A stretch of 64,000 nucleotides of DNA. It comes from Cyanobium sp. WAJ14-Wanaka (GTDB taxonomy: Bacteria; Cyanobacteriota; Cyanobacteriia; PCC-6307; Cyanobiaceae). Below are positions 1-64,000 of the stretch, piece after piece; within the stretch, counting starts at the first letter, position 1, and each line of letters starts with the position of its first letter. The notes beneath the pieces were generated by a model, which was not told where the DNA came from, did no database searches, and was given only the letters and a program-made list of their open reading frames with translations. The stretch lies in the NCBI RefSeq assembly GCF_024345375.1, contig NZ_JAGQAZ010000001.1, positions 682,001 through 746,000 of the forward strand, written 5' to 3'. The translations under genes were made by a program, and so were the position numbers.

Positions 1-13
1 CAAATCGCCTGCC

Positions 14-277
14 ATGGGATGGGCCTTCCTGGCCGCCCTAAGCCTGGGAGCTACCAACCCGGCCTTGGCCCAATCCCAGCTACTTGAAAAAGTCAAGCAA
101 AATCCAGCTGAAGCAAGGCAAATCTGCGCAGAACTGCGCCAGCTCAACAGCTCGGGGATCAGCTCAACCTCCCCCCAGGCCATCAAGGTAATCGCCAAGC
201 AAAACAACCTTTCACCCATGGATGCTGAGGTTCTCAGCACCTACGTGATCGGGCTCCACTGCCCTGATGTGCGCTGA
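14..277 (+). CDS. Small secreted hypothetical protein (5' end may lie outside window)
   Basis: The 87-residue product starts with a hydrophobic stretch followed by an AxA-Q signal peptidase site near residues 18-20 (PALAQ). The mature part is about 67 residues, helical in character, with two cysteines (in ICAEL and HCPDV). No basic residue precedes the hydrophobic core, and the frame is open to the window edge, so the true start probably lies upstream and this entry may be 5'-partial. The next gene starts immediately after the TGA. I do not recognise the family. Export to the periplasm is inferred only from the signal peptide. Confidence 0.55.
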   Translation: MGWAFLAALSLGATNPALAQSQLLEKVKQNPAEARQICAELRQLNSSGISSTSPQAIKVIAKQNNLSPMDAEVLSTYVIGLHCPDVR

Positions 278-1894
278 GTGGGTGGAGATGGCGTCACCGG
301 CCAAGACGTCAGAGGCCAAGGCGTCATAGGGCCTTGCGTCACCTGGCAAGACGTCTCGATGGCCTGCACCGATGGCATCCAGCTAGTCAGCCGGCTCTGG
401 AGCCCCCCTGGCAAAGGCCCCTGGCCCGCCCTGTTAATGCGCCAGCCCTACGCCAGGGCCATCGCCTCCAGCGTCACCTATGCCCATCCGGCCTGGTACG
501 CCCAGCACGGTTTTCTGGTAGTGGTCCAGGACGTGCGGGGCCGGGGAGATTCCGGAGGAGATTTTCAAGGATTCACCCAGGAGGCCCGAGATGGCGCCGA
601 CACCATCAGCTGGCTTCGCCAACTGCCCCAATGCAATGGACGAGTTGGCAGCTACGGCTTCTCTTACCAGGGCCTAACCCAGCTACTCAACGACAGCAGC
701 AGCTCAGAGGCAGCTTCCCTGCCCGACTGCCTGGCCCCGGCCATGGCGGGCCTTGATGAGCGGCTGCATTGGGCCAGTGAGGGCGGAGCCCACTGGTGGG
801 CCCTGGGGCTGGGCTGGGGGCTACAGCTGGCGGCCCAACGCTGCCAAAGAGATTCAGACCTGGAAGGTTGGCAAAAAATTCGGACAAGCCTCGAAGACGG
901 CAGCTTCCTAAACGAAGGCCTCCAGCTCCTGGAGAGCTACGACCCCTCGGGCATGGCCCTGGCCTGGTTGCGGCAAGACCCCCGAAAGGCCCAGGGCTGG
1001 GTGCGCCACCAACCGCCAGAAGCCCTGCTGAGGAAGCCGATGCTGCTCATTGGCGGCTGGCATGACCCCCATCTGCGCGGGGTGTTGGATCTATGGGAAC
1101 GGAGCCGAAGGGCGGGGGGAGATCCCCAGCTGCGCATAGGGGCCTGGGGCCACCTGCATTGGCCTGGTGGGGCCGATGCCATGCAACTGGCCTTTTTTCA
1201 GCACCATCTCCAGGACAAAGCCCTACCCCAAAACCACCAGGAGCAATTGGCCTATCAAGCCAGTGCCCATGGCCCCTGGGGCCCAGGGCCCCAGCAGGAG
1301 GCGCCGATCTACTGGGAACTCCATCCTGAAAATGCATCTGCCCAGGATCCTGACCAGGATTGGAGCCAGTATTTGGTGCATGACCCCTGGCGGCCGGTGC
1401 CGGGGCGCGGCGGCCACCTCGGCCTTGAGAGCGGCCCCTGTGATCGGGCCGATCTCGATGCCCGCAACGACGTGATCTGCTTCAGCAGTGCGCCGCTGGA
1501 GCAGCCGTTCACCCTGCTGGGCAGGCCCAGGCTGGAGCTGGCAATTTCCGCCGATCAACCGGGCTTTGATCTTTGCGCCTGCCTCTCGGTGCTGCACACC
1601 AATGGCTCGGTGCGCCAGCTCTGCACTGGCGTGGCCCGCTTCCTAGGTGAGCACTGCTTGGAAAAAAGAATTCGCCAGCTGGAGTTCCAACCCCTAATGG
1701 TCCAGCTCGAGCCAGGAGAGCGCCTGCGCCTATCACTAGCCGCCAGTGCCTGGCCCCAGATCGCCCTAAATCCTGGCGATGGCACCATGCCGATGGGAGG
1801 AACCAGCGCCAACCATCGCGTGATCAGCCTGGAACTGGGCAAACCAAGCCTTGGCGTTTATTCCCTGCTTGGCGAGCAACCCGGCGTCAATTAG
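278..1894 (+). CDS. CocE/NonD (S15) family alpha/beta hydrolase
   Basis: This is a serine hydrolase of the CocE/X-Pro dipeptidyl-peptidase family, which cleaves esters or amides; the substrate is unknown. The Ser nucleophile sits in GFSYQG (Ser129), the acid in GGWHDPH (Asp263) and the His in GAWGHLHW (His292). The oxyanion-loop region VVVQDVRGRGDSGG and a C-terminal jelly-roll-like half complete the usual layout, and 538 aa is near the family norm. The frame opens with GTG directly after the previous stop. The first 27 residues are encoded by an imperfect DNA repeat, and an ATG at 359 lies too far into the conserved VTWQDVSMACTDG strand to be a comfortable start. The start is therefore uncertain, but the family call is firm. 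Confidence 0.85.
   Translation: MGGDGVTGQDVRGQGVIGPCVTWQDVSMACTDGIQLVSRLWSPPGKGPWPALLMRQPYARAIASSVTYAHPAWYAQHGFLVVVQDVRGRGDSGGDFQGFTQEARDGADTISWLRQLPQCNGRVGSYGFSYQGLTQLLNDSSSSEAASLPDCLAPAMAGLDERLHWASEGGAHWWALGLGWGLQLAAQRCQRDSDLEGWQKIRTSLEDGSFLNEGLQLLESYDPSGMALAWLRQDPRKAQGWVRHQPPEALLRKPMLLIGGWHDPHLRGVLDLWERSRRAGGDPQLRIGAWGHLHWPGGADAMQLAFFQHHLQDKALPQNHQEQLAYQASAHGPWGPGPQQEAPIYWELHPENASAQDPDQDWSQYLVHDPWRPVPGRGGHLGLESGPCDRADLDARNDVICFSSAPLEQPFTLLGRPRLELAISADQPGFDLCACLSVLHTNGSVRQLCTGVARFLGEHCLEKRIRQLEFQPLMVQLEPGERLRLSLAASAWPQIALNPGDGTMPMGGTSANHRVISLELGKPSLGVYSLLGEQPGVN
291..355 (+). repeat. Imperfect direct repeat at start of hydrolase gene
   Basis: Two 20-mers at 291-310 and 336-355 differ at only a few bases (both begin GCGTCACC and end AAGACGTC) and are 45 nt apart, with a further partial copy between them. 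The repeat is in frame and encodes the similar peptides VTGQDV and VTWQDV. It covers the region where the start codon has to be chosen. Confidence 0.6.
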
Positions 1895-1903
1895 GGCAAA
1901 CTG

Positions 1904-2725
1904 TTGCCGCGAATGATTTTTAGGGCCCCGATGCAGCGCTTTTTTGATTCTCTCAGCAAAACGCTGCTAGCCAGCGCCCTAGTGGGAGGGGGCTTAATCG
2001 CGGGTCCGATACTGCCAAATCGCCCTGCTTTTGCCCAGACACCCAGCGCTATCGACGCTGCTGCCCTCACACCAGTTAGTGAAACCCCCCTGAGTGTGGA
2101 GCAGGCCAGGGCCGCCGCCAATACGGTTCTAGATGCGGTCAAGCGTCGCGATGGCAATGCCCGCTACAACCAATTCGCCGACGAACTCAAGGCCGTAACC
2201 AGTCCGTCAATGGTGCAACGCACCATGAAAAGCTGGCCCAAGCTGTTGAGCTGGAAAGTCCTGGGGGTGAGCCGCGGCAGCAGGAGCACCACCGTGGAGG
2301 CTGCCCTGACCACCTCGGCCGGCATTCGAAACGTATTTATCGTTTTTAACAGCAAGGTCAAATTGATTGGCTATCACATTGACCGTTCCGATCTCTCCGA
2401 CTCAAAAGTAGCTATTCAGTTCGTCCAGACCCTGGCCGATGGCCAATACATCAGTGCGCGTGGTTTCCTGAGCCTGGATCTGCAAAAAGATGTCAGTGCA
2501 GCGTCCCTGCAACGGAAATGGCAAGAGCTGCAGCAACTCACCGGCAATTTTGTTCGCGTCAAAAGGGCCGTTGAGGCCAGCAGCAACAGCACGGGCAAAT
2601 TGGTGCTGGTTTTAACAGAGTTCAATCGCCTCACCGACACCCTGTTTGTGGTGATGGGACCCAACAACCAAATCACCGGGATCGACTTCCCCATCGATCC
2701 GCTCAAGCCTGAGCCCGTGCGCTGA
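1904..2725 (+). CDS. Secreted DUF3887-like protein with two repeated domains
   Basis: The 273-residue protein has a signal peptide ending near PAFAQ (residue about 45). An internal ATG at 1931 (MQRFFDSLSKTLL) would give a more normal signal length and may be the real start. The mature part looks like two tandem copies of an alpha+beta fold of about 90 residues: helix (TVLDAVKRRD / FVQTLADGQY), a middle segment with a tryptophan (WPKLLSWKVL / WQELQQLTGNF), then strands ending in an I/LxGYHI or ITGIDF motif. This resembles the DUF3887 fold, which is NTF2-like. Function is unknown and the family assignment comes from memory of its pattern. The protein probably acts in the periplasm. Confidence 0.65.
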   Translation: MPRMIFRAPMQRFFDSLSKTLLASALVGGGLIAGPILPNRPAFAQTPSAIDAAALTPVSETPLSVEQARAAANTVLDAVKRRDGNARYNQFADELKAVTSPSMVQRTMKSWPKLLSWKVLGVSRGSRSTTVEAALTTSAGIRNVFIVFNSKVKLIGYHIDRSDLSDSKVAIQFVQTLADGQYISARGFLSLDLQKDVSAASLQRKWQELQQLTGNFVRVKRAVEASSNSTGKLVLVLTEFNRLTDTLFVVMGPNNQITGIDFPIDPLKPEPVR

Positions 2726-2775
2726 GGCGAAGAGATCCTGGCGGCGCCTAAGCTCGCGGCTCACGCGGCTGGACG

Positions 2776-5100
2776 ATGGGCTTGCTCAACCTCGAATGGA
2801 TGGTGCAAGACGGCCAGCGCCTTGCTGAATGCCGCCACGATCACCCATTTGCGGTGCTCGGCCCCCAGCCCCTCGATAGCGGCGGCTGGGTAGTAAGGGT
2901 GTGGATGCCCGAGGCGGAAAGGGTTGAGTTGATCGCCGGGGGGCAAAACCAGGCCCTGGAGTGCCCCAACCACCCCTGGGTATTCGAGACCAAATTTGAG
3001 CAGAAGCCAAGCAGCGGCTATCAACTAAAGGTTTTGCGGGCTGGCATTGAGCACATCCAGCACGACCCCTGGGCATTCCGCGAGGAATGGATGGGTGAGC
3101 TGGATCAACTGCTCTTTGCCGAGGGCAACCACCACCACATCTGGCAGCGCATGGGCGCCCACCTGGTGGAACGCGATGGCATTGCCGGGGTGATGTTCTG
3201 CCTGTGGGCACCAAATGCCCTCAGCGTGGCTGTTCTGGGGGATTTCAACGGCTGGGATGGCCGCCACCACCCAATGCAGTCAAGGCTGGGCGGCGGCTGG
3301 GAGTTGTTTATCCCTGGCCTGGAAGCCGGCCAGATCTACAAATATGAAGTGCGGGCCCAAAACGGGCATTGCTATCAAAAATCCGATCCCTATGGCTTCC
3401 GGCACCAGGTAAGGCCCGACAACGGCTCCGTAGTGGCCCCCCTGGCCGGTTACACCTGGGCAGACAACGAATGGATTGCCGAGCGTGACAGCCGCAACCC
3501 CCTCGATCAGCCCGTTTCGGTCTACGAGATGCACCTAGGTAGCTGGATGCACGCCAGCGCCGACCAGCCCTACATCGAGGCCGATGGCACGGCCCGGCCC
3601 CCTGTGGCTGCCGCCGATCTCAAACCCGGTGCCCGCCTGCTCACCTACCCCGAACTGGCCGACAAGGTAATCCCCTACGTGAAGGCCAGGGGTTTCACCC
3701 ACATAGAATTGATGCCGATCTCAGAGCATCCCTTCGATGGCTCCTGGGGGTATCAGGTGACGGGCTGGTATGCCCCCACCAGCCGGTTCGGCAGCCCCGA
3801 TGAATTCCGGGCCTTTGTGGATCGCTGCCACGCCGAGGGCATTGGCGTGATCCTCGACTGGGTGCCAGGCCACTTCCCCAAGGACGCCCACGGCCTGGCC
3901 TTCTTCGATGGGGCCCATCTCTACGAGCACGCCGATCCCCGCATTGGCGAGCACAAGGAATGGGGCACCCTTATTTTCAATTACAGCCGCAATGAAGTTC
4001 GCAACTTCCTGGTAGCCAACCTGATCTATTGGTTTGAACAATTCCACATCGATGGAATTCGGGTGGATGCGGTGGCTTCGATGCTCTATCGCGACTACCT
4101 GCGCCCCGATGGGGAGTGGCTAGCCAATGAGCACGGTGGCCGGGAAAACACCGAGGCCGTGCAGTTCCTCCAGCAGGCCAACCATGTGCTGTTTGAGCAC
4201 TTCCCTGGAGCCCTTTCCATTGCCGAGGAATCCACCACCTGGCCGATGGTGACCCAGCCCACAAACATCGGAGGCCTGGGCTTCAATCTGAAGTGGAACA
4301 TGGGCTGGATGCACGACATGCTCGATTATTTCGAGCTGGATCCCTGGTTCCGCCAGTTCCATCAGAACAATGTGACGTTCTCGATCTGGTACGCCTTCAC
4401 CGAGAACTTCATGCTCGCCCTCAGCCACGACGAGGTGGTGCATGGCAAGAGCCATTTACTGCACAAAATGCCTGGCGACGACTGGCAAAAGTTTGCCAAC
4501 GTGCGGGCCCTGCTGGCCTACATGTGGACCCACCCCGGTAAGAAGACAATCTTCATGGGGATGGAGTTTGGCCAACGTTCCGAATGGAATGTGTGGGGAG
4601 ATCTGCAGTGGGATCTGCTCCAACACAGCGCCCACCAGGGGCTCCAATTGATGGTGGACGATCTCAACAGCTTCTACAAATCGGAGCGGGCCCTCTGGGG
4701 CGACGACTTCAGCGAATTCGGCTTCCAGTGGATCGATTGCAACGACAACCGGCACTCAATCATTAGCTTCATGCGCCGCGAAAGCGCCACGGGTCGCTGG
4801 CTGGTGGTGGTGGCCAACTTCACCCCCCAGAGCCATTCCCATTACCGGGTTGGCGTGCCCATGGACGGCTTTTACGAGGAGGTGTTCAACACCGATGCCG
4901 AGCGTTACGGCGGCAGCAACCTCGGCAACCTCGGCGGCAAGTTCACCGATGAATGGGGCATGCACAGCTATGAGCAGTCCCTCGATCTGTGTCTACCCCC
5001 TCTGTCGGTGCTGGTCTTCAGGCGCGATGAAAAACGCAGCCAGCTCGCCATTGCCGACAGCTGTGAAGAAGCCCCCACCAGCGGGGCACTGCTCGGGTAA
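2776..5100 (+). CDS. glgB: 1,4-alpha-glucan branching enzyme
   Basis: GlgB forms alpha-1,6 branches in glycogen, the main carbon store of cyanobacteria. The 774-residue protein has the bacterial layout: an N-terminal domain ([11 protein letters not shown]), a CBM48 module (GDFNGWDGR), a GH13 TIM barrel and a C-terminal beta domain. The catalytic residues are visible: Asp431 in [13 protein letters not shown], Glu484/485 in IAEESTTWP and Asp552 in SHDEVVHGK. The ATG at 2776 fits the usual cyanobacterial start ([20 protein letters not shown]). hemE follows 26 nt later on the same strand. Confidence 0.97.
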
Positions 5101-5126
5101 GTTCGCCCCTGGCCTCCTTTTTAACC

Positions 5127-6185
5127 ATGACCGGAACCGCCCCCCTGCTGCTGCGCGCCGCCCAAGGTGAGCAGGTGGAGCGGCCGCCGGTCTGGATGAT
5201 GCGCCAGGCGGGCCGCTACATGAAGGTTTACCGGGATCTGCGGGATCGCCATCCCGGTTTTCGCGAGCGCTCGGAAAACCCCGATCTCTCCTATGAGATC
5301 TCGATGCAGCCCTTCCACGCCTTCAAACCCGATGGCGTAATCCTCTTTTCCGACATCCTCACCCCCCTGCCAGGCATGGGGATTGATTTCGACATCGTCG
5401 AGAGCCAGGGGCCCCTGATCCAGGACCCCATCCGCACCATGGCCCAGGTGGAGGCCCTGCGCCCCCTCCAACCGGCCGAAAGCATGCCATTTGTGGGTGA
5501 GGTACTTAGCCGCCTACGGGAGTCGGTGGGCAATGAAGCTGCTGTGCTCGGCTTTGTGGGTGCCCCCTGGACCCTGGCCGCCTACGTGGTGGAAGGCAAA
5601 AGCAGCAAGAGCTATGCCGTGATTAAGCAAATGGCTTTCCGCGAGCCCGCTCTGCTGCACAGGCTGCTCGACCACTTCGCCACCTCAATCGCCACCTACC
5701 TGCGCTACCAGATCGACTCCGGAGCCCAGGTGGTGCAAATGTTTGATTCATGGGCAGGCCAGCTCAGCCCAATCGACTACGACACCTTCGCCGCTCCTTA
5801 TCAGAAGAAGGTGGTGGATCTGGTCAAGCAAACCCACCCCGACACCCCCTTCATCCTCTACATCTCAGGCAGTGCGGGTGTGATCGAGCGCATGGCCCGC
5901 ACCGGCGTCGACATCGTTTCGCTCGACTGGACCGTGGACATGGCCGAAGGCCTGGCTCGCCTACCCGAGCATGTGGGCGTGCAGGGCAACGTTGATCCCG
6001 GCCTTCTGTTTGGCACCCCCGCGGCGATCCAGGAGCGCATCGACGACACGGTGCGCAAGGCCAGGGGCCGTAAACACATCCTCAACCTCGGCCACGGCAT
6101 CCTGCCCGGCACCCCCGAGGAGAATGGCCGTGCCTTCTTTGAGGCTGGGAAAACGGTGATGGAGCGCCTCGGAGCATTGGCTTGA
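5127..6185 (+). CDS. hemE: Uroporphyrinogen decarboxylase
   Basis: HemE removes four carboxyl groups from uroporphyrinogen III to give coproporphyrinogen III, a shared step to heme, chlorophyll and bilins in the cytoplasm. The N-terminal signature [12 protein letters not shown] (residues 21-32) and the [16 protein letters not shown] signature are intact, and 352 aa is normal length. Its TGA overlaps the TTG start of the following SDR gene (TTGA, 6182-6185), so the two are probably translationally coupled. hemC and hemH occur elsewhere in this window, so the heme genes are dispersed. Confidence 0.97.
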
Positions 6186-7210
6186 GCGGCCCCCAGGCCC
6201 GGATCCTGATCACCGGGGCCAGCGGTTGCGTTGGCCAATACATCGCCGAAGAGCTCTACCGCCACAGCGATGCCGAGCTGCTGCTGCTGTTGAGGGATCC
6301 AGCCAAACTCCAGGCCATTCCCAGGCAAGACCCGAGGGTCACCCTGCTGGTTGGCGATCTGCGGGAGCTGGGTGTGCACGCAGACGCCATCGCCTCAGCC
6401 ACCCGCATCATCCATACCGCCACCGCCTGGGGCGATCCGGTGCGGGCCCAGGCCGTGAATGTGGATGCAGTTAAGGAACTGCTGCGGCTCGCCAATCCCC
6501 AGGTGCTGGAGCAGGTGATTTACTTCTCCACCGCCAGCCTGCTCGATCGGAACCTAAAACTGCTGCCAGAAGCCCAGGCCCATGGCACCGAATACATCCA
6601 AACCAAGGCCATTTGCCTAGGGCAGCTCGAGCAGCATGGGCTGGCCGAAAGGGTGGTGGCGATCTTTCCCACCCTCGTTTTTGGGGGCAAGCTGGGGGAA
6701 GCGGGGCGGCCCAATGGGGGAGACCTCCATCCCACCAGCTACCTAACAGCGGGCCTCAAAGAAGCGGTGCGATTCATGGGCCTGGCCAAATGGCTGCGCA
6801 CCGACGCCAGCTTCCATTTCATCCACGCCGCAGACATTGCCAAGGTTTGTGCCCACCTGGCCACCACCCCCCACCAGGCCAACCCCGAACCTGGCCAGGG
6901 GCCAATCCGCCGGCTGGTGCTGGGCCAGGCAGCCGTGACGGTGAACCAAACCGTAGCCAGCCTCTGTAGGTGGCGCCGGAGCTGGTATCCAAGCTTTGGC
7001 CTCGATCTCAAAGGCTGGCTGATCAATGGCCTAATCAAGTTTTTACGTATTGAGATCACCCCCTGGGACCTCTTCTCAATCCGCTATCGCCACTTCATCC
7101 ACCAGCCGGTCAGTCCGCCGGAGCGTTTTGGCCTCGTGAGCGCCGCCCCAACCCTGGAGGCGGTATTTGAGATGGCGGGTCTGCCCAGGCGCGGGAAAGT
7201 CAGGGGCTAG
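6182..7210 (+). CDS. NAD(P)-dependent epimerase/dehydratase (extended SDR)
   Basis: This is an extended short-chain dehydrogenase/reductase. It has the nucleotide-binding motif TGASGCVG at residues 11-18, an acidic GDL motif at 58-60, and a Tyr138-x3-Lys142 pair (YIQTK) preceded by a Ser/Thr strand (YFSTAS). The 342-aa length is typical of sugar-nucleotide epimerases and related reductases; the substrate cannot be told. Translation starts at TTG 6182, overlapping the hemE stop by 4 nt. The position behind hemE is often occupied by this gene in picocyanobacteria (from memory), but no role in tetrapyrrole metabolism is shown. Confidence 0.85.
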
Positions 7211-7296
7211 CTCGGGCGATCTAAATGTTTCGAAGCACCTCGGATCCCATGCACCGGCGCCAACCAGGCCTTAATTTCGATGGGTTGCCTGCCTTG

Positions 7297-7650
7297 ATGC
7301 GCCCTCCCATGCGCCGACTCTTCTCCTTGATTGCCCTTTGCCTAGCCCTCGTGCTGGGTGCAGCTCCTAGCTTCGCGGCTGACGCGGCCCACGGTGGCCA
7401 GATCTTCTCTGCCAACTGCGCCGCCTGCCACATGGGTGGCGGAAACGTGGTTAACGCAGAACGGACCCTCAAAAAAGAAGCCCTCGAGGCCTACCTGGCC
7501 AACTACAGCAGTGGCCCTGAGGCTGCCGTGGCCTACCAGGTGACCAACGGTAAAAACGCCATGCCCGCCTTCGGCGGCAAGCTCAGTGCCACCGACATCG
7601 ACGATGTGGCCGCCTATGTGATCGAAATGTCTGGCAAGGGCTGGTCTTGA
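7297..7650 (+). CDS. petJ: Cytochrome c6
   Basis: This is the soluble lumenal heme protein that carries electrons from cytochrome b6f to photosystem I or to terminal oxidase. From the ATG at 7297 (MRPPMRRLFSL) there is a normal signal peptide with cleavage near SFA-ADAAHGG, followed by the heme motif CAACH (residues 41-45) and the axial methionine in NAMPAFGG. The mature length of about 90 residues matches the family. The open frame reaches back to 7225, but the extra N-terminal 24 residues would precede the signal sequence and are unlikely. A terminator follows at 7673-7699. Confidence 0.93.
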   Translation: MRPPMRRLFSLIALCLALVLGAAPSFAADAAHGGQIFSANCAACHMGGGNVVNAERTLKKEALEAYLANYSSGPEAAVAYQVTNGKNAMPAFGGKLSATDIDDVAAYVIEMSGKGWS

Positions 7651-7672
7651 TCCTTGAACGTTTTTGATTGCT

Positions 7673-7699
7673 AGCCCTGGCTCCGGCTGGGGCTTTTTT
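7673..7699 (+). terminator. Rho-independent terminator after petJ
   Basis: A stem AGCCC/GGGCT with a G-C-rich loop region is followed directly by a run of six T (7694-7699), 23 nt after the petJ stop. It also lies just beyond the end of the convergent gene at 7705. Confidence 0.7.
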
Positions 7700-7704
7700 A
7701 TTGG

Positions 7705-7935
7705 CTAACTATCCAGCTGGCGACGGGCAGCCAAAACGGCCAGGTAGAGGTCTTCCGGCACCTCACGAATGTCGTATTCGCTGGGCAAAACCCCATGGAC
7801 ATGGCGGTGCACAGCCATCCAGCAGTTGCGCTCCAGATCCTTGGCCGTGGCATCAAATTCCCGGGAAGCCTCGGCCAGGAGTTCAACCAATGCCCCTTGC
7901 TTGCCTCCAGATTCATCTAATCCAGGTTTCTCCAT
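7705..7935 (-). CDS. Small conserved hypothetical protein
   Basis: The 76-residue protein is soluble and acidic-helical in character, with no signal peptide. It has a His-rich centre (AVHRHVHG) followed by SEYDIREVPEDLYLAVLAARRQ. The amino-acid composition and codon bias look like a real gene, and the alternative minus-strand frame at 7698-7916 does not. It faces petJ tail to tail. I recall similar short proteins in picocyanobacteria but have no function to offer. Confidence 0.65.
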   Translation of the reverse strand: MEKPGLDESGGKQGALVELLAEASREFDATAKDLERNCWMAVHRHVHGVLPSEYDIREVPEDLYLAVLAARRQLDS

Positions 7936-8000
7936 GGCAGCCTGCTTAGGTGTCAGCGCCCCGAAGCCGGGGCAAAGTGGATCGAAGGATGGATCAAAGC

Positions 8001-8297
8001 ATGACTGGGCCCTTGCGAGCGCAAATTACACTGCCATTGCTGCTGCTGGCCACCATGGCGCTGCCGGCCACCATGGTGCCGCCGGCCCTAGCCCAGGAGC
8101 GGATGGCTGGCAGCTGCCCATTGGTGGTGACACCCCAAAACTCCTTGCTTCAACCAAAACGCATTAACCCAGCCCAGGTAAAGGCTAAAAATGCCGGCGG
8201 CTGCCTTTCGCCCGCAGATGCGATCTACGGAACAAATGGCTGCCCACAAAAGCTTTGCGGCGCCAATGCCGGCGTAATCCCCCTAAACAGCAACTAG
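8001..8297 (+). CDS. Small secreted cysteine-containing protein
   Basis: The ATG at 8001 is preceded by AAGGA at 7985-7989 with 11-nt spacing. It gives a clean signal peptide (MTGPLRAQITLPLLLLAT) with cleavage after PALA-Q. The frame is open to a GTG at 7950, and an ATG at 7989 is also possible. The mature part of about 66 residues has four cysteines (SCPLV, GGCLS, GCPQKLCG), consistent with disulfides in the periplasm. The family is not recognised. It is one of several small exported proteins in the window. Confidence 0.6.
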   Translation: MTGPLRAQITLPLLLLATMALPATMVPPALAQERMAGSCPLVVTPQNSLLQPKRINPAQVKAKNAGGCLSPADAIYGTNGCPQKLCGANAGVIPLNSN

Positions 8298-8398
8298 GCA
8301 AATCAAGGGGCCCACACCGGTTTGCCCCCAGGCAATGTTCGGTCGCCCGGCTTAGGCCCCAGGGGAACTGGCCATAGTTTTGGTGCAGCACTCCGACC

Positions 8399-8405
8399 AA
8401 GGAGA
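8399..8405 (+). promoter_or_regulatory. Ribosome binding site fixing the clpB start
   Basis: AAGGAGA lies 7 nt before the ATG at 8413. It favours this start over the TTG at 8380, which would add 11 non-conserved residues. Confidence 0.75.
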
Positions 8406-8412
8406 TTCCCCC

Positions 8413-11043
8413 ATGCATCCCACCGCCGAACTTTTTACGGAGAAAGCCTGGGCCGCCGTAGTCGGCGCCCAGCAGCTGGCCCAACAGAAGCGCCAGCAGC
8501 AGATGGAAAGCGAGCACCTGCTCGCTTCACTGCTGGGCCAACAGGGATTGGCGGGTCGGATCCTGGAGAAGGCCGGAGTGGACGTGGGCACGCTTAGCCA
8601 AAAGGTGGACGCCCACGTCGCTGCCCAGCCCAGCCTTAGCGCCGCCCCCGACAACGTCTACCTGGGCAAGGGGCTCAATGCCGTGCTGGATCAGGCCGAT
8701 GCCCTCAAGGGCAGCTACGGCGACAGCTTCATCGCCATTGAGCACCTGCTGCTGGCCCTGGCGATCGATGATCGCTGTGGCAAACAGCTGCTTTCCCAGG
8801 CCGGGGTCAACGCCGAAAAACTTAAGGAGGCCGTCGGAGCAATCCGAGGTAGCCAAAACGTGAACGATCAAAATCCAGAAGGCACCTACGAATCCCTCGA
8901 GAAATACGGCCGCGATCTCACCGCCGCCGCCCGGGCGGGCAAGCTCGATCCGGTGATTGGCCGCGATGAGGAGGTGCGCCGCACCATCCAGATCCTCAGC
9001 CGCCGCACCAAGAACAACCCCGTATTGATTGGCGAACCTGGGGTTGGCAAAACGGCGATCGTGGAGGGCTTAGCCCAGCGAATCGTCAATGGTGATGTGC
9101 CCCAGGCCCTCCAAAATCGCCAGCTCGTATCACTGGATATGGGGGCCCTGATCGCGGGCGCTAAATACAGGGGTGAATTCGAAGAAAGGCTCAAGGCCGT
9201 GCTCAAGGAGGTCACGGCATCCCAGGGCCAAATCGTGCTGTTCATCGATGAGATCCACACCGTGGTGGGTGCCGGCGCCAGCGGTGGGGCCATGGATGCC
9301 AGCAACCTGCTCAAGCCGATGCTTGCCCGGGGGGAACTGCGCTGCATTGGTGCCACTACCCTGGATGAACACCGCCAACACATCGAAAAAGACCCAGCCC
9401 TGGAGCGCCGCTTCCAGCAGGTGTTCGTGGACCAGCCCACAGTTGAAGACACGATCTCGATCCTGCGGGGTTTGAAGGAGCGCTATGAGGTGCACCACGG
9501 GGTGCGCATCGCAGACAACGCCCTGGTGGCGGCCGCCGTGCTCAGTAGCCGCTACATCGCCGATCGCTTCCTGCCGGATAAGGCCATCGATTTGATGGAC
9601 GAATCTGCTGCGCGGCTGAAAATGGAAATCACCTCCAAGCCAGAGCAGATCGACGAACTTGATCGCCGGATCCTGCAGTTGGAAATGGAAAAACTTTCCC
9701 TGGGCCGGGAATCAGATACGGCAAGCCGCGATCGGCTCGAGCGTTTGGAAAAGGAGCTGGCCGACCTCGGTGAGCAGCAGAGCGCCCTCAATGCCCAGTG
9801 GCAAAAGGAGAAGGGTTCAATCGATGAGCTAAGTGCAGTTAAGGAGGAGATTGAGCAGGTCCAGCTGCAGGTGGAGCAGGCCAAACGCAATTACGACCTC
9901 AACAAGGCCGCAGAACTGGAATACGGCACCCTGGCCGAATTGCACAAAAAGCTGGCCGCCAAGGAGGCGGAGCTCAATTCCGCTGCAGGCGAGGCAGGCC
10001 AGGGCAAATCGCTACTGCGCGAAGAAGTCACCGAGGACGACATCGCCGAGGTGATTGCCAAATGGACTGGCATTCCAGTGGCCAAGTTGGTGCAGAGCGA
10101 AATGGAGAAACTGCTCCAGCTTGAGGATGAACTGCACACCCGGGTGATAGGCCAAAGCCAAGCCGTAACGGCAGTGGCCGATGCGATCCAGAGATCTCGG
10201 GCAGGGCTAAGTGATCCCAACCGGCCGATTGCCAGCTTCCTCTTTTTGGGTCCCACCGGTGTGGGCAAGACCGAACTCTCCAAGGCCCTGGCCACCCAGC
10301 TATTCGATAGCGAGGAGTCGATGGTACGCATCGACATGAGCGAATACATGGAGAAGCACGCCGTTAGCCGCCTGATCGGAGCGCCCCCTGGCTATGTGGG
10401 CTACGAAGAGGGCGGCCAGCTAACAGAGGCGGTGCGGCGTAGGCCCTATGCGGTGATCCTGTTCGACGAGGTGGAAAAGGCCCACCCCGATGTCTTCAAT
10501 GTGATGCTGCAAATCCTCGATGACGGCCGCGTCACCGATGGCCAGGGCCGCACGGTGGACTTCACCAACACGGTGCTAATCCTCACCAGCAACATCGGCA
10601 GTGCCTCGATCCTGGATCTGGCCGGGGATCCGGCCCGCCATGGCGAGATGGAAACCAGGGTCAATGAAGCCCTAAGGGGCCACTTCCGACCAGAGTTTCT
10701 GAACCGCCTCGATGAAACGATCATCTTCCACAGCCTTAGGCAGGAGGAACTGCGCCAGATCGTTGAACTGCAGGTGGCTCGCCTAGCCCGCCGGCTCGAG
10801 GAGAAGAAACTGGCCCTGGAGCTCAATGCCGATGCCCTTGATTGGCTTGCCGCAGTTGGCTACGACCCGGTCTACGGAGCCAGGCCCCTAAAGCGGGCCA
10901 TCCAGCGCGAATTGGAAACGCCCCTCGCCAAGGGCATCCTGGCTGGCCAATTCACTGGGGGCCACAGCATCAGGGTGGATGTGGCCAACGAGCGGCTGCG
11001 CTTCCAGCAGAGCGAACCCGCCCAAATACCTTTGCTGGTCTGA
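8413..11043 (+). CDS. clpB: ATP-dependent disaggregase ClpB
   Basis: ClpB is a hexameric AAA+ chaperone that, with DnaK, pulls proteins out of aggregates after heat or other stress. The 876-residue protein has the N-terminal Clp repeat domain (about 1-150) and a first AAA domain with Walker A GEPGVGKT (207-214) and Walker B LFIDEIH. It continues with the ClpB-specific middle coiled coil (about 400-530, rich in E, K, Q and L) and a second AAA domain with GPTGVGKT (613-620) and [11 protein letters not shown]. The start is set by a strong Shine-Dalgarno sequence. All motifs are intact and the length is normal. Confidence 0.97.
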
Positions 11044-11061
11044 GCTTGCGGGCGTCAAGAC

Positions 11062-11835
11062 TCAGCGGGCTAGGGCATCGCGAATAGCCGGTGTCTCGGC
11101 CCAACTCCAGGGACCTTCGCGCACCGGTGTGATGCCCAACTCCGCCCGCAGCTCCTCAAGGTTCTGCTCGAAGCGCTCTTCCCAGATCACTGGGAAGAGG
11201 GGCTTAGCTGCTGCCCCCATCTCCAGCCCCTGGCTGATGTGGCGGAAGCCATAGACGGGGGTGCGGGCCTGTTCGCTTGGGCTCTCCAGCTCATCGATTG
11301 GCGTGTCTGCCTGAGACCAGCTGAACAACATGGCCATCAGATTGGAAAAGGCCAAACCCGGATGGCTGAACTGGGCAACGCTGATGCTGATCACCCCCAG
11401 TTCACCAAAGTTGTCGAGGCTGAAGCCGCTCAGGATGTGATGGATGTCGTGGGTTGCGTACACCCTGTAATTGATGTAATCGGCATCTTCCTGGAGGTGG
11501 TTGAAAAAGGCTGGTTCAGGGAAAAAACCGATGTCGTAGCCCATGGCCTGGAGTGCGGTCGCATAGGTGTGCCCCAGGGTTCCCTTGGGCATGGCCAGAA
11601 GCTGCTCGCCGTTGTAGGGACCGCAGGGGCGGCGCTGGTCGATCAGGGCCTGGCAGGCGGGATTTCGGGCAAGGCGCTTGCGGCACAACTGCATCGGCGC
11701 TGAATGCCTCAAACGATTGGAAAGCTCGAAAATATTTTGAGCTGACTGCCCAGCACCGGCAAAAAGGTCAGCCAGTTCAAGGAACTGTTGGATCTGCGCG
11801 GGGTCAGCGAGCTGATCGAGATAACGAAATCCCAT
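11062..11835 (-). CDS. Coq4-family protein
   Basis: The protein carries the Coq4 signature H-D-x2-H-x11-E: His129, Asp130, His133 and Glu145, with exactly 11 residues between the last His and the Glu. In eukaryotes and some bacteria Coq4 binds a divalent metal through this motif and is needed for ubiquinone biosynthesis. Cyanobacteria make plastoquinone, not ubiquinone, so the role here is unknown; a link to quinone or another lipid-like substrate is only inference. The gene is the last of a minus-strand cluster (YjbQ, HIT, unknown, pterin dehydratase, this gene) and ends 18 nt from the end of clpB. Confidence 0.8.
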
Positions 11836-11869
11836 GGGTGGCCGTTAATGGGGTTTGGAGGGGGTTAGT

Positions 11870-12199
11870 TCAGTTGTTGGAGCGCAGGCCAGTCAAAGCA
11901 TTGGCCAAACCATCAATGCGTTGGGCCAGCTGCAGGTCGAGGTTGGAGAGGCCGCCGATGTCGTGGGTTGTCAAGTTGATGCTGACCCGATTCCAGACAT
12001 TGCTCCACTCGGGGTGATGGTCCATGGCTTCAGCGACTAGGGCCACCTGGGCCATGAAACCAAAAGCCTCCACAAAGGAGGCAAAGACCAGCTTTCGATG
12101 CAGCTTGCCTTCTAACAACTCCCACTGGGTCAACATGTTGGGAAGGGCCGCAATTTCGTCGGGGCTGAGGGCCCTAGCTGGCTGGCGATGGGTGCTCAT
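11870..12199 (-). CDS. phhB: Pterin-4a-carbinolamine dehydratase
   Basis: This 109-residue protein matches the PCD/DCoH family, which dehydrates 4a-hydroxytetrahydropterin in pterin recycling. The family motif is seen in [15 protein letters not shown], with the active-site histidines, followed by the conserved strand [14 protein letters not shown]. No aromatic amino-acid hydroxylase is in the window, so a role in recycling for another pterin enzyme, or a role of the protein family outside hydroxylation, is possible. Its ATG overlaps the stop of the upstream gene (ATGA, 12196-12199). Confidence 0.9.
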
Positions 12200-12495
12200 G
12201 GTTCCTGCTCCAAGGCCAAATCATGCAGTCTGTCGATCAGTAAATCCAACTCCGTATCGCTGGCATCGTGATCAATTTCGGCTCCCAGGGCCTGGGCTCC
12301 AAAGCGGCGCTGCACCTCTGCAGCAAGACGGTGGGCGCTGGGACGGGCCAACAGGGTCGAGGTGGATGGGCTTTTGGCCTCGCCAATTAGGGCTCCATGG
12401 AGATCCTCGACTAACTGGCGCAATTGGGCAAGATCCTGGCGAATGGCTCCGAGTTCAGCCTCCAGATTGATGGGCTGATTCTCGGGGCTAACCAT
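12196..12495 (-). CDS. Hypothetical protein within the pterin dehydratase cluster
   Basis: This is a soluble protein of about 99 residues from the ATG at 12495 (MVSPENQP). An upstream ATG at 12513 would overlap the HIT gene by 26 nt, so the shorter form is preferred. The first third is a predicted coiled coil ([20 protein letters not shown]), and the C-terminal part is acidic with a helix ([16 protein letters not shown]). The family is not recognised. The 4-nt overlap with the dehydratase gene downstream implies co-translation and supports it being real. Confidence 0.6.
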
Positions 12496-12970
12496 CTTGC
12501 TGGCTCGGTGCATAGATCATGCGGGCTTTTTGAACCAGCTCGGCCACGTCAACGGGTTCCGCAGCCATCGCTTCTCCCCTCTCAACGGCCCTGTAGTGGT
12601 CAGCCACTGACCAGGCCGCCGTCGCGCTGTCGGATGAAAAACGTGGAATCAAATGCAAGTGCAAGTGACGAGCCCCTTCTCCAAAACCAATTATGTAAAC
12701 CCGATCGCATCCGGTCAACGTCTTAACCAGTAGACAAGCCCGCTGCACCTCGCTGCCCCAGGCCAATGCCTCCTCCGGCTCAAAATCCCCAGGCCCGCCC
12801 AGGTGTCTCAGGGAATCGAGTAGCAACCAGCCAGGCAAGGGGGACGGATCGGGATGGTGGCGCAACAACCACAACCGACTGCGGCCAATTTCATATCGCG
12901 TGCAGAGCTCGGCATCGCCATGGGCAGCACATACGCCGCAGCTGTCAGCTGATTTCATGGGCGACCTCAT
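12488..12970 (-). CDS. HIT family protein
   Basis: This is a histidine triad nucleotide hydrolase/transferase-type protein of 160 residues. The triad HxHxH is at His102, His104 and His106 (ARHLHLHLIPR). A Cys-x2-Cys pair at 11-14 resembles the N-terminal zinc-binding cysteines of some HIT members. Substrates of the family are nucleoside phosphoramidates or dinucleotides; the specific substrate is unknown. The start ATG overlaps the stop of the upstream YjbQ gene by 4 nt, consistent with one transcription unit. Confidence 0.87.
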   Translation of the reverse strand: MRSPMKSADSCGVCAAHGDAELCTRYEIGRSRLWLLRHHPDPSPLPGWLLLDSLRHLGGPGDFEPEEALAWGSEVQRACLLVKTLTGCDRVYIIGFGEGARHLHLHLIPRFSSDSATAAWSVADHYRAVERGEAMAAEPVDVAELVQKARMIYAPSQQDG

Positions 12971-13449
12971 TCGCCCATCAGGTGCAGGTTGAGCCTTCTC
13001 TGGTGGGGCCTTGCGCGGTGTTCCCAGAGGTAGACAGCCTGCCAGGTGCCGAGCAGCAGGCCACCTTTTTGGAAGCTGAACTGAAGAGAGGTGGCCGTAA
13101 GGGCCGTGCGGATGTGGGCCGGCATGTCGTCTGGGCCCTCATCATCGTGGCCATAGGTCACAAATTCCCCCTTGCCATTGATTGGCGAAAATCCCCTTTG
13201 GGGCACCAGCGCCCGCAAATAGGCAGCCAGATCGCATAAGACCCTTGGATCAGCATTTTCGTTGATAGTGAGGCTGCAGGAAGTGTGCAAACAAAACAAA
13301 TTGGCCAATCCAAAATTCAAACCACTTGTCCCAATTGCTCGATTTATATCGCTCGTGATATCAGTAAATCCTTCGCCCGTGGTTAAAAGAGTTAGTTGTT
13401 GCAGACTTTGGGCCAAGGCGCTGTGACGCTCTTTAAACAGGTTTAGCAT
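12967..13449 (-). CDS. YjbQ/UPF0047 family protein
   Basis: This is a UPF0047 protein, for which a weak thiamin-phosphate synthase activity is known in some bacteria; the physiological role is unsettled. The 160-residue sequence shows the family landmarks LHTSCSLTINENADP, YGHDDEGPDDMPAHIR and LLLGTWQAVYLWEHR in order, with conserved His, Asp and Glu residues expected to bind metal. It starts at ATG 13449 and is the first gene of the five-gene minus-strand cluster, divergent from the secreted protein gene at 13488. Confidence 0.92.
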   Translation of the reverse strand: MLNLFKERHSALAQSLQQLTLLTTGEGFTDITSDINRAIGTSGLNFGLANLFCLHTSCSLTINENADPRVLCDLAAYLRALVPQRGFSPINGKGEFVTYGHDDEGPDDMPAHIRTALTATSLQFSFQKGGLLLGTWQAVYLWEHRARPHQRRLNLHLMGE

Positions 13450-13487
13450 TGTTAGCAGAGTCGAGCTGGCCCCAAGGCCCTGCTGAG

Positions 13488-13790
13488 ATGAACATTCGCC
13501 CCAAGAGCAAGCCCAGAACAGCTAGTGCGAATGGCCTCGCGCGCCTGGCCTCACTGGTTTCAGGGGCATCCCTGATCGCCTTGGTGGCTGGCATCAGCGG
13601 CACACCCGCCCAGGCCCAACGGGTTGTGCCGAAGCTCGGCACCCTTTGCCCCCTGGGCTATGTGGACACCTTCAACGGCAAATGCAGCACCCTGGGCTTG
13701 ATGACCTACACGGTGCAGCCCACTAACGGCCAGGCTTGCCCCACGGGTTGGGCAAACGTGGGCGGTGGCTACTGCCGTAAAAAGATCTAG
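13488..13790 (+). CDS. Small secreted protein with two CPxG[YW] cysteine modules
   Basis: From ATG 13488 (MNIRPKSKPR) the product has 100 residues, with an exported N-terminus ending near PAQAQ. The mature part holds two 13-residue units of the form C-P-x-G-[Y/W]-x6-x-x-C: CPLGYVDTFNGKC and CPTGWANVGGGYC. Each probably closes a small disulfide loop in the periplasm. A TTG at 13449 would add 13 residues ahead of the basic N-terminus and overlap the divergent gene. The stop overlaps the convergent DUF2721 gene by 4 nt. The family is unknown. Confidence 0.65.
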   Translation: MNIRPKSKPRTASANGLARLASLVSGASLIALVAGISGTPAQAQRVVPKLGTLCPLGYVDTFNGKCSTLGLMTYTVQPTNGQACPTGWANVGGGYCRKKI

Positions 13791-14239
13791 AAGCGGCGCC
13801 TTAATTGGGCGATAGCCAGCTGGGTTTCCCTCAAAAACAGCAGCACCGAAGCCATCAGGCAGGCCATCGCCAAGACAAATAGGGGGGCAACAACCAGGGT
13901 GAGATCGATGGCGGTCACCGCACTCAGAAACACGATCGCCACCACCATCGCCACCAACAGGATCGTGACGGTGGCGCAGACAATCGCCCTCATTACCAGA
14001 GAAATACGGCGCTTTTGAACCTGCAGTTCCTGGCGACCATCCCTGGATTGATGGAGCGGATCATTGAGATCCGCCTCCTGAAGGCGTCTGGCGCGATCAA
14101 CGATGCGGTTTAGCCGCTGGCTGAGCACATTGAGCAGGCCGCTGATGCCAGCCAGTAAAAAGACAGGGGCCACCGAAAGCTGAATGGCCCGGGCCAAGCC
14201 CTCCATGGGAGCTGAAGGAACCACGACGGCAAGCAGCAT
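13787..14239 (-). CDS. DUF2721 membrane protein
   Basis: The protein of about 150 residues has three likely membrane segments: one near the N-terminus (IQLSVAPVFLLAGISGLLNVL) and two after residue 90 (AIVCATVTILLVAMVV; LTLVVAPLFVLAMACLMA). Between them lies a charged cytoplasmic-type loop with the typical RLNRIVDRARRL motif. This is the layout of DUF2721 proteins of cyanobacteria and other bacteria, which have no assigned function. ATG 14239 is preferred over the TTG at 14269. Confidence 0.75.
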   Translation of the reverse strand: MLLAVVVPSAPMEGLARAIQLSVAPVFLLAGISGLLNVLSQRLNRIVDRARRLQEADLNDPLHQSRDGRQELQVQKRRISLVMRAIVCATVTILLVAMVVAIVFLSAVTAIDLTLVVAPLFVLAMACLMASVLLFLRETQLAIAQLRRRF

Positions 14240-14319
14240 GGTGGTTATGGGGCAAAGACCGTCCGGCAAACCTACCCGTACTGCCTAGCCAGATCTTTTG
14301 AATCCCAGCAATAGAAAAG

Positions 14320-15855
14320 ATGACGGCGTTCGACCAGCTCCACCAGCACCTGCACCAGAGCCGCCTGCTGGGCTCGATCAGCAGCGCCCTTTATTACGAC
14401 CAGAACACCGTGATGCCCCCTGCAGGGGCCGATTGGCGCGGTGAGCAGCTGGCCCTACTGGCCGGGCAGCTGCATGGGCGCCAAAGCAGCAGCGAGTACG
14501 GGGAGTTGGTGGCGGCAGCAGAGGCCGAGCTCGGGGTCGATGCGGCACCAGAGCAGCGCCGCAACCTGGAACTGTTGCGGCTGGAGCTGCAACGCCAGCG
14601 CTGCCTTGATCCAGCCCTGGTGACTGCCCTGGCAAGGGCCCAATCCCGCGGTAATGCCGTCTGGCAGGACGCCCGCGCCCGCAACGACTTCCCAGCCTTC
14701 GCCCCGGCCCTCGAGGAGTTGATCGCCCTGCGCCGCCAGCAGGCCAACCAGCTGGCAGCAGCTGAGCCAGTTGAGCGCAGCCCCTGGGAAGTCCTCGCCC
14801 AGCCCTTTGAGCCGGATCTGAACAAGGTGCGCCTGGAGGAATTGTTTGCGCCCCTGAAAGAGCAATTGCCGCCACTGCTGGAGCGGGTCGCCGCCGCAGA
14901 AAAGCCCCAGCAGGCCGCCAAGGAGCAGGCAGATGCCACCGCTTTATCTGAGGCCCAGCAGGAGCAGCTCTGCAAAGAGCTTCTCCAAAGCTGGGGCTAC
15001 GACGGCAGCCGTTGCCAGCGCTCCCGCTCGGCCCACCCCTTTTCCTGCACCCTCGGCCCCCAGGACTTCCGCATCACCACCCGGATGGTGCCCGGCCAAC
15101 CCCTCTCAGCCTTCCTGGCCACAGCGCACGAGTGGGGCCATTCGCTCTATGAGCAGGGTCTACCCCGCAGCGATGACCACTACTTCCCCTGGCCCCTCGG
15201 CGAAGCCACCTCGATGGCCATTCACGAGAGTCAAAGCCTGTTCTGGGAATGCCGCATTGGCAGGAGCCAGGCCTTCGCCCAGCGCTGGCATCCCCGTTTT
15301 GCAACCGCCCTAGGTGCCGATCCCTGGCAAAACAGTTTCCAGTTTTGGCGGGCCCTCAATCCGATGCGCCCCGGCCTGATTCGGGTTGAGGCCGACGAAC
15401 TCAGCTACTGCCTGCACATTGTTTTGCGCTACGAACTGGAGCTGGCGCTGCTGGAGGGGGATCTGCCGGCCGCAGAAATGCCAAGCCAATGGAATCGGCG
15501 CTTCAAGGAGTTGTTTGAAATAGAACCGAGCAACGATCAAGAGGGCTGCCTCCAAGACGTGCACTGGAGTGAGGGGTTGTTTGGCTATTTCCCCTCCTAT
15601 GCCCTGGGCTACCTAATCAGTGCCCAACTGGGCGCCATCATGGAGCGAGATCTCGGTGGCGAAGGTGCCATCGAGCAGTTGATTGCAGCGGGCAGCGAAA
15701 GCAGCCTGCTCGACTGGTTACGGGCCCAGGTCTATCCGTTTGGCCGGCGGGTAAATGCCGAAGAGCTGGTTAGGCAGGTCAGCGGAGAAGCCCTAAGTGC
15801 CCAGCCATTTCTGCGCTACCTGGGGGCCAAGGTGGAGCGGCTGACGGCTCCTTAA
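14320..15855 (+). CDS. M32 family metallocarboxypeptidase
   Basis: This is a Taq-type thermostable carboxypeptidase, a cytosolic zinc enzyme that trims C-terminal residues from peptides. The zinc motif HEWGH starts at residue 270 (TAHEWGHSLYEQ), the family motif IHESQSLFWE follows, and the third conserved block RVEADELSYCLHI is present. The 511-aa length is usual. The gene stands alone on the plus strand, with ppa 30 nt downstream, so the two may be cotranscribed. Substrate preference cannot be read from sequence. Confidence 0.92.
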   Translation: MTAFDQLHQHLHQSRLLGSISSALYYDQNTVMPPAGADWRGEQLALLAGQLHGRQSSSEYGELVAAAEAELGVDAAPEQRRNLELLRLELQRQRCLDPALVTALARAQSRGNAVWQDARARNDFPAFAPALEELIALRRQQANQLAAAEPVERSPWEVLAQPFEPDLNKVRLEELFAPLKEQLPPLLERVAAAEKPQQAAKEQADATALSEAQQEQLCKELLQSWGYDGSRCQRSRSAHPFSCTLGPQDFRITTRMVPGQPLSAFLATAHEWGHSLYEQGLPRSDDHYFPWPLGEATSMAIHESQSLFWECRIGRSQAFAQRWHPRFATALGADPWQNSFQFWRALNPMRPGLIRVEADELSYCLHIVLRYELELALLEGDLPAAEMPSQWNRRFKELFEIEPSNDQEGCLQDVHWSEGLFGYFPSYALGYLISAQLGAIMERDLGGEGAIEQLIAAGSESSLLDWLRAQVYPFGRRVNAEELVRQVSGEALSAQPFLRYLGAKVERLTAP

Positions 15856-15885
15856 GATGCCGCGACGACAAATCTTTTCCCTGTC

Positions 15886-16473
15886 ATGGCGAATATCGAC
15901 CACGCTCCCAGCCGCACGATGCTCAACCTGCTGCACGTGCTGCCAGCCTTCGCCGATGAAGCCGAGCTGCGGCTGAACACGATCGTCGAGCTCAACTCGA
16001 TGACGATCAACAAGTATGAGCTGATCACTGAAACCGGCCATCTCAAGCTTGATCGGGTCGGCTACAGCTCCCTGGCCTACCCCTTCGCCTACGGCTGCAT
16101 CCCCCGCACCTGGGATGAGGATGGGGATCCCCTGGATATTGAAATTGTCAACGTCACCGAACCGCTGGTGCCGGGTTCGATCGTGGAAGCTCGCATCATT
16201 GGCATCATGACCTTCGACGATGGTGGTGAGGTTGACGACAAGGTGATTGCGGTGCTGGCCGATGACAAGCGCATGGACCACATCACCAGCTACACCCAGC
16301 TAGGAGCCCAGTGGGAGAAGGAAACCAAGTACTACTGGGAGCACTACAAGGACCTCAAGAAACCCGGCACCTGCAAGGTCAATGGCTTCTTTGAAGCAGC
16401 AGAGGCAGTGACCATCATCAAGGCCTGTGAGCAGCGCTACCTCGACACCATCGAAGCCAAACTGGTGAACTGA
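15886..16473 (+). CDS. ppa: Inorganic pyrophosphatase (family I)
   Basis: This enzyme hydrolyses pyrophosphate, pulling biosynthetic reactions forward. The signature with metal-binding aspartates is clear: DEDGDPLDIE, followed by the MTFDDGGEVDDKVIAV segment that supplies further acidic ligands. The length of 195 aa is slightly longer than the roughly 170-175 aa of most bacterial forms because of an N-terminal extension (about 25 residues), a usual trait in cyanobacteria from memory. A perfect hairpin follows at 16548-16573. Confidence 0.95.
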   Translation: MANIDHAPSRTMLNLLHVLPAFADEAELRLNTIVELNSMTINKYELITETGHLKLDRVGYSSLAYPFAYGCIPRTWDEDGDPLDIEIVNVTEPLVPGSIVEARIIGIMTFDDGGEVDDKVIAVLADDKRMDHITSYTQLGAQWEKETKYYWEHYKDLKKPGTCKVNGFFEAAEAVTIIKACEQRYLDTIEAKLVN

Positions 16474-16547
16474 GCCCAAGGCACCCGAATCAAGCGCAAC
16501 CCGGAAAACTTTCTGCAGATTGGGGCCAAAAACCTGGTTTCAAGACA

Positions 16548-16573
16548 TTTGGCCCTTACATTTTAGGGCCAAA
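16548..16573. terminator. Perfect 9-bp hairpin between ppa and a small ORF
   Basis: TTTGGCCCT and AGGGCCAAA form a perfect 9-bp stem around an 8-nt loop. There is no long T-tract beyond the stem, so it could be a terminator for ppa or an RNA structure in the leader of the gene starting at 16584, whose ATG is 11 nt downstream. Confidence 0.5.
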
Positions 16574-16583
16574 GGTAGTTTTG

Positions 16584-16763
16584 ATGTCCAGCTTTTCCTC
16601 CCACCACTGCGATCAGCTGAATAGCACCGCCCTGAAATGGGCCAGTGATGGGGAGCTCTCGGCCCTGGACCTCGAACGGATCATGGAGCGGCTTACCACG
16701 GTGGATCCAGCCCTCCAGGCCCTAGGCCAGGAAAGCAACAACCTTGGTGGGATGGGCAACTAA
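16584..16763 (+). CDS. Small hypothetical protein
   Basis: A 59-residue soluble protein starts at ATG 16584 (a TTG one codon earlier is also in frame). It has a short helical core (ALKWASDGELSALDLERIME) and ends in a glycine/asparagine-rich tail. AGGTAG a few nucleotides upstream may act as a weak ribosome site. The stop lies 5 nt from the end of the convergent CLC gene. The family is not recognised; the codon choice looks coding. Confidence 0.5.
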   Translation: MSSFSSHHCDQLNSTALKWASDGELSALDLERIMERLTTVDPALQALGQESNNLGGMGN

Positions 16764-16767
16764 CTAG

Positions 16768-18717
16768 CTATAGCTTGCGAGCTAGGGCCCTAGCCATGCC
16801 ATCGCGGCTAGCCAGGCCCCTAAGCGAATCAATTGGTAGTCCAGCGGCTGGCAGGCCCTGGGGCAAGGCCCCTAATCCCTGGCTATTTACTTCGAATACG
16901 GGAACTTGACGCAGGCCGTTGGGGCTCAGTTGGTCCTCAAGTTGGGCCAGGTGGGCTGTCTCGGGCAGCCAAACCAAATCCCCCCGCCGGCACTCCCTGA
17001 GACAGGGCATGGCCGCTGGGGCTTCTCCAACGGCAGCGGCAGCGCCTTCAGCAGATCGAGCAGCGGTGATCGAGCGCTGCAAATCGGGCAGGGTCACCAA
17101 ACCGACAACCCAGGAACCATCCACAACCATCAAGCAGTGGCCATGGCTGCTGACCAAGCTGACCAGGGCCTGGTCGGCGGGTAAATCAATCGGCAAGAGC
17201 AGGGGGGCCTCCGGCTCAAACGCCTCCGTCACAGCCGTGGCGGTGAGCTGGCGCCGGCGCTGCTCCTCCTGAAGATCGGGGCCCAGCAAGCCAGGATCGC
17301 TAATGCCCTTCCAGCGCTCTACCAACAGGGCACTGAGGCCCGCCGCCGCCATCAGGGGCAGCACGATCCTGATGTCGCGGGTTAGTTCAAACAGCAGCAA
17401 GAGGGCGGTCAATGGGGCCCTGGCACTGCCCGCCAGCACCGCCGCCATTCCGACCATGGCATAGGCAGGTGGTTCCGCCACCGGCAGGTGCAAGCCGCTC
17501 TCCCCCAGCAGTTGGCCATAGCAATTTCCCAGCAAAGCTCCGAGCACCAGGGAAGGCGCAAAACCACCGCCAACAAAACCAGTGGCATTGCTGACACCCG
17601 TGGCCAATAGCTTTACGCAAAGCAGACCCAGCAGGGTGAGCAAGGGCAGCCCGCCATTGCTGCCAAGCAGGGCCTCAATCGTGTCGTAGCCGACGCCGAG
17701 CACTTGGGGGAAGACCAGGGCCATCAGACCAACTGCCGCGCCCCCCAAGGCCGTCGGCACACCGGCGGGCCAACGGCGCAGCCATTGCTGAAGTGCCTCA
17801 CTGCGCCCCAGCGACAACAGGCTGATCAGAGCCCAGGAAAGGCCACTGGCCAGCAGGCCCAGGCCCAGATATAGGGGCAATTCCAGGGGCGAGCGCACCT
17901 CGTAGGCAGGCAGCCTCAAAATTGGCGTATCACCCAGCACCAACTGGGTCACCAGGGTGGAAGCAACCGCCGCCACCAACACCGCCCGGACGTTGGGCCG
18001 GCCCGGCAGCGCACTAAAACTGCCCTCCAGGGCAAAAAACACACCAGCGATCGGGGCCTTGAAACCCGCTGCCAAACCGGCGGCCACCCCTGCAGCCACA
18101 AGGGCCTTCTGACTTTCAGGCGAAAGGCTCGAGCGCAGGGCCACCCAGAGGCCAAGGTTGGCGCCACTCTCCACACTTGGCCCCTCCGGGCCCAGGGAGG
18201 CACCACTGCCCAGGCTCAAGGAGGCAGCAAGCAAACGCTGGAAGGGGAGCTTCGGTTTGGCGGCCACCGAGCCATCGGCCATCGCCATCACCGAAGGCAG
18301 GCCTGGACCCAAATCACCACCAAAACGCCGCAACAGGCCCACCACCAATCCCCCCAGGGTGGGCACCACCACCACGGGCCAAAGGCTCAGCCAGTCGGAC
18401 AGGCTCGAGGTCGGCAGGGGCGGAGGCTCCGGCGCCGCCAAGGGGGGGGGCAAAAAGCCCAGCCCGCCTAGGCCCACCTGCAGCAGGGCCTGGAGCGGAG
18501 TCGTAGTGGCCGGGGGCAGGGGGGGCAACTCCATGGGCAGCTGGGCTGGCTGGCTGCGCCCAAAGGAGAGAAGCAGGTCTACGAAAGGTCCGAACAGACC
18601 GTTGTTGATGAAGCCAAGCAACTCATGGAAGGCGACCACGGCCAGGCCAGTGAGGGTGCCAACCAAGGCAGCCCAGGCCAGCAAACTCCACTGGAATGGC
18701 AACGCCCTGGCCTCCAT
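16768..18717 (-). CDS. CLC-type anion channel/transporter with CBS region
   Basis: This is a membrane protein of about 649 residues with the CLC fold (about 60-460) and a C-terminal region typical of CBS domains (from about 480). The external gating glutamate motif is present as GPEGP (Glu178). The anion-selectivity motif, GSGIP in chloride carriers, reads GPGLP (137-141). At the place of the inner proton glutamate the sequence is FALEG, with Gly where E. coli CLC has Glu203. The third motif GGGFAPSLV is also seen. ATG 18717 is the first usable start after hemC; the longer frame to 18873 would overlap hemC by 89 nt. Confidence 0.88.
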   Translation of the reverse strand: MEARALPFQWSLLAWAALVGTLTGLAVVAFHELLGFINNGLFGPFVDLLLSFGRSQPAQLPMELPPLPPATTTPLQALLQVGLGGLGFLPPPLAAPEPPPLPTSSLSDWLSLWPVVVVPTLGGLVVGLLRRFGGDLGPGLPSVMAMADGSVAAKPKLPFQRLLAASLSLGSGASLGPEGPSVESGANLGLWVALRSSLSPESQKALVAAGVAAGLAAGFKAPIAGVFFALEGSFSALPGRPNVRAVLVAAVASTLVTQLVLGDTPILRLPAYEVRSPLELPLYLGLGLLASGLSWALISLLSLGRSEALQQWLRRWPAGVPTALGGAAVGLMALVFPQVLGVGYDTIEALLGSNGGLPLLTLLGLLCVKLLATGVSNATGFVGGGFAPSLVLGALLGNCYGQLLGESGLHLPVAEPPAYAMVGMAAVLAGSARAPLTALLLLFELTRDIRIVLPLMAAAGLSALLVERWKGISDPGLLGPDLQEEQRRRQLTATAVTEAFEPEAPLLLPIDLPADQALVSLVSSHGHCLMVVDGSWVVGLVTLPDLQRSITAARSAEGAAAAVGEAPAAMPCLRECRRGDLVWLPETAHLAQLEDQLSPNGLRQVPVFEVNSQGLGALPQGLPAAGLPIDSLRGLASRDGMARALARKL

Positions 18718-18736
18718 GGGGCCGGGCTGATCAGCA

Positions 18737-18772
18737 GGTCCCCTATGGTCAATCGGTCCCCTGTGCTCAGCG
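18737..18772. repeat. Two 18-nt direct repeats in the hemC-CLC spacer
   Basis: Two adjacent 18-nt units (18737-18754 and 18755-18772) both begin GGTCCCCT and share most other positions. They lie in the 67-nt leader of the minus-strand CLC gene, in frame with it but without an ATG, GTG or TTG between them and the hemC stop. Confidence 0.55.
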
Positions 18773-18784
18773 GGATCTAGGGGA

Positions 18785-19747
18785 TCAGGCTTCTGGCCGA
18801 ACGGTCGCAAAGATTTCCTCCAGTATCTCGCCCGCACCCTGGGCCCGCAGGGCCTCGGCGAGGGCAATGCCAATGGCCTCAGGGTCCTGCTGGGGGCCGC
18901 GTCTCACATCCCGAATCAGCCGTAGGCCATCAAGGCTGGCAACCATGCCGGTGAGCACCAACTCGGCCTGCTCAGCCTCCCCCTCAAAGCAGCTGTTGAC
19001 CCCAATCGGAACCTGGCAGCCACCCTCCAGCTGACGCAAAAAGGCCCGTTCAGCCAAGCAACGCCGTGCCGTAGGTAAGTGCTCTAACACCTTGATTTGG
19101 GCCAGAACTGCCTCGTCGCCCTCCCGGCACTCAATGCCCAGGGCCCCCTGACCGACAGCATGCAGGGAAATGGAAGGGTCAATTAATTCATGGATCCGAT
19201 CGGCCAGGCCGAGGCGACCCAGGCCCGCTGCAGCCAAAATCAAACAGTCGAATTCACCGGAATCCAGCTTCTCCAGGCGGGTGATCACGTTGCCCCGCAC
19301 GTCCTTGAAGGTGAGGTGGGGATAGTGGTGGCGCAGCTGGGCCAACCGCCTCAGGGAGCTGGTGCCAACCACCGCCCCCTCGGGCAGGGTCGCCAGGCTT
19401 TTATCGCTGTGCCTGGCATGGACCACAAGCGCATCGGCAGGATCCTCCCTCTCTGTGATGCAACCGAGCATCAAGCCATCCGGGAGGTTGGTGGGCAGGT
19501 CCTTGAGGCTATGGACGGCGATGTCGGCCTGGTCCACCAACATCTGAGCCTCCAATTCCTTGGTGAATAGGCCCTTGTCGCCAATTTTGGCCAGGGCAAC
19601 ATCGAGAATTTTGTCGCCCTGGGTAGCCATCGCCTCGATGCTGATCTCCAGGCCCTGGTGGGCCTGGAGGAGTTCATCGCGCACCCAATGGGTCTGCACC
19701 ATGGCCAGCTGGCTGCGGCGGGAGGCGATGCGCAGGGTATTGGCCAT
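18785..19747 (-). CDS. hemC: Porphobilinogen deaminase (hydroxymethylbilane synthase)
   Basis: HemC joins four porphobilinogens into hydroxymethylbilane in tetrapyrrole synthesis. The 320-residue protein is full length. It starts with the typical [14 protein letters not shown], has the substrate-binding [12 protein letters not shown] and [17 protein letters not shown] blocks, and carries the cysteine (Cys244 in [10 protein letters not shown]) that holds the dipyrromethane cofactor. It sits upstream of the CLC gene on the same strand, with a 67-nt spacer. Confidence 0.97.
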
Positions 19748-19830
19748 TCGGTGCCGGCTAGAAGCAAATCACTGTTGCCCAGCCTAAAGATGCGAGGCCA
19801 CCTGCCCAAGGCCGCGGCACCAGACCGTGA

Positions 19831-20238
19831 TCAGGCGAAAAAATTGAGCGGCAAGGGGCCCCAGGTGGCATCGCCATCCGGCTCGCTCGAGTCCTGGCCG
19901 GAAATGAGAATGCCCTCCCCAAGGCCATCTTCAGGGCGGATCAAATAGGAGCCAGTGTTTTGGTTCGCCTTGAGGAAAACGGGTCCGCCTGGAACTGGAT
20001 TAGCGGATTCAGAAGGAGCAGGCTCGAGGCGCGTCCAACCGAGCCGTTGCTCCATCGCCCTCAAGGAATCCACCGCCAAATCGGCAGAGGGAGCCATGAT
20101 CCCGGCCGTAAACCAGGCGCAACGGGCCATGACGGCCGCCAGCTCCAGGGCCAACTGCTCAGCCTGGCCAGTGCCGAGCTCGGGGGCCGTGCGAAGCACC
20201 CTCAAATCAGCAAGGGTTAGGGAGGTGGAATTCGCCAT
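19831..20238 (-). CDS. DUF1824 family protein
   Basis: This 135-residue soluble protein fits the DUF1824 family of cyanobacteria and plants, which has a structure but no assigned function. The pattern recognised is an N-terminal helical part starting SLTLADLRVL, followed by GPVFLKANQNTGSYL and the ending GEGILISGQDSSEPDG...GPLPLNFF. It is upstream of hemC on the same strand (83-nt gap) and divergent from the GT2 gene that begins the AT-rich island. Confidence 0.75.
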   Translation of the reverse strand: MANSTSLTLADLRVLRTAPELGTGQAEQLALELAAVMARCAWFTAGIMAPSADLAVDSLRAMEQRLGWTRLEPAPSESANPVPGGPVFLKANQNTGSYLIRPEDGLGEGILISGQDSSEPDGDATWGPLPLNFFA

Positions 20239-20329
20239 TATTTAAGTCAAAGCTCAACGCCACCTAGCATCACCTCCAGCAGGTCAAACGCAAACCCTGG
20301 AAGATCCAGCCTCCACACCACAGATCTGG

Positions 20330-21298
20330 GTGGTTTCTGCCTGTTTCAACGAAGCGCAAGGTATTGCTTCTTTTATCGAGGCGGTCCGTTCCCAGGGTTG
20401 TATCAACAGATTGGTATTGGTAGACGACGGTTCTAAGGACCAAAGCGCGGCGATCGTCAGGCAACAGATTGCGGCAGATAAACAGGCAGGCCAAGGCATC
20501 AATTGCCAAATCAGCCTCATCTCCCTAACCCGAAACTTCGGCAAGGAGGCGGCAATGCTGGCCGGCCTCGACTTTGCCAAAGGCAGGTGCGATGCAGCAG
20601 TTCTCATGGACTCAGACCTGCAACATCCGCCAGAACTTCTGGTTGAAATGGTGGCGGCCTTCCAGGCTGGGGCAGAAATAGTTACGGCAATCCGGCGCGA
20701 TCGTCAGGGAGAATCGGGGATTAAGGCCACCAGTGCCCATTGGTTTTACTCACTGTTTAACCACCTGGTCGATTCGATTCAACTGGTGGATGGGGCGGGC
20801 GATTACCGACTGCTGAGTGGGGCAGCCCTGAATTCCCTTACCCAGCTAAGGGAGGGGGGTAGGTTCTCAAAGGGGCTATTCCCCTGGATTGGCTTTGAAA
20901 ATGTAGACGTTTACTATGCCTGTCCAACTAGAGGTAGTGGCCAAACATCCTGGAATTTATCCAGTCTCTGGAACTATGCCCTTGATGGCATTTTTGGCTT
21001 TTCACTGGTCCCCCTGAAGGTCTGGTCAGGAATAGGTGCATTTATTTCAGCCTCAAGCGTGCTCTACTCGATCTACTTTGCAATCCACACGCTGCTCTAC
21101 GGCATAGACGTGGCAGGCTTTCCAAGCCTGATTGTAGCAATTACATTTTTGGGCGGTATTCAACTGATTGGCATTGGCATCCTTGGGGAGTACATCGGCC
21201 GCATCTTTCTGGAGGTCAAAACTCGACCAAACTATTTAGTCAGGGCAGTTGATGGCAGCGTCCCGAAGAAGTCTAGAAAGATTAAGAAACAGTTCTAG
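20330..21298 (+). CDS. GT2 polyprenyl-phosphate glycosyltransferase (DPM1/GtrB-like)
   Basis: This is a GT-A fold enzyme expected to move a sugar from a nucleotide to polyprenyl phosphate at the inner face of the plasma membrane. Seen are the VDDGSKD nucleotide site, DSDLQHP (DxD-like metal site) and two C-terminal membrane segments (about 230-252 and 265-290), the usual GtrB/ArnC-type layout in 322 aa. The GTG at 20330 falls inside the first beta strand (VVSACFNEAQG). The frame is open upstream to 20246 with only a CTG (20297) as a further start, so the N-terminus is uncertain. It converges on the GtrA-YdjC gene. Base composition is AT-richer than the flanks. Confidence 0.85.
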   Translation: MVSACFNEAQGIASFIEAVRSQGCINRLVLVDDGSKDQSAAIVRQQIAADKQAGQGINCQISLISLTRNFGKEAAMLAGLDFAKGRCDAAVLMDSDLQHPPELLVEMVAAFQAGAEIVTAIRRDRQGESGIKATSAHWFYSLFNHLVDSIQLVDGAGDYRLLSGAALNSLTQLREGGRFSKGLFPWIGFENVDVYYACPTRGSGQTSWNLSSLWNYALDGIFGFSLVPLKVWSGIGAFISASSVLYSIYFAIHTLLYGIDVAGFPSLIVAITFLGGIQLIGIGILGEYIGRIFLEVKTRPNYLVRAVDGSVPKKSRKIKKQF

Positions 21299-21320
21299 TC
21301 ACGTAAGCCAAATTCCCAAC

Positions 21321-22604
21321 TCATTTACGGATTAAACAGGCCAGCGACTCGAACTCCCTCTGGCGCCAAGGTGAAGCATAAAACCTACGAGACAGGTGGT
21401 AACTGGGATCTATCACCTCGAGGTTTGAGGGACGATCCACATCAATAAAGGCCGGGTGAACTAGCAACAGGGAAGGGGTAGAAGCAGACGAAACTGAAAC
21501 CTGCCTAAGTTTTATGAGGCAGGCAGCAAGAGGAGCTCCGGCCATGCGGCCAGTGAATAGGACTCCTGAAAAAGACCCATTGGTAGAGATCTGCTCGTAA
21601 GCCAAAACAGGTGTAATGACGCTATTCAAGTATTTCAAAACTAAGCTCTTAACAACGCCGCCATGGCCTAGGGCCGAAAGCCAGAATCTGTAGGCCAATC
21701 CTGGCGGCCATGGTTCATTAATAGTGCGGATCCAAGTTGGTCGCATCGATGGAGGAAGCCTAAGCAATTGACGCCAGACAATTGGCAACAAATGCACGTG
21801 TTGGTGACCATCAAGGGAGAAAGAGGTCTTGCCAGTTAATTGCTTATATTTAGAAATCTGGGCCTGAATTTCAATGCCGATTTGCTGGAAAAGCCGGCGC
21901 GATCTGGAAAGGGGCAGAACGGAAGCCATTAATAAAAAACCAAAACCCAAACGTAGGTTTCCCTTACCATCAACTAAATCGGGGATGAGGTGGACAGGGG
22001 CAGTTGGGGGACCCTCCGTAAGCACAAGGTGAAGGGCCAATTCCATTTGGGGACGCCTACGCCAACCTGCTAGGGCATGCTCAAGAGCAGGGGCGGACAC
22101 CATCAGGCTGGCACTATCAAGTTGGTGGCGATCAAACAGCTCAAAAATTGCTTCGTTGACAAATTTTGCCAGGCCTAGATCATCAGCATGGAAACGCACG
22201 GGCAAGACAAAATCAGGCTCAGGCGAAGAATGTAGACGAGCCGTATGGCGAGCCGCAGAATTCCAAACCAGGTAATTTACAACTGTTGGGGTCAATACCA
22301 ACAGGACCGTTGCAGTCAGTGATCGGGCAAATGCCCCTAAAGCAATTGGCAAAAGAAGGCTAAGAACTACGTTAACTATCAACTGCAGTGCGAGCCAAGG
22401 CCTGGGGAAAAGACGACCACCGGTTTGCTTCTTAAAGCTAAATCTGGAGTGAGCAACAAAACTCCAGATTGAAGCTGATAGCAAAGCCAGCAGGTTGGCC
22501 AGCAGCAAATAAAAACCCAATCCCGAAAGAGCTAATAATATAAACGCATGCAGTAGAGCGGCAAGCACGCCCACCAATCCATATTTCCCCAGGTCTGCAA
22601 ACAT
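21321..22604 (-). CDS. GtrA flippase-like domain fused to YdjC/ChbG deacetylase
   Basis: The 427-residue protein joins two families. Residues 1-120 are a GtrA-like domain with four membrane segments (start MFADLGKYGLVGVLAALLHA, then FSFKK after the second hairpin), thought to help flip polyprenyl-linked sugars. Residues about 133-427 are a YdjC/ChbG carbohydrate deacetylase: HADDLGL (His139, Asp141, Asp142), LALHLVLTEG (His192) and DGHQHVHLLP (Asp265 to His271) supply the metal and catalytic residues. ATG 22604 is 4 nt after the stop of the GT39 gene; the longer frame to 22784 would overlap it. Removal of an acetyl group from a lipid-linked amino sugar is inferred. Confidence 0.85.
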   Translation of the reverse strand: MFADLGKYGLVGVLAALLHAFILLALSGLGFYLLLANLLALLSASIWSFVAHSRFSFKKQTGGRLFPRPWLALQLIVNVVLSLLLPIALGAFARSLTATVLLVLTPTVVNYLVWNSAARHTARLHSSPEPDFVLPVRFHADDLGLAKFVNEAIFELFDRHQLDSASLMVSAPALEHALAGWRRRPQMELALHLVLTEGPPTAPVHLIPDLVDGKGNLRLGFGFLLMASVLPLSRSRRLFQQIGIEIQAQISKYKQLTGKTSFSLDGHQHVHLLPIVWRQLLRLPPSMRPTWIRTINEPWPPGLAYRFWLSALGHGGVVKSLVLKYLNSVITPVLAYEQISTNGSFSGVLFTGRMAGAPLAACLIKLRQVSVSSASTPSLLLVHPAFIDVDRPSNLEVIDPSYHLSRRFYASPWRQREFESLACLIRK

Positions 22605-22608
22605 GGGC

Positions 22609-24129
22609 TTAAGTCTTAGCTGAAGCAATACTTTCGCGATACAGGGAATAACGGCGAAAATCCTTGATCCTGTCAAACTTACCAACAAATTCCGAACTCT
22701 GAAGGAGGGATTGATCACCACGTCCCAATGCCAGATACAAACGACCAGGCTGATCAAGCTGGGCCGTAAGTTGTTGCTTGTCAAAAACGGAAACCACCCT
22801 ATCCCTACTGTAAAATCCAGCCGAAAATGGATATTGATCCCAGTAAACCAAACGGGATCCAGGTTGACTTAATCGTGAATATACATTAACTAGTGATCGT
22901 TGTGATTTACGCTCACCGTAACCTGTCAACGGGAAAACAAGCATGAATAGTAAAGAGCCGATCAATATGATTCTCAAGCCGAGGGTAAGCAGCCGATCAA
23001 CCCTTGCAGGATCAAAGCGGACAAGATAGTAACCACCTAGCAAGGCCAACGCCGGGATGCCTGGCAATACATAGGGCATGATGATATTCCTAGAAAAAGT
23101 AAAAAATACAGCAGGTGCTAAGCCCCAACAAAGCAAATAGTTTCTCCAGCCGTCGTCGCCCGCAACAGCAAATGGAGCTTGAAGCTGGGAGATTGGGAAA
23201 CTCAATCTGCGATTACGGTAGAACAGAAAAAGAGGAAGCAGGATTGTCCAAGGGATGAGCATGTAAATCAAATATATCCATATAGTTCCATGGGCATGAT
23301 GATGGGCATTGCCATACAAGTCCCCATTCCAGCCTGGGACTAGGAAGCGATTGATATGCTCCCCAATCAAAAAGTAATTTAGAAAGCCAGGGGTCTTAGC
23401 CTCGGCTGCCCAATACCAGGGAGCTGCAACCAAAAGACTAAGTAGGGGACCTCTGATCCAGGGCAATCTAACTACAGCAGGGAAAAATGATCGATTGAAA
23501 AGTAGCCAGGCACCTATGGCAAGAAAGGCAAGTACTATGGCCAGGGGTCCCTTTGCCAATAAACCCCAACCCAAGCTAACAAAAAATAACCAAATAACAC
23601 CACCGCTTCGAGGATACTCAGAAGCAGATTGGACACTCAACCAAAAGCTCCACATTGATACAACTAGCCCAAGGGTTAGGGCCATGTCGGTCATTACTGC
23701 ACCAGAAGCAAAATAATAAATCAAACATCCACTTAACAAGGAGATAGCTATGACGGCCTCTCGTTTTGAGCGACGAATGCCAAGATCCCAGACAAACCAA
23801 CCACCAATTATCCCCAGAATCCAATGGGGAAAGCGGGCAGTAAACTCGTTAGCACCGAATAACTTAAAGCTAATGACGGTAGCCCAAAATGACAACGGTG
23901 GCTTACCCCAGAATGGAACACCAGGCCGAAACCACGGGGTTATCCAATCATTCTTATCGGCCATAATTTGAGCAATGTCGGCATAGCGAGCTTCAGTGGT
24001 ATCCATAAGGGGATATGTAGCCAACATTGCCAACCTCACCATGGCAATGGCCGCCACTAGGGCCAAAAGGGGATTGCCGTGGATCCAACTCCTCAATGCA
24101 ATTAGTTTCCAGTCCAGCATTGTTTTCAT
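22609..24129 (-). CDS. GT39/ArnT-like glycosyltransferase
   Basis: This integral-membrane glycosyltransferase of the PMT/ArnT superfamily has 506 residues and about 11-12 hydrophobic segments. The first periplasmic loop has the acidic motif DTTEARYADIAQIM (Asp43, Glu46), followed by WITPWFRPGVPFWGKPP, the pattern of ArnT-type enzymes that use polyprenyl-phosphate sugars as donor on the periplasmic side. The acceptor is unknown; lipid A, another lipid or a protein are all possible. It is the third of four cotranscribed island genes (35 nt after the previous, 4 nt before the next). Confidence 0.88.
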   Translation of the reverse strand: MKTMLDWKLIALRSWIHGNPLLALVAAIAMVRLAMLATYPLMDTTEARYADIAQIMADKNDWITPWFRPGVPFWGKPPLSFWATVISFKLFGANEFTARFPHWILGIIGGWFVWDLGIRRSKREAVIAISLLSGCLIYYFASGAVMTDMALTLGLVVSMWSFWLSVQSASEYPRSGGVIWLFFVSLGWGLLAKGPLAIVLAFLAIGAWLLFNRSFFPAVVRLPWIRGPLLSLLVAAPWYWAAEAKTPGFLNYFLIGEHINRFLVPGWNGDLYGNAHHHAHGTIWIYLIYMLIPWTILLPLFLFYRNRRLSFPISQLQAPFAVAGDDGWRNYLLCWGLAPAVFFTFSRNIIMPYVLPGIPALALLGGYYLVRFDPARVDRLLTLGLRIILIGSLLFMLVFPLTGYGERKSQRSLVNVYSRLSQPGSRLVYWDQYPFSAGFYSRDRVVSVFDKQQLTAQLDQPGRLYLALGRGDQSLLQSSEFVGKFDRIKDFRRYSLYRESIASAKT

Positions 24130-24164
24130 GCTACGAAAAAATGATTATTAAATAATGATCAGTC

Positions 24165-26000
24165 CTAGTGCTTAAAAAATACTTGCAGGGGGCATCTGAT
24201 CAGTAAATGTGAACTTCGTCGGGCGATGAGACTACAGGTCTCTCCGTATAAGGAGATTGAATAGGGGTAAGCCAAGGAATTAAGGCCAAACCCCTCACCA
24301 GAAAAGCCAAATTCCTTCAACTCCCTACCGGTGCCCAAAACTAAAACTGACTGATCACTGTTAATAGATCTACTATCAAACTCCGGTTCGTTTTTCAAGG
24401 CGGCCTGCTTACCAATATAAGCCTCAAAAACCTGATCAGACTTTCGCACAAATAAAGCGCTTCTATTCGAATAAAAAATGGAACTATAGCGCTTGAAACC
24501 AACAACAACAATGGGTTGATCTGGTGCTGAAATATCACCAGCAATACGGGCAAGTTCACGCACTGGCTTAAGGCGTTCTCGATCGACTATTGGAGAAACT
24601 AAAGGTAGGGAAAAGGTAATGGCAGATAGCAGCACGACTGCGTTTGGAACCCAAATAAACGGAAGACGACCTGGCCTTATCGAGAGAAATATTATTGCGC
24701 CCGAGAGTAGGGCGAGGTAAATGCTGATTGCAACAGGGTTCAGAGCGCTAAGAAGCGCCCGATTAAAATTGGGGAAATCAGGAATGGGACGTAGAAATCG
24801 CGGCAGTAGGACAATCGCCAATGAAGAAACAGCCAATAGGCCAGAGTTGATCCAGCCGGTAATTACCAGGCCTCTGCCAAATGGACGATCGGGTTGAAAT
24901 GGCTGAAACAGGAGAGAAACCGTCAATGCACCAGCCGGTAGAACTGGCAATATGTAGCCGGGGAGCTTAGTTGAAGCTAAAGAAAAGAAAAGAAAGATCA
25001 ATGTTATCCAAAGCACAGCAAACAATGCAACATCGCTTTCCGATCTATTTTGCCTCCATTCGCTGAGCTGCCAAAAGCGAAGCCTGACCAGTGCGACCGG
25101 CAAAAACAGGGACCATGGCAACATCAATAAAAGCAACCAAGGCAAATAGAACCATGGTGGTCCTGGGTGAGAATAAAGAACAGACGTGAAGCGCTGAAAA
25201 TTACTATATCCAATAAAACGTTGTAAAAACTCCCACCCATTTGCCTGGGTAGCCGCCACATACCAAGGCAGTGTTACCCCAAGGAAGAGGGAAACCAACG
25301 GAATCCAAGGAGTAGCGCGAATCTCAGAGAAAAGTTGACCTTTTAGAAACAAAAAACCAATGATTACTAAACCTGGCAGCAACAGGCCCACGGGCCCCTT
25401 TGCCATCACTGCAATGCCGCAAAATAATGCCAAGGTGACATGACCGATTTTTCGCTGGTTCAGGCAAGATCCAGCTAAGTAGGCCAGAAGAAAGCCCAAC
25501 AGAGCCAGGGAAATGGCACTTGCAAGAAACATATCTGTAACTGAAGCCCTGGCCCAACCAATCCAACCCGGTGAAAGGGCAAGCAAGGTGCCTGCCAAGG
25601 TTGCTCTGCCAACGCGATTGCGACTCGACTCCTCCCGGGATCCCAACCTCAAGACAACCCCAAAAAGGGCCAAAACCGTGACCGTGGCTGATAAGGCTGT
25701 TGGACACCTAGCCGCCCATTCCGTCACACCAAATACACGAAAGCTGAGGGCAACCATCCAGTAGCCCCAGACTGGGTAGTCGAAAAAGGTTTCGCCATTC
25801 CATCTGGGGGTGATCCAGTCTCCAGAGAGCAGCATTTGTCGAGGAATCTCAACAAATAAACCCTCAGTTTTATCCATCAAGCCCAAGCTTCCCAGCTGGT
25901 TCCAAAAGACCAAGATGCATAAACCAAGCAAAGCCAAAAAGCCAGCTAGTGCAGGTCGACGTCCTTCAACCTCACACCATTTACCGAGAGAATTGATCAT
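24165..26000 (-). CDS. GT39/ArnT-like glycosyltransferase, second copy
   Basis: This second PMT/ArnT-like membrane enzyme has 611 residues from ATG 26000 (MINSLGKWCE), 7 nt after the previous gene's stop. The frame runs to 26063, but that would overlap the upstream gene. The catalytic-loop motif is MDKTEGLFVEIPRQML (Asp43, Glu46), followed by GDWITPRWNGE. There are about 12 membrane segments and a soluble C-terminal part with a conserved-looking VVVGFKRYSSIFYSNR segment. It is clearly diverged from its neighbour, so the pair likely differ in donor or acceptor. Base composition is AT-rich. Confidence 0.88.
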   Translation of the reverse strand: MINSLGKWCEVEGRRPALAGFLALLGLCILVFWNQLGSLGLMDKTEGLFVEIPRQMLLSGDWITPRWNGETFFDYPVWGYWMVALSFRVFGVTEWAARCPTALSATVTVLALFGVVLRLGSREESSRNRVGRATLAGTLLALSPGWIGWARASVTDMFLASAISLALLGFLLAYLAGSCLNQRKIGHVTLALFCGIAVMAKGPVGLLLPGLVIIGFLFLKGQLFSEIRATPWIPLVSLFLGVTLPWYVAATQANGWEFLQRFIGYSNFQRFTSVLYSHPGPPWFYLPWLLLLMLPWSLFLPVALVRLRFWQLSEWRQNRSESDVALFAVLWITLIFLFFSLASTKLPGYILPVLPAGALTVSLLFQPFQPDRPFGRGLVITGWINSGLLAVSSLAIVLLPRFLRPIPDFPNFNRALLSALNPVAISIYLALLSGAIIFLSIRPGRLPFIWVPNAVVLLSAITFSLPLVSPIVDRERLKPVRELARIAGDISAPDQPIVVVGFKRYSSIFYSNRSALFVRKSDQVFEAYIGKQAALKNEPEFDSRSINSDQSVLVLGTGRELKEFGFSGEGFGLNSLAYPYSISLYGETCSLIARRSSHLLIRCPLQVFFKH

Positions 26001-26007
26001 GGACTTC

Positions 26008-27153
26008 CTAGGGGGTGTTCCAAACAAACCGGCTAGAAGCGGCATAATTCCAAACGAACACAACTAATATCCCTGCCATTTGAGCTCCAACCAGATCACT
26101 AGAAACAAATCGATGGAATGCAGAAGCAACCCCAACATTCGCAACTACGGGCAGGGAAGCCACCAGCAGAAACTTAATTAAGCCACGAACTAAGCCAAGC
26201 CCCTTAAGCCTCTGAAATCTAAAGGTCAATGCATTGTTTACAAGGTAATTCGAGGTGGCTGCTGTAATAACAGCCCATGGCAAAGCGTTCTCGAATGCGA
26301 TGCGCTGATAAAGCATTAATAGCTGGGTAACCATTAATTGAACCACCACCCCGCTTGCTCCTACAATCGCAAAACTTATGGCCCTTCTTGGCAGGATTCG
26401 AAAACTAAGGCTATGCAAAATTGAAATCAAAAAGTCCCAGAAGATTGCCAAATCTAATTTTGAACTGCCATAGTGACGCGGCTGAAAAGTTAAGGGGACA
26501 TCTCTCACGCGCAGGCTGCCCCTGCTAACGGCCAATAGCTCATAGAGGAACTTGAACCCGTTGACATCAACTCCCCTGATCAGGCCCATGACCCTATTCA
26601 GGTGAAGGGTAAAAAATCCGCTCATGGGATCCGTGAGGTTCCCATAGACATCGGGCAGGCTGAATCTGGCAGTGGCATTTGCCCAATTAGAGCCAAATTC
26701 TCTTCTAGAACTAAGCCCATGTAATTGGGCATCGAGGTGAAAACGACTTCCAATTACAACATCAAGATCATCATCTAGGAGTTTTTCCAGAGCTTCGTGG
26801 ACTGCTGATGGATCATGTTGCCCATCACTATCCATTACCACCGCCAGCTCTCCGGTGGAATCGAGTAGGCCTTCCTTGATTGCACTTGCCAGGCCAGAGC
26901 GTCCAACTCGCCGAATCAACCTAATTTCGGGTATTTGCCTAGAAAGGCTGCAAACAAGCTCAGCGGTGCCGTCTGAAGAGTCGTCGTCAACGACTAGTAT
27001 CTCCAAATCAAACTTATCGGACAAACTTAGCAGCGGCATAATCACAGCTTCGATATTGCCGCGCTCATTAAAGGTTGGCAGCACAACAGAAACTCGCCTA
27101 AGCAGATTCCTCTGCCCAGGCGAATGTTCTGTGATTTGCGGTGCCCTATTCAC
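26008..27153 (-). CDS. GT2 dolichol-phosphate-mannose-synthase-like enzyme fused to GtrA
   Basis: The N-terminal 250 residues form a GT2 domain: VVLPTFNERGNIE, VVDDDSSDGT, MDSDGQHDP and GSRFH. The C-terminal 130 residues are a GtrA-like four-helix membrane domain ending in WNYAASSRFVW. The combination resembles fused DPM1-GtrA proteins that make a polyprenyl-phosphate sugar and help it cross the membrane. The start is GTG 27153, only 19 nt after the rpoD stop on the same strand, with no terminator between. It is the first gene of the four-gene island operon. Confidence 0.9.
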   Translation of the reverse strand: MNRAPQITEHSPGQRNLLRRVSVVLPTFNERGNIEAVIMPLLSLSDKFDLEILVVDDDSSDGTAELVCSLSRQIPEIRLIRRVGRSGLASAIKEGLLDSTGELAVVMDSDGQHDPSAVHEALEKLLDDDLDVVIGSRFHLDAQLHGLSSRREFGSNWANATARFSLPDVYGNLTDPMSGFFTLHLNRVMGLIRGVDVNGFKFLYELLAVSRGSLRVRDVPLTFQPRHYGSSKLDLAIFWDFLISILHSLSFRILPRRAISFAIVGASGVVVQLMVTQLLMLYQRIAFENALPWAVITAATSNYLVNNALTFRFQRLKGLGLVRGLIKFLLVASLPVVANVGVASAFHRFVSSDLVGAQMAGILVVFVWNYAASSRFVWNTP

Positions 27154-27172
27154 CGTTTCTAACCTAACCTTC

Positions 27173-28531
27173 CTACTTGATGTATTCCTTCAGTACGCCG
27201 TTGCGGTTGGGGTGGCGAAGCTTACGCAGGGCTTTGGCTTCAATTTGACGAATGCGCTCACGGGTCACATCAAAGATTTGACCGATCTCTTCTAGGGTCT
27301 TCATGCGGCCATCATCAAGGCCATAGCGAAGACGCAGCACATCCCTCTCCCTTGGGCTAAGGGTGGCGAGTACCCCTTCAAGATCTTCACGCAGCAGGTT
27401 CTTGGCCACGTCCTGCTCGGGATTCTCTATGTCGGCCTCAATGAAGTCACCTAGGCGAGAATCTTCCTCCTTGCCGATCGGAGTTTCCAAGGAAATCGGC
27501 AGCTGGGCAGACTTGGCAATGAAGCGCAGCTTCTCGATGGTCATCTCCATCGACTCTGCAATCTCCTCCTCTGTGGGCTTGCGGCCAAATTCCTGGGAGA
27601 GGGTCTTGGTGGTCTTTTTGATGCGCGAGATCGTTTCGTATAGGTGAACCGGCAGCCTGATGGTGCGGCTTTGATCGGCGATGGCCCGGGTAATGGCCTG
27701 ACGGATCCACCAGGTGGCATAAGTGGAGAACTTGTAGCCCTTTTCGTGGTCGAATTTTTCTGCGGCCCGGATCAGGCCCAGGCTGCCCTCCTGGATTAGG
27801 TCCTGGAAGGACAGGCCACGGTTCATGTACTTCTTGGCGATCGAGACCACCAGGCGGAGGTTCGATTGGACCATCTTTTCCTTGGCCCTGCGCCCCAGCA
27901 TCAGGCGACGCCGGAACTTGATATTGGTCATCTCAACAAGGGCAGCCCACTCCTTGTTGTCAGGCAGATGGCCATGGTCCACTTCAAATTGCGCGGCCAG
28001 CTCCTCTAGGTGCAGTAGGTCGGCAATTTTGCGGGCCAGTTCAATTTCCTCATCCGCCCTTAGCAGGCGAATACGGCCAATTTCCTGGAGGTAAACCCGA
28101 ATTGAATCCTCGGTGTAGACCCCTTTAGGTCCCACCTTGATGCTCGCCAAGGCCTTCGCCGCCTTGTCGTCCACCTCAGCGGTGTCCTCAAACTCAGCCT
28201 CTGCCGCATCCACATTTGGCTGGACGGCAGCTGCCACCAGGCCCGCTGCTGCCGCATCTAGATCGGCCTTAGGGGCAGCGACTTTTTTAGCTGCAGGTTT
28301 TTTGGCCGCGGGCTTTTTGGCCGCGGGCTTTTTGACAGCAGGCTTTTTGACAGTGGCTTTTTTAGCCGCAGGCTTCTTGGCGGCAGGCTTTTTAGCCACG
28401 CCATCAGCAACGGATGTATCGGGTGCTTCGAGCACCTCACCAGTGGCGGATTTAACTAACAAAGCTTCAGGCGTCGCCAATTTGGCTTTGGACTTAGCAG
28501 CAGTAGCAGGGGTTGCAGCAGCAGGGCTCAT
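27173..28531 (-). CDS. rpoD: Principal-type RNA polymerase sigma factor
   Basis: This group 1/RpoD-like sigma-70 factor of 452 residues directs RNA polymerase to -10/-35 promoters. Region 1.2 ([16 protein letters not shown]), region 2 ([23 protein letters not shown] and [13 protein letters not shown]) and region 4 ([32 protein letters not shown]) are complete. The first about 90 residues are unusual: a histone H1-like run of KKPAAKK-type repeats at 47-88, then an acidic patch. It starts at ATG 28531. Whether it is the main or an alternative housekeeping sigma cannot be settled from one window, but the region 1.2 to 4 sequence is of the SigA type. Confidence 0.93.
28268..28393. repeat. Lys-Pro-Ala repeat tract in rpoD
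   Basis: This tract encodes residues 47-88 of the sigma factor as repeated KKPAAKK, KKPAVKK and KKATVKK units. The DNA repeat unit is short and in frame, so length variation between strains is expected. Confidence 0.8.
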
Positions 28532-28902
28532 GGAACGATGGCAATGAATTCAGAAGACAGGCCCAACCCCCAACTGCCTGGCAAGCCGCCCAACGGACAT
28601 GCCATGGCAATGGGGCCCCACATTCGGGGAAAGCCTTGGTTCAAAACGACATTTAGGTGGGCTAGGCGGAGCGGCAAACACGCCGAACAGCAATAACAAT
28701 CCAGAAAAACAGTGGATTGGCGGCCGAAGCCTGGGCAGGGCTGTCAGGGGTTTTCGCAGACCGGGAGGCCAAAAATTGGGAGGCATGCTCCCGGGCTCTC
28801 TCTTCAGGTCTTCCCACTGGAAGGAACTCTGCAGGGTTCCGACGGCAGCCTTTGGACTGCCCAACCTAATTATCTTAAGAATGGCTAGACACCTTTGCAA
28901 GC
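28532..28902. other. Intergenic region between divergent rpoD and priA
   Basis: These 371 bases should hold both promoters. I see no convincing gene: the plus-strand frame at 28599-28946 has a shadow-like composition and ends inside priA. A possible weak priA promoter is TTGGAC near 28853 with an A/T-rich TAATTATCTTAAGAAT block about 10-25 nt downstream. A short inverted repeat GGAAC/GTTCC lies just before it. No tRNA, riboswitch or terminator was recognised. Confidence 0.4.
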
Positions 28903-31167
28903 TTGCCAAGCCCCTGGCTTCAAATCTGGTTAGAAGCGGGTCGTGAGGGCCAGGTCTTCACCTATCTCGATCCAGGGGGCGAATCCACTGCGGGGATAGG
29001 AGATCTGGTGCGGGTACGGCTCCAGGGGAAGCGCCATGTCGGCCTGGTGGTCGAGGTTCTCGGCCAATGTCCAGCGGAGCTGGCCGGCAAAACAATTCAA
29101 CCGATTGAGGGGATTGTTCAACGGGCAGCCATCGATGCGAACTGGCAAAAACTGATGGCAGCCGTGGCCAGCACCTGCCATACCAGCCACTTCAAAACCC
29201 TAAAAACCGCCCTTCCCCCTGGCTGGCTTGGCCAGAGACGCCAGGCGGCAGAACCAAACCCCAGGCCGCGCTGGCAGGTCTCACTGGCTCCAACTCCAGA
29301 CGCAGCTCAAGCTCCAGGCGAAGCCGGCTCCAAACTGACCGCTAAACAACAGGAACTGCTCGACCATCTCGGCCTCTGCCCGGGGCCAGTTCCCCTGGCA
29401 GAGCTCTGCAGCGGTGGCTGGAGTCGATCTGTGCTCACGGGCCTCGAGCGGCGGGGGCTGGTGAAAAGGGAGCCCCTGGGCTGCGGCATTGGCTTGGGAG
29501 CTCAGGGATCAGCCGAGTTTTTAGGGACCCCCGCGGGCGCCAGGGCCCTTACCCCAGCCCAACAGAGCGCAACTACGCAGATAGCCGAATCGATCTCTGC
29601 TGGCAGTCAACAATTTCTGCTCTGGGGGGTGACGGGCGCCGGCAAAACCGAGGTGTATCTGCAGGCCGCGGCCAGGGCCCTGGCGGAGGCTAAAAGCGTC
29701 CTGTTACTCACCCCGGAAATCGGCCTAATCCCCCAACTGCTGGATCGCAGCCGCGAGCGCTTTGGCCCGCGGGTGGTCGAATTCCATAGCGGCATGGCAG
29801 ACGGGGCGAGGGTGGCCGCCTGGCGCCGCTGCCTACACGAGGGGCCCCTGGTGGTGGTGGGCACCAGGTCGGCGATTTTTTTGCCCCTGCTGAGCATTGG
29901 CCTGATCGTGCTCGATGAGGAGCACGACAGCTCCTACAAGCAGGAAAGCCCGATGCCCTGTTACCACGCCAGGGATGTGGCCCAGCTGCGCTGCCGCCAG
30001 GAGGGGGCCACCCTGGTGATGGGTAGCGCCACCCCATCCCTGGAAAGCTGGCTGAGCTGCCAGGGGCCAAATCCCACCTCCAAATTGCTGCGCCTGCCGG
30101 AGCGGATCGGCTCCCGCCCCCTGCCCGCGGTGCGGATTATCGACATGCGGCAGGAATTGGTGGAGGGCCACCGGCGCCTGTTGAGCAGGGCCCTGATGGG
30201 GAGGCTCGAGACCCTGCAGAGCAAGGGGGAACAGGCGGTGGTGTTGGTGCCCCGGCGGGGCTATCGGGCCTTCATGAGCTGCCGCAGTTGCGGTGAGGCG
30301 GTGATGTGCCCCCACTGCGATGTAGCCCTGACCGTGCACCGCCGGGGCACGGGCCAGGAATGGTTGCGATGTCATTGGTGCGACCACCGCGCCGAGGTCA
30401 GCTCCCGCTGCCTCCACTGCGGATCTACGGCCTTCAAGCCCTTTGGCGCCGGCACCCAGCGGGTAATGGAGCAACTCACCAGCGAGCTGGCGGATCTCCG
30501 GGTGCTGCGCTTCGATCGAGATACCACCCGTGGCCGTGATGGCCACAGGCGCCTTCTGGACCGCTTTGCCGACGGAGAAGCGGATGTGCTGGTGGGCACC
30601 CAGATGTTGGCGAAGGGCATGGACCTGCCCCGGGTGACCCTGGCGGCGGTCCTGGCGGCAGATGGCCTGCTGCACCGGCCCGATCTGCGCTCCTCGGAGC
30701 AGTGCCTGCAATTACTGCTGCAACTGGCCGGCAGGGCCGGCAGGGGCGAGCAACCCGGGGAGGTGCTGGTACAGACCTACAGCCCCGACCATCCAGTGAT
30801 CAACCACCTGGTGGATGGCCGCTACGAAGCCTTCCTCGCCGAGGAAATTAACCTGCGACGCCAGGCGGGCCTGATGCCCTTTAGCCGGGCCTGCCTATTG
30901 CGGATCCATGGGCCGACCGCCAGCGGCACGGCCACCGCCGCCACCAGCTTGGCTGAACAAATTCGAGCATCGGTGGAAAGGGCCGGCTGGTTGCTAATCG
31001 GGCCAGCACCGGCCCCGGTGGCGAAGGTGGCAGGCAAGAGCCGCTGGCAGCTGCTGCTCCATGGACCTGCCGATTCGATCTTGCCCCTACCCTCGGAAGC
31101 GGAGCTGCGCCAGGGATTGCCCGCGGGCATTGGCCTGGCCATCGACCCCGATCCAATCACGCTCTAG
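28903..31167 (+). CDS. priA: Primosomal replication restart helicase PriA
   Basis: PriA recognises stalled forks and reloads the replicative helicase. The 754-residue protein has the 3'-end binding domain (about 1-110), a Walker A GVTGAGKT at 242-249 and the DEEH box (LDEEHDSSYKQ). Two cysteine clusters of the zinc domain follow (CRSCGEAVMCPHC; CHWCDH...CLHCGS), then a C-terminal helicase half. The only in-frame start before the conserved part is TTG 28903 (the previous in-frame stop is at 28876). The gene diverges from rpoD across a 371-nt gap. Confidence 0.95.
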   Translation: MPSPWLQIWLEAGREGQVFTYLDPGGESTAGIGDLVRVRLQGKRHVGLVVEVLGQCPAELAGKTIQPIEGIVQRAAIDANWQKLMAAVASTCHTSHFKTLKTALPPGWLGQRRQAAEPNPRPRWQVSLAPTPDAAQAPGEAGSKLTAKQQELLDHLGLCPGPVPLAELCSGGWSRSVLTGLERRGLVKREPLGCGIGLGAQGSAEFLGTPAGARALTPAQQSATTQIAESISAGSQQFLLWGVTGAGKTEVYLQAAARALAEAKSVLLLTPEIGLIPQLLDRSRERFGPRVVEFHSGMADGARVAAWRRCLHEGPLVVVGTRSAIFLPLLSIGLIVLDEEHDSSYKQESPMPCYHARDVAQLRCRQEGATLVMGSATPSLESWLSCQGPNPTSKLLRLPERIGSRPLPAVRIIDMRQELVEGHRRLLSRALMGRLETLQSKGEQAVVLVPRRGYRAFMSCRSCGEAVMCPHCDVALTVHRRGTGQEWLRCHWCDHRAEVSSRCLHCGSTAFKPFGAGTQRVMEQLTSELADLRVLRFDRDTTRGRDGHRRLLDRFADGEADVLVGTQMLAKGMDLPRVTLAAVLAADGLLHRPDLRSSEQCLQLLLQLAGRAGRGEQPGEVLVQTYSPDHPVINHLVDGRYEAFLAEEINLRRQAGLMPFSRACLLRIHGPTASGTATAATSLAEQIRASVERAGWLLIGPAPAPVAKVAGKSRWQLLLHGPADSILPLPSEAELRQGLPAGIGLAIDPDPITL

Positions 31168-31196
31168 ATCAAAGGGCTTTGGCAGAAACGAAATGG

Positions 31197-32330
31197 CTAG
31201 GCGGGCAGCTCGGGCAAGCCAAAACCCATCAGTACCTTCAGCCTCTGCAGGGTGAGCACCAGCAGCAGGCCGAGGCCAATTGCAAGCCCACCCAAGCCCA
31301 CGGGGCTCCAGCGCCAGGATTGGAGCTCCAATCGATTCAGGGCCCCAAAACTCAACTGCCAGGCCAGGCCAGGCCGCCTACCCGCCAGGCGCTGGGCAGC
31401 CTGGGGCTCTGCCCGCCTGATGGAGCGGGGACGGGCCGGATCAAGGTCGATGCTCAGTTGGACCCCGGCAATCTCCTGCACCTGGCGCAGGTCAATTTCC
31501 AGCAGCAGTGTTTGGCGAACCCCCACCAGCCAATTGCGCTCCTTCAGTGAAAGATCAGGTTTTGGCAGCTGGATTCCCGCCAGTTGGGCTGCGCTAGCCA
31601 AATTGGCTCTCAACAACTGCAGGGCCTCAGCCGCTGGCTGTACTGGGCCCAACAGAAATTGGTTCTGGTCATCGGCGCCACCGGAAGATCGCTCCGGGGC
31701 GCTGTAGTGCAGGCCAGCGCGGCGCAGGGCCTGGCTGAACTGGCGCTGCCAGGGGGGTATGGGGCTGCGGCTGGTCTGGAGCTGGTATCCAATCTGGAGC
31801 CGGCCTGGCCCCTGGAAATGGACCTGGGTATGCACCTCCATGCACCCCCCCAGCAGGAGTGTCAAAAGCAGTAAAACAGCGGTCACCAGCACAAATCCCA
31901 GGGGTGCCTTGGTCGGGCCCACCGGCGGAGGCGGTGGGTCGTCACTTTTTTTGCGCCGACGGCTGCTGGCCCATTGCTGCATCCGCCCGGCAATCGGCTC
32001 GGCCTCACCAAGGGAAGGCAGGGAGATGGACCACTCCCTGGGACGCTCTAGGGCTGGGGCCTCCAGTACGCAAAGCAAGTCACTGGCCTGGGCCCGCAGG
32101 TTGGCATCGGAGCAGCGCTTTACCTGGCGGCAGCAGGCCATGGCCCGCACGCTGTTGCCCTGGCCCATCCAGGCCGTGGCCATCAACAACTGCAACTCGG
32201 CCCCCAGGGGCGTTGCCGCCGGAAAAGTTGCTACGAGGGGCTCGAGGCTGCGCAGCACCAGGCCGTAATCACCGCGCTCCAGGGCCGATCGGGCCGGCAG
32301 AAAAGGATCTTCCTGGGCGAGCTCCTCCAT
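31197..32330 (-). CDS. DUF3153-like membrane protein with TPR-like N-terminus
   Basis: The 377-residue protein has a soluble helical N-terminal part (about 1-95, repeats of the kind ARSALERGDYGLVLRSLEPL). A charged linker (RRRKKSDDPPPPP), a membrane segment ending in LLLGGCMEVHTQ (lipobox-like but internal), a beta-rich domain with paired arginine/tryptophan residues and a final membrane helix (GLGGLAIGLGLLLVL) follow. The beta domain between two helices is the pattern of cyanobacterial DUF3153. Function is unknown. It follows argB on the same strand with an 18-nt gap. Confidence 0.65.
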   Translation of the reverse strand: MEELAQEDPFLPARSALERGDYGLVLRSLEPLVATFPAATPLGAELQLLMATAWMGQGNSVRAMACCRQVKRCSDANLRAQASDLLCVLEAPALERPREWSISLPSLGEAEPIAGRMQQWASSRRRKKSDDPPPPPVGPTKAPLGFVLVTAVLLLLTLLLGGCMEVHTQVHFQGPGRLQIGYQLQTSRSPIPPWQRQFSQALRRAGLHYSAPERSSGGADDQNQFLLGPVQPAAEALQLLRANLASAAQLAGIQLPKPDLSLKERNWLVGVRQTLLLEIDLRQVQEIAGVQLSIDLDPARPRSIRRAEPQAAQRLAGRRPGLAWQLSFGALNRLELQSWRWSPVGLGGLAIGLGLLLVLTLQRLKVLMGFGLPELPA

Positions 32331-32348
32331 CACGCTGCCGGAGCCAAC

Positions 32349-33266
32349 TCAGTGGAGCAGGGCACGCTGACTGCCAACGACCATCGTGCCAATTCCCGTT
32401 TTTGTGAATATCTCCAGCAAAAGGGCGTGGGGTACGCGGCCATCAATGATGTGGGCCGCCGAGACCCCTTGGGCCAGGGCGCGGATGCAGCATTCGGTTT
32501 TGGGGGTCATCCCCCCATTCACCACCCCAGCGGCAATCAATTCCCGGGCTTCGGCCAAGGTGAGCTGCCGCAGCAGGGATTCCGGCGATTCACGATCCCG
32601 CAGGATTCCGGGCGTGTCGGTAAGCAGGATCAACTTCTCCGCCTGCAGGGCTGCCGCCAACTCGCCAGCGACAGTATCGGCATTGATGTTGTGGGCCTGG
32701 CCGGCGAGATCGGCAGCCACGCTTGAGATCACTGGGATGTAGCCCGCCGCCAACAGGGGCTGGAGCACGGCGGGATTGACGGAAGCCACCTCCCCCACCA
32801 AACCATTGGAACCATCTCCATAGGGCCGGGCCGTGACCAGGCCGCCGTCGCTACCGCAAAACCCTACGGCCCTGCCGCCCACGGTATTGAGACCGTTGAC
32901 GATGTGTTTATTGACCCTGCCCACCAGCACCATCTCGACCACATCCATGGTTTCTGGCGTGGTTACCCGCAGGCCATTGCGAAACTCCGGGGTGATGTTT
33001 AAGCGCCCGAGCCAATCATTGATCTCTGGCCCGCCGCCGTGCACAACCACCGGTTGCACCCCGACTGAGGCCAGCAACACCAGATCCCGATAGACCGCGT
33101 CCCGCAGGTTGGCGGTGGCCATCGCCGCCCCCCCGTACTTCACCACCACCCTCCGTCCAGCGAAGTGCTGGATGTAGGGCAGGGCCTCGCTGAGCACGGC
33201 GACGCGCAGGGTGTCGTCGCTGGTGACCAACGAATCGCTTGAAGCCAAAGAATCGCTAGGGGTCAA
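32349..33266 (-). CDS. argB: Acetylglutamate kinase
   Basis: ArgB phosphorylates N-acetylglutamate, the controlled step of arginine synthesis; in cyanobacteria it is activated by the PII protein. Family blocks are clear: [45 protein letters not shown] and LLTDTPGIL. An N-terminal helix region ([21 protein letters not shown]) is of the type found in arginine-inhibited, PII-binding enzymes. The start TTG at 33266 overlaps the TGA of the upstream DUF2854 gene (TTGA). The first 18 residues ([17 protein letters not shown]) are a small serine-aspartate repeat. Confidence 0.96.
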
Positions 33267-33817
33267 GGAACTGGAACTCCAGCCTGAGGGAGAAGGCTCA
33301 GGATGAACTCAGCTTGGCCTCTTGGTTGAACTTCAGCCACAAGATCTGCCCCGAAGAAGCGACCGAGCCGATCCTGCTGGGCATGCCATTTCTCCAGGGG
33401 CACCGCCCCGCATTGGAAGTGCATACGCAGGCCGTAGTGGCCCTGGCAATCCAACTCCTCAATGCTGAGTAGTTGGGGGGGGACGTCCTCATCCCAGAGC
33501 TTGAGCACCTCCAAGGAACTTTCCAGGTGGGCCTTCTGGCCATAGCGCCAACGCACCACATCCACCAGCAGCTTGCGCAGGGGCTCACTCTCGGGGAGTT
33601 CGCGCAGGGCCTTGAACTGGGCTGGGGGGCTTAGGCGCTTGGCGGGGGGCAGTTCGGAGGATTTGAGGGCAAGCCCACCAATGAAGATCGGCACCCCATA
33701 AAAAATGGTGGGCAAGCTGAGATTCGGACTGTCAGTGAGGTAAGCGATTGAACCGATCACCGTCAGCAGGGCGCCCGCGAGGGTGATCAGGCTGCCGGGC
33801 GAAAAAAGTGCTTGCAT
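33263..33817 (-). CDS. DUF2854 membrane-associated protein
   Basis: The 184-residue protein from ATG 33817 ([15 protein letters not shown]) has two N-terminal membrane segments ([34 protein letters not shown]) and a soluble domain with the blocks [20 protein letters not shown] and [18 protein letters not shown]. This is the pattern of DUF2854, a family of cyanobacteria and plastids with no known function. The open frame to 33955 overlaps the divergent small gene and is not used. Its stop overlaps the argB start by 4 nt. Confidence 0.8.
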
Positions 33818-33839
33818 ATGGCAATTGTCGGTTATTCCA

Positions 33840-34046
33840 ATGGCGAGCGAGCTGGAGAGCCCAGGGGCGGAGTCAACCGTTGTGGGCACCCAGGAGTTGC
33901 TGGAGCAGCTCAGGGCAGATCGGCTTTGGCTGCTACGCCAAATCGATGCCGGCAACTATGGCGAATGGCGCCTCGACCTAGCGGCCCTCGAGAGGGAATT
34001 GGGCCAGCTGCTCGACCAAGTGCACCAAACCATGGAAGCCAAGTAG
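33840..34046 (+). CDS. Small conserved hypothetical protein
   Basis: The 68-residue protein from ATG 33840 (MASELESPGAESTVVG) is acidic and helical, with the core ELLEQLRADRLWLLRQIDAGNYGEWRLDLAALE. No signal or membrane segment is seen. It diverges from DUF2854 with a 22-nt gap, so the two genes must share a compact promoter region. I recall similar short proteins in picocyanobacteria, without function. Confidence 0.6.
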   Translation: MASELESPGAESTVVGTQELLEQLRADRLWLLRQIDAGNYGEWRLDLAALERELGQLLDQVHQTMEAK

Positions 34047-34073
34047 GGGGCTTCTAGGCAGCAAGGGGCCGAG

Positions 34074-34631
34074 TCAAAACGGAATGTCGTCATCGCCCAG
34101 ATCCGGCACCAGCGGTGAGCTATTCCAGGCCGGGGCCTCTGGGGCTGAAGCAGCTGGGGACGCCGCTTGGGAAGAAGAAGAGGCAGAAGCCACCGGCGTG
34201 ATGGCGGGCATGGGCGCCGGGGCATTGCCGACAACCCTGCGCTGGGGGGGTGGGGTCGAGCTGGCAACTGGGGCATTGCCGCCGGAACCCACAGGGCTGG
34301 CGGCGCCAATCGAATGGATGCGGGCCAGGGTGAATTCGGCCTTCTTTTCCTTTACCCCGTCCTGGCGGGTCACGGTGTTCATGCGCAGCCTCCCCTCCAG
34401 CACGAGCCTCTGACCGACCTGCACCCGGTTTTGCAGGTCCTGCGCCAGATTGCCCCAACCCACCACCTTCAACTGGCCCGGGGGATCGTCGGGGCGCAAG
34501 CCATCCAACTGGACAGCCATCTCGGCCACGGGGGTCTGGTTGTCTTGGGTGTAGCGCACCTGGGGTGCTTCCAGGACATCAACCTCGAGCAAACAGTGAT
34601 TCACACCCCAGGAGCCATTGGAGTTGCCCAT
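34074..34631 (-). CDS. ssb: Single-stranded DNA-binding protein
   Basis: The 185-residue protein has an N-terminal OB fold (NHCLLEVDVLEAPQVRYT; VEVDG-like RLVLEGRLRMNT; EFTLARIHSIG), a low-complexity Pro/Ala/Ser linker (about 110-170) and the acidic tail DDDIPF that recruits repair and replication proteins. The start ATG 34631 is chosen because homology begins there; the frame to 34715 runs into the divergent cobK gene. The OB core differs somewhat from E. coli Ssb, as usual for cyanobacteria. Confidence 0.9.
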   Translation of the reverse strand: MGNSNGSWGVNHCLLEVDVLEAPQVRYTQDNQTPVAEMAVQLDGLRPDDPPGQLKVVGWGNLAQDLQNRVQVGQRLVLEGRLRMNTVTRQDGVKEKKAEFTLARIHSIGAASPVGSGGNAPVASSTPPPQRRVVGNAPAPMPAITPVASASSSSQAASPAASAPEAPAWNSSPLVPDLGDDDIPF

Positions 34632-34635
34632 CCTG

Positions 34636-35502
34636 ATGCACCGAGCTGAAATGCACCAGGGGAAACCAAGGATTTGGCTGCTGGCGGGCACCGGTGAGGG
34701 GCCCCCGTTGGCCAAGCAGCTGCTGGCTGAGGGCTGGCAGGTGCAGCTCAGCCTGGTCAGCGGATCGGCGGCATTGCCCTACGTAGCCCATCCCAACCTG
34801 GACATCAGGATTGGGGCCCTCGGCGGCGATGGGGCGATTGGCCAGATGCTCGAGCAGGCCCAAGCAAGGGGCAATTCCTTTGCCGCAGTGGTCGACGCCA
34901 GCCACCCCTTTGCCCGCCAGATCAGCGCAGATTTGGCCAAGGCCTGCATGGCCCGCCAGCAGCCCCTGCTGCGGCTATTGAGGCCAAGCCTGGAAGGGCC
35001 AGGGCAGATCCAGCTGCAAGCCAATCTGGAGGCCCTGGCCGATTACCCCTGGCATGGGGAACGGTTGCTATGGGCGATTGGGGCGCGCCAGCTCGCCAAG
35101 GCGATTGGCCTTAGCAAGGGTGCAGTGCACCATGCCCGGATCTTGCCCACGCCAACGGCCCTGCAGCAGGCCATGGCCTCGGGGCTAGGGGAGGGCCAGT
35201 TGGCCTGCCTGCGGCCAGCCGAACCCACGGCCCGCTGGGAAGACTCGATCGAGGCGGCCCTGCTGCGCCAGTGGGGGATCACGGTGGTCGTGGCCCGCCA
35301 GTCGGGGGGGATAACGGAGGCCAGTTGGCGGGCGGCCTGCGCAGGCCTCGGGGTGAAGCTGCTGCTGCTGCAGCGGCCCCCAGAACCGCCTGGGGTGGAA
35401 TGCCTTTTGGAAGCTGAGCTGCTTGCGAGGCTGGCCGGCATTAAGGGACTGTTCAGCCCAGATGCTGGGCCAGCAAATCCGGCAGGGAGCACTGGGGCCT
35501 AG
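34636..35502 (+). CDS. cobK: Precorrin-6A/cobalt-precorrin-6A reductase
   Basis: CobK/CbiJ reduces a corrin precursor with NAD(P)H in cobalamin synthesis. The N-terminal WLLAGTGEGPPLAKQLL motif, the VVDASHPFARQIS block and the C-terminal VVARQSGG...SWRAACAGLGVKLLLLQRP pattern are family hallmarks, in 289 aa. Starts at 34636 or 34651 (MHQGKPRIWLLAG) are possible; the gene is divergent from ssb with almost no spacer. Its last 50 nt overlap the convergent PfkB kinase gene. cobO lies 20 kb away in this window; no cobalamin riboswitch was seen. Confidence 0.88.
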   Translation: MHRAEMHQGKPRIWLLAGTGEGPPLAKQLLAEGWQVQLSLVSGSAALPYVAHPNLDIRIGALGGDGAIGQMLEQAQARGNSFAAVVDASHPFARQISADLAKACMARQQPLLRLLRPSLEGPGQIQLQANLEALADYPWHGERLLWAIGARQLAKAIGLSKGAVHHARILPTPTALQQAMASGLGEGQLACLRPAEPTARWEDSIEAALLRQWGITVVVARQSGGITEASWRAACAGLGVKLLLLQRPPEPPGVECLLEAELLARLAGIKGLFSPDAGPANPAGSTGA

Positions 35503-36445
35503 GACCCAGTTGGGTCACCACCGCACCGGCGCAGAGGGAGCCCAGCTGACCGCATCGCTCCAGGTCCTCACCCCTGGTGAGCCCAAACAGAAAGCCGGCG
35601 GCATAGAGGTCACCGGCCCCTGTGGTGTCAACCAGGGGACCCAGGCTGTAGGGGGGGATGGTGAAGGTCTGGTCGCCACTGAGCACGGTCGATCCCTGCT
35701 CGCTGCGGGTCAAAGCTGCAATGGCACAGCGGCCCCGCACCTGCTCGAGCGCCTCCTCAAAGGAATTGGATTTATATAGGGCTGTGATCTCCATTTCATT
35801 GGCGAACAGCACATCCACATGGCCATCTACCAGTGCCTGGAAACTCTCGCGATGGCGCTCTACGCAAAAGGCATCCGAAAGGCTCAAGGCCACCTTGCCG
35901 CCATGGGAGCGGGCCACATCGGCAGCGGCAATGAAGGCCTGCTTGGCCTCATCGCTGTCCCATAGGTAACCCTCCAGGTAGAGCACCTGGGCCTGGGCCA
36001 CCATCTCCAGGTCGAGATCGGCCGGATCCAGGCCCACCGAGGCGCCCAGATAGGTACACATCGTGCGTTGGGCGTCTGGGGTCACCAGGATCAGGCAGCG
36101 GGCGGTGGAGGCCCCACTGCTGGCGGCAGGGGTCTCGTAGCGGGCGCCAACGGCCCGAATGTCATGGGCAAAGATCGCCCCGAGTTGGTCGTCGCGCACC
36201 CTGCCAATAAAGCCAGCCCGACCGCCCAGCTGGGCAATGCCCGCCAGGGTGTTGGCGGCCGATCCGCCGGAGGTTTCCAGGCCCGGGCCCGCACTGGCAT
36301 AGAGGCGCTCGGCCTGGCCCTCATCCACCAGGGCCATGGTGCCCTTGGTGAGGTTGTGGTTGTCGAGGAAGGCGTCGTCGGCCTGCACCAACACATCCAC
36401 AATGGCGTTGCCGATGCCTACGACATCGAAGCTTTTGGTGGTCAT
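35453..36445 (-). CDS. PfkB-family kinase, probably adenosine kinase
   Basis: This ribokinase-fold enzyme of 330 residues has the N-terminal GGSAANT motif (substrate side) and the C-terminal DTTGAGDLYAAGFL motif with the catalytic Asp. The sequence resembles the adenosine-kinase-like branch of PfkB common in cyanobacteria and alphaproteobacteria (start FDVVGIGNAIVDVLV, EGYLWD block), so adenosine or another nucleoside is the likely substrate. It is 6 nt downstream of purA on the same strand, which supports a purine role. Confidence 0.87.
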   Translation of the reverse strand: MTTKSFDVVGIGNAIVDVLVQADDAFLDNHNLTKGTMALVDEGQAERLYASAGPGLETSGGSAANTLAGIAQLGGRAGFIGRVRDDQLGAIFAHDIRAVGARYETPAASSGASTARCLILVTPDAQRTMCTYLGASVGLDPADLDLEMVAQAQVLYLEGYLWDSDEAKQAFIAAADVARSHGGKVALSLSDAFCVERHRESFQALVDGHVDVLFANEMEITALYKSNSFEEALEQVRGRCAIAALTRSEQGSTVLSGDQTFTIPPYSLGPLVDTTGAGDLYAAGFLFGLTRGEDLERCGQLGSLCAGAVVTQLGPRPQCSLPDLLAQHLG

Positions 36446-36451
36446 GGGGTT

Positions 36452-37765
36452 TTAAAGGCTCAACAGGGCCCGCTTGGGGCCATGGATCGGATCCTCCACC
36501 ACGATGGTCTGGTCGCGGTTGGCGCCCAGCGAGACAATCGCAATCGGCACCTCCATCAGATCTGCAAGGAAGCGCAGATAAGACATCGCCGTGGGGGGTA
36601 GCTCCTCGAGCTTGCGGCAATCGGCAGTGGAGCACTGCCAGCCGGGCAGGGTTTCAAAAATGGGCTTGCAGCGGGAGAAATCCTCAGAGCTGCTGGGGAA
36701 GTAATCAATCCGCTGGCCATCTAGTTCATAGGCCACGCACACCTGGATCTGATCGAGCTCGTCGAGCACATCCAGCTTGGTAATGGCCAGGCAATCAAGG
36801 CCATTGACCTCCACCGCGTAACGACCGATCACACCGTCAAACCAGCCGCAGCGCCGCCGGCGGCCGGTGGTGGTGCCGTATTCCCCGCCGCGATCGCAGA
36901 GGTGATCATTAAGGCTGCCCTCCAGCTCGGTGGGGAAAGGACCTTCGCCGACCCTGGTGGTGTAGGCCTTGGCGACCCCTATTACCCGGTCAATCAGGGT
37001 GGGGCCCACCCCGGCGCCGATACAGGCTCCACCACTCACCGGATTGGAGGAGGTGACATATGGATAGGTGCCGTGGTCGAGATCCAGCAGGGTGCCCTGG
37101 GCCCCCTCAAACAGGATGTTCTTGCGATCCCGGGCCGCCTGGTGAATCGCCCGGGTGCAGTCGACCACGTGGGGCGCCAGGCGCTGGCCGTAGCTGACGT
37201 ACTCGGCCACCACGGCCTCAAAATCCAGGGGCTCCAGCCCGTAGAGCTTCTGGAGAATTTCATTCTTGTCAGCTAGGGGGCCAGCCAGCCGTTCCCGCAA
37301 CTTGGCCTCATCAAGGATGTCGAGGATGCGAATGCCGTTGCGCTCGGCCTTGTCCGCATAGGTGGGGCCAATGCCCCGGCCCGTGGTGCCAATGCGTCGA
37401 TCACCCCGGCGTAGCTCCATCGCCTGGTCGAGCAGGCGGTGGTACGGCATGGTCACGTGGGCCGTGCTGGCCAATTTCAGGCCACCAATGTCGATGCCGT
37501 AGTCGCTGAGCATGTCGAGCTCACCGAGCATCACCTTCGGATCCACGACGGTGCCGGAACCGATCAGGCAAATGGTTTCTGGGTAAAGGATGCCCGAGGG
37601 GATCAGGTGCAGCTTGAGCACCTTGTCGTCGACCACGATCGTGTGGCCGGCATTGACCCCGCCCTGGTAACGCACCACCACGTCGGCGGAGCGGCTGAGC
37701 AGATCTGTGATCTTCCCCTTGCCCTCGTCACCCCACTGCGCACCGATGACGACAACGTTGGCCAA
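36452..37765 (-). CDS. purA: Adenylosuccinate synthetase
   Basis: PurA makes adenylosuccinate from IMP, GTP and aspartate, the first step to AMP. The GTP-binding signature [11 protein letters not shown] begins at residue 7, and the second signature [16 protein letters not shown] and the C-terminal KLDVLDELD block are intact. The start is TTG 37765 ([17 protein letters not shown]), giving 437 aa, near the normal 430. Another TTG at 37792 would add nine residues with no homology. It forms a two-gene unit with the PfkB kinase. Confidence 0.95.
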
Positions 37766-37845
37766 GGAAACAGCGGCCCGAAGCCGCTTCAAAGCACAAT
37801 CGGTGAGCTTCTCAGATCAAACGCCCCTTCGTCAAAACCTGGGGC

Positions 37846-38280
37846 CTAGGCGCCCCTCGCCACATTGACCTCAGCCTTGTTCAACTCCTTGGTAAGACGC
37901 TCCCGCAGGGCATCCGGCAAGGGGCGATTGGGATAGTTGGTGTAGTGACCAGCCAGGGAATTCATGGCGGTCTGCATGGTGGTGAAGGAGGCCAAACCGT
38001 TCACCGAACTCCTGGGGCGATAGCGGGCCACGTAGTTGTTGATAAGGCTGCGGGCCTGGGTTTCAGCCTCAGGACGGCCAGGGTCGTCGGCGCCCAGGGC
38101 GATGGTGGAGAGCAACACATCGGCAACGGCAACCGTGTCATCCAAGTAGTTGCCACTCAAACCGGTTGAGGCGCCGGAGCAGGCGCTCAGGAATAGGCAA
38201 CTGCAGAGCACCACGGCCAGGAGCGAACTCCTCAGGGCCCCCATCCACCGCTGGCACCAGGCAGGGAAAAGGGAACCCAT
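37846..38280 (-). CDS. psb27: Photosystem II assembly lipoprotein Psb27
   Basis: Psb27 binds the lumenal side of CP43 in photosystem II assembly and repair intermediates. The 144-residue precursor has a lipoprotein signal ending in the lipobox LSAC, so Cys34 should be lipidated. It continues with the typical four-helix sequence (GNYLDDTVAVADVLLSTI; ETQARSLINNYVARYRP; ALRERLTKELNKAE). ATG 38280 is used; Met13 (38244) is another possible start giving a shorter signal peptide. The gene stands between proS and purA on the same strand. Confidence 0.92.
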   Translation of the reverse strand: MGSLFPAWCQRWMGALRSSLLAVVLCSCLFLSACSGASTGLSGNYLDDTVAVADVLLSTIALGADDPGRPEAETQARSLINNYVARYRPRSSVNGLASFTTMQTAMNSLAGHYTNYPNRPLPDALRERLTKELNKAEVNVARGA

Positions 38281-38315
38281 GGATTTAATGACGTGTATTC
38301 GGATCGTAGGTGGCG

Positions 38316-40121
38316 CTAGAGCCCCTGGCGCTGGCGCTCCAATTGGGGCAGCAGGGTTTGCAACAACTGGGAAGCCGCCAGGTCAGTTTTGGCACCCGTC
38401 GCCCGTTCGACCAGCTCCACCAGCCCCTCTGCGGCGCCGCGGCCCACCACCACTCGCCAGGGAATGCCGATCAGATCGGCGTCCTTGAATTTCACCCCCG
38501 CCCGCTCCGTTCTGTCATCCAGCAGGCCATCCACGCCTGCCTGCAGCAACTCGTCATAGATCTGCTCGGCCAGGGCACTCTGTTCTGGCTCCGCGGCATT
38601 GGCTGGCACCACCACGACTTCGAAAGGGGCAATGGACACGGGCCAACAAATGCCATTGGCATCGTGGTGCTGTTCCACGGCGGCCTGGGCTAGACGGGAC
38701 ACCCCGATGCCGTAACAACCCATCCAGAGCGGCTCCTGCTGGCCCCCCTCAGTGGTGAAGTTGGCCCCGAGGGCCTCTGAGTATTTCCGGCCCAGTTGGA
38801 AAATGTGGCCCACCTCAATTCCCCTGGAACTAACCAGTTGCTGAGCCGGGTCGTGGCAGCACCCATCTCCGTCCTGGGCAGCACGCAAATCCACCTGCTC
38901 GGGCCTGGCCACCAATTCGCCCCAACTGGCCCCAACCAGGTGCGTATCCAGCTCGTTGGCTCCGCAGACAAAGCGCTCCAGCTCCCCTGCGGTGCTGTCG
39001 GCCAGGCGCAGCAGCCGGGGTTGCCAATCCTTGGCGGCGGCAAAGGCAGCGTCTTCGAGATGGGGGCCCATGTAGCCAAAGGGCAGGGGCGGCAAACCCT
39101 GCTTTGCCACCTGCTCTGCCGTTAGGGGGGCAAGCTCCAGCAGGGCTCCAAATTCCGCAGGCACCCGCGCCCTGATCGCATTGGCCAGCTTCACCTCGTT
39201 GAGCTGTTGATCACCCCGCAGGCTGACCAAAACCGGCTGGGCTGGCGCCTGGGCGAAACGGGCCAACAGCAGCAACACCTTCAAGATCTGGGTGGGATCA
39301 AAGCCATGGCCAGAAACCAGCTGATCGATGCTGGTCTGACCGGGGGTGGCCAGGGAAGCAGATGCTCCAGCGGGCAGGGCCACGGCCTGGGGTGCCAGGG
39401 AGACCGCCCGTTCCTGGTTGGCGGCATAGCGCCCATCAGGACTGGACAGAATCAGATCCTCGCCGGCATCGGCCGTGACCATGAATTCCTGGCTGGCCGA
39501 GCCCCCTATGGCCCCACTGTCGGCCTCAACGGCGACCGCCCGCAGGCCACAGCGCTCAAAAATGCGCCGATAGGCACCATCCATGGCTGCGTAGCCCTCC
39601 TTGAGGGATGGCTCATCGGCGTGGAAGGAGTAGGCATCTTTCATGATGAATTCCCTGCTCCGCATCAGGCCAAAGCGGGGTCTGATTTCATCGCGAAACT
39701 TGCTCTGGATTTGATAGAGGCTTACCGGTAGTTGCCGGTAGGAGCGCAGCAAATCAGCTGCCAGGGCCGTAATTACCTCCTCATGGGTGGGACCCAGGCC
39801 CAATTCCCGACCCTGGCGGTCCTGAAGGTGAAACATGATCCCTTCTCCGGCGGTGTAGCCCGCCCAGCGGCCACTGCGTTCCCAGAGTTCGGCCGGCTGG
39901 AGCTGGGGCAGCAGGGTTTCCAATGCTCCGGTGCGATCCATTTCCTGGCGCACGATTTCGGATACCTTGCGCAGCACCCTCCAAAGCAGGGGTAAATAGG
40001 CGTAGACCCCGGAGGCCACCCGGCGGATGTAGCCAGCCCGGAGCAGCAACTTGTGGGAGGGAATCTCCGCCTCGGCCGGGTCATCGCGCAACGTCACCAG
40101 CATCAGGCGGGAGACGCGCAT
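38316..40121 (-). CDS. proS: Prolyl-tRNA synthetase
   Basis: This class II aminoacyl-tRNA synthetase charges tRNA-Pro. The 601 residues have the bacterial-type order: catalytic core with motif 1 (LPLLWRVLRKVSEIVRQEMDRTGALE) and motif 2 (SKFRDEIRPRFGLMRSREFIMKD), an inserted editing domain (about 230-400), motif 3 (GCYGIGVSRL) and a C-terminal anticodon-binding domain. It starts at ATG 40121. Divergent from it is a small winged-helix-like gene. Confidence 0.96.
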   Translation of the reverse strand: MRVSRLMLVTLRDDPAEAEIPSHKLLLRAGYIRRVASGVYAYLPLLWRVLRKVSEIVRQEMDRTGALETLLPQLQPAELWERSGRWAGYTAGEGIMFHLQDRQGRELGLGPTHEEVITALAADLLRSYRQLPVSLYQIQSKFRDEIRPRFGLMRSREFIMKDAYSFHADEPSLKEGYAAMDGAYRRIFERCGLRAVAVEADSGAIGGSASQEFMVTADAGEDLILSSPDGRYAANQERAVSLAPQAVALPAGASASLATPGQTSIDQLVSGHGFDPTQILKVLLLLARFAQAPAQPVLVSLRGDQQLNEVKLANAIRARVPAEFGALLELAPLTAEQVAKQGLPPLPFGYMGPHLEDAAFAAAKDWQPRLLRLADSTAGELERFVCGANELDTHLVGASWGELVARPEQVDLRAAQDGDGCCHDPAQQLVSSRGIEVGHIFQLGRKYSEALGANFTTEGGQQEPLWMGCYGIGVSRLAQAAVEQHHDANGICWPVSIAPFEVVVVPANAAEPEQSALAEQIYDELLQAGVDGLLDDRTERAGVKFKDADLIGIPWRVVVGRGAAEGLVELVERATGAKTDLAASQLLQTLLPQLERQRQGL

Positions 40122-40234
40122 GGGTCTTGCAAATCAGGTAGTTGCGGAACTTATCACTGTCCTGCAGTGAGCAGCATCACAGGGATACCTCTGCTAGGTT
40201 CCCGATTCATTTCCAGCAGTCCAAGGCCCGTCTC

Positions 40235-40675
40235 GTGCTTCCCCATCCTGGCCAGATCCATGCGGCGGCCAGCCTGGGGCAAGCGGCCAACAGCCTGGAG
40301 CTAAACCCCGGGGAACTAGCAGCGGCGATAGCCCAGGAGGGCGGAGATGCCCTGATCGGGATCGATGAGGTTCAGAAAGCAATCAACCGCTCCCGTGCCT
40401 CGGTTTATCGCTACACAAATACGGATCCCCGCAACCTCAACCCTCCCTTTAACCCGCGCAAACTCAACCCTGAGTACCGCACCGATCAAAAAGATCCCCT
40501 GCTCTTCCACCCCCATGAGGTGGCCCGCTTCGCCCGGGATGTGTTGCGCATTAAGGAAGTCACGGTTGAGGTACTCAACTCACCTTCAACCGCAACCCAG
40601 CAGCTGCTGGGATCAATTCTGGAGGAGCTCAAGGCAATCCGCTCCCAGCTTGAGGTCAACCAATCAGTTGGGTAA
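40235..40675 (+). CDS. Winged-helix/excisionase-like DNA-binding protein (putative)
   Basis: From GTG 40235 the protein has 146 residues, with AAGG 8 nt upstream; the frame is open to a TTG at 40142. The central part (ALIGIDEVQKAI-NRSRASVYRYT, then NPRKLNPEYR, then LFHPHEVARFARDVL) resembles the MerR/excisionase-type winged helix, and the C-terminal helix (GSILEELKAIRSQLEV) could dimerise. DNA binding is inferred from this pattern only. The target is unknown; the imperfect palindrome at 40777-40813 is a nearby candidate. Confidence 0.6.
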   Translation: MLPHPGQIHAAASLGQAANSLELNPGELAAAIAQEGGDALIGIDEVQKAINRSRASVYRYTNTDPRNLNPPFNPRKLNPEYRTDQKDPLLFHPHEVARFARDVLRIKEVTVEVLNSPSTATQQLLGSILEELKAIRSQLEVNQSVG

Positions 40676-40776
40676 GGGGCTGAAAAACCCAGAATCCATC
40701 TTCTCGAGACTTTTTATTAGCTGGCTTTGACCCGCATCCGCTTGATTTGGGTTTCTAAAGCTATGATGGGTGGCCA

Positions 40777-40813
40777 GAATCGAATTTAGATCTGATTTAG
40801 ATCAAATCGATTC
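40777..40813. promoter_or_regulatory. Imperfect palindrome with repeated ATTTAGATC, candidate operator
   Basis: An outer inverted repeat GAATCGAATTT (40777-40787) and AAATCGATTC (40804-40813) pairs with one bulge. Inside it are two direct copies of ATTTAGATC (40784-40792, 40795-40803) and the small palindrome GATTTAGATCAAATC (40794-40808). A -10-like TATGAT is at 40762-40767. It precedes the small membrane protein gene at 40899. Confidence 0.45.
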
Positions 40814-40898
40814 ATCTGGGTTTCAGCCTTGAAACTCCAGCCAAATTGCCCCCTTCGCCTTCAACAGTGGTTCGCCGTATTTGGCCCACCACACTTCT

Positions 40899-41168
40899 AT
40901 GGATCCCGTTCCCCGAGTTTCTGAAACCCGAACTTCATCAACTTCCCCAGCCCTTGCTGAAACTGGCGCGATTGCCCAGGAGCACCAAGGTGAGGCCGCA
41001 GAAGACCCCTTCAGTACGGGCCCCCAAGCCCTGCCATACCTGCTTGGCATGGTCATCGCCGTAGCAACCGTAGTGGTACCCATCTTTGCGGTGGTATCAA
41101 CCCGACCCAATAGCCCCGCGGGAGGTGGCCCAGCCGAGGGTGGCGCCGGATTAACCCAGCCGCTGTAG
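40899..41168 (+). CDS. Small single-pass membrane protein
   Basis: The 89-residue protein from ATG 40899 (MDPVPRVSETRTSST) has a soluble acidic N-terminus of about 45 residues, one membrane helix (ALPYLLGMVIAVATVVVPIFAVV) and a short Pro/Gly-rich tail. A TTG at 40881 would add six residues. The stop overlaps the convergent methyltransferase gene by 18 nt. I recall similar small proteins with an LPYxLGM helix in other picocyanobacteria; function is unknown. Confidence 0.65.
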   Translation: MDPVPRVSETRTSSTSPALAETGAIAQEHQGEAAEDPFSTGPQALPYLLGMVIAVATVVVPIFAVVSTRPNSPAGGGPAEGGAGLTQPL

Positions 41169-41819
41169 CAGGAAGCCTTCGTAGCCAAGGGCCTGGAAAA
41201 TCCTGGCCGGGTCCCCGAAACCAGCGGCATTGACCAGGGCTGTCAAGCGGGCCCTGCCGATCGGGTGCAGACCATGGGTGAGGGCCTCCAGCTCCTCGGT
41301 ATCGGCCGTCAGGCCGCTTGCCCTTTGGAAGCCGAGCCAGGCCGCTTCCACCTGGGCCTGGAGGGGAGAACGGTCTGGGGCCATCAGATCAACCAGCACC
41401 AGTTGGCCCCCAGGTTCAAGGCTGCGGGCCAGGGCTGTAAGGAAGGCCAATTTGGTGCCGTCGTCGGGCAGGGATTGCAAAACCAAGACCGAAAGAGCCC
41501 CTGCAAAACAACTTTGGGCCTCCAGCCCCTCAACGGTGGTTTGCTGCCAGTTGATCCCCTCCGAGGCTGGCCCAAGCCGCTGCTGGGCCTCAGCCAACAT
41601 CTCGGCGGAAGGATCAATCGCCCTTAGCTGCCAATCGGGGCGCTGCGAACGGGCCTCGACCAACTCCGCACCGGTGCCGCAGCCAGCCACCAACACCGAA
41701 GCCCCCGGCAGGGAAGCGCGCTGGGAGGCTGCCAGCAGGGCCACGGCCAGGCGAGCCAGGCTGGCGTAGCCGGGAATCAACTGCTGGACGGTGAGGTCGT
41801 AGCCCAGGGGAGCAGCCAC
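41151..41819 (-). CDS. SAM-dependent methyltransferase (class I)
   Basis: The 222-residue protein has motif I VLVAGCGTGAELVEA, an acidic end of strand 2 (RAIDPSAEMLAEAQ), motif II-like VLVLQSLPDD and a LEPGGQLVLVDL motif III. It fits a soluble class I methyltransferase; the substrate is unknown. Translation begins at GTG 41819. The start of the divergent ferredoxin gene is 81 nt away. Confidence 0.82.
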   Translation of the reverse strand: MAAPLGYDLTVQQLIPGYASLARLAVALLAASQRASLPGASVLVAGCGTGAELVEARSQRPDWQLRAIDPSAEMLAEAQQRLGPASEGINWQQTTVEGLEAQSCFAGALSVLVLQSLPDDGTKLAFLTALARSLEPGGQLVLVDLMAPDRSPLQAQVEAAWLGFQRASGLTADTEELEALTHGLHPIGRARLTALVNAAGFGDPARIFQALGYEGFLLQRLG

Positions 41820-41900
41820 TCTGAGACGGCAGGGAAGCTGATGCTACGCAGGGCGTCCGGCGTGGATTAAGTTTGGCGGCGCCCTTTCGATTTCCCGACC

Positions 41901-42260
41901 GTGCCCACCATCCGTTTTGAACAGGAAGGCCAGCAGGTCGGATGCATTGAGGGTGCCAATCTGCGCAAGGCAGCCCTGGATGCGGGAATCAACCCCTACA
42001 AGGGCCTAAACAACGTCAACAACTGCGGAGGCCTGGGCCAATGCGGCACCTGCGTAGTTGAGGTGATCGAGGGCGCCAAAAACCTTTCCCCCCGCAGCGA
42101 CGTCGAGGAGGTGTACCTGGCTGATCGCCCCGCCAACTACCGCCTCAGCTGCCGCACCAGCGTCAACGGCGACGTGACCGTGCGCACCCGACCCAGCAAT
42201 GCGGTTGGTTCTGGCTCCAACAGCCTGATGGGTGCCCTCAAGGCCCTAATCGGCAGATAG
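41901..42260 (+). CDS. 2Fe-2S ferredoxin
   Basis: This 119-residue plant/adrenodoxin-class ferredoxin has cluster ligands in the N-C-GGLGQ-C-GT-C segment (Cys42, Cys48, Cys51) and a fourth Cys in RLSCRTS. The C-terminal tail of about 25 residues (SNAVGSGSNSLMGALKALIGR) goes beyond the usual fold and could form an amphipathic helix. The start GTG 41901 gives PTIRFEQEGQQVG. It is followed 8 nt later by the ArsC-like gene, so the two are probably cotranscribed. The redox partner is unknown. Confidence 0.88.
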   Translation: MPTIRFEQEGQQVGCIEGANLRKAALDAGINPYKGLNNVNNCGGLGQCGTCVVEVIEGAKNLSPRSDVEEVYLADRPANYRLSCRTSVNGDVTVRTRPSNAVGSGSNSLMGALKALIGR

Positions 42261-42268
42261 GCCTGCCG

Positions 42269-42610
42269 GTGAAGCTCTATAGCTACTCATCCTGCAGCAC
42301 CTGTCGCAAGGCGATTGCATGGCTCAAAGAGCGGGGCTACAGCCCTGAGCCCATAGACATCACCACCATTCCACCCAGCCCTGGGGAATTAGCCCTGGCC
42401 CTCGAGCAATTGGGCCGCAAACGGCTGTTCAACACCAGTGGCCTGAGCTATCGGGCCCTGGGCTCGGCCGTGGTCAACGCCATGGACGACGACCAGGCAT
42501 TGGCAGCCCTCGCCGCCGATGGCAAATTGATCAAGCGCCCCTTCCTGGTGATCGATGGCCCGAGGGTGGTAACGGGCTTCAAGGCTGAGGAGTGGCAGGA
42601 GCTGCTTTAG
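42269..42610 (+). CDS. ArsC/Spx-family protein
   Basis: The 113-residue thioredoxin-fold protein has an N-terminal CSTCRKA motif (Cys9-x2-Cys12), the conserved Asn/Ser-Gly segment FNTSGLSYRALG and the RPFLVIDGPRVVTGFKAEEW block of the ArsC family. The CxxC form is more like Spx/MgsR or YffB proteins than detoxifying arsenate reductase, and no other ars gene is near. It starts at GTG 42269. The last 32 nt overlap the convergent membrane-protein gene. Confidence 0.82.
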   Translation: MKLYSYSSCSTCRKAIAWLKERGYSPEPIDITTIPPSPGELALALEQLGRKRLFNTSGLSYRALGSAVVNAMDDDQALAALAADGKLIKRPFLVIDGPRVVTGFKAEEWQELL

Positions 42611-44132
42611 GGCTAGCTGCACTGGCAGGGAAGTCGGCACTGGCAGCAGCCGTGGTGAGGGCATCAAGCTCCCGGATCAAGGTCTCGATGCTGGAACGGC
42701 TGATTTGGCTCAGGTAGGTGCCCTTTAGCCCGTCAATCAGCACGCAAAGCAGCTCCTGGGAGCGGGCCAGCCCTTCGCCCTGCTCCAGGGCCACGGCAAG
42801 TTCTTCCCAAAAACGATCTAGGACCCTTTGCAGTAGGTCCAACTGCTGCTGGTCGCGGCGGGAGAGCTGTTGGCCGGTTTTCTTCGAGAGATCCAACAGG
42901 CTTTCCACCATCCCTGATGCCAACTGCTGGCCCAGGCCCGTTTCCACCCCAAGTAGGGGCTGGAGGGGCCGCAGGGGCGCGGGCACTACGGAGTTTTCAA
43001 AACTTTGCTTGAGTGCATAGCCCAAAACCCCCTGCAGCTCCGGCCCCAGCCGGGGCAAAACCTGGCTCAAGAGCAGGGGCGCCCAAATGCGCACCAGGGC
43101 CGCCAATTCCCTCTCCTCTTTGCTGCCCGAAACGCTCTGGTGGCTGCAGAGGCTGCGAATTCGCTGGGGCCATTGGCGGGAGCGAATAACCCCCTGGGCG
43201 CCATCGAGGAGCTGCAGGGCGAGAACCTCAAATAACTCCACGGCCAAAAGGGCCACCACCGCCCGACTGACCACCGCCCGCAATGGTTCGATGGTGATCA
43301 GACCAGAACTCTGCAACCTTTCCACCACGGGCAAAAGCCTCAGCCAACGCCAGAAAGGCAGCAGCAGCGGTAGATCAATCCAGCGCCGGAGCAGGGCATC
43401 TCGCCAGCTGAGCCCTGGCAAACGGCGACGCAGGCGAATTACCCGCAGCAGGATGTCGAGGGCAAAGACGCTCTGGAAGAGCAGTAGGTCAATTCTCCAG
43501 AAATGGTCCGTGGGCCTGCCATTGCCATCAATGGAGCGCCAGTAATTGGTGGCAACCAGCGGCAGTACTTGTTCTTGCCAGAAAAGCCGCTCCCCTTGCC
43601 AGCCGTGCTGCTGGAGCCAGGCCGTACTGAACAGGGTGCGGGCCGCATCCCTGGCGGAGTCAGTGTTTACCCGCTGGCGCAGCCGCGATTTGATCTTCTC
43701 AAGGGTGCCCGAACCCTCCGAAGCCAGAAAGGGGTTGGTTTCGATCAAGGTCAGGGTCAGCTGCCTCTGCCGTTGCAGCAGGGAAAGCTGGGCTGGCGAA
43801 AGGGCGGCCCCTACTGGCTGGACCCTTAGGGCGGCATCCAGCTGCCTGAACTGGCGCAGGTAGGCCTGGGTTTCCCTGTGGGGCTCAATTCCCTTGATCG
43901 GATCGACCCAGGGTGTGATGTCGGGAATGGCCGCCAAGGGCACCACCAGGGGCACCGATGGGATCGGGTAGAGGTTGCGCTGCAGCCAAAAGGTTCGTAT
44001 TGGCACATAGCTGATGTCAAAGGCCACACATAAAAGGTTTATGCCGGCCCAGAGCGCCACAAACCTGTCCCAGCTGCGGCTCCAGCGACCTACTGGCATC
44101 GGATAGCGCTCTTGCCAGCGGGGTAGGGCCAT
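42579..44132 (-). CDS. Membrane protein with voltage-sensor-like segment
   Basis: The 517-residue protein has an N-terminal membrane helix (about 23-45), a soluble loop (75-205) and a hydrophobic region at 211-310. A long helical C-terminal domain rich in Gln, Leu and Arg closes it. Residues 214-275 resemble S2-S4 of voltage sensors: FQSVFALDILLRVIRLRRR (S2 end), RWIDLPLLLPFWRW (S3) and RLLPVVERL (short S4). No pore signature is seen. I know it only as a conserved cyanobacterial hypothetical, so the sensor comparison is my inference from pattern. It starts at ATG 44132, divergent from lepB. Confidence 0.7.
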   Translation of the reverse strand: MALPRWQERYPMPVGRWSRSWDRFVALWAGINLLCVAFDISYVPIRTFWLQRNLYPIPSVPLVVPLAAIPDITPWVDPIKGIEPHRETQAYLRQFRQLDAALRVQPVGAALSPAQLSLLQRQRQLTLTLIETNPFLASEGSGTLEKIKSRLRQRVNTDSARDAARTLFSTAWLQQHGWQGERLFWQEQVLPLVATNYWRSIDGNGRPTDHFWRIDLLLFQSVFALDILLRVIRLRRRLPGLSWRDALLRRWIDLPLLLPFWRWLRLLPVVERLQSSGLITIEPLRAVVSRAVVALLAVELFEVLALQLLDGAQGVIRSRQWPQRIRSLCSHQSVSGSKEERELAALVRIWAPLLLSQVLPRLGPELQGVLGYALKQSFENSVVPAPLRPLQPLLGVETGLGQQLASGMVESLLDLSKKTGQQLSRRDQQQLDLLQRVLDRFWEELAVALEQGEGLARSQELLCVLIDGLKGTYLSQISRSSIETLIRELDALTTAAASADFPASAASPKAAPATPQP

Positions 44133-44158
44133 CAGGTGGGGCGAAACAGGGGGCTGCG

Positions 44159-44878
44159 GTGACTAATCTGCCGTCTCCGGATTGGGGACAGCACTTGAGC
44201 GAGAAGAGCAATCCGGGGGAGTTTTGGCGCAGTGTGGTTCTCACCCTGGCCGTGGCCCTGGGGATTCGCCAATTTCTGGTGGAGGCCCGTTACATCCCCT
44301 CCGGCTCGATGTTGCCAGGCCTGCAAATCCAGGATCGCCTGCTGGTGGAGAAATTGGGCTACCTGAGCCACCCGCCAAGGCGGGGCGACATTGTGGTCTT
44401 CTATTCCCCGTACCATTTTGATCCGGTGCTGGCCAGCGGTAGCGATCGCAACCCGCTTCGCTGCCTGCTGGTGAATTTGCCGGGGATTGGCAATCTGCCC
44501 GGCCTGGCCAATCCGGCCTGCGACGCCTTCATTAAGCGCGTGGTGGCCTTGCCCGGTGAGCAGGTCAGCGTTGATCCCACGGGGCATGTGGTGATCAACG
44601 GCCAAAAGCTGCTGGAGCCCTACGTGAAGAACTACTGCCCCGTAGATCAACAGGGTGTCGGGCCCTGCAGGCCCCTCCAGGGAGTTGTGCCCCCAGGGCA
44701 CGTATTAACCCTGGGGGACAACCGGGCTAATAGTTGGGATGGCAGGTTCTGGCCAGGCGGAGCATTCCTGCCCAAATCGGAAATCATCGGCCGGGCCTTC
44801 TGGCGCTTCTACCCCTTCAATCACCTGGGGGAGCTCACGCAGAAAGGGCCCAGTCTGCAGGGCTCGTCAGCCCGCTAG
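44159..44878 (+). CDS. lepB: Signal peptidase I
   Basis: LepB cleaves signal peptides of exported proteins at the outer face of the plasma membrane or in the thylakoid. The 239-residue protein has one N-terminal membrane helix (SVVLTLAVALGIRQFLV), the catalytic Ser50 in YIPSGSMLPGL, the RRGDIVVF motif, the catalytic Lys126 in FIKRVVALPGE and the LGDNRANSWDGR box E. The start is GTG 44159. The final 44 nt overlap the convergent dihydroorotase-like gene. Confidence 0.94.
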   Translation: MTNLPSPDWGQHLSEKSNPGEFWRSVVLTLAVALGIRQFLVEARYIPSGSMLPGLQIQDRLLVEKLGYLSHPPRRGDIVVFYSPYHFDPVLASGSDRNPLRCLLVNLPGIGNLPGLANPACDAFIKRVVALPGEQVSVDPTGHVVINGQKLLEPYVKNYCPVDQQGVGPCRPLQGVVPPGHVLTLGDNRANSWDGRFWPGGAFLPKSEIIGRAFWRFYPFNHLGELTQKGPSLQGSSAR

Positions 44879-46130
44879 CCCGCACTAATCCCCGCAGCCT
44901 GGACCCCCCAAAGGGCTGATTGGCAGCCAGAGAAAGCGACTGACTGGGCTGCCAATCCCAATCAGCACAGGGGTCAAACAGCAACCAGCGTTTTGAACCG
45001 GCTGTCAGCTGCTCGGGCTGCTGGCCAAGCAGCTCTGAGCCCCCCCAGCTGAGCACCTGCCAGAGCTGGGCCGCACTCCAGTCACGGCCCACCACCAGCT
45101 CCTGCCAAAGCAGGGGCAAGATCAGACCATGGGGAGCACCGTGGCCGGCTACCCCGGGGCGGCGCTGGTCTATCGGCAGCAGGTGCTCTTCGCCATCGAG
45201 GGGGAGATGGTGCACGGCCACCGCAGTGATCAAGCCCTCGGCGAGGGCATCCAGCAGGGCCTGGCGATCAGGTGGGGCCCCCAGGGAGGGCACCACGCGC
45301 CAGCCCTCAGCGGCCAGATCCAAATTGCCGCTATCGCTGACCAAGTGCCACCAACAGACAGAGGCGGCGGGGATTTTCTGCTGGGGCCTGGCCTGGCGCA
45401 GCAGTGCCACCCCCTCGGCAGTGGAGAGATTCATCAGCACCAGCCGGCGCTGGGGATGGGCCGAGACCAAGGCCAGCAGGCTCTGCAGGGGAAGGGATTC
45501 ACTGATGCGCAGGTCACCGGGCCAGCCGGAGCGCAGGGCCTGCACCGATTCCCGCACAAAACCGCCCGCGGTCAGTTCAGCCTGGCGGGGAGCCACCAGC
45601 AGTGGTGAGGCAGCCATGTCGCCCAGGGTCAGGCCCCGCTCCAGCAATGCCAAAGGAGGCATCCCATCGGCCCCTGCCAAGCCGACGGCCCCTGCGGCCA
45701 GTTGCTCTGCCTGGGGAGCAAGGTCTTGGTCGAGGCCATCGCAGCTGAAACTGCCCCAGAGCTTTAGCTGCATGGGCCCGCTTGGTTTCAAGCCAAGCCG
45801 CTCCGGCCGATCCCGCCAGTGCGGCCCCCAGGGCAAAAGGGCAACGGTGCCAAAACCACCGGCCGCAGCCGCCTTTTCCAGGCTGGTCAAGTTTTCGGCC
45901 CGGCCCCCAAAGGGGTCCTCCAGCACGCTGTGGGGGTCCACCAAGGAAGGGGCTAGCAGCCAGCCCTGGGCGTCATGGGCCCTCAAACCCTGGGCCTGGG
46001 CCTGCCCAGCGGCCTCCTCACCCCAAGCCACCAGAGCCCCATCCCCATCCAATAGGGCATCGGTGCTGATGGTCGGCTGGTCGGGTCCGCGCAGGAGATC
46101 TAACTGGCGCAGCCAAACGGAAGGATTCAA
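44835..46130 (-). CDS. Dihydroorotase-like protein lacking metal ligands
   Basis: This amidohydrolase-fold protein of 431 residues aligns over its length with type I dihydroorotases. The N-terminal HxH metal motif is DPHSV (His67, but Val69 in place of the second His). The REPG element is EDPFG, the HxST histidine is Asn (MNLSTAEG), the E..HHL pair is WWHL, and the DHAPH catalytic segment is VHHLPL. Most ligands are therefore missing and the protein is probably not catalytic. It may be a structural partner, as inactive PyrC homologues are for aspartate transcarbamoylase in some bacteria. It starts at TTG 46130, 3 nt after the upstream gene's stop. Confidence 0.8.
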   Translation of the reverse strand: MNPSVWLRQLDLLRGPDQPTISTDALLDGDGALVAWGEEAAGQAQAQGLRAHDAQGWLLAPSLVDPHSVLEDPFGGRAENLTSLEKAAAAGGFGTVALLPWGPHWRDRPERLGLKPSGPMQLKLWGSFSCDGLDQDLAPQAEQLAAGAVGLAGADGMPPLALLERGLTLGDMAASPLLVAPRQAELTAGGFVRESVQALRSGWPGDLRISESLPLQSLLALVSAHPQRRLVLMNLSTAEGVALLRQARPQQKIPAASVCWWHLVSDSGNLDLAAEGWRVVPSLGAPPDRQALLDALAEGLITAVAVHHLPLDGEEHLLPIDQRRPGVAGHGAPHGLILPLLWQELVVGRDWSAAQLWQVLSWGGSELLGQQPEQLTAGSKRWLLFDPCADWDWQPSQSLSLAANQPFGGSRLRGLVRASGLTSPADWALSA

Positions 46131-46133
46131 GGT

Positions 46134-47477
46134 TTAAAGGGCACCGGCAGCAGTGCGATCCAATACCCCCCCAAGATGGTTGGTCAAATTCATCGCGGCC
46201 ACCACCGGCACCCCATCGGGGCCCGTGGGGTAGTCGACCACTGTCACGCCACCATTGCCCTGCTTAATTGCCCAGATATCAGCTGGGCCCAGGGTCAGTA
46301 GGGAGCAGAGAATCGCCTTATTGACCGCATCGTGGGCCACCACCAGGGCCGTTTCATGGGGATCAAGGCTGGCCGCAATCCCGTGCCAGGTGGCCAGGGA
46401 GCGGGCCCAAACATCGTGGATGGTTTCTCCTTCGGGCATCTGCACGGTTTCTGGTGCCCGTTTCCAATCGGCCAGTAAATCCGGCCATCCCTCGGCAATT
46501 TCCGCCTCCAGGCGCCCCTCCCAGAGGCCATGGCCAATCTCCACCAAACCCTTAGCGGTGGTTAGGGGCACCCCGGGATGGGCCGCAAGAATCGCCTCAG
46601 CCGTTTGCCTTGGCCTGGTCATCGAACTGCTGTAGGCCCGCTGAATGGCCACAGGCGACAAAAAGCCACTGGCGGCCTCTGCCTGGGCCCGGCCATTGGC
46701 ATTGAGCGGAATGTCGATCTGGCCCTGGAAGCGACCCTCCCGGTTCCAGTCGGTTTCACCGTGGCGCACCAGCAGCATGCGGGCGCCCGGCCCCTTTGGC
46801 GGCAGGGGCATGCCCAGATGGCCCACACCATTTAGGGATTCCAGCTGGCAGGCCAGATGTCCCTCGGGGCCTGGGGCCAAATTGCAAACCGAGATCGAGG
46901 CATTGTCGAGGCGAAGACGCCTAAAGCCCTGAACTGGCAGACCCAAAAGGGCCAACAGCAGGCAGCGCAAGATGGCGTTGTGGCCCACCACCAGCACCGT
47001 GGTCTGGTTGATGGGATCGATGGCCTGGGGATGACGTTCGAGCAAAAAGGCCTTGAAGGCCAGGGCCTGCTCCATCAGCTCGGGCAGGGGCAAATAGCTA
47101 GTGCCGTCGCGGCGTTGCAGCTCGAGGGCCTCTGGGGCATGCCGCCATTGGCGTTCCTGATCCGGGTAACGCTCCTTCAGCTCGCTGCGGACCAGGCCGC
47201 TCCAGGGCTCCAAATCGATTTCCAACAGACCGTCCTGGAGGCTGGCCCCTAGCCCCTGGCCCTGGGCTGCCAAAAGGGTGGCGGCGGTGCTGGCAGCACG
47301 GCGCAGGGGGGAGCTGTAGGCGACATCAAAAACCAAATCGGCCAATGCCTGGCCAGTGGCCTGGGCCTGGGCCTCCCCCACTTCGGTGAGGCTGGCCAGG
47401 TCATCTCGGCCCTGGATGCGGTGGTCAACGTTGAAACTGCTCAGCCCATGGCGGACCAACACAATCCGAAGGGGCAC
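46134..47477 (-). CDS. Two-domain histidine phosphatase (phosphoglycerate mutase-like)
   Basis: Two complete histidine-phosphatase domains are joined. The first (1-200) starts with VLVRHGLSSFN and has VVGHNAILR; the second (about 230-440) starts with LLVRHGETDWN and has VVAHDAVNK, so both keep the RHG motif and the second His. The family removes phosphate from sugars or acts as a mutase; in cyanobacteria such double-domain proteins are known by sequence, the substrate being uncertain. It starts at GTG 47477, and the downstream dihydroorotase-like gene is 3 nt away. Confidence 0.87.
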   Translation of the reverse strand: MPLRIVLVRHGLSSFNVDHRIQGRDDLASLTEVGEAQAQATGQALADLVFDVAYSSPLRRAASTAATLLAAQGQGLGASLQDGLLEIDLEPWSGLVRSELKERYPDQERQWRHAPEALELQRRDGTSYLPLPELMEQALAFKAFLLERHPQAIDPINQTTVLVVGHNAILRCLLLALLGLPVQGFRRLRLDNASISVCNLAPGPEGHLACQLESLNGVGHLGMPLPPKGPGARMLLVRHGETDWNREGRFQGQIDIPLNANGRAQAEAASGFLSPVAIQRAYSSSMTRPRQTAEAILAAHPGVPLTTAKGLVEIGHGLWEGRLEAEIAEGWPDLLADWKRAPETVQMPEGETIHDVWARSLATWHGIAASLDPHETALVVAHDAVNKAILCSLLTLGPADIWAIKQGNGGVTVVDYPTGPDGVPVVAAMNLTNHLGGVLDRTAAGAL

Positions 47478-47554
47478 GGCCTTGGCGCAGCTGGTGGGCC
47501 ATCGTATGGGAGGGCCTGGGAGAATCGGGCCAAAGCAGATCTGGAGCCCCGCGG

Positions 47555-48967
47555 TTGAGTGCTAGCCATCCCAAACCAACCCGGGCCACACCGGCGTGGA
47601 AGTGGCTCTTAGCCCTACTCAGCCTGGTGCTCAGTGCCCTGCTCTGGGTCAGCGGCCTGATCGAAAGCCTGCAGCGGCCATCGGTGGGTAATGCCCTCAG
47701 CCTGCGCCAGCTGGAATTGGCTGTGGAAGCTGCCCCGGCCATGGCTGGGCCCTTCCAGGGCCTTTTGAGCGGCCCAACGCCGGCGGAAAGTTTGCGCCAG
47801 GAACTCGCCCAACAAATCGAGGCGGAGGCCACACCCCCAACCGCTGCCCAGGCCCTCGAATTGGCCCTCCTGGAAATTCAAACCGGCAAAACAAGCCAGG
47901 GGCAAAAGCGACTGCTCGATCTCCAAAGCCAGGTGCCACCGGAGCAGAGGCCCCTACTGCAGCAACTAGCGGGCAAGGGAACCGGTGGCGATCGTTGGGC
48001 ATGGAATCTGAGCCCCTTCCAAGGGCAGCTGGTCTGCGCCCAGCTCGGCAGCGAGCCCCCTTGCCCAGGCGCTGCCACACCAGCATCGGCTAGGCGGGCC
48101 CTGGTCAGGCTGCTGGGCATTAGCGCCGCTCCAGTTCTGCTCCTTCTGCTGGGCCTGAGCCTGCTGGTAAGGCAGGCCTGGAGGCGCTGGCGGGGTGGGA
48201 AACAGCAAGCCCCGGCCCTCCTGGGCCCTCCCCTCGACCTGCTCGATGCCACCCTGCTCATTGCGGGCGGCTTTGTGGTCTGCGGAGAACTGCTGACCCC
48301 CATTTTTCTGGCCCCCCTGATTCAAGCCGCCCTGGGCAGTTCAGGCCTGGGGAGTGCAGCCAATCCAGGGGCTCCGGCCAGTGCCCTGGTCCAGGCCATC
48401 ACCGTGCTGGCGATGTACGGCGGTCTGATGAGTGCGCCCCTGTTGATCCTCTGGGGCCAATTGCGCCACCGGGGCCCGGTCCCCGAGGGAGGCTGGTTGC
48501 AATGGGGCTGGCGGCCCCTCCGCACGGCGGGGCTGGGGGCAGTGGGCCAAATGCTGATGGTGCTGCCCCTGGTCAGCGGCGTGGGCTGGTTGATGGACCG
48601 GTGGGGGGGCATTAATAGCGGCAGCAATCCCCTCCTGGAATTGGTGCTCAACGCCGATCAACCCCTGGCCCTGGGTCTGTTTGCCTTCACCGCCACCGTG
48701 CTGGCGCCCCTGTTTGAGGAAACCCTCTTCAGGGGGGTGCTGCTGCCGGTGGTGGGCCAGCGCTACGGAGGTGGGATTGGGGTTTTGGTTAGCGCCCTGG
48801 CCTTTGGCCTGGCCCACCTCAGCCTGGGCGAACTGCCGGCCCTATTTGTATTGGGCCTGGGCCTTGGTTGGTTGCGGCTGCAGAGCGGCAGGCTGGCCCC
48901 GAGCGTGCTGATGCATGGCCTCTGGAACGGGCTCACCTTTGCCAATTTGTTGTTATTAGCTGGTTAA
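47555..48967 (+). CDS. CPBP family intramembrane protease
   Basis: The 470-residue membrane protein has an N-terminal helix, a soluble Ala/Gln-rich region (about 40-180) and seven or so further membrane segments. The CPBP (Abi/Rce1) motifs are complete: LFEETLFRG (EExxxR), FGLAHLS (FxxxH) and LMHGLWNG (HxxxN). These are expected to cleave membrane-linked substrates or process prenylated or bacteriocin-type peptides; the target is unknown. The start is TTG 47555 with GGAG about 8 nt upstream. Confidence 0.85.
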   Translation: MSASHPKPTRATPAWKWLLALLSLVLSALLWVSGLIESLQRPSVGNALSLRQLELAVEAAPAMAGPFQGLLSGPTPAESLRQELAQQIEAEATPPTAAQALELALLEIQTGKTSQGQKRLLDLQSQVPPEQRPLLQQLAGKGTGGDRWAWNLSPFQGQLVCAQLGSEPPCPGAATPASARRALVRLLGISAAPVLLLLLGLSLLVRQAWRRWRGGKQQAPALLGPPLDLLDATLLIAGGFVVCGELLTPIFLAPLIQAALGSSGLGSAANPGAPASALVQAITVLAMYGGLMSAPLLILWGQLRHRGPVPEGGWLQWGWRPLRTAGLGAVGQMLMVLPLVSGVGWLMDRWGGINSGSNPLLELVLNADQPLALGLFAFTATVLAPLFEETLFRGVLLPVVGQRYGGGIGVLVSALAFGLAHLSLGELPALFVLGLGLGWLRLQSGRLAPSVLMHGLWNGLTFANLLLLAG

Positions 48968-49032
48968 TGCCCACCTGCCCCTTGCTGCAAGGGACTTGAA
49001 GTGGTTCACTTGCTCAGCTAATGGCCTAGCTC

Positions 49033-49533
49033 TTGGTCGCCACGTTTTCAGCCCAACAAGCACCAAGCCAGGCCCCGGGCCCCAGTTGGTTAAGCAGCCG
49101 CCCAGCCCGGCGCACTGGTTCCCAGGCCAGGAAAAACTCGAAGGCCCTGGAGCTGATCCAGGGCTCCCTTTCAAGCCGCAAGGTTGAACGTCAGAGCCCC
49201 TGGCTAGCTGGCTTTCACCGGGCTGCCGATGGCACACTGGTCGGGCTGGGGATTTGCATGCTTGCCCTCAGTGGCCTGACCCTGCACTGGCAAAACCAAT
49301 GGGGCCACCAGTACCAACAACTGGAAAACTCCCAGTCCCTGGAGCAGCGAATGCAGGAATCCGCCGCCGTACTTGAACAACACCACCTGGGCGTGGTCAA
49401 ACGGCCGGGCCAGCTGGTGCCCACCAACAGTGAAAACCTGGTGTATATCCAGGCCCCCCAAAGCGACCCTAAAAAGCAAGCAACCGCCCTCCTGAGTGCG
49501 ATTCAGCTGGCGCCCATTCCGCCTGGCTACTGA
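49033..49533 (+). CDS. FtsL-like single-pass membrane protein upstream of ftsI
   Basis: The 166-residue protein has a basic cytoplasmic tail (about 1-65, several Arg/Lys), one membrane helix (TLVGLGICMLALSGLTLHW, about 68-86) and a short periplasmic coiled coil (about 92-116, QQLENSQSLEQRMQ). It ends in a tail with a PTNSENLVYI element. The topology and position immediately before the class B penicillin-binding protein gene (5-nt gap) match FtsL, which varies too much in sequence for direct recognition. It starts at TTG 49033. FtsL identity is inference. Confidence 0.7.
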   Translation: MVATFSAQQAPSQAPGPSWLSSRPARRTGSQARKNSKALELIQGSLSSRKVERQSPWLAGFHRAADGTLVGLGICMLALSGLTLHWQNQWGHQYQQLENSQSLEQRMQESAAVLEQHHLGVVKRPGQLVPTNSENLVYIQAPQSDPKKQATALLSAIQLAPIPPGY

Positions 49534-49538
49534 TTTCC

Positions 49539-51365
49539 TTGGGCTCCGCCCTGTCTATGGCCCAATCCAACCGAGCTGCCGCCCGATCTGGCAAACGGCG
49601 CGTCTTGACCATTCACCCGGTGCCAAGCCCCCGGCTGGTGGCGGTTTTCATCTTGCTTTCCGCCAGCCTCTGCGGCCTGGGGATAAGGCTGGCCTGGCTG
49701 CAACTGGTGGAGGGGGGCAAACTCCAGGCCAGGGCCCGATCCATCCAAACCACCTCGATCGCCCCGATCGGAGAGCGGCGCACAATTGTCGATCGCAACG
49801 GCAGCCTGGTCGCCCTAGACGAGGAACGGTTCATCCTGTGGGCCCATCCCCGCTATTTCAATTTCCCCGGCGACGATCCCCAATCGATCCGCCCAGCGGC
49901 GGATGTCGCCAGCAAACTGGCCACGGTTCTCGCCCAACCGAAGGCAACCCTGCTGCAGGCCATTGGCAACCGTAAAAGTGGCGTGAAGCTGGCCAGCGAC
50001 CTCGATCCCGAGACCGCTGCTCGGGTCAAGGCCTTGGGGATCAGTGGCCTGGACCTGGAGGCCTACCCGCACCGGATCTATCCCCAGGGGCCCCTGTTTG
50101 CCAACGTGGTGGGCTTCCTAAACCTGGAGCGGGTCCCCCAGGCCGGCCTGGAGCAAAGCCGCAACAGTGATCTCAAGCGCCACGAAACCACCGTGCGCAT
50201 GCTCCGGGGCGCAGACGGCACCCCCCTACCCCAGGGACTGGCGGCTGGCTCCCTCTACGGCGACGATCTAAAGCTGCAGCTAACCCTTGACGCCCGCCTG
50301 CAACAGGTGGCCCAACAGGCCCTGGTCAAACAGGTAAAGCAATGGCACGCCAAGCGGGGGGCCGCCATGGTGATGGATGTGCGCAACGGCGAAATCCTTG
50401 CCCTGGCCTCCACCCCCACCTACGACCCCAACAAGTTCTGGAAGTTCAAACCAGGGCTATTTCGGGAATGGTCGGTGCAGGACCTCTACGAGCCTGGCTC
50501 GACCTTTAAGCCGATCAACCTGGCTCTTGCCCTCCAGGAAAAGGCGATCGACCCCAACGGCAAGGTGACCGACAACGGTTCACTGTCCATTGGCGGTTGG
50601 CCGATTTTTAACCACGACCGCCGGGGCAACGGTGTGATCGATTTCCCCACCGTGCTCCAGGTTTCGAGCAACGTGGGCATGGTCCAGGCCATGAAGCATG
50701 TCAAACGCGATCGCTTCTGGCAGTGGCTCCGCAATTTCGGCATTGACGCCAGTCCGGATACGGATTTACCGGGAGCCGTGGCCGGGGAACTGAAAAAGAA
50801 AACCGACTTTGTGGGCCAGCCGATCGAATCGGCCGTGGCCTCCTTTGGCCAGGGATTTTCGCTCACTCCCCTGAAGCTGCTCCAGCTCCACGCCATGCTG
50901 GCCAATGGCGGCAGACTCGTCAGCCCCCACATCACCCGCGGCCTGCGCTCCGGCGACTCCCTAGCCACCAGCGCCCCCTCCAGCGGCATTCCCCTGCTGG
51001 ATGTGGGGGTCACCCAAACGGTGATGCGCTGGATGGAATCGGTGGTTGAGAAAGGAAGTGGCAAGGGGGTCAAGATTCCTGGCTACCGCATCGGCGGGAA
51101 AACCGGCACCGCCCAAAAGGCGGAGCGGGGGGTCTACATCGCAGGGGCCCGGATTTGCAGTTTTGTGGCCCACCTGCCGATCGACGATCCCCGCTACGTG
51201 GTGCTGGTGGTGGTCGATGAGCCCCAGGGGGGCAACGCCTATGGCTCCACGGTGGCCGTGCCGGTGGCCAAGCAAATCATCGAAGCCCTACTGGTCCTGC
51301 AAAACATCCCCCCTTCTGTGGCGGTTCCCACAGCAGCCGTAGGCACGGCCAAACGGTCTGGCTAG
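49539..51365 (+). CDS. ftsI: Peptidoglycan transpeptidase, class B PBP (FtsI)
   Basis: This is a septal-type penicillin-binding protein that crosslinks peptidoglycan at division. The 608 residues show an N-terminal membrane anchor ([22 protein letters not shown]), a PBP dimerisation-type region and the transpeptidase motifs in order: SxxK (Ser321 in [10 protein letters not shown]), SxN (SSNVGM) and KTG (GGKTGTAQ). The TTG at 49539 is used; ATG 49557 ([12 protein letters not shown]) is as likely and 6 residues shorter. It follows the FtsL-like gene and precedes the transaldolase gene by 2 nt. Confidence 0.93.
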
Positions 51366-51367
51366 CG

Positions 51368-52570
51368 TTGGCCAGAGTGCCGATCTCCCCTTCAGTGGCC
51401 AACCTGCTTGATCAACTTGCCGCCATGACCGTGGTCGTGGCCGACACCGGAGACATTGACGCGATCAAGCAGTTCACCCCGCGGGATGCCACCACTAACC
51501 CCTCGCTAATCCTGGCGGCGGCCCAGATCCCCCGTTACCAGGAGCTGATTGACCGCTCCCTGCGGGAGAGCCGGGCCGTGATGGGCACCGGTGCCTCCGC
51601 GGAGGAAGTGGTGCATGAGGCCCTCGATGAAATCTGCGTCACCTTTGGCCTCGAAATTCTCAAAATCGTGCCCGGCCGGGTTTCCACGGAGGTGGATGCC
51701 CGGCTCAGCTTCGATACGGCCGGCACCATTGCCAAGGCCCGCAAATTAATCGGCCTGTATCGGATGGCTGGCATTGGCACCGACCGGGTGTTGATCAAAA
51801 TTGCCTCCACCTGGGAGGGGATTAAGGCCGCCGAAAAACTTGAGCAGGAGGGAATCCACTGCAACCTCACCCTGCTGTTTGGCTTTGCCCAAGCCGTCGC
51901 CTGCGCCGAGGCCGGTACAACCCTGATCTCACCGTTTGTTGGCCGCATCCTCGACTGGTACAAGAAGAGCACCGGCCGAGATAGCTATCCGGGTCCAGAG
52001 GATCCCGGCGTGCTCTCAGTAAGCAAGATCTTCAACTACTTCAAAACCTACGGCTACAAAACCGAGGTAATGGGGGCCAGCTTCCGCAATACCGATGAAA
52101 TCATCGAACTGGCCGGCTGCGATCTGCTCACAATTTCCCCCACCCTGCTCGATAAATTGCAGGCCAATACCGGTGAATTGGAGCGCAAGCTGAACGCCTT
52201 CGACCCGGGCCCCACCGAACCACAAATCCACCTCGACGAGAGCGGATTCCGCGAAATGATGGCCAAAGATCAGATGGCCACTGAAAAGCTAGAAGAGGGC
52301 ATCACCGGCTTCACCAAGGCGATCGTGACCCTTGTGGCCCAGTTGGCCCACCGCCTGGCCGAACTGGAGGGGGGCGCTGCCTTTGACCACGCTGTGCAGG
52401 AAATCTTCCTGCTCAACGACCTAGATGGCGATGGCTGCATTAGCCGGGAAGAATGGCTGGGCAGTGATGCGGTATTCGATGCCCTCGACACCGACCATGA
52501 CGGCCGTCTTCTGCCCGCCGATGTTCGGGGTGGCTTCGGCTCTGCCCTAGCCCTGGCAGGCCGTCCATGA
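51368..52570 (+). CDS. tal: Transaldolase with C-terminal EF-hand pair
   Basis: The transaldolase domain (1-335) moves a dihydroxyacetone unit in the pentose phosphate pathway; the Schiff-base lysine is Lys144 in [11 protein letters not shown]. The C-terminal 60 residues hold two EF-hand loops, [12 protein letters not shown] (351-362) and [12 protein letters not shown] (374-385), both with acidic residues at positions 1, 3, 5 and 12, so calcium binding is plausible. Transaldolases of this size with EF-hands occur in cyanobacteria from memory. It starts at TTG 51368, 2 nt after ftsI, and its stop overlaps the next ATG (ATGA). Confidence 0.94.
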
Positions 52571-52953
52571 ACGCCCTCGACACCATGCGTGCCCTGGCAA
52601 GCAAGGGCGAGGTGATGACCGTTGAACCGGGCGAGGTGATTTTTAATTCAGGAGAGGCCGGGGATTGCATGTTTGGCCTGCTGGAGGGCTCAATCGAGCT
52701 CAGCTGGAATGGGGAGCAGGGTCTTGAGCAAATACAAGCTGGTGACGTTTTCGGCGCTGGTGCCCTAGTCACCAGTGACCATCGCCGTTATGGCAGTGCA
52801 AAGGCCCTGACCGCCTGCAGGATCCTGAGGATGAATCGGGAAAAGTTCCTATTCGCAGTTCAGGAGGCACCGATGTTTGCCCTCGAACTGTTGGGCTCGA
52901 TTGACCAACGGCTGCGGGCCCTCAAGGACTACACCCGACCTACGGCTGGCTGA
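52567..52953 (+). CDS. Cyclic-nucleotide-binding-domain protein
   Basis: The 128-residue protein is a single cNMP-binding (Crp-like) beta roll: [27 protein letters not shown], then [14 protein letters not shown] and [10 protein letters not shown], with no DNA-binding domain. The phosphate-binding cassette is present but shortened ([16 protein letters not shown]), with Arg-Arg in place of the usual R-S/T order. It overlaps the transaldolase stop by 4 nt and so is translationally coupled to it, which hints at regulation of or response to carbon metabolism. The ligand is unknown. Confidence 0.82.
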
Positions 52954-52961
52954 GCACCAGC

Positions 52962-54131
52962 TCAGTTGCGTTGGAACAACAGGCGCTTGATCACCCGTTG
53001 GGCGATGTCGCCGTAGCCCATCTCACCCGAGAGAATTTGGGCAATCCGTTGGGGGGCGGTGGGCCGCTTGATACCCAGCTGGTATCCAACACCCGGCACC
53101 CGATAAAACACCTGGGCGATGCGCTTTCCCCAGGCCATCGACTCACCCCATTCCCGCCGCACCCTGGCGGTGTATTCGCCAAGGGCTCCCTGCTCGCCCG
53201 CCAGCCAGCGATCCAGGGCCTGGGCCGCCAGGCAGCCGCTCAAAAGCGCCGGACGGAGTCCCTCCGCCAGGAAGGGATCGCAGAGGGAGGCCGCATCGCC
53301 AACAGCAACGGCTCCGGCGTTAACTCCACTGCCATGGAGGGGATGGTGGCCATTCCAGATCCGCAAAGACACCGCTTGGCGCTGGCCCGCATCCGCGGCA
53401 AAACCCAGGCTGGGCAGGAGTTGGGAGAGCACCGCATCGCTGTTGGCCTCCTGGCGACCAATGAAGGTGCCAACTCCGATGCTGTAGCCCCCAAGCCGTG
53501 GGAAAGCCCAGCAAAAACCATGGCGCACCAGGCCAAAATCAAACAACACCGCCTGGGGACTGGCCACCTCACCCTCCAGCTGGACTGACACGGTGGAGGC
53601 ATAACGGGGACTGGCTGGACCAATACCCAAACCTGCCGCCAGGCTGGATTCCGATCCATCCGCCACCACCAGGCTGCGGCTGCGGTACCGAAGACTCTCG
53701 CCAGCGGAGCTAAGGGCCTGCACCTGCCAGTGCTCCCCCTCCCGGTTGGCGGAAACGACCCTGACCCCCTGCTCAAAGCTGGCTCCAACCGCCTGGGCCT
53801 GCTCCATCAAGGTGGCATCCAGTTGGGAGCGCCTCACGATCCAAAAGGGGGAGTCGCCCGCCAAGGGCGCACTGACGGGATCGGCGAGACACCAGCTGAA
53901 ACGCACCTCATCGATGACCGAATCCACCGCCGGCCTGAGGTCAAAGGGGAAAAGGCGTTGCACCGAGGCAGCCATGCCCCCGCCACAGGGCTTGGGGCGG
54001 GGAAATTGGGCGGCATCGAGCACCAGCACCTTCCAGCCCTTGGCTGCCAGGTGATAGGCGGCGGCACCACCAGCGGCGCCTGCCCCCACCACAATCCCAT
54101 CAAAAAAAGCCTTCAAGCCAGTCAGCGTCAA
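52962..54131 (-). CDS. Geranylgeranyl reductase family FAD oxidoreductase
   Basis: The 389-residue protein has the N-terminal dinucleotide site [14 protein letters not shown], the PRPKPCGGG motif after it and the [15 protein letters not shown] motif, which mark the geranylgeranyl reductase/phytoene-type FAD family. The main chlorophyll GGR (ChlP) is more strongly conserved, so this could be a paralogue acting on another isoprenoid. The TTG start at 54131 overlaps the frr stop (TTGA). Its place behind pyrH-frr on the same strand is like other picocyanobacteria from memory. Confidence 0.86.
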
Positions 54132-54667
54132 ACCTTGAGGATGTCGGCTTCCTTGGCAGCCAGCAGCTTCTCCAGTTCAACAATGAACTTATCGGTGAGT
54201 TTCTGCACCTTTTCCTGTTCATCGCGGCTTTGATCCTCAGACAGCTCGCCCTCCTTTTCCTGCTTTTTGATCCGGTCAATGCCATCACGGCGCACGTTGC
54301 GCAGGGCCACCTTGCCCTCCTCTGCGTATTTGGCGGCGATCTTGCAAAAATCCTTGCGGCGCTCCTCGGTGAGGGGTGGGATGTTGATCCGGATCACCTT
54401 GCCGTCGTTGTTGGGGGTGAGGCCCAGGTCACTCATGGCGATCGCCTTCTCGATTAGCCCCATCGAAGAGCCATCAAAAGGCTGGATCTGAATTGTCTGG
54501 GAATCGGGCGTGGAAACCGTGGCCAGGGATTTCAGGGAAGATTCGGCGCCGTAGTACTCGATCGTGATCTTGTCGAGCAGGGAAGGATTGGCCCGGCCCG
54601 TGCGAATCGTGTTGAAGGTGCGTTGGGTGGATTCCAACGACTTACGCATGCTGGCTTCCAAATCCAT
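54128..54667 (-). CDS. frr: Ribosome recycling factor
   Basis: RRF splits post-termination ribosomes with EF-G. The 179-residue protein from ATG 54667 has the landmarks [37 protein letters not shown] and [17 protein letters not shown] at 54676 would give 182 aa, and either is acceptable. It is downstream of pyrH with a 44-nt gap, the usual order, and upstream of the geranylgeranyl reductase gene with a 4-nt overlap. Confidence 0.95.
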
Positions 54668-54711
54668 GGCTTCCAAAAGGTGGTTAAAGCGAGAAGGGGC
54701 GGGGCCAGCGA

Positions 54712-55422
<711 letters not shown>

Positions 55423-55470
55423 CTACACCGTTGATTTTCCTGACCGTAGCAACAGCCTTGCCCCTTGCCA

Positions 55471-55510
55471 CCCAGGCCAGTTCCCGCTGGTGAGCGGAAT
55501 GGAACCTGGG
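55471..55510. other. Strong imperfect hairpin between cobO and pyrH
   Basis: CCCAG/CTGGG, GTTCC/GGAAC and CGCT/AGCG pair in register around a GGTG loop, with only short internal loops. It lies 48 nt before the pyrH ATG on the minus strand, with no T-tract on that strand after it. Possible roles are a cobO terminator without a U-tail, a leader RNA structure or an mRNA processing site. Confidence 0.5.
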
Positions 55511-55523
55511 TCGAGGATTTTAT

Positions 55524-56192
55524 TTAAAACTCAATCCCGGCCTGGGCTTTAACCCCCTGCTCCCGGAAGGGGTGGCGCACCAATTTCATCTCGGTGACCA
55601 AATCAGCACGCTCCACCAGGGCCGCCGGGGCTCCACGGCCAGTGAGGGCCACATGGGTAAGGGCGGGCCGCAGGGCCAAACCTGCCAACACCTGCTCAAT
55701 ATCCAGATATCCCAGCTTGAGGGCCACGTTCACCTCATCGAGCACCACCAATTTGCGACTGGCATCAGCCAGGTAGGTCAGGGAACGGTCCCAGGCCAGC
55801 TGCACCAGTTGACGATCCCTCTCCCGATCCTGGGTTTCCCAGGTGAATCCCTCCCCCAGGGCATGCCAGTGGAGATCATCACCAAAAATCTGCAGGGCCT
55901 TCGCCTCGCCTGGCTGCCAGCCACCCTTGATGAATTGGACTACGGCCACCCGCTCGCCATGGCCCAGGGTGCGCAACACCAGGCCAAGGGCCGCGGTGGT
56001 TTTGCCCTTGCCATCACCGGTAAAAACCAACACCAGGCCCTTTTCCAAGTTGCGCTCGCCCACCCGCTGTTGCTGCACCTCCTTGCGGCGCGCCATGCGC
56101 TTCTGGTAGCCATCTGGATCGGTTTCGGGGGCAAGGGCACCGCCGGGGCCGAGCTTCTCGGCGGCCTGGTCCGCCGCGTTTAGATCAGCCAT
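55524..56192 (-). CDS. cobO: Cob(I)yrinic acid a,c-diamide adenosyltransferase
   Basis: CobO/BtuR attaches the adenosyl group to cobalt in the cobalamin pathway. The 222-residue protein has the P-loop VFTGDGKGKTTAAL, the VQFIKGGW block and the VVLDEVNVALKLGYLD motif. ATG 56192 (MADLNAADQ) fits the context; the frame to 56273 would overlap the recombinase gene. The N-terminal helix includes a stretch of Arg/Gln (RMARRKEVQQQRVGE). No adenosylcobalamin riboswitch is seen upstream. Confidence 0.93.
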   Translation of the reverse strand: MADLNAADQAAEKLGPGGALAPETDPDGYQKRMARRKEVQQQRVGERNLEKGLVLVFTGDGKGKTTAALGLVLRTLGHGERVAVVQFIKGGWQPGEAKALQIFGDDLHWHALGEGFTWETQDRERDRQLVQLAWDRSLTYLADASRKLVVLDEVNVALKLGYLDIEQVLAGLALRPALTHVALTGRGAPAALVERADLVTEMKLVRHPFREQGVKAQAGIEF

Positions 56193-56232
56193 CGGAAGGG
56201 GGCAATCTCGAACCTGACCCCACTCTGGCGGC

Positions 56233-57480
56233 TCATGCCACCAGTCGTTGCCCCGCCCTGGCCAGGGCGGCATCGACGGCCTGCTGTTGATCCCTACGGG
56301 TGATCCAGTGGTGATAGGTGCGGGTGTGGATCGCCACCGAGTGGCCCATCATCCTGGCCGCCACCGTGTCGGGCAGGCCGATGTGGATGGTGCGAACGGC
56401 CCAGGCATGGCGCAGGTCATAGGGGGTGCAGGCCAGGCCATAGCGGCGGAATTGCTCTGCCACCCGCCGCCCCACCTGCTGGAGGGTTGTGCGCCGCAAA
56501 TCCTTACATACGGAGGGCAGTAGTTGCGGTTGCTCGCCCAGGGAGGGCAGGGCAAAGCGTTCAACCCATGCCGGCTGAAAGGGCCAAACCTGGTGTTCCC
56601 CCGTTTTGCTGGTGGGCAGCACCCGAATCACCCGGTCGCCGCCAGGGGCCAAGGCTGATAAATCCGTGAAGAAAACCTCGTGGTTGCGCAGGCCGTAGGT
56701 GGCCATCAGGCCGTAGGCCAGGCGCCACCCAGGGTTGGGGATCTGGTCGATCCACTGGAGGATTTGGCTGTCACTGGGCAATTGCCGAAATTGGGCGGCA
56801 TGGAGCCCATAGCCAGCTGAGCGCTCACCCCAATCACTTGGCAGCTCGAGGCACCGATGGCGGGCCAGGGCGGCGAGGGCCGTGCCGCACTGCTGGAGGC
56901 TGCGGCTGGCGGGGTCGTAGCTCTCGAGCACCTGCTCCAGCAACTGAAGGCCCCAGGGCAAGGCGAATTCATCGGCAACCGCCTGGAGCCGCCGCAGGTA
57001 GGGCTGGTAGGCGCCGGTCCAGGTGGTGCGGCAGCCGGCCGGGTTACGGCGACGCCGGGAATCGGCAAAAAAGGCCTGCTCGAACTCGGCCAACAGCAGA
57101 TTTATCTGGCCATCACTGGACTTGCCGGGGCTGGGCGTGCTGGCGTCAGTAGCAGCTGCTGCTTTCGCCTGCGATTGGGGGGTTTTACGAACCCAATCGG
57201 CCCAATCAAATTGCTGCTGTTGGAGCTGGCGCAGGATGGCCTTTACTTCAATTCGGGCCTGCATGAAGCCGGCCTCCGTTGCCGGCAGGCCCAGGCTGAT
57301 GCGCTGCACGGGGAAACGCCCGCTGCCCCCTCGACAGGGCAGGGGGCCCCTCAGGCCAAGCCTTTCGCCGCGCTGCTCCAGGCGCAAGCTGATGCCAGCT
57401 GCGGCCCAGAGACCATTTTGCTGGGCCAGTTGCTGGGCCATGGGCAGGGCCAGTTGCTGGGTCAGGGACGCATCGCTCAC
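56233..57480 (-). CDS. Tyrosine recombinase (phage-integrase family)
   Basis: The 415-residue protein from GTG 57480 has a non-catalytic N-terminal half and a C-terminal tyrosine-recombinase core: Arg265 in YGLRNHE, Arg357-His358 in TPYDLRHAW, GHS (His380) and the nucleophile Tyr389 in TRTYHHW. A TTG at 57543 is an alternative start. There is no nearby integron, phage or tRNA, so this looks like a resident single-copy recombinase, perhaps with a chromosome-maintenance role. It lies between hemH (divergent) and cobO. The function is inference. Confidence 0.78.
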   Translation of the reverse strand: MSDASLTQQLALPMAQQLAQQNGLWAAAGISLRLEQRGERLGLRGPLPCRGGSGRFPVQRISLGLPATEAGFMQARIEVKAILRQLQQQQFDWADWVRKTPQSQAKAAAATDASTPSPGKSSDGQINLLLAEFEQAFFADSRRRRNPAGCRTTWTGAYQPYLRRLQAVADEFALPWGLQLLEQVLESYDPASRSLQQCGTALAALARHRCLELPSDWGERSAGYGLHAAQFRQLPSDSQILQWIDQIPNPGWRLAYGLMATYGLRNHEVFFTDLSALAPGGDRVIRVLPTSKTGEHQVWPFQPAWVERFALPSLGEQPQLLPSVCKDLRRTTLQQVGRRVAEQFRRYGLACTPYDLRHAWAVRTIHIGLPDTVAARMMGHSVAIHTRTYHHWITRRDQQQAVDAALARAGQRLVA

Positions 57481-57603
57481 TGAGGCCAAACCAGCAAAAA
57501 GATCCAGACCTTTGCGTACCAGACCATATCGATGCCAGCCCAAGGGCGCTAGGGCCGGGCAGACAGGGTTACGCTCTCATGCTCTACACGCCTCGAACCT
57601 GGC

Positions 57604-58779
57604 ATGGCCAAAGTTGGCGTGCTGCTGCTGAACCTCGGGGGGCCGGAGCGGATCCAGGACGTGGGTCCATTCCTTTACAACCTGTTTTCCGATCCGGAGA
57701 TCATCCGACTGCCAAACCCGGTTCTGCAAAAGCCCTTGGCCTGGCTAATCAGCACCCTGCGCAGCGGCAAATCCCAGGAGGCCTACCGCTCCATCGGTGG
57801 TGGCTCACCACTAAGGCGAATCACCGAGCAACAGGCCCGTGAACTGCAAAGCGAATTGCGCAGCAGAGGCATAGAAGCCACCAGCTATGTGGCGATGCGC
57901 TACTGGCATCCCTTCACCGAATCGGCGGTCTCTGACATCAAGGCCGATGGCATCGATGAGGTGGTGGTATTGCCTCTCTATCCCCATTTCTCAATCAGCA
58001 CCAGCGGCTCCAGCTTCCGTGAATTGCAGCGCCTCAGGCAGGCAGATCCAAATTTCTCCAGGCTGCCCATCCGTTGTATCCGCAGCTACTTCAACGACCC
58101 CGGTTACATCAACGCCATGGCCGGCCTGATTGCGGCCCAAATCCGAGCCTGCAACACACCGGAATCGGCCCACATTTTCTTTAGTGCCCATGGGGTGCCC
58201 AAGAGCTACGTGGAAGAGGCGGGCGATCCCTACCAAAAGGAAATCGAAGTCTGCAGCGAATTGATCATGGCCCGCCTGGCCGAGCTGCTGGGCCATGGCA
58301 ACCCCTCAACCCTGGCCTACCAAAGCCGGGTTGGTCCAGTGGAATGGCTCAAGCCCTACACAGAGGAGGCCCTGGCCGATTTAGGCGCAGCTGGTGTGGC
58401 CGAACTGGTGGTGGTGCCCATCAGCTTCGTGAGCGAGCACATCGAAACCCTGGAAGAGATCGATATCGAATACCGGGAGCTGGCCCATGAGGCCGGCATT
58501 GCCCACTTCCGCCGGGTGCCCGCCCTCGACACCAACCCTGCCTTCATTTGCGGCCTGGCAGATCTGGTGCAAAGGGCCATGGCCGGCCCGGAAGTCAATT
58601 TGGACCAGGCCGCCGAGCTGCCCACCAAGGTCAAGCTCTATCCCCAAGACAAGTGGGCCTGGGGTTGGAACAACAGTTCGGAGGTCTGGAATGGCCGCTT
58701 GGCGATGGTGGGATTTTCCGCTTTCCTAGTTGAGTTGCTCAGTGGGCGCGGTCCGCTCCATGCCATCGGGCTTCTCTAG
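57604..58779 (+). CDS. hemH: Ferrochelatase with C-terminal chlorophyll-binding-like segment
   Basis: HemH inserts iron into protoporphyrin IX. The catalytic part (1-325) has [21 protein letters not shown] and the [18 protein letters not shown] region. A linker leads to a C-terminal CAB/HLIP-like helix ([20 protein letters not shown], about 364-383) that binds chlorophyll or carotenoid in other cyanobacteria. The 391-aa length is standard for these fused ferrochelatases. It starts at ATG 57604 and overlaps the M23 peptidase start by 20 nt. Confidence 0.96.
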
Positions 58780-59344
58780 ATCCACGGCCCCTGCCGTTGC
58801 CGGCCTGCTGACTGCCCTCACCTGCCTTGGAGCCCCAGCCGTAGGGCCGGCAAGGGCAGCTGACCCGGCCTGGAAATTCGGGGTATTTCCGGTGGCCAGC
58901 TTCTTGGGTTACACCAGTGCCTTTGGCAGCCGCAGCGGGCCCTGGGGCGCCGTTGAACCCCATTACGGCCTGGACATTGCCGCCCCCCTGGGCTCGCCAA
59001 TTCGCAATTGGTGGGCCGGCCGGGTTAGCCAACTGCTCAACGACGACCGCTGTGGGGTGGGCCTGGTAATTCGCTCCGGAAGCTACGAACACATCTATTG
59101 CCACATGCACTATTCGTGGAGGCCTGCCCAGCTACGGGAGGGGCAATTCGTGGCCACTGGCCAAACCATCGGCCATGTGGGCATGACCGGTCGCACCAGC
59201 GGTCCGCACCTCCATTGGGGCATGCGTTATCGGGGCCAATGGCTCAACCCTGCCGCAATTCTGCGGGCAATGGCCCGTAGCCGCCGCATACCGCCGCCGG
59301 TCTCGGCTGGGGGAATTAGCCCCAAAAGCCCCTCCAGCACTTAG
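58760..59344 (+). CDS. M23 family metallopeptidase (LytM domain)
   Basis: The 194-residue protein from ATG 58760 ([15 protein letters not shown]) has a signal peptide ending near PARAA and one LytM domain: HYGLDIA (H-x3-D), HIYCHMHYS and HLHWGM (HxH), so all zinc ligands and the catalytic His are present. It probably cuts peptidoglycan peptide bridges or helps to activate amidases. A start at 58730 would overlap hemH by 50 nt. A short Ser/Pro tail follows the domain. Confidence 0.87.
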
Positions 59345-59363
59345 GGTTGATCCCGTTAGAAGG

Positions 59364-59381
59364 TGGCCAGAATCTTGGCCA
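59364..59381. other. Short hairpin between the M23 gene and ilvB
   Basis: TGGCCA (59364-59369) and TGGCCA (59376-59381) are self-complementary and can pair around a 6-nt loop, with flanking GG/CC. It lies 36 nt before the ilvB start and could be a weak terminator or leader structure. Confidence 0.3.
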
Positions 59382-59417
59382 GCCCCGCCCAATTAGCTAG
59401 CCGTATTCCCTCCACCC

Positions 59418-61280
59418 ATGACCTCGGCTCCGCCAAGAACCCCAGAGCTCCAGCCCATCACCGAAGCCAGTGCAGGGGTGAAGAGGGTCAAGGGCGGCTA
59501 TGCCCTGATGGATGCCCTGAGGCTCCACGGCGTGGAGCACATCTTTGGTTACCCGGGCGGGGCAATCCTGCCCATCTACGACGAGCTCCACAAAGCTGAG
59601 AGCCGCGGCTGGCTCAAGCACATCCTGGTGCGCCATGAGCAGGGGGGCACCCATGCGGCCGATGCCTATGCCCGGGCCACCGGCAAGGTGGGGGTCTGCT
59701 TCGGCACCTCCGGGCCTGGCGCCACAAATCTGGTTACGGGCATAGCTACGGCCCAAATGGATTCCGTGCCGATGGTGGTAATCACTGGCCAGGTACCCCG
59801 GGCGTCGATCGGCACCGATGCCTTCCAGGAAACTGACATCTTCGGCATCACCCTGCCGATCGTGAAGCACTCCTGGGTGGTGCGGGACCCCCGCGACATC
59901 GGCCGGATCGTGGCAGAGGCATTCCTGATTGCCGCCAGTGGTCGGCCAGGGCCGGTGTTGATTGATGTGCCCAAGGATGTGGGGGCAGAGGAATTCGAAT
60001 ACGTGCCGGTGGCCCCTGGCAGTGTCATCCCAGCGGGATTTAAGCCCTCTCCCGCTCCCGATGCCGCGGCAATTGAAGCGGCCCTTGGCCTGATTCGCCA
60101 AGCCCGTCGCCCCCTGCTCTACGTGGGCGGTGGCGCAATTAGCAGTGGCGCCCACGATCTGGTGGCCCAAATGGCGGATCGCTTCCGCCTGCCCGTAACC
60201 ACCACCTTGATGGGCAAGGGAGCATTCGATGAAACCCATCCCTTGGCGGTGGGGATGCTTGGCATGCACGGCACCGCCTATGCCAATTTCGCCGTAACCG
60301 AGTGCGATCTCCTGATTGCGGTGGGCGCCCGCTTCGACGACCGGGTCACCGGACGGCTTGATGGCTTTGCCCCCAGGGCCCAGGTGATCCACATTGACAT
60401 TGATGCGGCGGAGATGGGCAAAACCCGACCAGCCGATGTGCCGGTGGTGGCCGATGTAAAGGCCGCCCTTCAGGCCCTGTTGGCCGCCTCAACCCAGGAG
60501 GGTTCAGAAGGCCGCACCGAGGCCTGGCTGGATCGAATTGAGACCTGGAAAACCAACTACCCCCTGGTGGTGCCTGCCCCAGAAGGGGATATCGCCCCCC
60601 AGGAAGTGGTGGTTGCCCTGCAGGAATTGGCCCCCAAGGCCTACTACACAACTGATGTGGGCCAACATCAAATGTGGGCTGCCCAGTTCCTACACAACGG
60701 TCCCCGCCATTGGATTAGCAGTGCGGGCCTGGGCACCATGGGTTTTGGCATGCCCGCAGCCCTGGGGGTGCAAACCGCCTTTCCCGATGAGCAGGTGATT
60801 TGCGTGGCAGGTGACGCCAGCATCCTGATGAATATCCAGGAATTGGGCACCCTCAGCCAGTACAACCTGGCCGTGAAGGTGGTGATCATTAACAACGGCT
60901 GGCAGGGGATGGTGCGCCAGTGGCAGGAAAGCTTCTACGAGGAGCGCTACTCGGCCTCCGAAATGACCGGCGGCATGCCCGATTTCCCCGCGGTGGCAGA
61001 GGCATTTGGCGTCCGTGGTTTCTCAATTACGGAGCGGGCCAACTTGTATCAACAACTGAAGGAAGCCCTGGATCACCCTGGTCCGGCCTTCATCAATGTG
61101 AAGGTTCGCCGCAATGAAAACTGCTATCCGATGGTGCCGCCGGGGGCCAGCAATGCCCAAATGGTGGGCCTACCCAGCCACCCTGAACTGGCAATCGACA
61201 CCAGTCGCCTTTGCCATGCCTGCGGCAGCACCACCGAAAGTGCCCATCTTTTCTGCCCTAGCTGCGGCGCCAAGCTTTGA
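59418..61280 (+). CDS. ilvB: Acetolactate synthase, large subunit, with C-terminal zinc ribbon
   Basis: The large catalytic subunit starts branched-chain amino-acid synthesis. The 620-residue protein has the N-terminal TPP-side motif GYPGGAILP, the [18 protein letters not shown] catalytic Glu block, [10 protein letters not shown] and the GDASILMN...NN thiamin-pyrophosphate motif. The unusual part is the last about 25 residues, which carry two Cys-x2-Cys pairs (Cys599/602 and Cys613/616), a zinc-ribbon-like tail absent from enterobacterial enzymes. It starts at ATG 59418 and its stop overlaps the next start (TTGA). Confidence 0.95.
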
Positions 61281-61678
61281 GATCACTGCTGGCCCTGCTC
61301 TCGGCGGTTTTGCTATTGGTTTTGGCACCTTTTGGCTTGGCTTCGGCAGCCCAGGCGGCTGAGGTGCTTCAGGTGCGCAGCGGCACCCTGCTGCAGGTGG
61401 GCGATCAAAACCGCAATTACAGCGTTCAGATTGCCTGCATTGAGGTAAGTGCTGCGGACAACGATCAAGCCACGGCCTGGTTGCGCTCCCAGCTCCCGCG
61501 CCGAAGCAAGGTGAACCTGCGGCCCATCGGCCAGGAAGCTGGCGTAATAGTGGCCAAGGTGCAAAAGCTTGGTTCTTCCTCTAAAAATATGGGCAACAAC
61601 ATCGGTAACGACATGGGAGGCGGCCTGGTGGATGCGGGCCTGGCCCAAAACAGCTGCTCCGGTTCAGCTACTAGCTAA
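61277..61678 (+). CDS. Secreted protein with nuclease-like (SNase) fold traces
   Basis: The 133-residue protein starts at TTG 61277, overlapping the ilvB stop. After a signal peptide (cleavage near QAAEVL), the pattern VRSGTLLQV...[10 protein letters not shown]...ATAWLRSQL...VNLRPIG...VAKVQKL...LVDAGLAQ follows the staphylococcal-nuclease (TNase) fold. The catalytic Arg and Glu residues are missing, so nuclease activity is not expected. Two cysteines (IACIEV, QNSCSG) could bond. The function is unknown. A one-base-overlap gene follows. Confidence 0.6.
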
Positions 61679-61893
61679 TGGGCATCAACCGCACCGCCAA
61701 GGGCATCGTGCTGGTGCCAAGCCTGCTTTTGGGGGGGGCATTTCTGGCGGCAGCAGCCTGGAGTGAAGGCCCAGCAGCCAGCAACAAGGGGCTGGCCCTT
61801 GCCCTGGGCGGGGTGCTGATGGGGGCGGGCCTGCTGGCCCAATTGCTCCCAGAATCGGGACCAGAATCCAGCTCAGACTCAGAAGTGGAATAG
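61678..61893 (+). CDS. Small two-helix membrane protein
   Basis: The 71-residue protein starts at ATG 61678, sharing one base with the TAA of the previous gene. It has two hydrophobic segments (IVLVPSLLLGGAFLAAAAW; GLALALGGVLMGAGLLAQL) and an acidic Ser/Glu tail. No known family comes to mind. The tight coupling with ilvB and the SNase-like gene supports expression. Confidence 0.6.
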   Translation: MGINRTAKGIVLVPSLLLGGAFLAAAAWSEGPAASNKGLALALGGVLMGAGLLAQLLPESGPESSSDSEVE

Positions 61894-61950
61894 GGCCCTA
61901 ATCAAAAGCTAACTAGTGCCCAAATCAGCAGCACAGCAGGGCAAAAAGTT

Positions 61951-62421
61951 TTACTTCTGCTTGCTCTTCAGCTGCTTGGTGAAATCGGCGAGCAGAGTGT
62001 CAACGAATTTTTGATCAGCAGCCGTGACCTTCGGGTAACAACCTTGCTTGACCTGCGCCACCACTTGCACGATCGTGCCATTGACTATCTGGCCAACTTC
62101 CAACTTGCCGCTACCGGCAATTTCACTGCCGTATTTAGCGCTGACCACATAGGCAGCACCCTGGGAGAGGGCAATAACCGCCGCCTGAACAGGCACCTTT
62201 TGCTCTACGGCCAGGTTGCAGACCCCTACGGCTGCGGCGAGCGTTAGGTCATTCATCAAATTGATACTTGCCGGCTGGCTGGCTGCCGGTGGTGTAGCCG
62301 CTGCCTGGGCAAAAACGGGACCCGCTGAGGCAACAAAGGCACTTAGGCAAGTGGCCGAAAGGGCCACAACGGAACGCAAAACCACCGGGCAGGAGGGGAT
62401 TAGTTGCCCCCACTGTGCCAT
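61951..62421 (-). CDS. Secreted hypothetical protein
   Basis: The 156-residue protein has a signal peptide (cleavage near PVFAQ) and a mature helical domain with two cysteines (VGVCNLAVE, KQGCYPKV) placed to form a disulfide. Repeating patterns VEQKVPVQAAVIAL and VVAQVKQG suggest a compact helical bundle. Similar Cys-containing exported helical proteins occur in picocyanobacteria (from memory), function unknown. It starts at ATG 62421 and may be cotranscribed with the 47-aa ORF upstream (10-nt gap). Confidence 0.65.
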   Translation of the reverse strand: MAQWGQLIPSCPVVLRSVVALSATCLSAFVASAGPVFAQAAATPPAASQPASINLMNDLTLAAAVGVCNLAVEQKVPVQAAVIALSQGAAYVVSAKYGSEIAGSGKLEVGQIVNGTIVQVVAQVKQGCYPKVTAADQKFVDTLLADFTKQLKSKQK

Positions 62422-62431
62422 CTGTGGAGCC

Positions 62432-62575
62432 TCAAGTCGAGAAAAGCGGCTCTAATCTTTCGCCTAGGCCAGACTGGGCACGGACCAGGGGCCAAAGCAT
62501 TAGGCCGTGGGCCATGAAGCGCACCGCACTCAGGACGGCCAGGCCCACGCAGAGGGGGCAATGGGTAATCGACAT
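62432..62575 (-). CDS. Candidate 47-aa membrane microprotein
   Basis: A minus-strand frame from ATG 62575 to TGA 62432 encodes 47 residues, starting MSITHCPLCVGLAVLSAVRF and then MAHGLMLWPLVRA. It has one hydrophobic helix and a CPLC motif near the N-terminus. Codon choice is consistent with coding, and it would lie 10 nt upstream of the secreted-protein gene. The putative ribosome site (GAGG, about 12 nt upstream) is weak. Support comes from context only. Confidence 0.35.
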   Translation of the reverse strand: MSITHCPLCVGLAVLSAVRFMAHGLMLWPLVRAQSGLGERLEPLFST

Positions 62576-62673
62576 GGCCCGCTTCCCTCGATAAATCCAC
62601 CATGACAGGCCATGCTGGTTCTGGAGGGCGGCTGAAATAAATCGCGTCCCAAAACCTTCCTGGAGACTCGCCG

Positions 62674-64000
62674 GTGCTGCGGCTCAGTGAGCTGAAATTA
62701 CCCCTTGACCACAGCGAGGTGGAGCTCAAGGCTGCCATCTGCAGGCGATTGGGGATCACACCTGACCAACTCAGGACTCACCAGTTGGTGAAGCGCAGCG
62801 TGGATGCCCGCAAACGCCAGCAGCTGGCCCTGGTTTACAGCTTTGATCTCGAACTAGAGCTCAGCCCAAAGGCCGAAGCGAAGCTGCTGCAGCGCTTCCG
62901 GGGCGACCCCCACCTAAAAGCCAGTCCAGACACCCGCTACCGCCTGGTTTGCGAGCCAGCGGAATTGGCATGCCCACCACTGCTGCGTCCGGTCGTAATC
63001 GGGGCTGGACCCTGCGGTTACTTCGCCGCCCTATTGCTCGCCCAGATGGGCCTAAAACCGCTACTCCTTGAACGCGGCAAGGCCGTTAAGGAGCGCAGCG
63101 CCGACACCTTCGGCTTTTGGCGCGGCAAATTGCAATTCAATCCCGAATCCAACGCCCAATTTGGCGAGGGAGGGGCGGGCACCTTCTCCGACGGCAAGCT
63201 CTACAGCCAGGTGAGTGAAGCCAAGACCTATGTGCGCAAGGTGCTGGAGGAACTAGTGGCGGCCGGGGCCAATCCGGAGATCCTCACCCTGCACCACCCC
63301 CACATCGGCACCTTCAAATTGGCCACCGTGGTGCGGGGTCTGCGCAGCCGCATCGAGGAGCTCGGCGGAGAGGTGCGATTTGAAGCCAGGGTGGATCGGC
63401 TCGAGCGCTGCCAGGCCAGCCGGGCCATCCAGGCGCTAGTGCTGGCCAGTGGCGAGCGGATCGCCGCCAACCAGGTGGTGATGGCTATCGGCCACAGCGC
63501 CCGGGACAGCTTCGCCATGCTCCAGGCGGAGGGCATAGCCATGGAGGTAAAACCCTTTGCCGTGGGTTTGAGGATCGAGCATCCCCAACCGCTGATTGAT
63601 CGGGCCCGCTGGGGACCCGCCGCCGGCCACCCGAAATTGGGTTCGGCGGAATACAAACTTGTGCACCACTGCACTGGCACCAACAGCTCTGGGCGCAGTG
63701 TTTACAGCTTCTGCATGTGCCCTGGCGGATTGGTGGTAGGTGCCACTTCAGAGCCGGGGCGGGTGGTAACCAACGGCATGAGCCAACACTCCCGCAACGA
63801 GCGCAATGCCAACAGCGGCCTTGTGGTGACCGTGAATGGGGCCGATCTCGAGCCCTATGGGGCCTATCCGGGCGATCCCCTGGCCGGGGTCGCCTTCCAG
63901 CGCCACTGGGAAGCCCAGGCATTTGTGGCTGGAGGCGGCAACTACAAAGCGCCGGCCCAAAGGCTGGGCGATTTTCTAAGGGGTGAGGCCTCTAGCCCCG
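62674..64000 (+). CDS. FAD-dependent oxidoreductase (3' end outside window)
   Basis: This entry runs off the window end at residue about 442 of an expected 530-550. Translation starts at GTG 62674, with TGGAG at 62661-62665 as ribosome site. An N-terminal domain of about 100 residues precedes the FAD-binding motif VVIGAGPCGYF (residues 108-117). Later come the GEGGAGTFSDGKLYS and AIGHSARDSF blocks, the pattern of a family of uncharacterised FAD-dependent dehydrogenases found in many bacteria. No substrate is known. Confidence 0.87.
   Translation, partial: MLRLSELKLPLDHSEVELKAAICRRLGITPDQLRTHQLVKRSVDARKRQQLALVYSFDLELELSPKAEAKLLQRFRGDPHLKASPDTRYRLVCEPAELACPPLLRPVVIGAGPCGYFAALLLAQMGLKPLLLERGKAVKERSADTFGFWRGKLQFNPESNAQFGEGGAGTFSDGKLYSQVSEAKTYVRKVLEELVAAGANPEILTLHHPHIGTFKLATVVRGLRSRIEELGGEVRFEARVDRLERCQASRAIQALVLASGERIAANQVVMAIGHSARDSFAMLQAEGIAMEVKPFAVGLRIEHPQPLIDRARWGPAAGHPKLGSAEYKLVHHCTGTNSSGRSVYSFCMCPGGLVVGATSEPGRVVTNGMSQHSRNERNANSGLVVTVNGADLEPYGAYPGDPLAGVAFQRHWEAQAFVAGGGNYKAPAQRLGDFLRGEASSP

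Follow-up and report, generated by a model that had tools for sequence, protein, structure and literature searches.

A GtrA-YdjC fusion protein and its GT2 partner in a composite, predicted transmembrane glycosylation locus of Cyanobium

The window analysed here, 64,000 nucleotides from Cyanobium sp. WAJ14-Wanaka, holds at 20246-27153 a block of five open frames between DUF1824-hemC and rpoD, all at the positions given in a preliminary description of this DNA. GC content in 2-kb steps is 47-52% in the block and 61-64% in the adjoining steps; scanning the window for Rfam families and tRNAs gave no match. We treat the GT2a, GtrA-YdjC and PMT1 genes as unit A, and the GT2b-GtrA and PMT2 genes as unit B.

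18785-19747: hemC, beyond DUF1824 at the left edge (named from the sequence, without a family scan)
19831..20238, minus strand: DUF1824 (PF08854, 7.3e-28), left edge of the variable site
20246..21298, plus strand: GT2a (unit A), GtrB/PgfS/ArnC-like polyprenyl-phosphate sugar synthase (Pfam Glycos_transf_2, 5.9e-23)
21321..22604, minus strand: GtrA-YdjC fusion (unit A), 427 aa, Pfam GtrA_DPMS_TM (8.2e-09) and YdjC (8.1e-37) in one frame
22609..24129, minus strand: PMT1 (unit A), GT-C, ArnT-like (PMT 1.2e-15, PMT_2 2e-15; motif MDTTEARYADI)
24165..26063, minus strand: PMT2 (unit B), GT-C, ArnT-like (PMT 1.2e-07, PMT_2 3.4e-10; motif MDKTEGLFVEI)
26008..27153, minus strand: GT2b-GtrA (unit B), GT2 fused to GtrA (Glycos_transf_2 4.2e-27, GtrA 5.6e-18)
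27173..28531, minus strand: rpoD-type sigma factor, right edge of the variable site (named from the sequence, without a family scan)

The domains originally assigned to these genes (GT2, GT2-GtrA, two PMT and GtrA-YdjC) are borne out by Pfam, with GtrA (PF04138) above its cut-off in both fusion proteins. The GtrA-YdjC protein consists of four predicted membrane helices followed by a YdjC deacetylase domain, and its gene lies tail-to-tail with GT2a across a gap of 22 bp. With the TTG at 22784 as its start, the gene would share 176 bases with PMT1, so the ATG at 22604 is the better choice; GT2a has an alternative GTG start at 20330. The AlphaFold model of the fusion has a pLDDT of 86.4, and at E <= 0.001 it has six PDB matches, all of them to YdjC-family deacetylase chains (8jqe, 8jqf, 7vi8, 2i5i). 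Alignment upheld the earlier statement that the metal ligands are intact: the residues that in the 427-aa protein are D141, D142, H192, D265, H267, H269, H271 and H383 do not vary among the 13 fusions aligned, and alignment with ChbG-type chains predicts them to be metal and catalytic positions, which is presumably their role. In all 13 fusions the loop that joins the second membrane helix to the third has a net charge of +2 to +5, and therefore, by the positive-inside rule, the YdjC domain should be cytosolic.

The association of the fusion with GT2a was followed through 201 genomes of the family, which includes Prochlorococcus, Synechococcus RCC307 and Cyanobium; the genomes were sampled from a larger group, and some are only 53% complete. 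GtrA-YdjC was found in 45 of the 201, and GT2a relatives above 360 bits also in 45, 44 of which have the fused YdjC as well (counting G120, where it is broken by stops). The only fusion genome without such a relative, G052, carries in its place a GT2 that is divergent and scores 122 bits. This co-occurrence has a Fisher p of 4e-42, a value that ignores kinship, and the two genes lie less than 200 bp apart in 44 of 45 pairs, the G197 pair being separated by 1,244 bp. The pairing of GT2a with GtrA-YdjC is thus near-obligate. In a GT2a tree of 52 rows, reduced to 46 by removal of exact duplicates, the fusion-linked rows minus G052, plus G131, are set apart from the rest by a branch whose support is 99/99; the G052 row sits on a very long branch and its placement is unsure. 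The correlation between GT2a and fusion distances is moderate and says little (r 0.63, 38 loci). YdjC is missing or broken while GtrA is kept in L044, G131 and G542, so the deacetylation step is apparently dispensable somewhere. Among the YdjC matches listed from other cyanobacteria, all frames but the 403-aa frame of G439 are too short for a fusion, judged by frame length only.

In all 57 locus rows with both genes (some genomes appear twice), the two point towards each other and the distance between them is -79 to +22 bases; convergence is an odd arrangement for genes that work together.

The same neighbourhood recurs outside cyanobacteria. Among 66 loci of the nearest non-cyanobacterial YdjC relatives, a GT2a-like gene lies within 2.5 kb in 49, GtrA within 6 kb in 35 and a PMT-like gene in 7, as scored with profiles seeded partly from those same loci. 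In one of them (L108) a GT2 is fused to YdjC and followed by a PMT_2 gene that passes Pfam; a Pfam re-check of two among the seven PMT-like genes from proteobacteria gave no match (L084) and a sub-threshold match (L105). Six proteobacterial loci (L082, L084, L090, L104, L105 and L109) bring together GtrA, GT-C-like, GT2 and YdjC genes, the four types also present here, but as separate genes, unlike the Cyanobium fusion. GT2 and YdjC are divergent in these six, co-directional in most of the other loci and convergent in Cyanobium. Spread of the fusion by phages or plasmids was also looked for and not found: matches came from 6 phage and 49 plasmid records, and in none did they cover 80% of the query; the phage rows (6/6) and the plasmid rows listed (15 of 49) match the YdjC part only, and two IMG/VR contigs match only residues 139-274.

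The relatives of the remaining genes divide the locus in two. In the congeners G540 and G541 a PMT1 homologue (666 and 679 bits) adjoins the GT2a/GtrA-YdjC pair at this site, and the next-best PMT1 match in the 201 family genomes is a PMT2-type protein with 82.2 bits. Outside the genus PMT1 does not belong to the conserved pair; next door, the relatives fetched show DUF2079 genes, a PMT of an unrelated kind, or no visible transferase. Because PF13231 (PMT_2) is present in 193 of 201 family genomes, presence of a PMT is by itself uninformative about the module. Three other genera have PMT2 relatives, nine in number and scoring 510-686 bits; rpoD (5) and/or DUF1824 (2) adjoin them at six of these nine loci, and GT2b-GtrA adjoins PMT2 in six of the nine fetched. 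Thus PMT2, mostly with GT2b-GtrA, is found in or next to this site where unit A is absent, while G540 has unit A alone between rpoD and DUF1824, and in 11 of 16 genomes of the genus the site is empty, with DUF1824 abutting rpoD (the rpoD frame 27173..28531 was the query in these comparisons between genomes). Units A and B are gained or lost separately, and since they occur separately we regard the locus as two units rather than a single pathway, that is, as two multi-component transmembrane glycosylation systems placed together in one variable site between rpoD and DUF1824-hemC. The preliminary description had named separate occurrence of the genes in relatives as a sign against its reading, and this proves to be half the case: PMT2 and GT2b are found separately, GT2a and GtrA-YdjC hardly ever.

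In the reading that we prefer and consider reasonably probable, unit A leads from the GT2 through the deacetylase and flippase to PMT transfer onto the envelope, and unit B is a separate route. GT2a would transfer N-acetylhexosamine from a nucleotide onto polyprenyl phosphate at the cytosolic face; there the YdjC half, to judge by its fold, ligands and partners, would remove the acetyl group from the lipid-linked sugar. The GtrA half may then flip the cationic amino-sugar lipid, and on the periplasmic side PMT1 would hand the sugar over to an acceptor in the envelope, so that the cell would probably be decorated with positively charged amino sugars. Unit B may provide flipping and transfer for another sugar; no deacetylase of its own was seen. 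The originally proposed chain of GT2, deacetylase, flippase and ArnT-like transferase accordingly holds up for unit A, where the conserved pairing, the L108 fusion and the proteobacterial sets favour it, and is not supported for all five genes together.

Several other readings were weighed. That all five genes form one ArnC-ArnD-flippase-ArnT-like pathway ending on lipid A, as first proposed, agrees with their common AT-rich block and with G541, where all five are kept in the same order; we nevertheless consider it unlikely, given unit A without PMT2 and GT2b-GtrA in G540, the three genera with PMT2 but without unit A, and Arn equivalog cut-offs that are not reached. ArnT-likeness stands as homology, ArnT (5ezm) being the sole PDB match of either PMT (PMT1 4e-20, PMT2 9.9e-40), but both are far below the ArnT equivalog cut-off (NF009784, 567 bits) with 122.6 and 158.7 bits; both have Thr at the position of the Asp of ArnT PDEGRY and an Asp two residues earlier. 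For the ArnC equivalog (NF007986, cut-off 529 bits) GT2a scores 113.4 and GT2b 42.1 bits. The choice of donor sugar raises another alternative. GT2a matches ArnC in the PDB search with 8.4e-29 and NCBIfam PgfS with 261 bits (cut-off 500), and its best PDB match and closest solved relative is Synechocystis sll0501 GtrB (6.7e-77), an Und-P-glucose synthase, with residues 24-334 aligned to GtrB 25-328 and the membrane part of GtrB covered; it also shares about 41% identity with phage regions that bear the annotation bactoprenol glucosyl transferase. Owing to these likenesses GT2a itself gives no pointer to an N-acetyl donor, and N-acetylhexosamine as its donor, like lipid A as the acceptor, we only infer. 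GT2a could instead make Und-P-glucose, which GtrA would flip and PMT1 transfer to an envelope glycan, with YdjC acting on some other acetylated substrate; this we hold to be rather unlikely, as the fusion, the near-obligate pairing, the same neighbourhood outside cyanobacteria and the GT2-YdjC fusion make an unrelated YdjC substrate improbable.

Two further alternatives start from the YdjC half. Its best NCBIfam match is HpnK (TIGR03473) with 103.7 bits, which recalls the glucosamine pathway of hopanoid side chains; however, the cut-off of 232.6 is missed, and hopene cyclase (TIGR01507) matches none of the 45 fusion genomes, G000 among them, so this reading is hardly credible and HpnK identity was rejected. 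In the family, TIGR01507 matches 2 of 201 genomes and exceeds its cut-off only in G005, a genome in which a stand-alone YdjC scores 274.4 and so passes that of HpnK too. A catabolic chitooligosaccharide deacetylase of the ChbG type, anchored to the membrane by chance, would fit the fold match to ChbG 7vi8 and the 63.6 bits with the chitin disaccharide deacetylase model (NF002559), but the cut-off of 227 is missed, so that ChbG identity was likewise dropped, and YdjC forms one protein with GtrA and is linked to a polyprenyl-phosphate GT2; we judge this very unlikely.

Beyond the preferred reading, it is tentatively conceivable that GtrA-YdjC is a one-protein deacetylase-flippase, which would couple N-deacetylation of polyprenyl-phosphate HexNAc to translocation and let none but the cationic sugar into the periplasm; amino sugars would then be placed on a largely phosphate-free, Kdo-free envelope, with the uncharacterised DUF2079 protein, in place of an ArnT-like enzyme, as the final transferase in most carriers. 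The family DUF2079 is, we take it, assigned by Pfam to the GT-C clan, and no description of it was found in the open-licence literature. As a GT-C transferase it did not pass: the model has a pLDDT of 48, profile comparison with the PMTs gave a probability of 0.6%, and no convincing PDB relative was found. Its co-occurrence offers a function hypothesis for the DUF2079 family.

If the proposal for unit A is true, some very abundant phototrophs are able to make their surface less negative, by an amino-sugar route described, in the open-licence literature found, for the lipid A of pathogens. For picocyanobacteria this would matter to grazing, to peptide resistance and to the adsorption of phages. 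Natural comparisons are available inside a single genus, where the units come and go. Headgroup-selective flipping by GtrA also becomes testable, because the predicted headgroup-remodelling enzyme is in the same protein. In the open-licence literature found, the combination of GtrA with a YdjC deacetylase was not described, papers on YdjC in cyanobacteria were unrelated as judged by titles and the beginnings of abstracts, and YdjC, lipid A and undecaprenyl appeared together in reviews.

Among known systems, the Arn (L-Ara4N) pathway follows the same logic of GT2, deacylation, flipping and PMT-type transfer, and PMT1 and PMT2 are homologous to ArnT. The Arn label itself has to be given up: Arn uses ArnD and ArnE/F, whereas the Cyanobium locus has neither and carries YdjC and GtrA, from other families, in their place, and the ArnC and ArnT cut-offs are missed. 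Closer in chemistry are the routes with a YdjC-family deacetylase, which here has predicted intact metal ligands. NaxD is a free-standing YdjC protein, unlike the Cyanobium fusion, and is partnered by FlmF2 and FlmK, a GT2 and an ArnT-like transferase; the Lgm system likewise uses a GT2, a YdjC-family deacetylase and a GT39 enzyme. According to the available text of PMC11279074, NaxD of Francisella and Acinetobacter is a YdjC deacetylase acting on Und-P-N-acetylhexosamine, with Und-P-GalNAc as a substrate and lipid A as the target. LgmA/LgmB/LgmC of Bordetella form a three-gene route ending in free glucosamine on the envelope, where GlcN substitutes lipid A phosphates (PMC4993483, in part); two reported Synechococcus lipid A structures are without phosphate (PMC4515613, in part). 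NaxD/Lgm-like chemistry is plausible for unit A. Finally, the three-component systems of the CsbB/GtcA/YfhO type share with our locus a membrane-linked GT-A polyprenyl-phosphate enzyme, a GtrA flippase whose role is called putative, and a GT-C transferase, as far as the available text of PMC8035078 goes; searching the text of the review for 'deacetyl' found nothing. By their sequences, GT2a and GT2b, the GtrA domains, and PMT1 and PMT2 would supply these components, and the Cyanobium locus differs in being cyanobacterial and in having a YdjC deacetylase fused to the putative flippase.

The block at 20246-27153 of the window consists of one rightward and four leftward genes flanked by DUF1824-hemC and rpoD, and its GC content (47-52% in 2-kb steps) contrasts with 64% and 61% in the adjoining steps. 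The observation behind the preliminary description is confirmed, as the five genes are in place and every domain claimed for this interval is present by Pfam. For the GtrA-YdjC frame, a start at 22604 is better than the TTG at 22784, because the latter would overlap PMT1 by 176 bases.

Envelope-sugar genes vary at the rpoD/DUF1824-hemC junction (window 20239-27172), the states of which are empty, unit A (GT2a, GtrA-YdjC and PMT1), PMT2 with or without GT2b-GtrA, and all five genes. Using DUF1824 as an anchor in 16 genomes of the genus, we found the site empty, with DUF1824 abutting rpoD, in 11 genomes, and occupied in five, namely the window's own genome (G000) and the congeners G539, G540, G541 and G542. 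The five genes of G541 are identical in kind and order to those of the window; G540 has PMT1, GtrA-YdjC and GT2a only; the contig of G539 stops within the fusion. At the G542 site, a PMT1 piece reaching the contig end adjoins GtrA without YdjC; GT2a was not found there, nor was YdjC found anywhere in this genome (88% complete). PMT2 relatives scoring 510-686 bits occupy nine loci in three other genera, adjoined by GT2b-GtrA in six; within the stretches of about 4 kb, five of the nine adjoin rpoD and two DUF1824, six loci in total showing the site. Across the 201-genome family sample, to which G539-G542 do not belong, matches to PMT1 score 82.2 bits at most.

Unit B (GT2b-GtrA and PMT2) is an occupant of this site in other genera too. 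Since the units occur separately among the congeners and other genera, they are very probably two separable tenants, unit A being the second, and the five genes form two units rather than one. The single five-gene pathway proposed earlier is thus considered unlikely: G540 has unit A alone, and other genera have PMT2, often with GT2b-GtrA, at the site. The GC content of PMT2 is about 46-48% in the window's genus, against 65-74% for the five copies measured from other genera, and therefore the window's copy was either replaced or has drifted. The copies compared in the window's genus are:

24165-26063 of the window, minus strand: PMT2
L223:4426-6198 (a fetched locus): PMT2

The conserved core in the family is the pair of GT2a and GtrA-YdjC. 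Of the 201 family genomes, 46, spread over 22 of 59 genera, contain YdjC; 45 of these are counted as having the fusion and one, G005, has a stand-alone YdjC of 298 aa. Both domains were checked to lie in one frame in G000, G064, G147 and 29 of 30 family loci (the thirtieth being that of G005); the rest of the count relies on open frames of 416-724 aa, except in G120, whose copy is interrupted by stop codons. Forty-five family genomes hold GT2a relatives above 360 bits; 44 of them belong to the fusion set, and the next score, 283 bits, belongs to genomes without YdjC. The exceptions are G052, with the fusion and a divergent GT2 at the place of GT2a, and G131, where GT2a is accompanied by a 144-aa GtrA frame and YdjC is absent from that place. 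Carriers of the pair include Vulcanococcus, Prochlorococcus MIT 0701 and Synechococcus RCC307. Natural variants expected, judging by their sequences, to lack the deacetylation step are:

L174:4775-5206 (G131): GtrA without YdjC
L225:524-973 (G542): GtrA without YdjC
L044:7989-9107: YdjC broken up, GtrA kept
G120:C3:91117-91759: YdjC broken up (only this domain checked)

The two genes are convergent in all 57 locus rows holding both (some genomes are counted twice), with at most a 79-base overlap or a 22-base gap between their 3' ends; the G197 genes are separated by 1,244 bp. Such near-touching 3' ends, seen also at 20246-22604 of the window, are unusual for partner genes, and may provide a point of antisense control. 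Among the proteobacterial loci, GT2 and YdjC genes are co-directional or divergent.

Of the 45 fusion genomes, 43 encode the membrane protein DUF2079 (PF09852), versus 62 of the other 156 genomes (Fisher p 2e-12 with an odds ratio of 33, uncorrected for kinship); it is missing from G000, where PMT1 occurs, and from G019, a genome 65% complete. DUF2079 adjoins the pair in L032, L036, L037, L039, L042, L043 and L176-L178, and GT2a-like genes without YdjC in L179-L182; it was not seen beside the pair in the stretches read of L033, L034, L035, L040, L041 and L045, among others. These data suggest that DUF2079 is a usual partner of the pair and a candidate transferase, replaced by PMT1 in the window. 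Its identity as a GT-C enzyme was not borne out by a predicted model and profile comparison with the PMTs.

The GtrA-YdjC model (pLDDT 86.4) has four long helices followed by a YdjC-type domain; at E <= 0.001 this domain matches nothing in the PDB but six YdjC-family deacetylase chains. The Asp and His positions of YdjC are invariant in 13 of 13 fusions. All 13 carry a net positive charge in the loop connecting helices 2 and 3; by the positive-inside rule this would place YdjC on the cytosolic side of the membrane, the side at which GT2 enzymes like GT2a act. Among solved relatives, the nearest to GT2a is GtrB of Synechocystis, an enzyme demonstrated to produce Und-P-glucose; the deacetylase partner argues for an N-acetyl sugar as the donor, whereas the GtrB homology does not. 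ArnT is the only PDB match for both PMT1 and PMT2 (window 22609-26063), which have MDxTE in place of its PDEGRY, the Asp being shifted by two residues. We consider it fairly probable that GT2a charges polyprenyl phosphate with N-acetylhexosamine, the fusion deacetylates and flips the product, and PMT1 transfers it.

In the phylum sample, 176 of 386 genomes have a YdjC; among the matches listed from outside the family, one frame measures 403 aa and the others 185-365 aa. The search used detected no GtrA-YdjC fusion in the 66 loci that hold the nearest non-cyanobacterial relatives; in a whole-genome search of 28 of those genomes no match begins before profile position 116, and therefore none covers the GtrA half. 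A GT2a-like gene lies within 2.5 kb of YdjC in 49 of the 66 loci, GtrA within 6 kb in 35 (six scoring near 20 bits), and a PMT-like gene occurs in seven, fractions valid for this set only, as the loci were picked by query similarity and partly seeded the profiles. Pfam confirmed GtrA in 5/5 and GT2 in 3/3 candidates re-checked; of two PMT-like genes, one gave a sub-threshold match and one none. The functional grouping of GT2, GtrA and YdjC is not special to cyanobacteria. In a deltaproteobacterium (L108:1649-5015), a 598-aa GT2-YdjC protein is followed by a PMT_2 gene; this fusion is independent and joins steps of the same pathway. That YdjC is linked to a putative flippase in one protein and to a synthase in another suggests a common pathway.

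The HpnK (hopanoid) and ChbG identities of the YdjC half were rejected, both falling below the NCBIfam cut-offs. Hopene cyclase exceeds its cut-off in one of the 201 family genomes, G005, and the stand-alone YdjC of this genome (L002:1462-2355) passes the HpnK cut-off; G005 is possibly a hopanoid producer among these cyanobacteria. Of the earlier interpretation, multi-step glycosylation with a deacetylase and a putative flippase is supported for unit A; neither the single pathway is supported nor Arn proper, for which scores stay below the NCBIfam cut-offs.

The predicted product of unit A resembles the free amino sugar produced by Bordetella Lgm (PMC4993483). Bordetella uses the lipid A phosphate, whereas for Synechococcus WH8102 and CC9311 the LPS is described in PMC4515613 as free of Kdo, heptose and lipid A phosphate, with one galacturonic acid on lipid A. 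Lipid A is a possible, though rather doubtful, acceptor. The addition of YdjC in the window is comparable to the deacetylase step of NaxD, as outlined in a review (PMC11279074). The best fit is to the multi-component transmembrane glycosylation systems, as presented in PMC8035078. Within this known kind of system, the distinguishing feature is the cyanobacterial fusion of a putative flippase and a predicted deacetylase.
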